From Verrucomicrobiia bacterium (lineage in GTDB: Bacteria; Verrucomicrobiota; Verrucomicrobiia; Limisphaerales; UBA8199): a stretch of 38,100 bases of DNA. The notes beneath the pieces were generated by a model, which saw only the letters and a program-made list of their open reading frames with translations, had not been told where the DNA came from and made no database searches. Location of the stretch: positions 1-38,100 of the forward strand of contig DASYZB010000095.1 of assembly GCA_035946615.1 (NCBI GenBank), in the 5' to 3' direction. The position numbers and the translations under genes are program-made. Numbering within the stretch: position 1 is the first letter of the stretch; each line of letters starts with the position of its first letter. Of this stretch, positions 1 through 38,100 are shown piece after piece.

Positions 1-1
1 C

Positions 2-655
2 GCCGACGGGCTTGGCAACATCACGTTTCTGGTTGATGCCAATCAGTCCATGACGGCGACGTACCGGTATGACCCATTCGGCAACACCCTCTCTTCCAGC
101 GGATCGCTCGCCAATGCCAACGTGTACCGCTTTTCGAGCAAGGAAATTCACGTCAATAGCGGGTTTTACTATTTCCTCTATCGGTTCTATGTTCCCGGTC
201 TGCAGAGATGGATAAATAGAGACCCGATTGAGGAGGAAGGGGGTTTGAATCTCTACGAATTCGTGGAAAACAACCCGATGAGCTTCCTGGATCCGGATGG
301 CGGCAAACCGGTGATATTCCCGAAGCTTCCGCCACTTCCCCCGGGCGTGAAGCCGCCATTGCCACTGGGGCCTATAGGGGCGGCCATCACCTGCGGTGCA
401 ATAGGGGCAGCGGCCATAGACGTGGGCAGCAAGCTCTATTACGACGAGAAGAAAAAGAGATGCGACAAGGAATGGGACGATGCGTTTAAGATGTGCAAGG
501 AGGAACTGTCAAAACCAAATCCTTCTCGTGATCTGACGGGTGGCTATAACAACATCATGGACTGCGCTCGCGGCCTCGTTTCCGAGGATTGTGGCGGAAA
601 CCCGGTGGACCATGGCAAAAAGAAAAAGAAGCCTCGGACCATCAGGTTCAAGTAG
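2..655 (+). CDS. Rhs/YD-repeat protein, 3' end with variable tip (5' end outside window)
   Basis: The reading frame is open from base 2, so the gene starts before the window. The first 76 or so residues are the Rhs-associated core: 'ADGLGNITFLVDANQSM', then 'YRYDPFGNT', then 'RFSSKEIHVNSGFYYFLYRF' and 'RWINRDPIEEEGGLNLYEF', ending at 'DPDGG'. Rhs proteins are large surface or secreted proteins whose core is followed by an exchangeable C-terminal tip, often a toxin. The tip here is about 118 residues: a proline-rich stretch, a glycine/alanine-rich stretch that might touch a membrane (GPIGAAITCGAIGAAA), then a cysteine-rich end with 'CDKEWDDAF.MC', 'DCARGLVSEDCGGN' and a lysine-rich tail. I do not recognise a catalytic domain. 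The 119-211 block is almost identical to 5420-5512. A TPR gene follows after 12 nt. Confidence 0.85.
   Translation, partial: ADGLGNITFLVDANQSMTATYRYDPFGNTLSSSGSLANANVYRFSSKEIHVNSGFYYFLYRFYVPGLQRWINRDPIEEEGGLNLYEFVENNPMSFLDPDGGKPVIFPKLPPLPPGVKPPLPLGPIGAAITCGAIGAAAIDVGSKLYYDEKKKRCDKEWDDAFKMCKEELSKPNPSRDLTGGYNNIMDCARGLVSEDCGGNPVDHGKKKKKPRTIRFK
119..211 (+). repeat. Rhs core repeat, copy 1
   Basis: These 93 bases match 5420-5512 with a single mismatch (T versus C within GAAATTCACG/GAAATCCACG). The block encodes the end of the Rhs core, 'NVYRFSSKEIHVNSGFYYFL' through 'QRW'. Upstream similarity falls to roughly 80 percent by eye. Downstream the two genes share only a few more codons (to 'RDPI') and then differ completely. 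Confidence 0.9.
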
Positions 656-667
656 CCCACAACCGAT

Positions 668-1153
668 ATGCATGGCGAAATTCAATCCGAGTTGAAAGAA
701 ATCGAGAAACTGGCGCGAGCGGAGAATTCCGACGAAGCCCTGCGGCGTGCTGACGCGCTTGCTGCCAGCCATCCAGAGGAGCCAGGTGTCTGGTCCACGC
801 GTGGGTATGTCAATGGCCGCCAGGGGGATCTTCCCGCTGCCATCTCTGATTTTTCCAGATGCATTGACCTACGTAGAAACGAGCCGGACGACTTCTTCAC
901 GCGTGGCCGTTTCCTCTTCAAGGCCGGAAGGTACGACGAAGCGGTGTCGGACTTCACCCGGGTGCTAGAACTCTGTGACCGATATAAGTCCGACTACTAT
1001 CGGCAGGCGGCCAACTTCTTTCGGGCCGACGCTTATGTCCGGCTTGGTCAGTATGATAAAGCCAGAGCCGACTGCCGTCGGGTTACGGATAAAGGGCCTA
1101 TGTGGACCGACAAACTGCGGACGATAGACGAGATCCTGGATGAGTGCCGCTGA
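668..1153 (+). CDS. Small TPR-repeat protein, candidate partner of the Rhs tip
   Basis: A soluble 161-residue protein with no signal peptide or membrane segment. It is built of about three to four tetratricopeptide repeats: roughly residues 14-45, 46-78 ('VWSTRGYVNGRQGDLPAAIS'), 79-111 ('DFFTRGRFLFKAGRYDEAVS') and 113-146 ('ANFFRADAYVRLGQYDKA'). TPR proteins are protein-binding scaffolds. The ATG lies 12 nt after the Rhs stop codon on the same strand, so the two are probably co-transcribed. Genes directly behind Rhs tips are commonly immunity proteins, so an immunity or chaperone role for the preceding tip is a reasonable inference, but nothing in the sequence proves it. The next gene is on the opposite strand. 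Confidence 0.75.
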   Translation: MHGEIQSELKEIEKLARAENSDEALRRADALAASHPEEPGVWSTRGYVNGRQGDLPAAISDFSRCIDLRRNEPDDFFTRGRFLFKAGRYDEAVSDFTRVLELCDRYKSDYYRQAANFFRADAYVRLGQYDKARADCRRVTDKGPMWTDKLRTIDEILDECR

Positions 1154-1257
1154 CGCCGCGAGTTGATTGATTTCGTCTGGTTCATCACGGGAGCTGCCGT
1201 GCTGCTGTAAGCGGTTGTTTTTCGGTTTACTTCCGGCTTTTTCGGCTTAGTTCGGCA

Positions 1258-1611
1258 TCAGCCTTTGGCAACCGGCGTAATGGTGATGGAGGCGACGAAG
1301 GGCATGTGGCGGTCAAGTTCGGCGAAGCGTTTGGGCAGGACGCGGACTGCGGCCAGGTCATTTTCCTGGAGCTTGTCGGCCAGGTGGGAAAGCCGCCAGC
1401 CGAGCACCACCACGTCAGCGGTGGAGAACGCGAGCGCGAGTTTTTGCGGCGGCTCGGTCTTGTCGTCACCGGCGTCCGGGTTTGGTTCGAGCGTGTATTC
1501 GATCAACTGGCTGGTGTGAAAACCACAGCGCTTGTGTTCCGACAAATGAAACTCGACGCAGGCGCAATACTTGCCAGATGTGGCGTAACAGGAATCTTCT
1601 TTGAAGGGCAT
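1258..1611 (-). CDS. Hypothetical protein downstream of the relaxase
   Basis: A 117-residue protein starting with ATG at 1611, five bases after the stop of the relaxase fragment (1617), so the two were probably one transcript. The N-terminal part is rich in Cys and His ('CYATSGKYCACVEFHLSEHKRC'-like spacing, residues 8-31), which could bind metal. The C-terminal half ('LALAFSTADVVVLGWRLSHL', then 'RFAELDRHMPFVASI') is ordinary soluble protein. I do not recognise a family. Its position suggests it belongs to the same decayed conjugative or integrative element as the relaxase. There is no clear Shine-Dalgarno sequence, so translation may be coupled to the upstream gene. Confidence 0.6.
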   Translation of the reverse strand: MPFKEDSCYATSGKYCACVEFHLSEHKRCGFHTSQLIEYTLEPNPDAGDDKTEPPQKLALAFSTADVVVLGWRLSHLADKLQENDLAAVRVLPKRFAELDRHMPFVASITITPVAKG

Positions 1612-1616
1612 AGGCG

Positions 1617-4022
1617 TTAAACGTGCATGCCGCCGGAGCGGCGTTGTTGGTGCTGCTGGCGTTTTTGTTCGAGCACCCGGCGCAGCTTTTGACCGGGTGT
1701 TTCCTTTACAACGGGCGCAATCTTTTCGGCCTGTTTGACCGGATCGGTTTGCTCGATGGCTTCTTTGTGGTCGAGACCGAACCAGCGGCGCACGTCCTCG
1801 ACGACTTGAGCCAGGCGTTGCACCGGAGCCAGGCGAGTCAGGCGCGTGGCCCGTGTCTGGCGCATAGGGCGCACGGCGCGAAAGTCCTTGCGGACGGCCA
1901 CCACCGGTGAAGGGGCTTTTTCTTCCAGCCGTTCCTTGCTGACGAAGCCGAGCTTGGCCAGGCCATCGCGGAGGGCCTGCAACTCAACAGCGGCCTTGCG
2001 TTCGTGCGAATCTGTGATGCGGCGGGCGAGCAAATCCGAATCATCAGTGAAGACGTGGCAGCGTTCCCGGCCACGAGAAATGGAGACGTAAAACTGCTCG
2101 CGGTTCACGGCCCCGAACGAACGTGACGAGGCAACCAACAGCACGTCGTCCACCGTCTTGCTCTGGGAACTATGCGACGTGACAGCGTAGCCGTGAGTGA
2201 AGGCGTTGAATCCGGCCGGGAGCGTGCGGCCATCGGCCAGGGCAATGCGGCCGTTTTGGATCTCCCGGACCTGGACGCGCTCGCCATTGATAAACTCTTT
2301 GCCGTGGTTGGCTTGGAGCAGCAGCCAGTCACCAGCGGCGACTTTCAACTCGCGGGCCTGGCCAACATCAAAGGAGGCAGCGGAGGTGCTGGGAATGAAA
2401 TCAATCTCGGTGCCATCAGCACGGCGAATGCGCAGCCCGTTCTCGATGGCCGCCACCACTTCAACGGTCTGGCCCCGATCAAAATGTTTGGTCTTTCTGA
2501 CAAGGCGCAGACGCTGACCAGGCTCGTACTGGCTCGCGTTTTTCTTTTGGGCTTCGGTCCAGGACAGCGAATCAAAGACGGGAACCGTCTGCTCATTTTG
2601 GCCGACCACGCCCTCAGCTTTCAGTGTGTCTCGAACCTTCTCAGTGACGGCCTCGATCTCAGTCCAGGTTGGCGAGACCAGGAGTGCGGAGCGGCCTTGC
2701 TTCGTGGCCGACAGATAGGCATCAGCGGCGCGTTGATAGAGCTGCCCATCATCGGTTAACGCTTCTGACACAGCGCCAAGTTCGAGCAGTTTGGCGAAGG
2801 CTTTATCGGTCTGCTTGGCGGCGGCCAGCTCGACCACCTGGCGGAACGCGGCGGGCTTCTGGCGGCGAATCGTCGTCAGTTCCTCGAAACGGTAGCCCGA
2901 GTACTGTTCGAGAATGCGGAGCGCATCGCCACGGGTGACGCTGGAGTGCTGGCCGGTGTCACCGCAGAGGATCACCCGGCAATCTTTCTTCCTGGCCAGT
3001 TCCAAGAGCCGGGCCATCTCCTCCAGGCCGACGGCTCCGGCCTCATCCAGCACAATCACCGACCGGGGCGAGAGCCTTGACCGTGTACGCAAATCGCCGT
3101 GGAACCGTTGCAGCGTCACGGCATCTTCCAACCCGTCCCGGCGCAGCGTGTCGGCGGCGGAAGCAGTGGGCGCACAAAAGACGGCCTCGAAACCTTGTCG
3201 GTGGAGCATGCGGGTTAGTTCGACCAGGGCGGTGCTTTTGCCCGAACCAGCCAGGCCGCGGAATCCGGTCACGCGGTCTGGACTGGTCAGCACATGAGCC
3301 AACGCCTTGCGCTGGTCCTGGCCGAGATGGGAAGCGGGTTGGTAATGGCGGGTGATGGGAGCAACGGCCTCGATGCCGGCGTTGACCGTGTGGATCAGGG
3401 CAAGCTCGCGACGGAGAATCTCCCGCGTCGAAAACTCAGAGCCAACGCGGACCAGGCTGTCGTCAGTGGCGAGTTTTTTCTTTAGCTGCTGCAAGTTAAG
3501 TTGCCCGCGACCTTTGACCAAGGCGGCCTCCAAAATCCGATGCTCCGGCGCGACGGAGTTACGCTCGAAGACGTGATCCAAACCATGCTCGACGGCTTCG
3601 TTCGTTGTCACCCGTTGCGCGAAATCTTGCGGTTGACCGTTGGCAGCGGCGACCACTTTGTGGAGCGCCCGTTTTTCAAAAAAGCCGATCTCGCCAAGTT
3701 GCTGTTTGCGCACCTGTTCATCGGTTGCGCCCTTCAATTTTTTGGGCCGGGTCTGGTGGACGACGTGGGCGACTTCATCCCGGGTGAGCTTGCGACCGAG
3801 GCGCTGTTCCTCCTTGGCAACGGCGATATCCCGTTCCTTGGAACGTTTGGAAAACCGTTCGATCAACTCCGGTTCGACGCCCTCGATCTCGAAGGCCGGG
3901 CCGGTCTGGCGAATCTTATAGCCGATGCCTTGCAGCCGTTTGACCAGTTCGTTGCGATAGACGGCAGTACCGTAATGAATGGCGTCGAACATGCCGGAGG
4001 TTTGCAGCGCCTTCCAACTCAA
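1617..4022 (-). CDS. MobF-family conjugative relaxase/helicase, N-terminally truncated
   Basis: The 801 residues match the C-terminal part of TrwC/TraA-like relaxases. The protein begins in the middle of the relaxase domain ('SWKALQTSGMFDAIHYGTAVYRNEL', then 'GYKIRQTGPAFEIEGV'), continues through a linker, and has an AAA helicase of the RecD/TraI type with Walker A 'GLAGSGKST' near residue 257, Walker B-like 'VIVLDEAGAV', and 'YVSISRGRE' near the C-terminus. The catalytic tyrosines and HUH metal site, which lie in the first 170 or so residues of the family, are absent. The only start is a TTG, and six codons upstream an in-frame TGA (minus-strand codon at 4041-4043) closes the frame. The missing part is replaced by Rhs DNA, so this is a recombination remnant. 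It cannot nick DNA as it stands, though a helicase could still be made. Confidence 0.85.
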   Translation of the reverse strand: MSWKALQTSGMFDAIHYGTAVYRNELVKRLQGIGYKIRQTGPAFEIEGVEPELIERFSKRSKERDIAVAKEEQRLGRKLTRDEVAHVVHQTRPKKLKGATDEQVRKQQLGEIGFFEKRALHKVVAAANGQPQDFAQRVTTNEAVEHGLDHVFERNSVAPEHRILEAALVKGRGQLNLQQLKKKLATDDSLVRVGSEFSTREILRRELALIHTVNAGIEAVAPITRHYQPASHLGQDQRKALAHVLTSPDRVTGFRGLAGSGKSTALVELTRMLHRQGFEAVFCAPTASAADTLRRDGLEDAVTLQRFHGDLRTRSRLSPRSVIVLDEAGAVGLEEMARLLELARKKDCRVILCGDTGQHSSVTRGDALRILEQYSGYRFEELTTIRRQKPAAFRQVVELAAAKQTDKAFAKLLELGAVSEALTDDGQLYQRAADAYLSATKQGRSALLVSPTWTEIEAVTEKVRDTLKAEGVVGQNEQTVPVFDSLSWTEAQKKNASQYEPGQRLRLVRKTKHFDRGQTVEVVAAIENGLRIRRADGTEIDFIPSTSAASFDVGQARELKVAAGDWLLLQANHGKEFINGERVQVREIQNGRIALADGRTLPAGFNAFTHGYAVTSHSSQSKTVDDVLLVASSRSFGAVNREQFYVSISRGRERCHVFTDDSDLLARRITDSHERKAAVELQALRDGLAKLGFVSKERLEEKAPSPVVAVRKDFRAVRPMRQTRATRLTRLAPVQRLAQVVEDVRRWFGLDHKEAIEQTDPVKQAEKIAPVVKETPGQKLRRVLEQKRQQHQQRRSGGMHV

Positions 4023-4048
4023 AGCCAGAAGGGTCGCATCTCAACAAT

Positions 4049-4060
4049 TGACATATGTCA
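4049..4060. repeat. Perfect 12-bp palindrome at the relaxase/Rhs junction
   Basis: TGACATATGTCA reads the same on both strands. It lies just outside the point where relaxase coding sequence stops (about 4022-4041) and Rhs-like sequence begins (from about 4061). It could be a recombination or operator site left by the rearrangement, or a chance palindrome. Confidence 0.4.
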
Positions 4061-4255
4061 GTCATCTTTTTCGATGACGTCATGCTCACCGACACGTACG
4101 ACTACCTCAACCGCCTGCCCACGCCCGGCTATCCCGATGGCGGCGTCGAGCATTTCGGCTATTCCGCCGCTGGAGTGTGGCGATGGGAACCACCTATTAC
4201 CCCAACGATCCGATGGGCAATTTGACATCTTATCAAGTACCCCAACATCTCGCTG
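4061..4255 (+). pseudogene. Degraded Rhs/YD-repeat remnant upstream of the long Rhs frame
   Basis: Translation in one frame from 4082 gives 'MLTDTYDYLNRLPTPGYPDGG', which is YD-repeat-like and then runs to a stop at 4223. In a second frame 4183-4233 gives 'MGTTYYPNDPMGNLTS', matching 'TTYYTNDPLGSLTY' of the Rhs piece at 7018-7062. A third frame, the one used by the downstream gene, takes over at 4232 with 'IKYPNISLVKFGYDPLTNM'. Relative to the 7018-7062 copy, one extra base around 4228-4232 explains the last shift. The Rhs reading frame is therefore broken here rather than starting here. Confidence 0.65.
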
Positions 4256-5971
4256 GTGAAGTTTGGGTACGACCCGCTGACCAACATGGTTGACGGCCTG
4301 GGCACGACCGCCTATGGTTACACTGCGGCCGGGCAGCTCCTCACCGAAGACGGCCCGTTTGCCAGCGATACGGTGACCAACACGTATTCCAACCGCCAGC
4401 GCGTGGCCCTGGGCCTGCAACAGCCCACCGGCTCATGGACCAACGCCTTCGCTTACGACGCCGCCCGCCGCATGACCAATGTGGTTTCTCCCGCCGGCCC
4501 CTTTGCATACCAATACCTCGCCAAATCCGGTTTGAGCCCGCGGCTGGTGGCCCGGCTGTCCCTGCCCAACACGGCGTACATCACCAACCAGTACGACGGC
4601 GTTTCCCGGCTCACGGAAACGCTGCTCAACAACAGCGCCAACAGCGCACTGGACTCGGCCCTGTACGGCTACAATCCGGCCTCTCAGCGGACAACGTTCA
4701 CCAACGCGGCGGGCACTTATGTCACCTATTCTTACGACCCGCTGGGCCAGGTGAAGGTGGCGTCCAGTTCCTCGAGCAGCGAGGACGTGGGTTACGCCTA
4801 CGACGCGGCATGGAACATGAGTTACAAGACCAACAATGGCGTGGCAAACGCCTTCACGGTCAACAACCTCAACGAGCTGACGCAATATATCGTAAATTTC
4901 TCCTACGACGCCAACGGGAACATGATCACCAACAACGGTTACATGGTCTATGCCTACGATGACGAGAACCGTCTGACCATGATGACTGACGAGGTGTATC
5001 ACAGTTACCAGACGGAATTTGACTATGATGGCCTGGGGCGGCTCCGCAGGCGCATCGAATACACCTGGGTAGTCAACAGCAAGACGGGGATTGGGTCCTG
5101 GGTGGGAAGCAGCACCGTTCAGTACATTTACGATGGCAACCGGGTCATCCAGGAGCGCGATGGAGGCGGCAACCCGCTAGTCAGCTACACCCGCGGCCCC
5201 GACCTCAGTGGGACAATGGAGGGCGCCGGCGGCATCGGCGGCCTGCTCGCCCGCTCCGACGGCTACACCTCCGGCAACTGGACCAACCACAATTATTACC
5301 ACGCCGACGGGCTGGGGAACATCACGTATCTGATTGATTCCAACCAGTCCATGACGGGAACGTACCGGTATGACCCCTTCAGCAACACGCTCTCATCCAG
5401 CGGAACGCTTTCGAGCGCGAACGTGTACCGCTTTTCGAGCAAGGAAATCCACGTCAATAGCGGGTTTTACTATTTCCTCTATCGGTTCTATGTTCCCGGT
5501 CTGCAGAGATGGCTAAATCGCGACCCGATTCGACAAAGAGCGTCCCTGAATGTCTACGCCATGGTTTACAACAACACCACAGAATACGTAGACCCTTTCG
5601 GGCTGGATATCTACGGAAACCCACTGTTCCCTGGCCCCGTTACCCTCTGGCCAGCACCACCATCGCAGCCATCTGAGCCAATATGGCCGCCCCCGACCAC
5701 CCTCTGGCCATCTCAGCCGCCAGGTCAGCCTCAGCCCATAGGACCAATCACGCTCCCGCCCTCCTCTATTACATTTTGTCTCATCTCGCCACCGCCACCG
5801 TCCTTCCCCTTGCCTCCTTGGTTGCCTCCGCGCCTTTTACCCCCGTGGCCGCTTCCATGGCCCTTCCCACCCGGAACCGTCCTCAATCCCGGATTTCCGC
5901 CTGACTTCCCCTTACCAAGCCGCCCTGGGAAAGGAGGGCCTATTGGGGTTTCAATTGGATGGCAATTCTAG
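4256..5971 (+). CDS. Rhs/YD-repeat protein with RHS-associated core and proline-rich tip (5' truncated)
   Basis: The 571 residues contain many YD-type repeats such as 'YGYTAAGQLLTEDG', 'YSYDPLGQVKVASS', 'FSYDANGNMITNNG' and 'YAYDDENRLTMM'. These are followed by the RHS core at about residues 365-424 ('YRYDPFSNT', 'FYVPGLQRWLNRDPI') and 'YVDPFGLD'. The tip, about residues 445-571, is strongly proline-rich with repeated 'LWP' and 'PPP' units and carries no toxin motif I can name. YD repeats form the hollow shell of Rhs/Tc toxins that encloses the C-terminal cargo. A full Rhs protein is usually more than 1000 residues and has a signal or PAAR-type N-terminus. Here the frame is broken just upstream (see 4061-4255), so the GTG at 4256 is only the first available codon. 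The gene is probably an orphan 3' module. A small lipoprotein gene follows after 12 nt. Confidence 0.8.
   Translation: MKFGYDPLTNMVDGLGTTAYGYTAAGQLLTEDGPFASDTVTNTYSNRQRVALGLQQPTGSWTNAFAYDAARRMTNVVSPAGPFAYQYLAKSGLSPRLVARLSLPNTAYITNQYDGVSRLTETLLNNSANSALDSALYGYNPASQRTTFTNAAGTYVTYSYDPLGQVKVASSSSSSEDVGYAYDAAWNMSYKTNNGVANAFTVNNLNELTQYIVNFSYDANGNMITNNGYMVYAYDDENRLTMMTDEVYHSYQTEFDYDGLGRLRRRIEYTWVVNSKTGIGSWVGSSTVQYIYDGNRVIQERDGGGNPLVSYTRGPDLSGTMEGAGGIGGLLARSDGYTSGNWTNHNYYHADGLGNITYLIDSNQSMTGTYRYDPFSNTLSSSGTLSSANVYRFSSKEIHVNSGFYYFLYRFYVPGLQRWLNRDPIRQRASLNVYAMVYNNTTEYVDPFGLDIYGNPLFPGPVTLWPAPPSQPSEPIWPPPTTLWPSQPPGQPQPIGPITLPPSSITFCLISPPPPSFPLPPWLPPRLLPPWPLPWPFPPGTVLNPGFPPDFPLPSRPGKGGPIGVSIGWQF
4373..4411 (+). 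repeat. Rhs internal repeat, copy 1 (39 bp identical to 7212-7250)
   Basis: This 39-base block, encoding 'VTNTYSNRQRVAL', is identical to 7212-7250. It sits in a longer region (about 4274-4411 versus 7113-7250) of roughly 90 percent identity by eye. At the second copy the similarity ends abruptly after this block. Confidence 0.85.
5420..5512 (+). repeat. Rhs core repeat, copy 2
   Basis: Partner of 119-211 with one mismatch over 93 bases. It lies exactly before the switch from conserved core to variable tip, which is where homologous recombination exchanges Rhs tips. Confidence 0.9.
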
Positions 5972-5983
5972 GAACACTTTCCC

Positions 5984-6160
5984 ATGCATACCCTCGATGA
6001 CGTGCACGCCAAGGCTCGCCAAATACTCGTGATTACTTTGCTGCTTGCTTTGCCAGTCATTTTAACAGGCTGCTTTGCGCCTGCAATCGACTGGCAATTT
6101 GACCAAATGAACCGCTTGCCGAAGCCCCTGCCACCCCTAGATTCAGGCGATAATCGCTGA
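5984..6160 (+). CDS. Small putative lipoprotein behind the second Rhs tip
   Basis: A 58-residue reading frame starting with ATG 12 nt after the Rhs stop. The N-terminal region is amphipathic, then comes a hydrophobic run 'ILVITLLLALPVILTGC', whose last four residues (LTGC) form a good lipobox for signal peptidase II. Cleavage would leave a lipidated peptide of about 30 residues ending 'KPLPPLDSGDNR'. Small lipoproteins behind Rhs or other polymorphic toxin genes are often immunity or anchoring factors, which is only an inference here. I do not recognise a family, and a frame this short could also be fortuitous, but the lipobox is convincing. Confidence 0.55.
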   Translation: MHTLDDVHAKARQILVITLLLALPVILTGCFAPAIDWQFDQMNRLPKPLPPLDSGDNR

Positions 6161-6178
6161 AACACACACTCACTCCCC

Positions 6179-6859
6179 ATGTCCAAAACACGAATATTGT
6201 TTTTGCTCATCTTGGCCCTCCTCCGACTGCCGCTCATCTGCCAAGCCGAAGAATTCTCGAGCATGCTCTCTTTTAAGCTTCGCCGGTTTCTCTCAGACAA
6301 CCCGAATGCGTCGCGTGCACTGTCAAATGCAGTCACCACGGCATTTGCTCATAGGTCAATCAGGCTTTACTACTTTTATTCCGACGACGAGCGGCTTCGC
6401 CGTGCGTTTCACTCATTCCCCGATGAATCCTCGGTCTCCATCTGCGTTCGGGAGAATCAGTCGTCACTCGATGAATTCCTTTGTCTCTTGTTCGAGGTAA
6501 TAAACTCGACTTCCGAAAAGCAGTTCGAGGAGATTTATCGTGCCGCAGAGGCTGGAACGGTGACGAAACAAGATTTCGCCAAGGGCATCGCCCAGGCCGA
6601 ATTCAAGACCACAAAGCAAGTGCGTGAACTGCTTAAGACGATCGGTATTCACAGCGAGGATTCTTACTATTGCAAGGCATTCCTTCACTGTCCAGACACA
6701 TTCGATGACTTTCTTCTATATTCGAAAAAGGTTTCACGAGGCATTGATCCTCTTGGGGAATATGAATCTCAATACGATGCAATTCGCAACAGCGCCCTGA
6801 TGGTGACTCCGCCTCATTCAACGGCCACCAACTTGTTTAAAAAGAGCACTAACCCCTGA
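6179..6859 (+). CDS. Secreted hypothetical protein behind the second Rhs tip
   Basis: A 226-residue protein with an evident Sec signal peptide (residues 1-23, 'RILFLLILALLRLPLICQA' then 'EE'). The mature part is mixed, charged and probably helical ('LDEFLCLLFEVINSTSEKQF', 'TTKQVRELLKTIGIHSEDSY'), with four cysteines after the signal peptide that could pair in the periplasm (two close together in 'YYCKAFLHC'). No family is recognised. It begins 18 nt after the small lipoprotein gene on the same strand and ends directly against another Rhs piece. A periplasmic immunity or accessory role to the Rhs tip is plausible from position only. By eye the gene is richer in A and T than the flanking genes, in line with acquired DNA. 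Confidence 0.65.
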   Translation: MSKTRILFLLILALLRLPLICQAEEFSSMLSFKLRRFLSDNPNASRALSNAVTTAFAHRSIRLYYFYSDDERLRRAFHSFPDESSVSICVRENQSSLDEFLCLLFEVINSTSEKQFEEIYRAAEAGTVTKQDFAKGIAQAEFKTTKQVRELLKTIGIHSEDSYYCKAFLHCPDTFDDFLLYSKKVSRGIDPLGEYESQYDAIRNSALMVTPPHSTATNLFKKSTNP

Positions 6860-7301
6860 TATTTCGCAACATACGGACAGCCCTGCAACAAACGCTACGG
6901 TGAACGGTTCGGCCGCCACCCTTTATGGTGACGACACTTTTGCCGAGGCGGGCTTCGCCCTGGCCAGCGGGAACAACACCTTCACCGCCGTCGCCAAGGA
7001 CGATTATGGCCGGCAAGACACCACATATTACACTAACGACCCCCTCGGCAGCCTGACGTACATCAAATACCCGCACACGTTCCACGTCCAGATGAAGTAC
7101 GATTGGCTCAACCGCCTCACCAATATGGTTGACGGGCTGGGCACTACCGTCTATGGTTACACTGCCGCTGGGCAGCTCCTCACCGAGGACGGCCCTTTTG
7201 CAAACGATACTGTGACCAACACGTATTCCAACCGCCAGCGCGTGGCCCTGGATGTTACCGACTTTTTTGTCATCGTACTTTGTCCCGAACTGAGGTCGTA
7301 G
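6860..7301 (+). pseudogene. Internal Rhs/YD-repeat fragment, truncated at both ends
   Basis: The frame is open from just after the preceding stop and reads 'DSPATNATVNGSAATLYGDD', 'FALASGNNTFTAVAKDDYGR', 'TTYYTNDPLGSLTYIKYP', 'YGYTAAGQLLTEDGPF' and 'YSNRQRVAL'. This is the middle of an Rhs-type protein, homologous to the region before and at the start of the 4256-5971 frame. After base 7250 the similarity ends and 16 unrelated residues lead to a TAG. There is no credible start codon (a GTG at 6900 is only the first available) and no core domain. It is best read as a leftover from duplication or tip shuffling. Confidence 0.75.
7212..7250 (+). repeat. Rhs internal repeat, copy 2
   Basis: Identical to 4373-4411. 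Immediately after base 7250 the Rhs similarity stops and unrelated sequence begins, marking a deletion or insertion breakpoint. Confidence 0.85.
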
Positions 7302-7396
7302 GGGTTTTGGAGTTTGTCTCTAACTGCCATGGTGTTTTGCGCCCAAATTACCGCACTGCTGTCGTAGCGTTATGACCGGAGCGGGCGGATCACGAT

Positions 7397-7582
7397 TTAT
7401 CCGGCGGGAGGTTGGGTTTTTGCCCGCACTAGCATCAGTTGGAAGTTGCCGGCGGGCAACTCGACGAGTTGAAGACCTCGTTTTTTGAGCAAGGGAACCA
7501 GCGGAACGAGGCGAGCGGCTCGGATCTGCTGGCGAGTCCAGCGGGGTGCTGGCGCACGGCCATCAGGGCAAGGGTTGGTCAC
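7397..7582 (-). CDS. Short hypothetical protein, possibly the truncated N-terminus of a toprim/CHC2-like protein
   Basis: A GTG at 7582 is preceded by a strong Shine-Dalgarno (GGAGGAAAGACT directly upstream), which decides the start. The 61-residue product contains 'RWTRQQIRAARLVPLVPLLK' and 'LQLVELPAGNFQLMLV'. The wording resembles the N-terminus of primase/toprim-like proteins seen on verrucomicrobial plasmids and integrative elements, but I recall this only loosely. The frame ends at 'AKTQPPAG', well short of any such protein, so it is probably truncated. The DNA on both sides (7302-7396 and 7583-7849) shows no other gene. Confidence 0.4.
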   Translation of the reverse strand: MTNPCPDGRAPAPRWTRQQIRAARLVPLVPLLKKRGLQLVELPAGNFQLMLVRAKTQPPAG

Positions 7583-7849
7583 AGTCTTTCCTCCAGTGAG
7601 GTTGAATGAGCACGTGATTGACTTGTTTGAGGTCCACCATGCGGGTCGGGGACGTATGCACATTCCTGCGCTGGCAGGGGAAATTCCCCATTCCCTCTTC
7701 GGCCGCGTTTGGCGAGATCGGCGAGCAATATATAAAGACACTGTCATCCCGTTAAATGTTAAAACATGTTGAAGATCAACTGGTTGGATGAATCTCTTGT
7801 TTCATTTTGCGACTCGGTGTTTGCAACTGATTCTGCCATAGGCACTTGC

Positions 7850-8044
7850 TCAAAGACGTTCTGCCGGAAGACGTCGCTGCCCGAAATCCTTTGAGCACCG
7901 CATGGCGCTGGTTGCAGAAGGCACTCGACGACTTCGTGGACACGAAAATGATTGCCGCTTGAACTTGACCGTTTTGTGAACTTCATTTTCGGCAAGTGGA
8001 TCTAGCGTCTCCTGGTAAACTTCGAGCTTGTGATGAGTGAGCAA
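7850..8044 (-). pseudogene. Possible remnant of a four-helix-bundle (23S rRNA IVP-like) gene
   Basis: The frame begins 'LLTHHKLEVYQETLDPLAEN', closely resembling the usual opening of four-helix-bundle proteins of the 23S rRNA intervening-sequence family ('L.H..LEVYQ..L'). The remainder ('EVHKTVKFKRQSFSCPRSRR') does not continue that fold, so only the 5' end seems preserved before a frameshift or junction. The start codon would be TTG. The family's function is unclear even when intact. Confidence 0.25.
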
Positions 8045-8101
8045 TCAGTCCCGGGCTGACCAAAACACTCACAAACAAAGGAAGGCAAAAGGCGCCTGCT
8101 A

Positions 8102-8182
8102 AATGTCCAAACTCCTGTCGCACGCAGAAAGCATGCGGCAGTGGCGGGACGGCGCTGTCACAGCGAAGAATGTCCAAACTCC
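8102..8182. repeat. Pair of 14-bp direct repeats
   Basis: AATGTCCAAACTCC occurs at 8102-8115 and again at 8169-8182, in the gap beyond the 3' end of the TolC-like gene. The intervening 53 bases show no gene. The function is unknown and they may be remnants of a longer repeat. Confidence 0.5.
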
Positions 8183-8206
8183 AGTCTCCTTCCAAAGGAG
8201 GAGACT
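8183..8206 (-). terminator. Hairpin directly after the TolC-like gene
   Basis: AGTCTCCT (8183-8190) and AGGAGACT (8199-8206) form an 8-bp stem with an 8-base loop, directly after the stop codon of the minus-strand gene. There is no run of T on the transcript side, so it may only be a 3'-end stabilising hairpin or a factor-dependent terminator. Confidence 0.35.
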
Positions 8207-9748
8207 CTACTTGAGATCGACGGTTAAATGATTTCTCTCGAGGGTGGCGCCTTCGGCAAAGGCCAGTTGCGCCAGGGCCTTGTTGTAATCGACCATGGCC
8301 TGCACCTCGGCGGTGCGCGCCGCGGTCAGGACTTCCTGCAACTCCAGCACAACAAAGCTGGTGGAAAGGCCGTTCTGCAACTTCTTTTGTTCCGCGGCGA
8401 GAGCGGCCTCGGCATAAGCGCGCGCTTTGCGGGTCGAGGCGACCTGGCTGAAACGCGACTGGGCCCGGTTCACGAAATCGGCGACCTGCAACAGGACGTC
8501 GTCCTCGGCCTTTTTAAGTTGGAGCTGGGCGATTTGCTTGTAGGCCTTGCTGGCCCTGTAATCGCTCCGTTCCTTGAGGTTGTACAATGGAAAGCTCACA
8601 ACGACGCCGTAGAAATACTGCTGATTATAGAAGCTGAGGGCGTCATTGAAGGATGTGCCCGGGCTCGTATCGACTCCCAGGCCGCCATAGCGTCCCACCA
8701 GGTCCAGTGTCGGGAAGAGTTGGTTCTTGCGGTATTGCACCACCACATCACTCTTTTCGATGGCCACTCGGGCCTCAATCAAATCCGGCCGGTTCTTCAA
8801 CGCGCTTAGAAAACCAGCCGAGCGGTTCAGCTCAGCCTGGATTGCCAGCAGCGCATCAGCCGGTTCCAAATCGACATCCGCCCAATCGCGGAAATTATCT
8901 GTCAAAAGGCTTTTCAAGCCGTTCTGCCTTGTAACCAGCGCCTCGCGCGCCGCGGTCAGGGCGGTCAGGGTGTTTTGGAGTTGCGTCTCGGCCTGGTCGC
9001 TGTCCAGCGGCGGCAAATCTCCGACCTCAACGCGCCGGCGGGTCTCCGCCACTAACTGCTGCCGCAGTTCGAGCGTCTTTTCCTGGACCCGGACGTCTTC
9101 CCGCGCTGCTATCAGGTCGTAATAGCTCAACTCGACGGCGAGCAAGGTCTTCATGATTTGAAATCGGAGCGCTTGCTCGGAGATTTTGAGGTCCTTGCGG
9201 TTCAACAGCAGGCGTTCCCGATCGGCATCGATCCAAAAATCGCGCAACAAATGCTGCTGCAGGTCCAGGCGCGCATCCGAAAAATAATTGTTGGTGCTGC
9301 GGATGCCGCCCGGAAAGACCGCGACATCGTTGGGATTGCCGCCGCGAAAATCCGTGCGGGCATTGTCTTCCCGCCCAAAAGCGCTTAGGTCATAACTCAA
9401 CCCAAATGGCAGAGCGCCCGCGAGGCTGGAACCAATCCTGTCCGCGTTGAGTTCATAAGGGAAATCCGGATTGAACTTTTGCGAATCGAAATCGCCCGGC
9501 TGGGACACAAACTCGTGCCGCGCATCGGCCGAGAAAGTGGGGATGTAGGCCCCATAAGCGCCGCTGAGATTGGCGTGGGCAATCGTGGTGTTGAGGTGTT
9601 CGATCTGGATGTCCAAATTTCGCCCGAGGGCCAGGTCGAAGCAGTCCCTCAAAGAAAGCCAGCGAGCGCGGGCTGCAGGCATTGTCTCTTGAGCGGACAC
9701 AGCTAGACAGGCCCAAGCGGTCAAAGCCAATAGGGATCGAGCACACAT
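8207..9748 (-). CDS. TolC-family outer-membrane efflux protein
   Basis: A 513-residue protein with a signal peptide ending near 'LAVSAQE' (residues 1-21). It has two tandem outer-membrane-efflux (OEP) repeats, about residues 30-250 and 290-500. Typical wording includes 'LSLRDCFDLALGRNLDIQIE', 'ELSYYDLIAAREDVRVQEKT', 'RRRVEVGDLPPLDSDQAETQ', 'NRPDLIEARVAIEKSDVVVQ', 'NQLFPTLDLVGRYGG' and 'DYNKALAQLAFAEG'. Such proteins form trimeric outer-membrane channels with a long periplasmic alpha-barrel and serve RND, ABC or MFS exporters. No inner-membrane pump or adaptor lies beside it here. It starts 33 nt after the SWIB gene stop on the same strand and could be read from the same transcript. The length is slightly greater than E. 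coli TolC. Substrate unknown. Confidence 0.9.
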   Translation of the reverse strand: MCARSLLALTAWACLAVSAQETMPAARARWLSLRDCFDLALGRNLDIQIEHLNTTIAHANLSGAYGAYIPTFSADARHEFVSQPGDFDSQKFNPDFPYELNADRIGSSLAGALPFGLSYDLSAFGREDNARTDFRGGNPNDVAVFPGGIRSTNNYFSDARLDLQQHLLRDFWIDADRERLLLNRKDLKISEQALRFQIMKTLLAVELSYYDLIAAREDVRVQEKTLELRQQLVAETRRRVEVGDLPPLDSDQAETQLQNTLTALTAAREALVTRQNGLKSLLTDNFRDWADVDLEPADALLAIQAELNRSAGFLSALKNRPDLIEARVAIEKSDVVVQYRKNQLFPTLDLVGRYGGLGVDTSPGTSFNDALSFYNQQYFYGVVVSFPLYNLKERSDYRASKAYKQIAQLQLKKAEDDVLLQVADFVNRAQSRFSQVASTRKARAYAEAALAAEQKKLQNGLSTSFVVLELQEVLTAARTAEVQAMVDYNKALAQLAFAEGATLERNHLTVDLK

Positions 9749-9781
9749 CGAGCCCGATAGTGCGCAGTTCGAGGGGAAGGG

Positions 9782-10072
9782 TCAAACCCCTTTGACGTGT
9801 CCAAACACCAGCTTGGTCATCTCAAACATGCTGACCCGCTCCTTGCCGTCAAAAACAGCCTTGAGCTTTTCATCGGCTTTGATGAAGGTCTTGTTTTCGG
9901 GGTCCTGCAAATTATGGCTGCGGATGTAATCCCAAAGCTTGCGGGTGACATCCGTCCGCGCCACTGGCTGATTACCAATGACATCGGAGAGCTTATCATC
10001 CGGCTGCACGGGTTTCATAAAGGCTGCGCTGGGTCGTCGTTTGGTTTTGGGTTGTGAGGTCGTTTCGGCCAT
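9782..10072 (-). CDS. SWIB/MDM2-domain protein
   Basis: A 96-residue basic protein. Residues 18-90 form a SWIB domain: 'MKPVQPDDKLSDVIGNQPVA' then 'VTRKLWDYIRSHNLQDPENK', 'DEKLKAVFDGKERVSMFEM' and 'LVFGHV'. In eukaryotes the domain is found in chromatin remodelling complexes and in DNA topoisomerase tails. In bacteria, stand-alone SWIB proteins occur in chlamydiae and in several verrucomicrobial and planctomycete lineages and are thought to bind nucleoid DNA. The short lysine-rich N-terminus ('SQPKTKRRPS') fits nucleic-acid contact. The ATG at 10072 has an upstream AGAGGA at suitable spacing, so I chose it over longer in-frame extensions. It lies between the glycoside hydrolase and the TolC-like gene, all on the minus strand. 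Confidence 0.88.
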   Translation of the reverse strand: MAETTSQPKTKRRPSAAFMKPVQPDDKLSDVIGNQPVARTDVTRKLWDYIRSHNLQDPENKTFIKADEKLKAVFDGKERVSMFEMTKLVFGHVKGV

Positions 10073-10145
10073 ACTGGTATCCTCTTTCGCCCAAAACCTA
10101 TGTTCTCCCGGGAATACCGCCATAGGGTCTTCACCCAAGGGCGGC

Positions 10146-13055
10146 TTAAGGCATTGCCACTGCGCGGTAGTACCGTTGCGCAAAGGATGCGGCCTGGGGA
10201 TCGCTGATGGTAACCAGGCCGTTGGCCGGCAAGGCGTTCGTCATGACGGGGGTCCAGTGGGCCAGGTCCGTTGATGCCTCGATAACATAAGTTGCCAGTG
10301 GCGCGCCGGTGAGCGTGAAGCCCAATCCGCCACCGGACAGTGATTGGGTATTTGTCAAAACCGGTGGGCCGCTGGCGCTCACGGAGACGGAGTTGGTCCC
10401 AAAGGCTCGACGGCCATCCGGCCACTGCACCTCAGCTTCGACCCAATAATTGGTCGATTGTGGTCCTGGTGTGAAAGTAAAGCTCTGGGCGCCAAAAGTC
10501 GCTTCCTGGCCGCTTGCTTCCCACACGATACGCGCGGCGGTCAGGTTGGTGTCCGCCACATTCAGCGTCACGGTTACCGGTTGTCCAACGAGCCTAACGC
10601 CGGCAGGCGCAATAAGGGTTGCATTAGTCCCGTGCCATGGTTGCCCGGCGAGGGAGGTTCGTGCCGCGAGCCACGCGGTGGCGGCGAAGCTGCGCGCCAT
10701 GTCGGTTGTCGATCCCTCAGTCGAGACATTCCAATCATCGCACCAGCGGTCGTAGTAGGCATAAGGCGCGGTATCGGCCGAATCGTCTGGATAGGAAAGG
10801 GCCATGAGTTCCCAGCCGTAAGTCCAGACTGGCTGGAAGCCGGCGATAATGTTGCTGGCCGGCACGCCGTCTTTGGGCAGGGTGCGCCCGTCGTTCAGGG
10901 AGTATTGGTCCACGATGTTGCGCGGTCGTTTCCAGCCCAGGCCGCTGACGTAGGAAATGTTGACGGGGTTGCAGCCGCTTTCGTAGTTCATGTTGCGCAG
11001 CAGCGCATCCACGTACAAGGGGCTGGGATTGAATTGATAGGCAACCACCAAATCGAAGGCCTGCTCGGCGGAAAAGTACCAGCCGCCGCTGCGATAGGCC
11101 TTGTTGAGGTCGGGGAAACTGGTGCCATACGCGTTATCCTGGGACCAGCCGAGCATATCGTTGCCGGCGTTGGTAATGACATTGATGCACCTGGCCAGGT
11201 AATCCTGGTTGATTCGGCTGGCCGCCAACCTGCCGCTGCTGACAGCAAAGGCATAATCGCGAATTGCGTTGCCATAACAAACAGCCATGCGCTGCCAACC
11301 CCAGCGAAAGGTGGCCGGGTCGGCGGGATCGGGGAACCACGCGAAGAGATTTGATTGATACTGCGGGTTGCCGGTGGCCAGGAACAGTTCACAGGCAGCC
11401 CAGGCCAGTTCGTCATGGGCGGTGAAATCGTCGTCGAAATGCTGAACTTTCTGATAGGAGCCATCGATTCCAAATCGCGCGATGGCATTTGTCAGGAATT
11501 GCCAGCCCAGGAAGGCTTTGGCGAGGTAATTGCTGGCGGCTTGTGGATAGGCTTGCTTGAAATGAGGAGAAGAGGCGCACTGCGCCAGCGCCGCGACGGC
11601 CGCCGCCGTGGTGGCCGTGTTCTTGGGCCAGACAACCTGCGGGTCGCCATTCTCCGGCAGCACGTCCATTTCGTATTCGCGATATTGAGGATAGACCGAA
11701 TAGTAGAATCCGCCGTCTGCATCCTGCATCCTGGCCAGGAAATCGGCCTCCCATTTTGCTTCCTGGAGAACATCGCTGATTCCATCGCCGCTCTCCGGCA
11801 AGCCCAAATTGTCCAGGGCGCCAATACCCGGCAGCGAATCGGCCGCGAACACCAGGATATGGACCAGTTGCGCCCCGTTCCAGGTGACGCGGTTGTAATC
11901 GCCCGCCTCGAAATGGCCAGCGGACACCGAGACGGTTCCTTGATTTACGAATGGAAAAAGCTGCGCCGAATAATTCGTGAGGCCGGGCGCGATTTGCGGC
12001 GGGTTATCCGGGTTAACCTCGCTGGAATAGTTCAGAACAGTTTGCCAGGTGAAGGCAAAAGGCGCCGAGTCGTTGGTAGGCACGGCGGCGGGAGCTACGT
12101 GGTCGATACCATGAGTAAAGCGGGTGAATGGCAACACCACCGCGCAGCCGCTGCGCTGCTCGTACATCCCCAAGGCGTACGTGCGGGCGAAATCCATCGC
12201 AATGCCCTCGTCAATCCGGAATGGGAGCGACGCGCCCATTCCCGGGACGACGAGCCGGTATTCACCGGGGGCGGTCAAACTGCTGAAATCGGCTTCATAA
12301 ACTTTCTGGTAAGGCGTTGGGGTATAATTATAGCCAACATCCGGGCGCAGAGTCAGCGTGCCCTGGTATAGAGTGGCGCCGCTTTGGGTGCTCACAACAA
12401 AGAAGGCGTTGGTCGGGATTGGCATTTCACCAAGGTCTCCCAGGTAGTAGCCGACAGCCGCCTTTTTCGGGTAAGCAGGCAGGTAGCCTTCCTCGTTTAT
12501 GTGAATCGCCGGGTTGAACCGGAGCGGGTCAGCCACAGCCGCAAAGGCCATGTTGGCCGGCCAGAGCGTTCCATCATTGACCACCTGCACCGAGGCGCCG
12601 GTTGGAATGGGATTGGTCAATTGCAGATACAGTTGATTACCGATTCGCAAATCCCATGTCAGCAGCGGCGCGTAAAGAGCGCGGCGTTTAAATCCTACCC
12701 CCGCTACAAAGCGGGTTTGGCCATTGACCAGCACTTGCAGGCTCGACATGTTCGGCGCGACAAATGCCTGCTGGTCATTCACCCAGTCCCATCCTTGGAC
12801 GCGCCCCGGGTCGGGTTGCTTGGTATTGACCAGAAAAAGTTCGAGCAAATTGGGGGAGAGAATGTGGAGGGCGTTGGCCCCAATTTGTGGCGTTTGAACA
12901 TCTGCAGGCGAGGGAATCGCTGCGGACAAGGAGCTGCAAAACCACAGCGCAGGTAAAAAGCGCAGACCCCATTGCACCGGGTTGCAAGCGGCCTTGGCCG
13001 CATCATTGTGAAATGCAGAAACCAGCCTGTAAACGAGAGACCTGTTGCGTTGCAT
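10146..13055 (-). CDS. Glycoside hydrolase family 9 protein (cellulase-like), secreted
   Basis: A 969-residue protein with a long N-terminus and a hydrophobic signal segment ('WGLRFLPALWFCSSLSAA', about residues 29-46). Residues 50-185 look like an N-terminal beta-domain, 190-290 like the Ig-like CelD_N domain ('FNPAIHINEEGYLPAYPKKA'), and 295-800 form the family 9 (alpha/alpha)6 barrel. The catalytic-base motif reads E383-A-G-D386-Y instead of the usual DAGD-Y, and E780 ('NVSTEGST') is the likely acid. Residues 805-890 form an Ig-like domain, and the last 60 or so carry the 'YVIEASTDLAHWTPVMTN' module frequent in Verrucomicrobiota secreted proteins. Family 9 enzymes cut beta-1,4-glucans such as cellulose or xyloglucan; the exact substrate is unknown. 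It is transcribed towards the SWIB gene, 73 nt away. Confidence 0.85.
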   Translation of the reverse strand: MQRNRSLVYRLVSAFHNDAAKAACNPVQWGLRFLPALWFCSSLSAAIPSPADVQTPQIGANALHILSPNLLELFLVNTKQPDPGRVQGWDWVNDQQAFVAPNMSSLQVLVNGQTRFVAGVGFKRRALYAPLLTWDLRIGNQLYLQLTNPIPTGASVQVVNDGTLWPANMAFAAVADPLRFNPAIHINEEGYLPAYPKKAAVGYYLGDLGEMPIPTNAFFVVSTQSGATLYQGTLTLRPDVGYNYTPTPYQKVYEADFSSLTAPGEYRLVVPGMGASLPFRIDEGIAMDFARTYALGMYEQRSGCAVVLPFTRFTHGIDHVAPAAVPTNDSAPFAFTWQTVLNYSSEVNPDNPPQIAPGLTNYSAQLFPFVNQGTVSVSAGHFEAGDYNRVTWNGAQLVHILVFAADSLPGIGALDNLGLPESGDGISDVLQEAKWEADFLARMQDADGGFYYSVYPQYREYEMDVLPENGDPQVVWPKNTATTAAAVAALAQCASSPHFKQAYPQAASNYLAKAFLGWQFLTNAIARFGIDGSYQKVQHFDDDFTAHDELAWAACELFLATGNPQYQSNLFAWFPDPADPATFRWGWQRMAVCYGNAIRDYAFAVSSGRLAASRINQDYLARCINVITNAGNDMLGWSQDNAYGTSFPDLNKAYRSGGWYFSAEQAFDLVVAYQFNPSPLYVDALLRNMNYESGCNPVNISYVSGLGWKRPRNIVDQYSLNDGRTLPKDGVPASNIIAGFQPVWTYGWELMALSYPDDSADTAPYAYYDRWCDDWNVSTEGSTTDMARSFAATAWLAARTSLAGQPWHGTNATLIAPAGVRLVGQPVTVTLNVADTNLTAARIVWEASGQEATFGAQSFTFTPGPQSTNYWVEAEVQWPDGRRAFGTNSVSVSASGPPVLTNTQSLSGGGLGFTLTGAPLATYVIEASTDLAHWTPVMTNALPANGLVTISDPQAASFAQRYYRAVAMP

Positions 13056-13316
13056 TGCCTTTCATCGTTAGGCCATTCAGCCCAGTCAACAATAGGCACT
13101 CCTTCCCACTTTCGCCGGATGAATACCCTATGGGCCTTGGGCTCTAACAAGAGCAAACAGAGAAAGGAAATCTCTGTCCCTCCCTTTCCTCCTGTTCAAT
13201 TCCGGTCTGTGGCCGAAGCACGCACAACAATGCGAAGCAACAATGCGGGTGACACGGCGCTGCCCGGCTGCTATCTTCCGAGCTTGCCGTTAATTTAGGC
13301 AACGGGATTCTATTTT
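13056..13316. promoter_or_regulatory. Divergent intergenic region between GH9 and ilvD
   Basis: This 261-bp gap lies between two divergently read genes and must hold both promoters. No convincing -35/-10 pair can be assigned by eye. It contains the hairpin-forming element at 13156-13196 (see the separate entry). No small gene is evident. Confidence 0.4.
13156..13196. repeat. Intergenic purine/pyrimidine hairpin element, copy 1
   Basis: CAGAGA (13158-13163) pairs with TCTCTG (13171-13176). This is followed by pyrimidine-rich sequence ending TTTCCTCCTGTT (13185-13196), which is identical to 12 bases at 27771-27782. It looks like one member of a family of intergenic repeats in this genome. Confidence 0.45.
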
Positions 13317-15581
13317 ATGCGCTCTGATGTGATTAAGAAAGGCTTCGAACGCGCCCCGCATCGCTCTCTGCTGCGGGCGACCGGCTCGATTGAATCGGAA
13401 GCCGATTGGGACAAGCCATTTATCGCCATCTGCAACAGTTACACCGATTGCATACCGGGCCACGCCCATTTGAACGAGATTGGGATGCTGGTTAAGCGCC
13501 TGGTGCGCGAGGCCGGCGGCGTGCCGTTTATTTTCAACACCATTGGGGTCGATGACGGTATTGCCATGGGCCACGGCGGGATGAAGTATTCCCTGCCTTC
13601 GCGGGAGCTGATTGCCGATTGCGTCGAGACGATGGTCCGGGCGCACTGCTTCGATGGGATGGTGTGCATTCCCAACTGCGACAAGATCGTGCCGGGGATG
13701 TTGATGGCCGCCATGCGCCTGAATATACCGACGGTATTTGTCAGCGGGGGTCCAATGGCCGCCGGGGTGGCCTCCCACGCAGCAGACGGCGAATTGCCCG
13801 AGCACCTGCGGCCCGCGACGCAGAAGTCGGACTTGATAACGGTATTCAAGGGAGTGGCCGAGTTGCAGACAGGCAAGATTTCCGAGGCTGACCTCAAACG
13901 GCTTGAACAAAGCGCTTGCCCGACCTGCGGGTCGTGCTCGGGAATGTTCACGGCAAACTCGATGAACTGTTTGTGCGAAGCGCTGGGCATGGCGCTGCCC
14001 GGAAACGGGACGATCCTGGCGGTGTCGAAGGAGCGCGAGGCGCTCTATGACCGGGCGGCGCGGGCAATTATTGATTTGGTGAAGAAGGACCTCAAACCGC
14101 GTGACATCGCGACCGTGGAAGCCTTCGACAACTCCCTGGCGCTCGATGTGGCCATGGGCGGCTCGACCAATACGGTCCTGCACACCCTGGCCATCGCGCG
14201 TGAGGCGGGTGTTCCTTACGATATCAAGCGCATCGATGAGATTTCACGGCGCGTGCCGTGCGTATGCAAGGTGTCGCCCTCGTCCAATTATCATGTCCAG
14301 GATGTGCACCGCGCGGGAGGGATTCATACCATCCTGGGTGAACTCAAGCGCATGGGCGCCCTCAACCTGGATTGCAAAACAGTCACTGGCAAAACCCTCG
14401 GCGAGAATATCGACGAATGGGACGTGCGTTCGGCGCATGCGACGGCCTGGGCCAGGACCGCTCGAATCTCCGGCTGCTCGGCCCTGGTGCTCGACCCCAA
14501 TGACAAACTGGGCCCGGCAGCCCGCACCGCAAACGGAAATCTGGCGCCTAAACCCTTGATGTTTTTCCCCGCCGACCCGCGCGCCATTACATTATGGCGC
14601 CTGGCTGCGGCATTTAACGTTTCGGACGCAGCGGCTGCGGCTGCGCTCTTTACCGACGACGCTGAATTTCAGGTCAACGAGAACACGACGTGGAAAGGGC
14701 CCCAGGCCATTGAGGGCGGGTTGAAGGAGAAATTTGCCGAGTTCAAAGGGATGGTGCGGGCCGAGTTGGCCCAGCTCAAGGGAACGCCGGTGCTGCTCCT
14801 GTGGCAGTATGGGAAAGGCGGCGAGAAGAAGCGGTTCTGTTTGTTGCGGACCGGGCGCTTGCGGGGCTGGCAGATCAGCAAGGCCTATCACGAATATCGC
14901 CCGACACAGCTCGAAGAGGCCCAGCCCAGCGGCCTGATGCCTTACGATTCGGCCTTCATGTTTAACGCGCAGGATTGCATCCGTAACAAGGAAACTGCCT
15001 ACAGCGCCGATGGCGGCTTGGCGATTCTTTACGGCCAGCTTGCCCCTGATGGCAGCGTCGTCAAGACAGCCGGTATCAGCGATGCCTTTAAGGCCTATTG
15101 CGGGCCGCAGTTCGTGTTCGAGGGGCCGTCGATCGTTTTCGAAAGCCAGGAGGAGGCCTGCGAGGGCATCCTGGCCGGCAAGGTCAAAGCGGGTGACGTG
15201 GTCGTGATTCGCAATGAAGGCCCCCGTGGCGGGCCCGGGATGCAGGAGATGCTGTCGCCCACCAGTTATATTGTGGGCATGGGGTTGAGCGACAAAGTCG
15301 CCCTGATAACCGATGGCCGTTTCAGCGGCGGCACTGCGGGCGCTTGCATTGGCCACGTCTCTCCCGAGGCCGCTGAGGGTGGTCCGATAGGTTTGCTGCG
15401 CAATGGCGATCGATTGCGGATCGATTTCCCCAATCGGCGGATTGATATGGTCCTTACAGATTCTGAGCTAGCCGAGCGAAAGCAGGGCTGGCAAGCGGTC
15501 AAGCGCGACCTGAACGGCTGGCTCAAACGTTATCAAAAGCTAGTCACCAATGCCAGCCAGGGCGGCATTTTGACGAGCTAA
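13317..15581 (+). CDS. ilvD: Dihydroxy-acid dehydratase (IlvD/Edd family) with inserted NTF2/SnoaL-like domain
   Basis: IlvD dehydrates 2,3-dihydroxy-acids to 2-oxo acids in isoleucine and valine synthesis and uses an iron-sulfur cluster. The candidate cluster cysteines are C39 ('ICNSYTD'), C121 ('[11 protein letters not shown]') and C207 ('[13 protein letters not shown]'). The C-terminal domain has '[10 protein letters not shown]', '[10 protein letters not shown]' and '[11 protein letters not shown]'. The family is normally about 560 residues, whereas this protein has 754. The excess lies between '[11 protein letters not shown]' (about residue 362) and '[19 protein letters not shown]' (about 562), where the family has only about 30 residues. 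Within it, residues 422-525 resemble an NTF2/SnoaL-like domain ('[20 protein letters not shown]' then 'WKGPQAIEG', with a beta-rich end '[20 protein letters not shown]'). Both halves remain in one open frame. It could instead act on sugar acids, as other members of the family do. Confidence 0.88.
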
Positions 15582-15640
15582 CAGGGTGGAGTGCAGGTAG
15601 CTGTAGATTCTTTGGGCTTTGGGAAGGTCCGAATGTCGGA

Positions 15641-16036
15641 CTATCCAATGAACAAGGAGCCAGGAATGCCCCGGTCCAGGGTAGCCAGCCGCACCGAGTG
15701 CTTCCGGGCCAATTCCACCAAGTGCCCATCGGTGACCGATTGCGGGCTCTTGACGAAGGCGGGCAGTTGATCTGCGCTGAGGTCGTCTGGAATGAGTTCG
15801 AACCGGATTCTCGAAGAGGACTTGAGCGCGCCAAGGGCTTGCTTGGCCGCAGCGATATCGGCTTGGAGGCCTGTCACCACAGCGACCCGCACAAACCCAA
15901 TTTCAGTAATCGAACAAGTATGAAAACCGGTGGCAGAGTCCAGGACTGAAACGTACCAATCCATGGCTTTGGCGTGCAAGGAATGCCCGGTGTGAGCGAG
16001 CGCAATCAGCGAATTGATGTCCAGCAGGTATCTCAT
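15641..16036 (-). CDS. vapC: PIN-domain ribonuclease toxin, VapC family
   Basis: A 131-residue protein with the PIN fold: N-terminal 'MRYLLDINSLIALAH' containing the first acidic residue (D6), a conserved Glu in 'CSITEIGFVRV', and the acidic 'SVTDGHLVELARKHSVRLAT' followed by 'LDRGI'. VapC toxins are magnesium-dependent endoribonucleases that cut tRNA or rRNA and are held inactive by the cognate VapB. The start codon overlaps the antitoxin stop by four bases (16033-16036), typical of a coupled toxin-antitoxin operon. The target is unknown. Confidence 0.9.
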   Translation of the reverse strand: MRYLLDINSLIALAHTGHSLHAKAMDWYVSVLDSATGFHTCSITEIGFVRVAVVTGLQADIAAAKQALGALKSSSRIRFELIPDDLSADQLPAFVKSPQSVTDGHLVELARKHSVRLATLDRGIPGSLFIG

Positions 16037-16287
16037 GGAAAATCGAGCAGAGCCGACCGCACATCCGCACTGGTGACTCTGGTATTGGCTGGTGACTTCG
16101 TGATGCGCAAACCGGATTTCGCGTCGGTCATCAAACGCGGATGATCGGTTACAGGGTGCTCAGGTGTCAGCACGATGGACTGCCCCTCAACCTGGCACAG
16201 CAACTTCACTCCGGCACGCAGACGCAAGCGCATCCGCGCCTGCTTAGGCAGGACCACCTGACCTTTGCTCGATAGTTTAGTTATCAT
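16033..16287 (-). CDS. vapB: AbrB/SpoVT-type antitoxin, VapB family
   Basis: An 84-residue protein. Residues 1-45 form a SpoVT/AbrB swapped-hairpin DNA-binding domain ('MITKLSSKGQVVLPKQARM', 'LRAGVKLLCQVEGQSIVLTP'). The remaining tail, rich in Ser, Thr and Arg ('ITKSPANTRVTSADVRSALL'), would thread into the VapC active site. It is the first gene of the vapBC pair and probably represses its own promoter. Short CTTACT repeats lie just upstream of its start codon. Confidence 0.88.
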   Translation of the reverse strand: MITKLSSKGQVVLPKQARMRLRLRAGVKLLCQVEGQSIVLTPEHPVTDHPRLMTDAKSGLRITKSPANTRVTSADVRSALLDFP

Positions 16288-16289
16288 GT

Positions 16290-16317
16290 CTTACTATCTT
16301 ACTTTGCTCATCGTAAG
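16290..16317 (-). promoter_or_regulatory. Candidate vapBC operator/promoter
   Basis: Two CTTACT direct repeats (16290-16295 and 16298-16303) and an inverted GTAAG (16313-16317) lie directly upstream of the antitoxin start. On the transcribed strand they read GTAAG units around a TAAGAT that could serve as a -10 box. AbrB-type antitoxins usually bind such repeats. This assignment rests on position and symmetry only. Confidence 0.3.
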
Positions 16318-16427
16318 CCAAGGAGAAAAACCGAGGAAAAAGCGGCAAAAGGGAATAACGGGAGTACGGGCCAGTGGCACTCCGGACGTACCGTGCGGAA
16401 ACCCTAGAGCCCCCTTCAGAGCTTGGG

Positions 16428-17135
16428 TCAGGGGGCCGTAGCCGATACTGAATGCTGGTTTTGAGAGCATTCGATGTAGCGAAAGCAATCCGTCGTGTGG
16501 TCGTTGACTATCCCCACAGCCTGCATGAATGCGTAACAAATCGTAGAACCGAGGAACCGGAACCCACGCTTGATCAAATCCTTGCTTATCTCGTCGGATA
16601 AGGGAGTGCGGGCGGGAATGTCTTTCAGTGATTTCCGCGCATTGCAAATGGGTTTTCCGCCGACGAACCGCCAAACGTAATCATCGAAAGTGCCAAACTC
16701 CTTTTGCGCGGCGAGAAAGGCTTTTGCGTTTTGCACTACGGCTTGAATCTTGAGCCGATTGCGGACAATCCCTGCATCGGTCAGCAGCCTGCCTATTTTC
16801 CGCGAGTCATAGCGGGCCACTTTAGAGGGGTCGAAATGGTCGAAAGCCAGCCGATAGTTCTCACGCTTTTTTAAGATGGTAACCCAGCTTAAACCCGCCT
16901 GTGCCCCTTCCAGGATGAGGAACTCGAAGAGCAAGCGGTCGTCATGAACCGGCACGCCCCATTCCCGGTCATGATAGGCCGTGTAAAGCTCGCCCTGCGC
17001 CCAAGCGCACCGTTTCAAAGGCGCGCGGGGTAACCGCTTTTCTTCTGACAAAGACGCCGATGCCACCGCAACAGGCTGCGTCAAATGGGCGGCCAGACGC
17101 AAGCCCGCAGATTTGGGGGGCTCAAGGCATCGCAA
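16428..17135 (-). CDS. tag: DNA-3-methyladenine glycosylase I
   Basis: The product removes 3-methyladenine from alkylated DNA, starting base excision repair. From about residue 42 the protein follows E. coli Tag closely: 'RCAWAQGELYTAYHDREWGV', 'LEGAQAGLSWVTILKKRENY', 'FDPSKVARYD', 'KRGFRFLGSTICYAFMQAVG' and 'VNDHTTDCF'. The zinc ligands of the family (Cys in RCAW, His in YHDREW, His and Cys in NDHTTDC) and the Glu of LEGAQAGLSW are all present. The frame is open for about 40 residues further upstream and begins at a TTG. A GTG at 17066 would give a protein nearer the usual length of about 190 residues. The true start is uncertain. Confidence 0.9.
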   Translation of the reverse strand: MRCLEPPKSAGLRLAAHLTQPVAVASASLSEEKRLPRAPLKRCAWAQGELYTAYHDREWGVPVHDDRLLFEFLILEGAQAGLSWVTILKKRENYRLAFDHFDPSKVARYDSRKIGRLLTDAGIVRNRLKIQAVVQNAKAFLAAQKEFGTFDDYVWRFVGGKPICNARKSLKDIPARTPLSDEISKDLIKRGFRFLGSTICYAFMQAVGIVNDHTTDCFRYIECSQNQHSVSATAP

Positions 17136-17220
17136 CCATCTTCAAAAAAATGAACCTTTTGAAGGGTTCACGTTATTAATGGGCAGAATGCAGACAGATT
17201 TAAAATCACCTCATCCCAAC

Positions 17221-18525
17221 ATGAAAAAAATCTCTTTATATGTTTTGTTGCTCAGTGGAGGAATCATTGGGTCGATCGCTCAACCATTCCCTCCCGATTT
17301 TTACTTCCCAGTTTTTTCCGCGGGCCTTTTGCGCACCGACATCAATCCGGCCTTGCTGTACTACCAGGCGTTTCTTGCGGCGCCGGAACCCCTTTCAAAT
17401 GCCGATAGCGATTTTCTCTATTCCCGAGAAGGACGAGCGGGAAAACTGCCGGAGAAGTTTGACGCAATCTTTGCCGGATATGATCCCCAGTTCTCCCTGG
17501 TCAGACAGGCTGCGGCCTGTACTGTGCCGTGCGACTGGGGCATCGATATCAGTCGAGGTCCGGCGACGCTGCTGCCGGGTCTGGCCCGCTGCAAAGCTGT
17601 CGCTGTCGCTACGAAGTTTCGCGTGATGTGGGAGCTGCAGCACGACCGCCAATCCGATGCGCGCGACGATCTGCTGGCTGCCTTTGCGGTGGCGCGAAAT
17701 GCCTCCCGCGACGGCACCCTCATTTCGGTGCTGGTCCAAATCGCGAGCGAAGCCATTGACTGCACGACAATTGCCGAGAACTTCGGCCGGTTCTCGCCTG
17801 AGACCTTTAAAGAGTTGGCAGAGGGGCTCGATGCCGGGCCGGTCCGTGGGACCTTGGCCGGATCAATTCCAACAGAAAAAGCCATGTTCCATGACTGGCT
17901 GGTCAACAGGATTTTGTTTTTGCAGAAAGCCAACCCAGGGGACGACGCCAAAGTGATGGAGCAGATTCATAAGGACCTGGCCCCCGTGGAATTCAACGAA
18001 GGGGGCAAGACAGATATTTGGGGACCTCTGGCGCGCGCTGCGGGAGGCACCAGTCAAGGCCTCCTTACGTTGCTGAGCGACGAAGGGCAACTTTATGATC
18101 GGCTGGCAGAAATCTTAACCTTGCCCCCGGCAACTTATCAGCAGCAGGCCAAGCAATTCAGGGCTCAGCTCGAGGCATCTTCCAACCCGCTGCTCTCTGG
18201 GGCTTTCCCGGGGCCCGCCTTCGAGAGAGCCAAGCAGCGGGAATTCAACATCCAAGTGTGGCTGGCAATGGTGCGCGCGGCGGCAGAGTATAAGGTGAAT
18301 GGCATGCCGGGATTGCAGACCGTGAACGACCCGTTCGGCCAGGGGCCGTTCCAATTCCAGCGCTTCGTCTTTGAAGGTGTGGACCGTGGGTTCTCGCTCA
18401 AATCCGCCTACAGCGGCTCAGGTTTTCCCGAGATGCTGATATTCGTGGAGACAACCGGACCCGGTTTTCACGTGGATGGGCCTAAAGCCGGAGAGTCACT
18501 GCCTTTAACAGGTGCCGCTAAATAA
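17221..18525 (+). CDS. Secreted protein of unknown function
   Basis: A 434-residue protein. The ATG at 17221 is chosen because it begins a clear signal peptide ('KKISLYVLLLSGGIIGSIAQ', cleavage probably after AQ); a longer in-frame start at 17113 would bury that signal. The mature part is mostly helical and contains 'GLLRTDINPALLYYQAFLAA', 'KFRVMWELQHDRQSDARDDL', 'LAAFAVARNASRDGT' and 'AMVRAAAEYKVNGMPGLQTV'. It resembles uncharacterised secreted proteins of Verrucomicrobiota and Planctomycetota that I cannot assign to a function. It starts 85 nt from the divergently read tag gene. Confidence 0.75.
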   Translation: MKKISLYVLLLSGGIIGSIAQPFPPDFYFPVFSAGLLRTDINPALLYYQAFLAAPEPLSNADSDFLYSREGRAGKLPEKFDAIFAGYDPQFSLVRQAAACTVPCDWGIDISRGPATLLPGLARCKAVAVATKFRVMWELQHDRQSDARDDLLAAFAVARNASRDGTLISVLVQIASEAIDCTTIAENFGRFSPETFKELAEGLDAGPVRGTLAGSIPTEKAMFHDWLVNRILFLQKANPGDDAKVMEQIHKDLAPVEFNEGGKTDIWGPLARAAGGTSQGLLTLLSDEGQLYDRLAEILTLPPATYQQQAKQFRAQLEASSNPLLSGAFPGPAFERAKQREFNIQVWLAMVRAAAEYKVNGMPGLQTVNDPFGQGPFQFQRFVFEGVDRGFSLKSAYSGSGFPEMLIFVETTGPGFHVDGPKAGESLPLTGAAK

Positions 18526-18639
18526 CATCGATGCCCTTCAAAAATGGCAATGTCCTGGATGGTAGGGCCGCGTTCCAGGTGGCCCTTGTCCATGGTGTTG
18601 GAGTGTGAGAATGCCCATCCAGCAATGTCCAACTGAAAC

Positions 18640-19275
18640 ATGCCTGACCTGAGTTCAACCATCGTGGAGAGCGATTCCTCAGTCACACGCGATCTGCTGG
18701 GTCTGGCCCGCGCCGGGGATGCGGAGGCCTTTGGCGAGGTTTGCCGCCTTTACGAAACGCAGCTGCTCATGCAGGGCTTGGCCATATGCGGAGATTTTAC
18801 CAAAGCTGAAGACTTGGCCCAGGACACATTGGTAGAAGCGTGGAAATCTCTAAAGCGCTATAATGGGCAATGCAGGTTCTTCACCTGGCTTTGCGCCATC
18901 CTCTTGAATCGCTATCGCAATATGCGCCGCGCACGGCGTCCATTGGCTTTCTCGACGCTGGTTCAACTCGATCAGGAGCAATTCCAGAGCCAGATCGACC
19001 GCTTGCCCTCTCCCGAGCCGCTGCCCGACTATGCCGCCGCCCTCGAGGAGCAGGCGCTCCTGGTCAGGAAGTGCATTCAGGCGCTCCCCCCAAAACATCA
19101 GCAGGTTGTTTATCTGCGCTTTTACGCAGATGATTCGCTCGAAGGCATTGCCGCTGCATTGGGCTGCTCTGTCGGCACAGTCAAATCTCGCCTCTTCAAT
19201 GCGCTGGACAAACTGCGCCGCATGCGAGCGCTCACTGCGGGAGACAACACGCGCTATTCAAAAGAAAATTTATGA
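18640..19275 (+). CDS. ECF-type RNA polymerase sigma factor
   Basis: A 211-residue sigma-70 family protein with region 2 at about residues 23-95 ('LARAGDAEAFGEVCRLYETQ', 'AEDLAQDTLVEAWKSLKRYN', 'FFTWLCAILLNRYRNMRRAR') and region 4 at about 140-195 ('ALPPKHQQVVYLRFYADDSL', 'IAAALGCSVGTVKSRLFNAL'). There is no sigma-1.1 or region 3, as expected of extracytoplasmic-function factors. The four-base overlap with the following gene (ATGA at 19272-19275) and that gene's zinc-binding anti-sigma motif indicate a sigma/anti-sigma pair. The regulon cannot be seen from the sequence. Confidence 0.92.
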   Translation: MPDLSSTIVESDSSVTRDLLGLARAGDAEAFGEVCRLYETQLLMQGLAICGDFTKAEDLAQDTLVEAWKSLKRYNGQCRFFTWLCAILLNRYRNMRRARRPLAFSTLVQLDQEQFQSQIDRLPSPEPLPDYAAALEEQALLVRKCIQALPPKHQQVVYLRFYADDSLEGIAAALGCSVGTVKSRLFNALDKLRRMRALTAGDNTRYSKENL

Positions 19276-19841
19276 AACCTTGCCGTAGAAACCGCAAACA
19301 TATCACCTGGCTGGCTCTGGGCGCTTTAAACGCCCAGGCGTCCCATGGGCTTCGGGCGCACATCGAGCAGTGTGCGGGGTGCCGGGAATATCTGGACGAA
19401 ATTTCCAGGGTGACACACCGATTAAGCGGTCGCGATTCACTTCCGCAAGTCCAGGCGTCCGACGAGTTCCACGAGCGGCTCTTAAATACATTGAGGGTTG
19501 ACCAGACTGAGTGGCTGCCAGTCCTGCAACCCGCACGAGCAATAAAGCAGAGGTTGCGCATGGGTCTCTCCCTGGTTGGCGCGGCAGCCGCCGTACTTCT
19601 GCTGGTATCCATCTTCTGGCGCCATGCGGCAACCCCACGGCCTTCGCCTCTCCCCGTTCTGGCAGATGCGTCGAGTTCGAAATCCGGTGATTTGGCTCCC
19701 ACTGTCTCCAACTACCAGATGGTAGCCAATCAATCTTTGGAGAAACTGGATGAGCTGCTCACGCGGCAAGCCAATAGGCATCACGCGCCTGGCTCGGTCT
19801 ATACGGCGTCAACCCTCCCGTCCTCAACCCAGCAGGAATAG
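19272..19841 (+). CDS. Membrane-anchored anti-sigma factor with zinc-finger motif
   Basis: A 189-residue protein. The N-terminus carries the ZAS-type motif H30-x3-C34-x2-C37 ('HIEQCAGC'), which in anti-sigma factors clamps the cognate ECF sigma factor. One transmembrane helix lies at about residues 96-116 ('MGLSLVGAAAAVLLLVSIFW'), and the remaining 70 residues would be periplasmic and unstructured, rich in Ser, Pro and Ala. The start overlaps the sigma-factor stop, so translation is coupled. Such a protein holds the sigma factor at the membrane until an envelope signal releases it. Confidence 0.88.
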   Translation: MKPCRRNRKHITWLALGALNAQASHGLRAHIEQCAGCREYLDEISRVTHRLSGRDSLPQVQASDEFHERLLNTLRVDQTEWLPVLQPARAIKQRLRMGLSLVGAAAAVLLLVSIFWRHAATPRPSPLPVLADASSSKSGDLAPTVSNYQMVANQSLEKLDELLTRQANRHHAPGSVYTASTLPSSTQQE

Positions 19842-19876
19842 GGACCCGGGAACGCATACCTGCAGCAGGAGCGTTA

Positions 19877-19962
19877 GCGCAAAAGAACGCAGAGAACGCA
19901 AAGAAATTAAACAGCAACTTCTTATTTAGTTTCTCTGCGCTCTTTGCGTTGCTTCGCGGCCG
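19877..19962. repeat. Long imperfect inverted repeat in the intergenic region
   Basis: Sequence around AACGCAGAGAACGCAAAGAAA (left arm, starting near 19888) is mirrored by TTTCTCTGCGCTCTTTGCGTT (right arm, ending near 19951), separated by about 20 A/T-rich bases. The arms pair with a few mismatches and would make a stem of about 20 bp. I know similar GCAGAGAACGCAAAG units as frequent intergenic repeats in related genomes. It may end the sigma/anti-sigma transcript, although no T-run follows. Confidence 0.55.
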
Positions 19963-20050
19963 CACCGTCTTCGTTCTTTTGCGATTGAATGCGTGGAAGC
20001 ATCCTCGGCTGCGATTGACTTGCCGTCGCGCTGTGGCTACCGTGGCGGCC

Positions 20051-21037
20051 ATGAATCGTCGGTGGATTTGTTTGTTGCTGATGTTGTTTTGTTTGCTGGC
20101 TTTTCCTTCGCGCTCGCCGGCCCCGCTTATATACCGGCCAGGGGAAGGATGGAGCTACGAGCCTGTGGGCGGGGGAGGCAAATGGCAGCGAGCGCGGGCC
20201 AAGGATCAGCTCGAAGTGGCGCAGACGGCCTTCGAGAAAAAGGATTACAGCCTGGCCTTGAGAGCCGCCCGTCGAGTGGTGAGGGTCTGGCCACTTTCTG
20301 ATTACGCGCCGCGGGCGCAGTATCTGGTGGGCCGTTGCTACGAAGCCAAGGGGCGCGACGAAAAGGCATTCCAGGAATACCAGAATGTCCTCGAGAAACA
20401 GCCAAAGATTGACAATTACGACGAGATTCTCCAGCGGCAGTTTAATATCGCCAACCAATACCTGGCCGGCAAATGGTTCAAATTGTGGGGTGTTATCCCG
20501 ATATTTTCTTCGATGGACAAGACGGCTTCGATGTATGAAAAGATTGTCAAAAACGGGGCTTACAGCGAGGTGGCCCCTCAGGCCCAAATGAAAATCGGCG
20601 CCGCGCGCGAGAAGCAAAAGAACTATGCGGTGGCAGCCAAGGCTTATGAAATGGCTGCGGACCGCTATCACGATAGGCCGCAGTTAGCCGCCGACGCGGT
20701 TTATCGACAGGGTCTTTGCTACAAACAGGAGGCCCAAACCGCCGAGTACGACCAGAATACCGCCAGCCAGGCGATAGCCACTTTTACAGATTTCATGACG
20801 CTTTACCCCGGAGACAAGCGGGTAGCGGAGGCGCAAAAGATCATCGTCGGTCTTAAGACCGAGCAGGCGCGCGGGGATTTCGAGATTGCAAAGTTCTACG
20901 AGAAGTACAAGAAATGGAACGGGGCACTGGTCTATTACAATGAAGTCCTGCTGCAGGACCCCAACTCGCAGTATGCGACGCAGGCACGGATGCGCATCGA
21001 CGAGTTGAAGAAGCGGACGCTGCCTGCAACCAATTAA
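20051..21037 (+). CDS. BamD/YfiO-like TPR protein
   Basis: A 328-residue exported protein. The ATG at 20051 starts a signal peptide ('RRWICLLLMLFCLLAFPSRS'); there is no lipobox cysteine in the usual place, unlike classic BamD. The rest is a row of tetratricopeptide repeats of the outer-membrane assembly lipoprotein type: 'AFEKKDYSLALRAARRVVRV', 'YAPRAQYLVGRCYEAKGRDE', 'APQAQMKIGAAREKQKNYAV', 'AIATFTDFMTLYPGDKRVAE' and 'FEIAKFYEKYKKWNGALVYY'. BamD helps BamA insert beta-barrel proteins in the outer membrane. The gene ends 1 nt before LptE, another outer-membrane biogenesis gene, which supports an envelope role. It is longer than E. coli BamD (245 residues). Confidence 0.78.
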   Translation: MNRRWICLLLMLFCLLAFPSRSPAPLIYRPGEGWSYEPVGGGGKWQRARAKDQLEVAQTAFEKKDYSLALRAARRVVRVWPLSDYAPRAQYLVGRCYEAKGRDEKAFQEYQNVLEKQPKIDNYDEILQRQFNIANQYLAGKWFKLWGVIPIFSSMDKTASMYEKIVKNGAYSEVAPQAQMKIGAAREKQKNYAVAAKAYEMAADRYHDRPQLAADAVYRQGLCYKQEAQTAEYDQNTASQAIATFTDFMTLYPGDKRVAEAQKIIVGLKTEQARGDFEIAKFYEKYKKWNGALVYYNEVLLQDPNSQYATQARMRIDELKKRTLPATN

Positions 21038-21038
21038 A

Positions 21039-21554
21039 ATGCGCCTTCTCTGGGGATTGTGCCTGGCCGTCTTGCTTGGCTTCGTCTTGAGCGGTTGCGC
21101 CGGTTACAAGCTGGGGCCGACCAACGGGCTCGAAGCTGGGGAGAAATCGGTCCAGATCAATCCCTTTGCCAATCGCACTCTACAGCCGCTTCTGACCGAT
21201 GAAGTGACCGCCCAGTTGCGCAAGGAATTCCAACACGACGGCACCTTCCGTCTGGCGTCGCATGGGGACGGCGATATTATCGTCAGCGGCAACATTATCC
21301 GCTATGTGCGGGTCGAGGTTACCCTCGCCTCGGTGGATGTCCTCACTGTGCGCGACTTCCGACTGGAAATGCGGGCGCAGGTGACTGCCCGCGAGCGCGC
21401 CACGGGCAAGGTGCTTCTGGACCAACCGGTCTCGGGATTCACCCTCATCCGAGTCGGCAGCGACCTGCCGAGCGCTGAGCGCCAGGCCCTGCCGTTGCTG
21501 GCCGGAGACCTGGCCAAAAACGTGACGGCCCTTTTAGCGGAAGGAAAATGGTAA
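21039..21554 (+). CDS. lptE: LPS-assembly lipoprotein LptE
   Basis: A 171-residue lipoprotein with signal sequence and lipobox LSGC ('LLGFVLSGC', Cys at residue 20), followed by 'AGYKLGP', the usual opening of LptE. Further family features are 'VQINPFANRTLQPLLTDEVT', 'LRKEFQHDGTFRLAS', 'DIIVSGNIIRYVR' and 'DLAKNVTALLAEG'. LptE plugs the LptD barrel and helps deliver lipopolysaccharide to the outer leaflet. The gene directly follows the BamD-like gene and overlaps the next small gene, suggesting one operon. LptD itself is not in the window. Confidence 0.85.
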   Translation: MRLLWGLCLAVLLGFVLSGCAGYKLGPTNGLEAGEKSVQINPFANRTLQPLLTDEVTAQLRKEFQHDGTFRLASHGDGDIIVSGNIIRYVRVEVTLASVDVLTVRDFRLEMRAQVTARERATGKVLLDQPVSGFTLIRVGSDLPSAERQALPLLAGDLAKNVTALLAEGKW

Positions 21555-21559
21555 ATCCT

Positions 21560-21940
21560 ATGCTCAAATCCCTATTAAAACTTCTGGTGCTCGTTGGTTT
21601 AACGGCCATGTTGGTGGACGCGCCGGCCCAAATCGAAGCCCAAACCACGAATAACCCGGCGGCCAAACAACCCAGAACCGCAAAGAGGCCCCTTCCAGGC
21701 CCTTTCCACGGCAAACTGGCCGCGCTCGACCCAAAGGCAAAAACGATAACGGTTGGCAAACGCACTTTTCAGATCACCGCCCAAACTCGGATAAAGAAAG
21801 CTGATAAGCCCGCGACTTTAGCCGATGGCGTGGTGGGTGAACCGGTCAGCGGGTATGTGAAACCTGCTGAAGGCGGGAAATGGATCGCCAGCAGCGTCAA
21901 TTTCGGCCCGAAGAGAAGCAAGCCCCGTACGGGGGAATAG
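21560..21940 (+). CDS. Small secreted DUF5666-like protein
   Basis: A 126-residue protein, if the ATG at 21560 is used. A GTG-like alternative at 21548 overlaps the end of lptE and adds four residues. The N-terminus is a signal peptide ('LKSLLKLLVLVGLTAMLVDA', then 'PAQ'). After a Pro/Lys-rich linker there is one beta-rich module, 'FHGKLAALDPKAKTITVGKR' to 'FQITAQTRIKKADKPATLAD', followed by 'GVVGEPVSGYVKP', which resembles DUF5666-type domains. Function unknown. It ends six bases before the convergent kinase gene's stop codon. Confidence 0.68.
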   Translation: MLKSLLKLLVLVGLTAMLVDAPAQIEAQTTNNPAAKQPRTAKRPLPGPFHGKLAALDPKAKTITVGKRTFQITAQTRIKKADKPATLADGVVGEPVSGYVKPAEGGKWIASSVNFGPKRSKPRTGE

Positions 21941-21946
21941 GAGCGC

Positions 21947-22945
21947 TTAACGGCGCCACCAACTGGTTTTGCTCTTGATTCCCTTGGCGGGGACCATTTG
22001 CGATTGCTGCAAAAGCAACTGGGCCCGCGCCTGGTAGAGGGCCATGGTGAATTCATCGTAACTGAGGTAACGATCGCGCGGGTCTTTTGCTAAAACACGG
22101 ACCAGGGCCTCACTGGTGAGTTGCGTGATTTCGGGGACAACCAGGTTGGGAGGAGTCAGGGCGATGTTGACGTGGGCGGCGACCAATTCCTGAACGCTGG
22201 GGGCCTCGAAAGGCACATGGCCGGTGAGGGCATGATAGAGGGTGCAGCCGAGGCTGTACATATCTGAAAGAAACGTCTCCTTTTCGCGTTTGATCTTTTC
22301 AGGAGCGACGTAATAGGGCGTCCCCTCAGTGACCATGTTGGACTCTGGTTCAACCTCGACGCTTCGGGCCAGGCCGAAATCGATGAGCTTGGGCTCGTTA
22401 TCAGAATTGAAGAGGATGTTGCCGGGTTTGATGTCGCGATGGATAAGATTGTGTTTGAGAGCCAAATCAAGGGCCGAGGCGATTTTAATCCCAATGTCCA
22501 GCACGTCCAATTCCGGGAGGCGCTGATACTTCTCAATTCGTGAGTCGAGGCTCCCGCGATCCGCCAACTCCATGACGAGGTATCTTTGGCCTTCGGAGTC
22601 ATCAAAGGCATAAATATGGATGATATTAGTGTGGTTCAGCGAGGCGCAGGCCCGGGCCTCGCGAATGAAACTCTCCAAGGCGACCTTATCGGCTTCGAGT
22701 TCTTTGCGCATGATTTTGACTGCGACCAGCCGTTCGAGGACGGTATCAAAGGCGCGATAGACTTTACCCTGGCCACCGGAGGCGATTTTGCTGCGCAACT
22801 CGAACTGGCGCAGTTGCATGGGCATCATGATGGGATGTCCGCAACGTTTGCAGGGCTCCGTCGAGAGTGGGGCCAGGTCTCCGGGAATGAAAACCTTGGC
22901 TTCGCACCCCGGGCAGGTAACCATTCTCAAAGGTTTGTCGCTCAT
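21947..22945 (-). CDS. Serine/threonine protein kinase with N-terminal zinc ribbon
   Basis: A 332-residue protein. The ATG at 22945 follows an AGGAAAGGA ribosome-binding site. Residues 11-35 form a small zinc ribbon (C11-P-G-C14, C32-K-R-C35). The Hanks-type kinase domain follows: glycine loop A55-S-G-G-Q-G-K-V62, lysine K77 ('VAVKIM'), catalytic loop H169-R-D-I-K-P-G-N176, D189-F-G, and 'YVAPEKI'. All catalytic residues are present. There is no transmembrane segment and no extracellular sensor, so it is a soluble cytoplasmic kinase; the zinc ribbon may recognise a partner or nucleic acid. It is transcribed towards the lptE group. Substrates are unknown. Confidence 0.92.
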   Translation of the reverse strand: MSDKPLRMVTCPGCEAKVFIPGDLAPLSTEPCKRCGHPIMMPMQLRQFELRSKIASGGQGKVYRAFDTVLERLVAVKIMRKELEADKVALESFIREARACASLNHTNIIHIYAFDDSEGQRYLVMELADRGSLDSRIEKYQRLPELDVLDIGIKIASALDLALKHNLIHRDIKPGNILFNSDNEPKLIDFGLARSVEVEPESNMVTEGTPYYVAPEKIKREKETFLSDMYSLGCTLYHALTGHVPFEAPSVQELVAAHVNIALTPPNLVVPEITQLTSEALVRVLAKDPRDRYLSYDEFTMALYQARAQLLLQQSQMVPAKGIKSKTSWWRR

Positions 22946-23120
22946 TCCTTTCCTATTGTAACATTTACGGCTGTCCCCACAAGGTATTCCACAGCAGATC
23001 GGCAGCGAAATCGGCGTGAAACTGCCCACTTTTAGCGTGGCCGGCTGCGCGCGTCAAAGCGGAAAGGCCAGAAACAATTTGACAGGAGAGCATTTGGCGT
23101 GTTTCTTAGGCGCGTCGATT

Positions 23121-23225
23121 ATGAAGAAAGTGAACATTTTTGTCCACGGCCAGAGTGCCCAGGGGCAGACGTCCATGTGGCAGCGTTGTGTCTGCCGTGG
23201 CGGCAGCGCGGGGGGTAACTTCTAA
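23121..23225 (+). CDS. Possible 34-residue peptide ahead of a terminator
   Basis: An ATG-started frame encodes 'MKKVNIFVHGQSAQGQ', then 'TSMWQRCVCRGGSAGGNF', and ends 21 bases before a strong rho-independent terminator. A TTGACA (23079-23084) lies about 40 bases upstream, but no clear -10 box or Shine-Dalgarno is visible. It may be a small protein, a non-coding RNA read as an open frame, or chance. The region 22946-23320 contains no other gene. Confidence 0.3.
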   Translation: MKKVNIFVHGQSAQGQTSMWQRCVCRGGSAGGNF

Positions 23226-23246
23226 TCGAGATTATTGAATTTAACG

Positions 23247-23281
23247 AAACCCGCGATTGCCAGTCAATCGCGGGTTTTTTG
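23247..23281 (+). terminator. Rho-independent terminator
   Basis: AAACCCGCGATTG (23247-23259) pairs perfectly with CAATCGCGGGTTT (23265-23277), with a five-base loop, followed by more T residues. This is a strong 13-bp GC-rich stem with a U-run. It lies before the 23321 gene, so it must end a transcript from the 22950-23240 region, although no established gene is there. Confidence 0.85.
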
Positions 23282-23320
23282 TTGAAGAATAAGCGTCGCA
23301 ATGCGGTCAAAAAGAAAGAA

Positions 23321-23665
23321 ATGATGATGAATGCGAAAAGCAAAAGGGTCCTAACCCGGTTCGCGCCGGAAGTGCGGTTTGAGGTCAGAGCGGTGGCGGG
23401 GGCGCCGTTCCGAGCGGATGCGGAGAACCGTTTTGAGCGGCTCAAGAGCCGGTTATTGGCCGAGAGGCTGGAAGAACTTTGGGAACCGGACTTGAACAGC
23501 CGAGTGCGCCGGGCAGCCAATGAGGCAGCCGCATTGGCATGGGTTACCCCCTATCCGCTTTTGGTTTTCCCGCTCTTATTTGAGGAAAAGGCCGAGACGG
23601 CGTTGGCAGTGGCCGCGCGCCAAGAACAGGTGCGCCAACGCAGCCGCGATCTGCTGGCAATATGA
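23321..23665 (+). CDS. Hypothetical protein upstream of the KDO transferase
   Basis: A 114-residue soluble protein. The first of three consecutive ATG codons (23321) is taken as the start, with an AAGAAAGAA stretch directly upstream. The TTG at 23279 would lie inside the terminator and is unlikely. Contents: 'VLTRFAPEVRFEVRAVAGAP', 'NRFERLKSRLLAERLEELWE', 'VRRAANEAAALAWVTPYPLL' and 'VFPLLFEEKAETALAVAARQ'. I do not recognise a named family. It has no signal peptide. It is 150 nt ahead of the KDO transferase gene. Confidence 0.6.
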   Translation: MMMNAKSKRVLTRFAPEVRFEVRAVAGAPFRADAENRFERLKSRLLAERLEELWEPDLNSRVRRAANEAAALAWVTPYPLLVFPLLFEEKAETALAVAARQEQVRQRSRDLLAI

Positions 23666-23815
23666 GAAGGATGAGGGATGAAGGGAGGCCCAAATCCTCA
23701 TCTTTCATCCCTTATCCTTGATCTTTCCTCAGTGGTGGCGGCTGGAAATTTGTTTTGCGTTGGGGGTCCAGGTAAGGGAAGATGGGCGGCGGAACGGAGA
23801 GCTGGGGCCAACACC

Positions 23816-25189
23816 ATGCGGATCCTTTACAACATCTTGTTCACGGTCGCTTTCGCCCTGTCCGCTCCCTATTACTTCTTGCGCATGTGGCGGCGAGGCA
23901 ATTGGGTGGAGGGCTTCGCGCAACGCTTTGGGCGTTACAATTCCAAATTTAAACAGGCAATTACCAATCGCCATACGCTTTGGCTGCATGCGGTCAGTGT
24001 CGGCGAGGTGAACATCTGCACGCAATTAATTCGAGCGCTCGAACCGCGCTTGCCGAACCTCAAGGTTGTGGTTTCCACCACCACGACAACGGGTATGGAA
24101 GAACTGCACCGCAAATTGCCCAGCCATGTCAGCCGGATTTATTTTCCAATAGACTTCCGTAAGTGCGTTTCGCATGCGCTCAAGACCATTCGTCCCGAAG
24201 CCATTGTGCTCGTCGAGGCAGAGATATGGCCAAACTTCCTCTGGCGCGCCCGTGCCATGGACATTCCCCTGTTCCTGGTCAATGCCCGGCTCTCAGCCCG
24301 GTCCTACCCGCGCTATCGCTATTTTGGTTTTCTGTTCCGCCGTCTTTTTGGGTCGTTTACAGCCGTCGGCGCTCAGAATGAGGAGGACGCAGCCAAATTG
24401 CGGGAGTTGGGTTGCCTGCCGGAGCGGATTCACGTGGTGGGGAGCATGAAATTTGACGCCGCAAAGCTGGATGAGCGCCGGCGGCTGGATGTGCCGGGCA
24501 TGCTGAGGCAGTTGGGCGTGCCCGGCGGGGCGCGGGTGCTGGTGGCCGGCAGCACGCACCCGGGTGAGGAAGCAATCCTGGCCGGCCAGTTCCTCCGCTT
24601 GCGCGCCCGTTTCCCGGACCTTTTCCTGGTGTTGGTCCCGCGTCATTTCGAACGCAGCCGCGAGGTGGGCCGGGAATTGGAGAAGCACGGCATCAAATTC
24701 ATTTACCGGAATGAAATCACGGCTTCTACCCGGTATGGCGAAAATCAAATCCAATGCCTGCTCGTCAATACCACCGGTGAGCTGAAGTATTTTTATGAGC
24801 AGGCTACTCTCATTTTCATCGGCAAGAGCCTGACCGCGCAGGGAGGCCAAAATCCAATCGAACCCGGCGCTCTGGGCAAAGCGATGGTGTTCGGGCCGCA
24901 CATGGAGAATTTTGCGGAAGTAGTGCGCAGTTTTCTTGGGCGCGCCGGAGCGGTCCAGGTCCATGATGCCGCGGAGCTGGAGAAAGCGCTCGAGAATCTG
25001 CTGGCGGATGAAGGGCGACGGGAGGAACTGGGGCGCAATGCGCTGGCTGTCGTGCGGGAAAACCTGGGCGCGATTGAGCGGACGGTGGACATGATCGTTC
25101 AGCACCTGGAAGGCGGCGAGCTTTACGTGGCGCCCAAGCGCCAAGCAGTGCGATCCACGAACAAGGAGAACCGTGCGGGTTCCGGGTGA
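23816..25189 (+). CDS. waaA: 3-deoxy-D-manno-octulosonic acid (KDO) transferase
   Basis: The enzyme adds KDO from CMP-KDO to lipid A precursor at the inner membrane (glycosyltransferase family 30). The 457-residue protein has an N-terminal membrane anchor ('YNILFTVAFALSAPYYFL'), the catalytic 'HAVSVGEV' with E64, 'STTTTTGMEE', 'RIYFPIDFR', 'VLVEAEIWPNFLWRA', 'NARLSARSYPRY', 'VVGSMKFDA', 'AGSTHPGEEAI', 'LVPRHFERSREV' and 'NPIEPGALGKAMVFGPHMEN'. The ATG at 23816 is chosen because the family N-terminus begins there; the frame is open 46 codons further upstream but that part is not family-like. With LptE and the BamD-like protein nearby it shows that this bacterium makes LPS. A basic tail of about 20 residues is extra. 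Confidence 0.93.
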   Translation: MRILYNILFTVAFALSAPYYFLRMWRRGNWVEGFAQRFGRYNSKFKQAITNRHTLWLHAVSVGEVNICTQLIRALEPRLPNLKVVVSTTTTTGMEELHRKLPSHVSRIYFPIDFRKCVSHALKTIRPEAIVLVEAEIWPNFLWRARAMDIPLFLVNARLSARSYPRYRYFGFLFRRLFGSFTAVGAQNEEDAAKLRELGCLPERIHVVGSMKFDAAKLDERRRLDVPGMLRQLGVPGGARVLVAGSTHPGEEAILAGQFLRLRARFPDLFLVLVPRHFERSREVGRELEKHGIKFIYRNEITASTRYGENQIQCLLVNTTGELKYFYEQATLIFIGKSLTAQGGQNPIEPGALGKAMVFGPHMENFAEVVRSFLGRAGAVQVHDAAELEKALENLLADEGRREELGRNALAVVRENLGAIERTVDMIVQHLEGGELYVAPKRQAVRSTNKENRAGSG

Positions 25190-25580
25190 ACAGCCCAGCG
25201 GACCTTCTCAATCTGTCAAGCGTCAATCAACTCCGCGCGGTTCAGTCCATCTCGTCGAGGGCCAAAGAAGCGGCTGTTTTCAAGCACATGCAAATCGAAG
25301 AGCATGAACGAATCGTTGTAAGCAATCCTGTCTTGACCTCATGCGCAAAAATGAATTCCATCCCGTGGATTTCAGTCTGACTGATTAGCAACGATTAGAA
25401 GCATTTTGGGGATTTGAGCCCTGGAAAAAGCGGATTGAGTTGCAAAAGAACATTGATGGCGCGGGCAAAACTGGCGGGCGACAAAGCGGGAACTGCGTGG
25501 GCGCTGACACCGGGCTTGCTCCTGCCTTGGAGAACAGGCACACTGCGCCTCCGCCTGAGCGGTATAAATAGATTAGTGAT
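25190..25580. other. Intergenic region of about 390 bp without a clear gene
   Basis: No supported gene, tRNA or terminator is visible. A 64-codon GTG frame overlapping the kdtA stop (25186-25380) shows no homology or composition that convinces me. The promoter of the following oxidoreductase gene is probably here, but no -35/-10 pair stands out. Confidence 0.4.
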
Positions 25581-26951
25581 ATGAACGAAAACGAGAATTC
25601 GGCAGTGGATTTCAACAGGCGCGATTTTTTGAAGGGCGGTTCGGTAGCGACGCTGATGACGATGCTTGGCGGGGTGGAGTTGCTGGGCCAAGCCCCGGCC
25701 CCGGCCTTGAGCACGTACGCCGGACCGCGCATGAAAGTGGGGGTGATCGGCTTGGGACTTTGGGGGCGGGAGATCGTTACGACCCTGATGCAGATTGATC
25801 AGGCGGAGGTGGCGGCAATTTGCGATACTTATCCCGCAATGGTCCGCCGTACCGCCGATGCGGCCCCCAAGGCGGCGCAGACGGCCGATTACAAGACGAT
25901 CCTGGCCAATAAGGATATCAAAGCCGTCATCGTGGCCACCCCCACGCACAAGCACAAAGAGATTGTCCTCGAAGCCCTCAAGGCCGGCAAACACGTCTAT
26001 TGCGAGGCACCGCTGGCCCATAGCGTCGAAGACGCCCGGGAAATTGCCTTGGCCGCCAAAATCGCCGCACAACAGGTGTTCCAGGCCGGGTTCCAGATGC
26101 GCTCGGACCCGCAGCGGCATTTTCTGTTGCCGTTTCTGCGCTCGGGGGCAATTGGCAAATCGATCATGGCGCGCGCGCAGTGGCACAAAAAGCAGAGTTG
26201 GCGCTCCGCATCACCAAAACCGGAAAGAGAGAAGGAGTTGAATTGGCGTCTGAGCAAGGAGACCTCGACCGGTCTGATGGGTGAGATCGGCAGCCACGCG
26301 GTTGATCAGGTGGCATGGTTCCTCAGCGCTATGCCAAAAGCCGTCACCGGGTTTGGCGGGATTAATTTTTATACAGATGACGGACGAGACGTGCCCGACA
26401 CGGTCCAGGCCGTGTTCGAATTTCCCGGAGGGGTGAATATGTTTTATGATGCCACCCTGGCCAACTCGTTTGACGGGCAGTATGAGATTGTTTATGGGAG
26501 CGACGCGGCGGTCATGCTGCGAGAAAGCAATGCCTGGTTGTTCAAGGAAGTCGATTCACCGCTTTTAGGCTGGGAAGTTTATGCTCGAAAAGAGATGTTT
26601 TACAAGGAAACGGGCATTGCCCTGGTAGCCAATGCCAGCAAAGCGGTGGTGCCCACCGGCCAGCAGGCTCAGAAAGAGGAAATCACCAGCACGCCGCTGT
26701 TCTTCGCGCTTCAACGATTCACACTGAATGCAGCGGACATCACCAATGCGATTGAAGATTTCACTTCTTCATTCGGGACCGATGATCCCAAGGCATTGGC
26801 TGAACAAGTCGCCAAAGTGCGCGCGGTGGCGCGACCGGCCTCTGACTATTTGGAAGGATTCCGGGCGACTGTGATGGGCATCAAGGCGAATGAGGCGATT
26901 CTGAGTCAGAATCGACTCGTGTTGAAGCCGGAATGGTATGAATTGAGCTGA
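25581..26951 (+). CDS. Gfo/Idh/MocA-family oxidoreductase-like protein, Tat-exported
   Basis: A 456-residue protein. The N-terminus has a Tat-type signal ('NRRDFLKGGSVATLMTMLGG', twin arginines R13-R14), so a folded, cofactor-bound protein would be exported. A Rossmann fold begins near residue 52 ('VGVIGLGLWGREIV'), followed by 'AAICDTYP', 'VATPTHKHKEIVLEALKAGK' and 'HVYCEAPLAH'. The family's catalytic EKP motif is here E142-A143-P144, so the usual lysine is missing. The C-terminal domain has 'LSKETSTGLMGEIGSHAVDQ' (the conserved His region) and 'FSPGG'-like 'VFEFPGGVNMFYDA'. Members oxidise or rearrange sugars with NAD(P). This one may bind a sugar without classical catalysis, or belong to a subfamily with another mechanism. 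Confidence 0.88.
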   Translation: MNENENSAVDFNRRDFLKGGSVATLMTMLGGVELLGQAPAPALSTYAGPRMKVGVIGLGLWGREIVTTLMQIDQAEVAAICDTYPAMVRRTADAAPKAAQTADYKTILANKDIKAVIVATPTHKHKEIVLEALKAGKHVYCEAPLAHSVEDAREIALAAKIAAQQVFQAGFQMRSDPQRHFLLPFLRSGAIGKSIMARAQWHKKQSWRSASPKPEREKELNWRLSKETSTGLMGEIGSHAVDQVAWFLSAMPKAVTGFGGINFYTDDGRDVPDTVQAVFEFPGGVNMFYDATLANSFDGQYEIVYGSDAAVMLRESNAWLFKEVDSPLLGWEVYARKEMFYKETGIALVANASKAVVPTGQQAQKEEITSTPLFFALQRFTLNAADITNAIEDFTSSFGTDDPKALAEQVAKVRAVARPASDYLEGFRATVMGIKANEAILSQNRLVLKPEWYELS

Positions 26952-27002
26952 CGCCGAGCGGGAACCGATTGCTGCGGCGCTTGCTTTAGGAAAACAACTA
27001 TT

Positions 27003-27671
27003 ATGAAAATACGAACACTGATCGCGGGCCAAGTCGCACTTTTATTTCTCCTCAATACGGGGGTTCGAGCGCAAACGCTGACGCGTTTCGACGCCAAACC
27101 GGGGGCCGGCATGAAGGTCAGAATCGAAGGGACATCGACTGTCCACGATTGGCAAGTCGAGGGTCATTTGATTGCCGGCTCGGTCGAGGCTGGGTCCAAT
27201 TTCCCAACCGAGCCGGGCCAGGATGTCAAGCCTGGCAAGATCGAAGCGCGCGCCATCGCCAGAATCCCGGTCACATCGCTCAAGAGCATCGAAAAAGATG
27301 GGTCACCCTACAGCGACAAGATGGATGAAGTGATGTACGGCAAATTGAAGGCGGACGCTCATCGTTGGATCGTCTTTCGTGTGACCGAACTCACACTGAA
27401 GGAACCAGCCAAGAGCAAAGATGCTCCGTACGTGTTCGATGCCAGGGGAGAACTCGAAGTGGCGGGCGTGACCAATCAGGTGGCACTGCCTGTGAACGTC
27501 CTGCCGCTTGGGGATAAGAAACTCAAGATTTCCGGCAGCACCACGGTCAAAATGACCGATTTCGGGGTTCAACCTCCGGTCCTGATTGGGCTGCTGAGCA
27601 CAGGCGACCCCGTTAAGCTCAGCTTTGAATGGCCGGTCCAGCAAAGAAAGACCGCCGAGGCCGCCAAGTAG
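27003..27671 (+). CDS. Secreted YceI-family protein
   Basis: A 222-residue protein with signal peptide ('KIRTLIAGQVALLFLLNTGV', then 'RAQ'). The mature part has the YceI/lipocalin-like beta-barrel pattern: 'MKVRIEGTSTVHDWQVEGHL', 'VKPGKIEARAIARIPVTSLK', 'LKADAHRWIVFRVTELTL', 'GELEVAGVTNQVALPVNV' and 'VKMTDFGVQPPVLIGLLSTG'. YceI proteins are periplasmic and bind long isoprenoid or amide lipids. A TAGGA Shine-Dalgarno lies upstream of the ATG. It is 51 nt after the oxidoreductase gene and may be co-transcribed with it. A hairpin follows about 80 nt downstream. Confidence 0.9.
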   Translation: MKIRTLIAGQVALLFLLNTGVRAQTLTRFDAKPGAGMKVRIEGTSTVHDWQVEGHLIAGSVEAGSNFPTEPGQDVKPGKIEARAIARIPVTSLKSIEKDGSPYSDKMDEVMYGKLKADAHRWIVFRVTELTLKEPAKSKDAPYVFDARGELEVAGVTNQVALPVNVLPLGDKKLKISGSTTVKMTDFGVQPPVLIGLLSTGDPVKLSFEWPVQQRKTAEAAK

Positions 27672-27748
27672 GACTGAGTAGGCTGAGAGGACTACCGCAG
27701 TCCAAGGCTTTCCAAGGCCTTGGCGCGGTCTGTTCCCGGTCCCCGGTT

Positions 27749-27786
27749 TGAACAGGAGATAACATCTCCGTTTCCTCCTGTTTTTT
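27749..27786 (+). terminator. Probable terminator / intergenic hairpin element, copy 2
   Basis: AACAGGAG (27751-27758) pairs with CTCCTGTT (27775-27782), followed by TTTT. An alternative inner stem GGAGAT/ATCTCC is also possible. The right arm TTTCCTCCTGTT (27771-27782) is identical to 13185-13196, so the element is also a repeat. It lies after the YceI gene on the same strand and could end that transcript. Confidence 0.6.
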
Positions 27787-27895
27787 CTGCATGTTTCCCC
27801 CTTAGCCATCATCCCCATCCCTCTTCCTTTCTCCAAAGTAGTTTCCACCCACTTGCGGCGGGGCCATTTCAGGCCAAGTTAGTGGCAAATAACTT

Positions 27896-29854
27896 ATGAA
27901 GGCGCAGAACGCTGTCCCGCAGGGAACGGGACGGAAAGCGGGTAGGACGCGGGGTGTAGTTTCGCCCAAGGAGATACACCAGCCGCGGCGCCTTCCCATT
28001 GGCGCCGAAGTCGTGGCGGGAGGCGGGACGCATTTTCGTGTTTGGGCGCCAAAGCATCGGAAGATGATGTTGCAGCTTTGTGATCGATTGGACTTTCCTG
28101 CTCGCGCGCTTCGAGAGGTTGAGATGGAATCTGAGGCCGGTGGTTACTTTTCCGGGTTTGTAGCCGAGGCCCATCCGGGGGTGTTCTATAAGTTTAAACC
28201 GGGAGCGGGATCGTTTTCGGACCCGGCTTCTCGTTTTCAGCCCAATGGACCGCATGGCCCCTCAGAGGTTGTCGATCCGTTTCAGTTCCGCTGGCGTGAC
28301 GGCGAGTGGCGTGGGGTCGAGCGGCCAGGCCAAGTCATCTATGAACTTCACATTGGCACATTCACCCCGGAGGGGACCTGGGCGGCGGCGGCAGAGCAAT
28401 TACCGGAATTAGCGCGCCTGGGCGTTACCGTGATCGAGCTGATGCCCGTAGCCGATTTCCCGGGTCAATTTGGCTGGGGATATGATGGGGTGAGTTTGTT
28501 TGCTCCGACACGCCTTTATGGACGGCCAGATGATTTGCGGGCTTTTATTGATCAGGCGCATCGGGCCGGCTTGGGTGTTATTCTTGATGTCGTCTATAAC
28601 CATCTCGGGCCGGATGGTAATTATTTGAAGCAATTCTCAGAGGACTATTTTACCGATCGTTACCGAAATGAGTGGGGGCAGGCGATCAACTTTGATGGTC
28701 CTCAGAGCGGACCGGTCCGGGAGTTTTTCACTGCCAACGCCGCGTATTGGATTGAGGAATTCCACCTGGACGGCTTGCGGCTGGATGCGACGCAGCAAAT
28801 CTTCGACGCATCGCCTAATCACATTCTTTCGCTGATTTCGAGGCGAGTCCGTGAGGCCGCCCAAGGAAAGGCGGTTTATTTGGCTGCCGAGAATGAGAGC
28901 CAGGAGACAAGGCTGGCGCGGCCATTTGAGGCAGGGGGTTATGGGCTGGATGCATTATGGAACGATGATTTTCACCACACGGCGCGCGTCGCGCTGACCG
29001 GGCACAACGAGGCCTATTACGGCGACTACAAGGGCAGCCCGCAGGAACTCATTTCGGCGGTAAAGCGGGGCTTTCTTTACCAAGGCCAATGGTTTTGCTG
29101 GCAAAAAAAACGGCGCGGAAGCCCGACGTTCGGGCTGGCGCCGGAACAGTTCATCAATTATTTGCAGAACCACGATCAAGTGGCGAATTCGTTGCGCGGG
29201 TTGCGCATGCACCAAATAGGAGGCGCGAATCGATGCAAGGCGCTGACGGCGCTGCTGCTGCTGGGGCCTGGAACACCCTTACTATTTCAGGGCCAGGAGT
29301 TCTGGGCGTCGGCTCCTTTCTTATTTTTTGCCGACCACAATCCCGAGCTGGCGCGGTTGGTGAGGCAAGGCCGGCATGAGTTCCTGAGGCAATTCTCCAG
29401 CATTGCCTCGTCCGAAAGCGAGGTGCATCTCGCGGACCCGAGCTCCGTTAAGACCTTTGAGTCCTGCAAACTGGATTTTTCGGAACGGGAACGGCACCGC
29501 CACATCTACAAGATGCACCATGACCTGTTGAAGCTGCGGCGCGAGGATGAGGTCTTTAAAGAGCCGCGGGCAGGGGCTGTCGATGGGGCTGTCCTTGGGG
29601 CCGATGCGATGGTGCTTCGGTTTTTTGGCAAGAGCGGCCAGGACAGGCTGCTGTTGGTCAATTTGGGTGTTGATCTGCAATTGAGCCCGGCGCCGGAGCC
29701 GCTGCTTGCGCCAGTGGCAGGCAGTGCCTGGACGCTGAAATGGTCCAGTGACGCTCCGTGTTACGGCGGACGGGGCATTACGCCCTTGGAGAAGGAGGGA
29801 ATCTGGATGGTGCCGGGGCATGCGACGGTGGTGCTTGAACCGGCGCAAGTGTGA
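27896..29854 (+). CDS. treZ: Malto-oligosyltrehalose trehalohydrolase
   Basis: TreZ (family 13) releases trehalose from maltooligosyltrehalose made by TreY. The 652-residue protein has an early-set beta-domain ('PIGAEVVAGGGTHFRVWAPK', residues 36-55), then the catalytic barrel: 'GQVIYELHIGTFTPEGTWAA', 'GVTVIELMPVADFPGQFGWG', 'VILDVVYNHLGPDGNYL', nucleophile D297 ('LRLDATQQI'), acid/base E332 ('LAAENES') and D427 in 'NHDQVAN'. The C-terminal beta-domain ends 'GHATVVLEPAQV'. The first 35 residues are basic and extra to the family, so translation might start later. It is followed by a debranching-type gene and lies opposite treY, completing the TreY/TreZ pathway. Confidence 0.93.
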   Translation: MKAQNAVPQGTGRKAGRTRGVVSPKEIHQPRRLPIGAEVVAGGGTHFRVWAPKHRKMMLQLCDRLDFPARALREVEMESEAGGYFSGFVAEAHPGVFYKFKPGAGSFSDPASRFQPNGPHGPSEVVDPFQFRWRDGEWRGVERPGQVIYELHIGTFTPEGTWAAAAEQLPELARLGVTVIELMPVADFPGQFGWGYDGVSLFAPTRLYGRPDDLRAFIDQAHRAGLGVILDVVYNHLGPDGNYLKQFSEDYFTDRYRNEWGQAINFDGPQSGPVREFFTANAAYWIEEFHLDGLRLDATQQIFDASPNHILSLISRRVREAAQGKAVYLAAENESQETRLARPFEAGGYGLDALWNDDFHHTARVALTGHNEAYYGDYKGSPQELISAVKRGFLYQGQWFCWQKKRRGSPTFGLAPEQFINYLQNHDQVANSLRGLRMHQIGGANRCKALTALLLLGPGTPLLFQGQEFWASAPFLFFADHNPELARLVRQGRHEFLRQFSSIASSESEVHLADPSSVKTFESCKLDFSERERHRHIYKMHHDLLKLRREDEVFKEPRAGAVDGAVLGADAMVLRFFGKSGQDRLLLVNLGVDLQLSPAPEPLLAPVAGSAWTLKWSSDAPCYGGRGITPLEKEGIWMVPGHATVVLEPAQV

Positions 29855-29900
29855 AAGGGACATTGCGCGGGATTCAACCTCAGCAGCAGAACGGGTATCC

Positions 29901-31937
29901 ATGGAAACACTAATCCGCAGGATTGATTTGACGCAGGCGCAGGGAGAGGTCGCCCGCCAGCTCTTGCACCGTGAATGGCTGGCGACGAACGGACTGGGCG
30001 GCTATGCCTCGGGAACCATCTCGGGCACCGTGACCTGGCGTTATCATGGGCTGCTCATTGCGGCGTTGCCGGCGCCATTTGGCCGCATGGTCATGCTCAA
30101 TCATTTGGCTGAATCGATCCGCTTTCCAGATGGCCGCAGGTTGCAAATAGGCGGTGAGGAATCAGGGCAGCCTGAGGAGGGACGGTCTTTGCCGCATTTT
30201 ATCACTGAATTTCGACTCGAAAATGGCCTGCCCATCTGGCACTACGAAGTCGAGGGCATCATTCTCGAGAAGCATGTTCTCTTCCTTTATGGACAGAACA
30301 CCGTTCACGTGAATTATCATTTGTTGTCCGCCCAGGAGGATGTGCAACTGGAGCTGCGGCCCTCGATACATTTCCGCAGCCACGAACAGGCCGTCGATGC
30401 GGGCCGCCTGGATGGCTATCGGTTCAGTGTCAGTGGCGGCGAATACGAAGTGACCCTCGAAGACTTCCCGCCACGTTTGCGAATGGTGCTGTGGGCGGAC
30501 CGTTCGGCTTTCACTTATGATGGAGGGACACGGCGCGAAATTCATTATCAAAAGGAGGCCGAGCGCGGTTGTCAGGCGCGGGGCTTGTTGTGGAGTCCGG
30601 GCTATTTCAGCGCGACGCTGCACGCCCGCCGGGACGCAACGCTCATTGCGTCCACGGAGTGGTGGAGCACGATGCTGGCCCTGACCCCTCAGGAGGCTGT
30701 GGGATTCTATCACGACCGGCACCGGCGGCTGGTTGCGTGTTCTGAGGCCGCGGCGCAAAGTTCCCCAGCCGCCGACCTGGTCCTGGCAGCCGACCAATTC
30801 CTGATTACGCCGGCAGGGCGCATCCAGGATGCGGCGCGGGCACATGCGGCGGGTGACGAGGTGCGAACGGTGATAGCAGGTTATCACTGGTTCACAGATT
30901 GGGGCCGGGACACTATGATTAGCCTCGAGGGCCTGACGCTGACCACCAGGCGCTTTACCGAAGCAGGCTGGCTTCTGCGCACTTTCGCGCATTATGTCCG
31001 GGATGGCCTCATTCCCAACCTCTTTCCAGAAGGCAAGAACGAGGGCCTCTATCATACCGCGGACGCCACGCTGTGGTTTTTCCACGCGCTGAGCCGCTAT
31101 TTGGCCGTGACTCAGGACCGGGGCACGCTGCGGCTGATTTTGCCCAAGCTGCGGGCTATAATCGAGCATCACCTCCACGGCACGAAATTCGGGATACAGG
31201 CGGATGCGAAGGATGGCCTGCTACGCCAAGGGGCTGCCGGTTACCAACTGACCTGGATGGACGCGAAGGTGGAGGATTGGGTGGTCACTCCCCGGCGCGG
31301 GAAAGCCGTTGAAATCAACGGGCTGTGGTACAATGCCCTGTGTTTGATGGAGGATTGGCTGCGGGCAGAGGAGGGAGAAAAGGCGGCTGAAGCGATGGCT
31401 GCCCGGGCTCGCCAGGCAAGGGAATCCTTCAACCGCAGGTTTTGGTACCCGCAAGGCAATTATTTGTACGACGTGGTAGATGGAGAACAAGGGGATGACA
31501 ATGCCTTCCGGCCCAATCAGCTCCTGGCATTTTCGCTCGAACACCCTGTTTTGGATAAGCAGTATTGGAAACCTGTGCTCGAACAGGTCCGCGAACGGTT
31601 GTTGACACCCGTCGGGTTGCGTTCATTGAGCCGCGATCATCCGGACTATAAAGCGAAGTACTTCGGCGACCTTCGGGCGCGCGACGCCGCTTACCACCAG
31701 GGCACGGTCTGGGCCTGGTTGATGGGACCATTCATTGACGCGTGGTTGAAGGTCCATCCCGAGGACCGCTCCGGCGCGCGAAAATTCCTGGAGGGGTTCA
31801 TTCCGCACTTGAACGAGGGGTGCATTGGCTCGATTAATGAGATATTCGACGCCGAACCGCCCTTTACCCCGCGAGGCTGCATCACCCAGGCCTGGAGCGT
31901 CGCGGAGGTCTTGCGGGCATGGGTCAAGACGCAGTAA
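29901..31937 (+). CDS. Amylo-alpha-1,6-glucosidase / glycogen debranching enzyme-like protein
   Basis: A 678-residue protein. Residues 18-290 form the N-terminal debranching-enzyme domain ('LLHREWLATNGLGGYASGTI', 'TWRYHGLLIAALPAPFGRMV'), and 320-678 the (alpha/alpha)6 barrel with 'AGYHWFTDWGRDTMISLEGL', 'GLIPNLFPEGKNEGLYHTAD', 'LTWMDAKVEDWVVTPRRGKA', 'EINGLWYNAL', 'LRSLSRDHPDYKAKYFG' and 'AYHQGTVWAWLMGPFIDAWL'. This is the archaeal/bacterial debranching type (family 133-like), which removes alpha-1,6 branches. The start at 29901 is taken because the family begins there; the longer open frame reaches back into treZ. It is 46 nt after treZ on the same strand. It ends 20 nt from the convergent treY stop. 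Confidence 0.9.
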   Translation: METLIRRIDLTQAQGEVARQLLHREWLATNGLGGYASGTISGTVTWRYHGLLIAALPAPFGRMVMLNHLAESIRFPDGRRLQIGGEESGQPEEGRSLPHFITEFRLENGLPIWHYEVEGIILEKHVLFLYGQNTVHVNYHLLSAQEDVQLELRPSIHFRSHEQAVDAGRLDGYRFSVSGGEYEVTLEDFPPRLRMVLWADRSAFTYDGGTRREIHYQKEAERGCQARGLLWSPGYFSATLHARRDATLIASTEWWSTMLALTPQEAVGFYHDRHRRLVACSEAAAQSSPAADLVLAADQFLITPAGRIQDAARAHAAGDEVRTVIAGYHWFTDWGRDTMISLEGLTLTTRRFTEAGWLLRTFAHYVRDGLIPNLFPEGKNEGLYHTADATLWFFHALSRYLAVTQDRGTLRLILPKLRAIIEHHLHGTKFGIQADAKDGLLRQGAAGYQLTWMDAKVEDWVVTPRRGKAVEINGLWYNALCLMEDWLRAEEGEKAAEAMAARARQARESFNRRFWYPQGNYLYDVVDGEQGDDNAFRPNQLLAFSLEHPVLDKQYWKPVLEQVRERLLTPVGLRSLSRDHPDYKAKYFGDLRARDAAYHQGTVWAWLMGPFIDAWLKVHPEDRSGARKFLEGFIPHLNEGCIGSINEIFDAEPPFTPRGCITQAWSVAEVLRAWVKTQ

Positions 31938-31957
31938 GCCTGTTCCAAGGTGAGGCG

Positions 31958-34900
31958 TTACGACTCCGTCAGCACCAGCAGGCTCACAGGAAAGGAACGA
32001 AGGATTTCGGCCAAGGGCAAGGCCTTGCCCGGAGGGTTGACGGTGAGCCGCTCTTCCGTCAGCACATTCCGATATTGTTGACCAGTTTTCGCCGCGGGCA
32101 GAATAAGCTGGGTGTTGTGCCAGGTCTCTTTGCCCAAAGGGGCGCGCTCGACACCAGCCACGAGAGTATGGACAAGGCGCGGAACGACGGAGAGGCAGGT
32201 CTGGTTCTCAAACACGCGCGCAGAGGCGCAGACATGCTCGCCGGCGGGACCGGTTGCGTTCAGCGGAAGATAGTCACCCTTTTGAAAAAGCTGCGGATGT
32301 TCGCGCCGGAATTTGAGGGCGCGCCAAGTCAGGTGGAGTTTGATTTGCCCGCTTCGCCAGTTGCGCAACAGCCCGTTTAAAAGGGCTAGTTGATCGGCTC
32401 GCGAACCGGCCCACTGGCTCTTTAGCTCTGCCAGCATTTGCCGGCGCCTCGCGAAATCCACCGGCCCGCGGTTGTCGGGATCGACCAGGTTCAAATCCCA
32501 TAATTCGGCGCCCTGATAAAAATCGGGCACGCCGGGAGAAGTGATTTTAATCAGGAGCTGGCTAAGGGAGTTAAACTGGCCAAAGAATGCGACCTTGCGT
32601 TGAAACGAGATAAAGTTCTCGAGGAACTGTTTCGAGAAGGACTCGTCGAGGAGTTTCTGGATGAAAATGGTTATGGCCGATTCGTAGGCGGGGTCGGGGT
32701 CGGTCCAGGAGGTGTGAGTTTTGGCCTCCTTGAGGGCTTTGAGCATATAAGAGGTTACCCGCTGACGAAAGGAGGCGAGCGCGTCGAGGCCGGTTTCGGT
32801 CGGCCATGCCCCGAGGAGGGTTTGGTACAGCAAGTATTCGTCATTGGCATCAGGCGCCATTACGCCACGAGCGGCGGTCTTATGTCTCCCATTCATCTTG
32901 CGCCATCGCTGGAGGGCTTGCCGCCATCGTTTGGGCATTTCGGAAAGGACGCTGATTCGGGCGCGAAGGTCTTCACCGCGTTTGGTGTCATGGGTGGCGG
33001 TGGCCAGGAGGGAATTGGGCCAGTGGGCGCGTTGGGAGTCCAACCAGGCTTGAAAATCCTTGAAGCTGATTCCGAAACTGGAAGGGTCGCCGCCCACGTC
33101 GTTTAACGAAACGAGCCGGTTGTACTTGTAAAACGCAGTGTCCTCGAGGCCCTTGGCCATCACGGGGCCGGTAAGCTGTTGGAATTTCAGCACCAACTCG
33201 CGGCAGAGTTCGTTTCCTCGCTCATCGCAATCCTCAGGGGTTTCGAGCAGCAGGAGGTTGCGGATAAATTCCAGAACAGCTTTATTGATGCCGGGGTTGC
33301 GTTGCCCGGCCAGGCCGGAGGCTTCAAGGACGTAATCTGTCTCAGGCTCGGAGAGTCTGGTAGATGTTTCGTCAGCATAAGTACGATAAACGGGAAAGGA
33401 CGCGATGATAGCGGACAAGACAGTCTCGAGTTGCCGGAGGGTAAAATCCTGGCCATAACGGGTCTGGGCCGCTATTCGCTTGAGACGGCCAGCTAGCGCG
33501 CGAAGTTCCCCTGAAAAAGCGCTTTCGAGAATTTTCTTTTTGCACTTGTAAACGAGGGTTTTGAAATCAGTCTCACAACCGGTAAACTCACGGTAGATTT
33601 GGTCAAAGGCGGATTGATTTGCGGTGCTGACAAAGAGGGCATTAACCCGGTTAAGAAAATCATACCCGGTTGTCCCATCGACAGGCCAATATTGCGGCAA
33701 GGGCTCGTCACCGGTCAGGATTTTCTCGACGACGATGTAGAGAGGGGCGGCGCTGGGTTCGGGCGAGGCGTTGGCGCGGGCAGTGTCCTTCTGAGAGGCA
33801 AGGCTGATTTGCTTTGAAAGTGATGCGCGAATGAGCGATGCGCCCGCCTGCATGCGTTGAAGATAAGTTTTTGGGTCCCAAAGTCCGTCGGGATGGTCTA
33901 TGCGCAACCCGGTAATCCGGCCATCGCGGAGCATCTCGAAAATGAGCCGATGTGTGGCGTGGAATACGTCGGGACGCTCGACGCGCAAGGAGACCAGTTG
34001 GGTCACATCGAAGAACCGGCGATAATTGATTTCCTCGGGAGCAATGCGCCAAAAGGCAAGGCGATAGTGTTGTTTCTGCAAAAGGGCATGCAGCGAATCA
34101 AACGAATGCGGCTTGCCGGAAGCGCCATTGAATTGCTTGAGGGCTTTGGCGAGGCACTCGCGCAGGTGCGCTCGATTTGCAATAAGCGCATAAGTTGCTG
34201 AGGGTTGGCCAGGAGAGGAGCCAGAGCTGGATTGGGGCTGCCGCAAGCTCTTAATCAGGAGTTCGAGGTCACGACGCGCTGCGCTGTTCGGTGTTCGAGT
34301 TGAGCAAACCCGAAGCATCTCTTGGAGCAAGCAGATATAGGAAGGCGGACACAACGGGAACCAGCGCTCGAAATAGCTCACCACAAAACCGCGCTGGTCA
34401 AAAGCGACCTGAAGCTTGCCGGCTTCGAGGACTTTACTGTAGTGGTCTTCGAGAACAGGGAGCAGGACTTTATTGGTCAAGCCCGGGCGCTCGCTCTGCC
34501 AATCGATATCAAACCAGGAGGCGTAAGAGGAAGCCGGCCCGTTTTCCAGGACGTCGTGCCACCAGGGATTCGACGAATCGGCGCCCATATGATTAGGGAC
34601 CGTGTCCAGAAGCAGTCCCAGCCCAAGCTGGCGCAAGCGCGCCGCGAACCGCTCGAAGTCGGATGCAGTTCCGAGGTCGGGATTCAACTGGTCGTAAGAG
34701 CAGACATCATAGCCATGGGCGCTTTGAGGAGCGGCTTTGAAAAGAGGCGAGCAGTAGCAGTCGGAAACTCCTAGCTCGGCCAGAAAGTCGGCCACATCGG
34801 TGGCCTGGGCGAAGGTAAACTGACCGTTGAACTGCAAGCGATAGGTGGCAAGCGGTATCCGTTTGCCGAGCGCCCGTGACGTGGCCTGTGCCGGCGCAGC

Positions 34901-34981
34901 CTCGACAGCAGGGACATTAGTGCAAGGCCTTATCGGGCGCCTGACGCGGACGAGTGGAGGGCCTGGAGTTCTGGAGGGCAT
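31958..34981 (-). CDS. treY: Malto-oligosyltrehalose synthase
   Basis: TreY (family 13) isomerises the reducing-end alpha-1,4 bond of maltodextrin to alpha,alpha-1,1, giving the substrate of TreZ. The 1007-residue protein has the family opening at about residue 45 ('IPLATYRLQFNGQFTFAQAT'), 'LGVSDCYCSPLFKAAPQSAH', 'DTVPNHMG', nucleophile D362 ('GLRIDHPDGLWDP'), acid/base E419 ('IVVEKILTGDEPLP'), 'TGYDFLNRVNALFV', 'GLEDTAFYKYNRLVSLNDVG', 'ATATHDTKRGEDLRARI' and 'PGVPDFYQGAELWDLNLVDP'. It is somewhat longer than common TreY proteins, with a proline-rich N-terminal extension. The start codon follows the TAA of the upstream family 57 gene directly (TAAATG), showing an operon. Confidence 0.94.
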   Translation of the reverse strand: MPSRTPGPPLVRVRRPIRPCTNVPAVEAAPAQATSRALGKRIPLATYRLQFNGQFTFAQATDVADFLAELGVSDCYCSPLFKAAPQSAHGYDVCSYDQLNPDLGTASDFERFAARLRQLGLGLLLDTVPNHMGADSSNPWWHDVLENGPASSYASWFDIDWQSERPGLTNKVLLPVLEDHYSKVLEAGKLQVAFDQRGFVVSYFERWFPLCPPSYICLLQEMLRVCSTRTPNSAARRDLELLIKSLRQPQSSSGSSPGQPSATYALIANRAHLRECLAKALKQFNGASGKPHSFDSLHALLQKQHYRLAFWRIAPEEINYRRFFDVTQLVSLRVERPDVFHATHRLIFEMLRDGRITGLRIDHPDGLWDPKTYLQRMQAGASLIRASLSKQISLASQKDTARANASPEPSAAPLYIVVEKILTGDEPLPQYWPVDGTTGYDFLNRVNALFVSTANQSAFDQIYREFTGCETDFKTLVYKCKKKILESAFSGELRALAGRLKRIAAQTRYGQDFTLRQLETVLSAIIASFPVYRTYADETSTRLSEPETDYVLEASGLAGQRNPGINKAVLEFIRNLLLLETPEDCDERGNELCRELVLKFQQLTGPVMAKGLEDTAFYKYNRLVSLNDVGGDPSSFGISFKDFQAWLDSQRAHWPNSLLATATHDTKRGEDLRARISVLSEMPKRWRQALQRWRKMNGRHKTAARGVMAPDANDEYLLYQTLLGAWPTETGLDALASFRQRVTSYMLKALKEAKTHTSWTDPDPAYESAITIFIQKLLDESFSKQFLENFISFQRKVAFFGQFNSLSQLLIKITSPGVPDFYQGAELWDLNLVDPDNRGPVDFARRRQMLAELKSQWAGSRADQLALLNGLLRNWRSGQIKLHLTWRALKFRREHPQLFQKGDYLPLNATGPAGEHVCASARVFENQTCLSVVPRLVHTLVAGVERAPLGKETWHNTQLILPAAKTGQQYRNVLTEERLTVNPPGKALPLAEILRSFPVSLLVLTES

Positions 34982-37447
34982 TTAAGCCGCCATTTGGACT
35001 GCGGGGGTAGCCGGCTGCAGTGATTTAGTAGCAAAGCCAAGCGTATCGCCCAAGGCCAGGAATTGAGTGACCCATGTCTGCGCGGCTTCTTCTCGCTGGT
35101 TGGCGAGCTGCTGGAAATCGGGCAGAATGTTTTGCGCCATCTCCCAATAGGTATTTTGGACTTTCCACAGATTCAGCCCCAAGGGCAGCGGCATGACGAG
35201 TTGGGCGAACTGTTGCAGAGCCCGCATCTGGTCGATATCGTCTGGGTGATCTGCCAGGAGTTGAGTCATTTGTTCGAGGCGATTTTTGACAGCAAAGCTG
35301 ATATGGGCATTGAGCACTCCGCCGTTCCGGGCCAGGGCCTCGTGAAGCAGGGAGGTCAAACGCTCGATATTCAGGGGCTCGCTTTGAGTCTGGCGGCGGA
35401 TGTCACTCTGCAGGACCGAATTGGCAATGGCATCGAGCCCTTCGGGCAACGGCGCGCCGGCGCTTTGCAGGAACTTCATCAGGGGTTCGTACCGCTCGGC
35501 GATCAGACGGAAGCGGCCTTCGAGGTCTTCCCTTGTGCTGGCGAGGATTTCACCCAGAATCCGGCGCTGTTCGTCTTTGAATAACGACCGCAGCGAGTAG
35601 GAGGCCTGGCCAAAATGGCGGTCGATCAGCCGGATGGTCTCGGGGAAATCAGCGCGTTGAAAGGCCGCCTGGACATCGCGAAGAATAGCCGCATAGCCCT
35701 CTTCGGAATCAAAATAACGGACCCCGCCCGTCAGATTATGTTCGCCCAAATAAAGAATGCAGTAAATGAGCGCCTGGGATTCCCGTGTGATTTCGGAAAT
35801 GACCCGGGTGCGCCCGATAGCGAGGCGGGTTTTGCCCGAAGAAAAGAGCTGACGATGCTGGTCTTCGAACTGGAAGGAAAAGATGTGGGTTTCTTCGCCA
35901 TATTGCTCGAAGATGGAACTGATGGCGTAATGGGCGGCGGCCTTGGGCCAATCGATCATGGCCGGCTTGACGAATTTCGCGTAGATTTCCCGGCCATTAA
36001 CGTGCTCGGGGAGGTTGCTTTTGGCCCCTTCAAAACGCTCTAGAAAACCGGCTTCGAGGTCTTTGTCAAAAAGCTCGCGTGCCAGTTGCAAGGACCGAGC
36101 GGCGTATTGGACGACCTGCACGCTTTCGATGCCGGAGATTTCGTCAAAAAACCAGCCGCAACTGGTGTACATGAGCAGGGCGTGGCGTTGGAGTTCCATG
36201 AGCTTTAGGACGGAGATTTTTTCGTCGTCCTGCAATGGATGGGTCCAATGCTCTGAGAAGAATTTTTCGCGGGTTGAGTCGGAGCGATCGAGGATAACCG
36301 AGATATAATCGTTTCGGGCCTGCCATGGGTCGCGGAGGAATTCCTTGGCCTTTTGCTCGAAGAGCGTGGCCAGCTCGTCGCGCAACCAATCCAGGGAGTT
36401 GCGCAAAGGGGTGCGCCAGGCCTGGTTCCACCCGGGGTGGCCCCCGCTGTTGCAGCCGCAGTCCTCCATCCATCGGCGGACGCCGTGCGTGCAGCTCCAG
36501 GCGCTCTTTTCATGAATCTGGACTTCGTGTGTTGGGGGGTGTTTCTCGAGGTATTCCGCGTAATTGGTAAGCCTTGCCAGGTTGTTGTCCTCGATAAAGC
36601 GGAGGGCATAAGCCAAAGCCATCTCTCCATGGCGGTGATGATGGCCGTAGGATTCGCCGTCGGTCGCAATGTGGACGAGCTGGTCCCACTGGCGTCGATC
36701 ATCGAAGGCCGACATGAGCCGGTGAGCCAAGCGCTCGCCGCTGGTTAAAAGCTTCTCGAAGGCGACCGCTTGGGAGACCGGGGCATCATAGAAGAAAACC
36801 GAAATCGAGCGGCCCGAGCGCAGGCGGACGAGGTAGGGCCGTGTCGGATCGATGCGCCCGCCATCGACATCGCGATAGCTTCTTTTTCCTATTTCGCGGG
36901 TTCGGCTGGCCTGGAAGGGCGAGAGTATTGTGAACTTAATTCCCAACTCGGCGAGGGTTTCAAGGGTTGGCCCATCTGCAGCGGTTTCAGAGAGCCACAT
37001 CCCTTCGGGTTGGCGGCCAAAACGCGACTCGAAATCGCGAATACCCCAAAGGACCTGGGTAAACCGGTCCCGGTTGTTGGCCAGCGGCAGTATCATATGA
37101 TTATAGACCTGCGCCAGGGCCGAGCCATGCCCGGAGAAGCGCTGCTGGCTGAGCTTGTCGGCCTGGAGGATTGCCTCGTGCATTTGCGGCCAGGCCTGTT
37201 TCATCCAGGCCAGCAACGTCGGGCCGAAGTTGAAGCTGATTTTTGAGTAGTTGCTGGTGATGGCCGCGATGCGGCCTTCACCGTCCAGGATGCGCGCGGT
37301 GGCGTTGGGGGCATAGCATTCCAAGGTGACTCGCTCGTTCCAGTCATGGCAGGGCGCCGCTGAGTCCTGAACTTCGACCGATTCGAGCCAGGGATTTTCG
37401 CGAGGGGGTTGGTAGAAATGGCCGTGAATGCAGATGAGTTTTTCCAT
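34982..37447 (-). CDS. Glycoside hydrolase family 57 protein with DUF3536
   Basis: An 821-residue protein. The ATG at 37447 is chosen because the family opening 'MEKLICIHGHFYQPPRENPW' begins there; a TTG nine codons earlier overlaps the preceding gene. Residues 1-310 are a family 57 barrel, with nucleophile-like E154 ('GMWLSETAAD') and acid-like D263 ('IATDGESYGHHHRHGE'). From about residue 300 to 570 lies the DUF3536 region ('HEKSAWSCTHGVRRWMEDCG', 'RNDYISVILDRS', 'LLMYTSCGWFFDEISGIESV'). The rest is helical. Family 57 contains alpha-amylases, 4-alpha-glucanotransferases and branching enzymes; the DUF3536 type is often next to treY and treZ but its reaction is unproven. It abuts treY and is 4 nt from the preceding gene. 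Confidence 0.88.
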   Translation of the reverse strand: MEKLICIHGHFYQPPRENPWLESVEVQDSAAPCHDWNERVTLECYAPNATARILDGEGRIAAITSNYSKISFNFGPTLLAWMKQAWPQMHEAILQADKLSQQRFSGHGSALAQVYNHMILPLANNRDRFTQVLWGIRDFESRFGRQPEGMWLSETAADGPTLETLAELGIKFTILSPFQASRTREIGKRSYRDVDGGRIDPTRPYLVRLRSGRSISVFFYDAPVSQAVAFEKLLTSGERLAHRLMSAFDDRRQWDQLVHIATDGESYGHHHRHGEMALAYALRFIEDNNLARLTNYAEYLEKHPPTHEVQIHEKSAWSCTHGVRRWMEDCGCNSGGHPGWNQAWRTPLRNSLDWLRDELATLFEQKAKEFLRDPWQARNDYISVILDRSDSTREKFFSEHWTHPLQDDEKISVLKLMELQRHALLMYTSCGWFFDEISGIESVQVVQYAARSLQLARELFDKDLEAGFLERFEGAKSNLPEHVNGREIYAKFVKPAMIDWPKAAAHYAISSIFEQYGEETHIFSFQFEDQHRQLFSSGKTRLAIGRTRVISEITRESQALIYCILYLGEHNLTGGVRYFDSEEGYAAILRDVQAAFQRADFPETIRLIDRHFGQASYSLRSLFKDEQRRILGEILASTREDLEGRFRLIAERYEPLMKFLQSAGAPLPEGLDAIANSVLQSDIRRQTQSEPLNIERLTSLLHEALARNGGVLNAHISFAVKNRLEQMTQLLADHPDDIDQMRALQQFAQLVMPLPLGLNLWKVQNTYWEMAQNILPDFQQLANQREEAAQTWVTQFLALGDTLGFATKSLQPATPAVQMAA

Positions 37448-37451
37448 AAGG

Positions 37452-38024
37452 TTAATCTTCGTGCTTGAAAACAAGGAGCGCCAGAGGTGGCAGGGTCAGG
37501 CTTAGGGTATAGGGCAAGCCATGAGAGCTGAAAGGTGATGTGTTGAGCCCGCCAAAATTTCCCTGCCCGCTCCCGCCATACTCTTTGGCGTCGCTGTTGA
37601 GAATTTCGCGCCAACTGCCGCTGCGCCGGACACCGACCCGGAAATTGCGCCGGACCACTGGAGTGAAATTGGCAACGACCAGCAAGACCTCGCGCCGTTG
37701 CGGGTCGCGGCGGAGCCAACTGAGGGTGCTCTGCTCGGCATCGTGGGGCTCAACCCATTCGAAGCCGACGGGAAGGCTATCGCTGCGATGGAGGGCTTGT
37801 TCGCGCCGATACAGGCAATTGAGATCGCCCACAAGCCTCAGAACCCCGCTCTGGAAAGGAAAAGCTAACAGGTGCCAGTCGAGGCTCGCATCGGAATGCC
37901 AGGATTCCCATTGGGCAAACTCGGCGCCCATGAACAGCAGCTTCTTGCCCGGGACTAGATAGAGCCTGTCCCAAAAGGGGGAAGCGTCGGTGCCTGCGTT
38001 GCGCCAGTGCTGCGCGGAGGGCAT
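37452..38024 (-). CDS. glgB: 1,4-alpha-glucan branching enzyme, C-terminal part (truncated or rearranged)
   Basis: The 190 residues match the end of GlgB: 'PGKKLLFMGAEFAQWESWHS', 'ASLDWHLLAFPFQSGVLRLV', 'DLNCLYRREQALHRSD', 'GFEWVEPHDAEQSTLSWLRR', 'VVANFTPVVRRNFRVGV', 'EILNSDAKEYGGSGQGNFGG' and 'SLTLPPLALLVFKHED'. In normal GlgB the line before PGKKLLFMG contains 'SHDEVVHGK', about 40 residues upstream. None of the three frames up to the window edge shows it. The frame used here stays open to base 38100 and reads 'GRPKNIYNRRFWAQVPNLAD', so the gene may be a fusion or lack its catalytic barrel. It overlaps or abuts the family 57 gene, in the same operon. The true start lies at 38024 or outside the window. 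Confidence 0.7.
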   Translation of the reverse strand: MPSAQHWRNAGTDASPFWDRLYLVPGKKLLFMGAEFAQWESWHSDASLDWHLLAFPFQSGVLRLVGDLNCLYRREQALHRSDSLPVGFEWVEPHDAEQSTLSWLRRDPQRREVLLVVANFTPVVRRNFRVGVRRSGSWREILNSDAKEYGGSGQGNFGGLNTSPFSSHGLPYTLSLTLPPLALLVFKHED

Positions 38025-38100
38025 TAAATCGGCTAGATTGGGGACTTGCGCCCAAAATCGTCGATTATAGATGTTTTTTGGCCGCCCGACGGCGGGTCGT

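What the first reader, a model, noticed from the sequence alone, without database searches (positions are those of the whole stretch)
27896..38024. Two-sided alpha-glucan to trehalose cluster with a family 57/DUF3536 enzyme
TreZ and a debranching-type enzyme face TreY, a family 57/DUF3536 protein and a branching-enzyme piece, all within 10 kb and with minimal gaps. TreY and TreZ need linear ends of glucan, which a debranching enzyme would supply. The family 57/DUF3536 protein's reaction is not established, and its direct coupling to treY (TAAATG) suggests that it feeds or edits the same substrate.
Basis: partly seen in the sequence, partly recalled or inferred. Interest (0 to 1): 0.5.

Follow-up and report, generated by a model that had tools for sequence, protein, structure and literature searches.

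The report
Glycogen-to-trehalose cluster with unusual amylase
A bacterial gene cluster looks built to turn stored glycogen into the protective sugar trehalose, and an amylase-like enzyme of a poorly studied family appears to do the job that a debranching enzyme normally does there.

Summary
The cluster is real: treZ and a GH133 gene (+ strand) converge on treY, a GH57/DUF3536 gene and the end of glgB (- strand). The GH57-treY link is general: of 80 named DUF3536 loci from many phyla, 46 hold treY or treZ, 32 have treY next downstream on the same strand, and 2 encode a GH57-TreY fusion. DUF3536 tends to stand in for the debranching enzyme TreX/GlgX: in a 384-genome draw of the class, GlgX is in 0 of 6 treY genomes with DUF3536 and 50 of 54 without; across phyla the exclusion is weaker. 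The protein has a complete GH57 active site and fits the GH57 'non-specified amylases'. One homologue (PoGH57) was assayed: weak, trimming branches; its authors conclude 4-alpha-glucanotransferase. Most likely the enzyme cuts alpha-1,4 bonds in glycogen's outer chains and releases the linear, reducing-ended chains that TreY needs. The branching-enzyme piece is a glgB copy apparently split by a mobile element; an intact copy lies elsewhere. Activity on glycogen is inferred, not shown.

The parts
27896..29854 (+). treZ, malto-oligosyltrehalose trehalohydrolase
   Evidence: TIGR02402 602 bits over cut-off 538.8
29901..31937 (+). [quoted passage not shown] the open frame begins at 29748, ATG at 29901 preferred
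   Evidence: PF06202 419 bits, PF12439 194 bits, TIGR01561 388 bits over cut-off 364.15; start chosen from the sequence
31958..34981 (-). treY, malto-oligosyltrehalose synthase
   Evidence: TIGR02401 969 bits over cut-off 498.65
34982..37447 (-). GH57 + DUF3536 alpha-glucan-active enzyme, 821 aa; catalytic Glu154 and Asp263 (numbering from ATG 37447)
   Evidence: PF12055 398 bits, PF03065 69 bits; model pLDDT 91.8, GH57 fold Z about 27-31 over residues 1-461; both residues invariant in 87 sequences
37452..37953 (-). 3' part of glgB (branching enzyme), apparently split from its 5' part by a mobile element
   Evidence: PF02806 85.6 bits; 5' part on another contig, G000:C84
37954..38100 (-). end of a multi-copy mobile element inserted in glgB; 16-base terminal inverted repeat and 6-base target duplication shared with the other side on C84, both read by eye
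   Evidence: matches of 140-146 bases at 99% at ends of contigs C107, C147, C58; element ends and flanks

Best explanation
The cluster is a glycogen-to-trehalose unit in which a GH57/DUF3536 enzyme stands where TreX/GlgX normally stands. The GH57 enzyme cuts alpha-1,4 bonds in the outer chains of glycogen, mostly by hydrolysis with some chain transfer, and releases short linear malto-oligosaccharides that carry a free reducing end. [quoted passage not shown] GH133 removes the single alpha-1,6 glucoses left at trimmed branch points so that trimming can continue. Shown here: gene content, conserved order, fusion to TreY, near-exclusion with GlgX in one class, invariant catalytic residues and predicted fold. 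Inferred: the substrate, the bond cut and the products in this organism, and the part played by GH133.
For: (1) Order: in 80 named loci the next gene downstream on the same strand is treY in 32, the next gene upstream is treZ in 32 and glgB in 15. (2) Two GH57-DUF3536::TreY fusions, L075 (1821 aa, Chloroflexi MAG) and L094 (1827 aa, Planctomycetota MAG), both with full TreY (979.7 and 975.8 bits); in a midpoint-rooted FastTree tree their nearest relatives are unfused and the smallest clade with both has 61 of 87 leaves, so two separate fusions are likely (support values not looked at). (3) Exclusion with TreX: of 60 class genomes with TreY over cut-off, GlgX is over cut-off in 0 of 6 with DUF3536 and 50 of 54 without (Fisher p 4e-6; by family 0 of 6 against 16 of 17, p 7e-5) (recount). 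Same order: 0 of 5 against 2 of 2; family f4: the one DUF3536 genome (G008) lacks GlgX, the 11 others with TreY have it. In 19 of the 54 DUF3536-free genomes GlgX lies within 5 kb of treY. (4) Active site and fold. (5) Fingerprint of GH57 'non-specified amylases': Phe-Phe at what I take as the end of CSR-5 in 87 of 87 (rule from PMC6037648 section 10). (6) PoGH57, added after a branching enzyme, shortens branches longer than DP6 and yields linear DP3-4 chains (PMC11206854).
Against: PoGH57 activity was low (27.7 mU/mg on amylose, 4.2 on maltodextrin DP18) and its authors conclude 4-alpha-glucanotransferase. Exclusion with GlgX is not complete: G381 has both, and across phyla GlgX is over cut-off in 26 of 80 DUF3536 genomes (10 of 42, 16 of 38), with more just below it. 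No DUF3536-free control was run outside the class. TreY was found in the locus, fused, or elsewhere over cut-off in 57 of 80 named genomes; 19 tested genomes had none over cut-off and 4 were not tested, so the enzyme seems to work without TreY too. G360 and G377 have DUF3536 without TreY or GlgX over cut-off. In G453 and G539 DUF3536 lies on a contig other than treYZ. This genome has other debranching capacity (GH133 here and a 1547-aa GH13+GH133 protein on C136), so debranching as such is not missing.
Confidence: 0.55

Rival explanations
1. The enzyme is a 4-alpha-glucanotransferase that lengthens short malto-oligosaccharides (for example the maltose and maltotriose left over by TreZ) back into TreY substrates, rather than releasing chains from glycogen.
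For: The only published assay of a DUF3536 protein that I found concludes this (PMC11206854). The GH57 4-alpha-glucanotransferase of T. litoralis is among the structural matches (Z 28.5, 362 aligned, rmsd 3.2).
Against: Position 23 of the GH57 fingerprint is Lys in GH57 4-alpha-glucanotransferases (PMC6037648) but Ser or Thr in 87 of 87 DUF3536 proteins. A GH77 4-alpha-glucanotransferase gene sits in or beside several DUF3536 loci (L032, L033, L054, L061, L062, L070, L111, L112), so that activity would be redundant there. It does not explain the exclusion with GlgX. The same paper reports dominant hydrolysis on the branched substrate.
Confidence: 0.25
2. The enzyme hydrolyses alpha-1,6 branch links itself (amylopullulanase-like) and is a direct functional equivalent of TreX.
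For: The top structural rows are GH57 amylopullulanases (Aquifex Z 30.6, S. marinus Z 29.4), and the protein tends to be present where TreX is absent in the class. In the PoGH57 one-pot reaction the number of branches was lower with the GH57 enzyme present.
Against: Branching-enzyme, maltogenic-amylase and 4-alpha-glucanotransferase rows lie within about 2 Z units, so the fold does not decide. CSR-5 ends in Phe-Phe, not in the Trp-Trp described, 'not unambiguously', for amylopullulanases. [quoted passage not shown]
Confidence: 0.12
3. GH57/DUF3536 and GH133 form a split two-protein version of the eukaryotic debranching enzyme (transferase + amylo-alpha-1,6-glucosidase).
For: The two lie in one cluster here and in L101.
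Against: GH133 is a labelled neighbour in 1 of 80 named loci; a strong match is present in 23 of 52 DUF3536 genomes against 16 of 28 without. treZ-GH133 stays beside treY in G453 and G539, where DUF3536 is on another contig.
Confidence: 0.05
4. The enzyme is a second branching enzyme that edits glycogen structure for the GlgE pathway; adjacency to treY only reflects a common glycogen regulon.
For: glgB is directly upstream in the window and in 15 of 80 loci; TreS and GlgE genes are in 19 and 11 of 80 loci.
Against: The two GH57 branching-enzyme fingerprints HxHLP and ELF(Y)GHW (PMC11206854) are absent here (HGHFY, ESYGHH). The fusions found are to TreY.
Confidence: 0.03

Closest known systems
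treXYZ glycogen-to-trehalose operon (TreX/GlgX, TreY, TreZ)
   Same: TreY and TreZ present over curated cut-offs; an enzyme that opens the glucan is coupled to treY
   Different: No TreX/GlgX over cut-off in this genome; a GH57/DUF3536 protein takes the place beside treY
Pontibacter sp. SGAir0037 PoGH57 (PMC11206854)
   Same: A DUF3536-containing GH57 in a locus with treZ, treY, TreS, GlgE and a branching enzyme; HGHFY and ETYGHH motifs close to those here
   Different: Locus typed as a polysaccharide utilization locus with GH77 and GH97; discussed there as a glycogen-synthesis enzyme, not as a TreX substitute; its sequence was not compared here
GH57 'non-specified amylases' (Martinovicova and Janecek 2018, PMC6037648)
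   Same: Phe-Phe at the end of CSR-5, Ser/Thr at position 23, mean length 785 aa against 821 here
   Different: In that paper's main text 'DUF' and 'trehalose' occur 0 times; its one characterised member (Wang 2011) could not be read
GH57 4-alpha-glucanotransferase, branching enzyme, amylopullulanase, maltogenic amylase
   Same: Same barrel fold; catalytic Glu/Asp aligned with a GH57 branching enzyme
   Different: 11-19% identity; other fingerprints; an extra C-terminal part (about 490-821) for which no strong match was found
GH133 / archaeal-type glycogen debranching enzyme (TIGR01561)
   Same: P0004 over the curated cut-off
   Different: Paired with treZ in this lineage; not general to DUF3536 loci

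Membership tests
GH57 | Pfam GH57 domain match over cut-off | tested here: met
   PF03065 69.3 bits, cut-off 21.2
GH57 | GH57 barrel fold | tested here: met
   Predicted model, pLDDT 91.8; Z 27.1-30.6 to the 19 GH57 entries shown, aligned within residues 1-553, next family at 18.6
GH57 | Catalytic Glu (CSR-3) and Asp (CSR-4) | tested here: met
   Glu154 and Asp263 in 87 of 87 sequences; aligned with Glu183 and Asp354 of 3n8t (the second stretch a weak one; that these two are its catalytic pair is recalled)
GH57 non-specified amylases | Phe-Phe at positions 35-36 (end of CSR-5) | tested here: met
   Phe433-Phe434 in 87 of 87; rule from PMC6037648 section 10. That TSCGWFF is CSR-5 is my placement by likeness to motifs that I recall, not a residue-by-residue structural check
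GH57 non-specified amylases | Ser at position 23 | tested here: inconclusive
   Ser in 37 of 87 incl. this protein, Thr in 50
GH57 non-specified amylases | Clusters in a tree with the characterised member | not tested
GH57 4-alpha-glucanotransferase | Lys at position 23 | tested here: not met
   Ser/Thr in 87 of 87; position counted from the catalytic Asp as number 20
GH57 branching enzyme | HxHLP (CSR-1) and ELF(Y)GHW (CSR-4) | tested here: not met
   HGHFY and ESYGHH
GH57 amylopullulanase | Two Trp at positions 35-36 ('not unambiguously') | tested here: inconclusive
   Phe-Phe in 87 of 87, but the source calls the rule not unambiguous and the CSR-5 placement is mine
TreX/GlgX (TIGR02100) | Curated model match of the GH57 protein or of any protein in this genome | tested here: not met
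   P0001 has no TIGR02100 match at E 0.001; genome G000 best E 1.1e-16, none over cut-off; genome 96% complete
DUF3536 (PF12055) | Full-length profile match | tested here: met
   398 bits, profile 1-284 of 284
treXYZ pathway | TreY and TreZ over cut-off | tested here: met
   969 and 602 bits
treXYZ pathway | TreX present | tested here: not met
treXYZ pathway | Trehalose made from glycogen | not testable with these tools
   needs an assay
GH133 | GDE_N + GDE_C, TIGR01561 over cut-off | tested here: met
   388 bits, cut-off 364.15

The most novel reading that the evidence does not exclude
DUF3536-type GH57 enzymes are a widespread non-orthologous replacement of TreX: they open glycogen for TreY by cutting alpha-1,4 instead of alpha-1,6 bonds, so that trehalose can be made from glycogen without a debranching step, and in at least two lineages glycogen opening and the TreY reaction are carried on one polypeptide.
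Probability: 0.42. Interest if true: 0.6.

Novelty: new variant of a known kind. Interest (0 to 1): 0.45.

Why it matters
The route from glycogen to trehalose is described as needing the debranching enzyme TreX before TreY and TreZ (PMC11046441, passages). If a GH57 enzyme of uncertain reaction does this step in many phyla, a domain of unknown function gets a role, treYZ organisms without TreX are explained, and a natural GH57-TreY fusion becomes a one-protein candidate for making maltooligosyltrehalose from glycogen or starch. Each step is testable with four purified proteins.

Tried and rejected
Split eukaryote-like debranching enzyme (GH57 + GH133): tested by GH133 distribution and set aside as a general rule. 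The 28 DUF3536-free genomes of that call, of 54 on hand, were chosen, not random: the two of the same order, five of family f4, and 21 with the highest TreY scores.

DUF3536 in plasmids and in viral contigs: no match in the plasmid collection; in viral contigs, searched with this one protein only (finds close relatives), one stretch matched a pattern and was not confirmed.

C-terminal part 490-821 folded alone (pLDDT 93.5): Foldseek found nothing at E 0.001 or better; the second look gave one row at Z 8.7 over 97 residues of the helical part and the rest at 7.5 or less. A weak or missing match does not show a new fold.

Fold as a guide to the reaction: amylopullulanase, branching enzyme, maltogenic amylase and 4-alpha-glucanotransferase rows lie within about 2 Z units at their best, so it does not decide.

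A first clustering of neighbours by BLAST gave one cluster in which DUF3536 was joined to longer proteins, and mixed GH13 proteins; it was replaced by labelling against named query proteins. In that labelling L049 shows a 1522-aa open frame that overlaps treZ in another frame; it is not counted as a fusion. GH77 genes were not in the label set and are reported from single Pfam scans only, so their share of loci is not known.

The post hoc comparison inside named DUF3536 genomes (GlgX over cut-off in 11 of 46 with treY/treZ adjacent or fused, 9 of 15 with TreY only elsewhere, p 0.024; recount) was made after seeing the data; the other 19 of the 80 genomes had no TreY over cut-off (6 of them have GlgX) and were left out of it.

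The phylum draw (2 of 288) was too sparse to use and was replaced by the class draw.

Papers: PMC11206854 abstract and sections 2.1-2.3 read; PMC6037648 sections 5 and 10 read, other passages; PMC11046441, PMC9386147, PMC2700814, PMC5037290, PMC9582752 passages only; others seen only in search listings. No paper describing DUF3536 as a TreX substitute or a DUF3536-TreY fusion was noticed in the listings (open-licence PMC only, listings capped).
Full report
Observation. The window is the whole of contig C95 of a 5.6-Mb, 161-contig genome. The named relatives nearest to its DUF3536 protein are Verrucomicrobia MAGs (60-70% identity), so the organism is very probably a verrucomicrobial bacterium; this is inference. 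Spacing is tight: 46 nt, 20 nt between convergent stops, 0 nt between the DUF3536 stop and the treY ATG, and 4 nt between the glgB stop and the DUF3536 ATG (read).

The glgB piece. The last 147 bases of the window are not glgB. They are the end of a repeat found at 99% identity at the ends of three other contigs. The 5' part of a glgB lies at the start of contig C84 and runs into an element end with the matching inverted terminal repeat; the two flanks share 6 bases, and the empty site reads in frame by eye. The C84 part also changes frame near its base 1300. An intact glgB (952 bits, 775-aa frame) lies on C37. So the branching-enzyme piece is a split copy. The two contigs are not joined in the assembly, so the insertion is strongly suggested, not proven.

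The core of the cluster in relatives. treZ, then GH133, convergent with treY, recurs in G453, G539 and G381 of the same class (TreZ 62-63%, GH133 61-69% to the window). In G453 and G539 the DUF3536 gene is on another contig; in G381 DUF3536 and treY both run off contig ends. One more such treZ-GH133 pair, beside DUF3536, is in a Desulfomonilaceae MAG (L101: TreZ 60%, GH133 57%).

DUF3536 in general. In the class draw 9 of 384 genomes carry it. TreY is over cut-off in 60 of the 384: in 6 of the 9 with DUF3536 and 54 of the 375 without (p 0.0007). A seventh DUF3536 genome, G381, has a TreY fragment of 444.7 bits at a contig end; G360 and G377 have none over cut-off. In these 80 loci TreY is present or fused in 40, TreZ in 36, either in 46, GlgB in 29, TreS in 19, GlgE in 11, GH133 in 1, and 22 have none of these labels. 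Of the 55 loci with at least 2.5 kb on both sides, 33 have TreY or TreZ. The fullest common order is glgE-treS-glgB-treZ-DUF3536-treY (L056, L059). Two loci, from a Chloroflexi MAG and a Planctomycetota MAG, encode DUF3536 and TreY as one protein; the two are 56% identical over the DUF3536 part and fall apart in a FastTree tree. Counting genomes, TreY was found in the locus, fused, or elsewhere over cut-off in 57 of 80; 19 had none over cut-off and 4 were not tested.

Exclusion with TreX. Of the 60 class genomes with TreY over cut-off, GlgX/TreX is over cut-off in 0 of 6 with DUF3536 and 50 of 54 without (p 4e-6, recount 109). The four DUF3536-free exceptions are two 0.9-Mb genomes, one genome 73% complete, and one with a 553.7-bit match to profile positions 2-355 only. 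Counting families, 0 of 6 against 16 of 17 (p 7e-5); these tests take genomes or families as independent, which is only roughly true. In family f4, G008 has DUF3536 and no GlgX while the 11 others with TreY have GlgX and no DUF3536. G381 has both. In 19 of the 54 DUF3536-free genomes GlgX lies within 5 kb of treY. Across phyla the exclusion is weaker: GlgX is over cut-off in 10 of 42 and 16 of 38 named DUF3536 genomes, and several others lie just below the cut-off. There was no budget for a DUF3536-free control in those phyla.

The protein. The AlphaFold model is confident (pLDDT 91.8, pTM 0.89). Its N-terminal 460 or so residues match GH57 enzymes at Z 27-31, with the next family at 18.6. Glu154 and Asp263 are invariant in 87 sequences and align with Glu183 and Asp354 of the T. 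kodakarensis GH57 enzyme 3n8t (the second stretch weak); that these are its catalytic pair is recalled. The 2018 GH57 survey (PMC6037648, sections 5 and 10 read) describes a group of 170 'non-specified amylases', mean length 785 aa, with Phe-Phe at the end of CSR-5; all 87 sequences here have Phe-Phe at the motif that I take as CSR-5 (the placement is mine). Lys at position 23 (4-alpha-glucanotransferases) and the branching-enzyme motifs are absent. I therefore place DUF3536 proteins in or next to that group; the one characterised member could not be read.

What is known of the reaction. PoGH57 from Pontibacter, a DUF3536 protein in a locus with treZ, treY, TreS, GlgE, GH77 and a branching enzyme, was assayed in 2024 (PMC11206854). 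Activity was low. On a glucan first branched by the partner enzyme it produced linear DP3-4 chains and shortened branches longer than DP6; [quoted passage not shown] I read the trimming result as what a TreY feeder should do: TreY needs linear chains with a reducing end (PMC11046441 passages), and each hydrolytic cut makes one. This reading is mine.

Role of GH133. By established knowledge of GH133 it removes the last alpha-1,6 glucose of a trimmed branch. In this genome it can finish what the GH57 enzyme starts, but it is not tied to DUF3536 elsewhere: a strong match in 23 of 52 DUF3536 genomes and 16 of 28 DUF3536-free ones (strong means at least 200 bits in one stretch, or in two stretches of one frame of 1445-1494 aa that add up to it). 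The genome also has a 1547-aa protein with GH13, GDE_N and GDE_C matches (C136), GlgE with a TreS-like protein on C121 and a second TreS-like protein on C114 (by BLAST to labelled queries), so trehalose and glycogen can in principle be interconverted in both directions.

Verdict. Its view of the debranching enzyme as the supplier of chains is not supported. The substrate, bond and products of this protein remain inferred.

Noticed in passing
window 37954-38100 and G000:C84:1-1699: Multi-copy mobile element with a 16-base terminal inverted repeat (read by eye) apparently splits glgB; its ends lie at or near the ends of contigs C107, C147, C58, C122, C154. The C84 part of glgB also changes frame. 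The inside of the element was not recovered.
   Followed up: partly
L132 (G453:C59), L133 (G539:C23), L134 (G381:C8): treZ-GH133 convergent with treY is conserved, in two of three with DUF3536 on another contig, so the window seems to join two units: treZ-GH133 and glgB-DUF3536-treY.
   Followed up: yes
P0001 residues 490-821 of the ATG numbering (window 34982-35980 -): Confidently modelled C-terminal part (strands, then helices) with no significant Foldseek match in the PDB.
   Followed up: partly
L128 1192-5835 + (G000:C136): 1547-aa protein with a weak GH13 match, GDE_N and GDE_C: the domain order of the eukaryotic two-activity debranching enzyme (recalled), in a bacterium; frames of 1455-1516 aa with GDE_C matches also occur in G301, G316, G320, G399, G453, G539.
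   Followed up: partly
L035, L036 (G377, G360): Divergent DUF3536 proteins (43% identity) in genomes without TreY or GlgX over cut-off; in L035 next to a sensor kinase, an ABC transporter and a TPR gene; a possible other role.
   Followed up: partly
window 31958-34981: This TreY scores higher against a Chloroflexi MAG TreY (L045, 906 bits) than against TreY of two genomes of the same order (821 and 802 bits); possible transfer, not tested with a tree.
   Followed up: no
window 1617-4022 - and 4256-5971 +: A protein with TrwC relaxase and TraI-like helicase matches beside an RHS-repeat protein, over 20 kb from the cluster.
   Followed up: no
L130, L129 (G000:C121, C114): A GlgE-like gene followed by a TreS-like gene on C121 and a second TreS-like gene on C114.
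   Followed up: no
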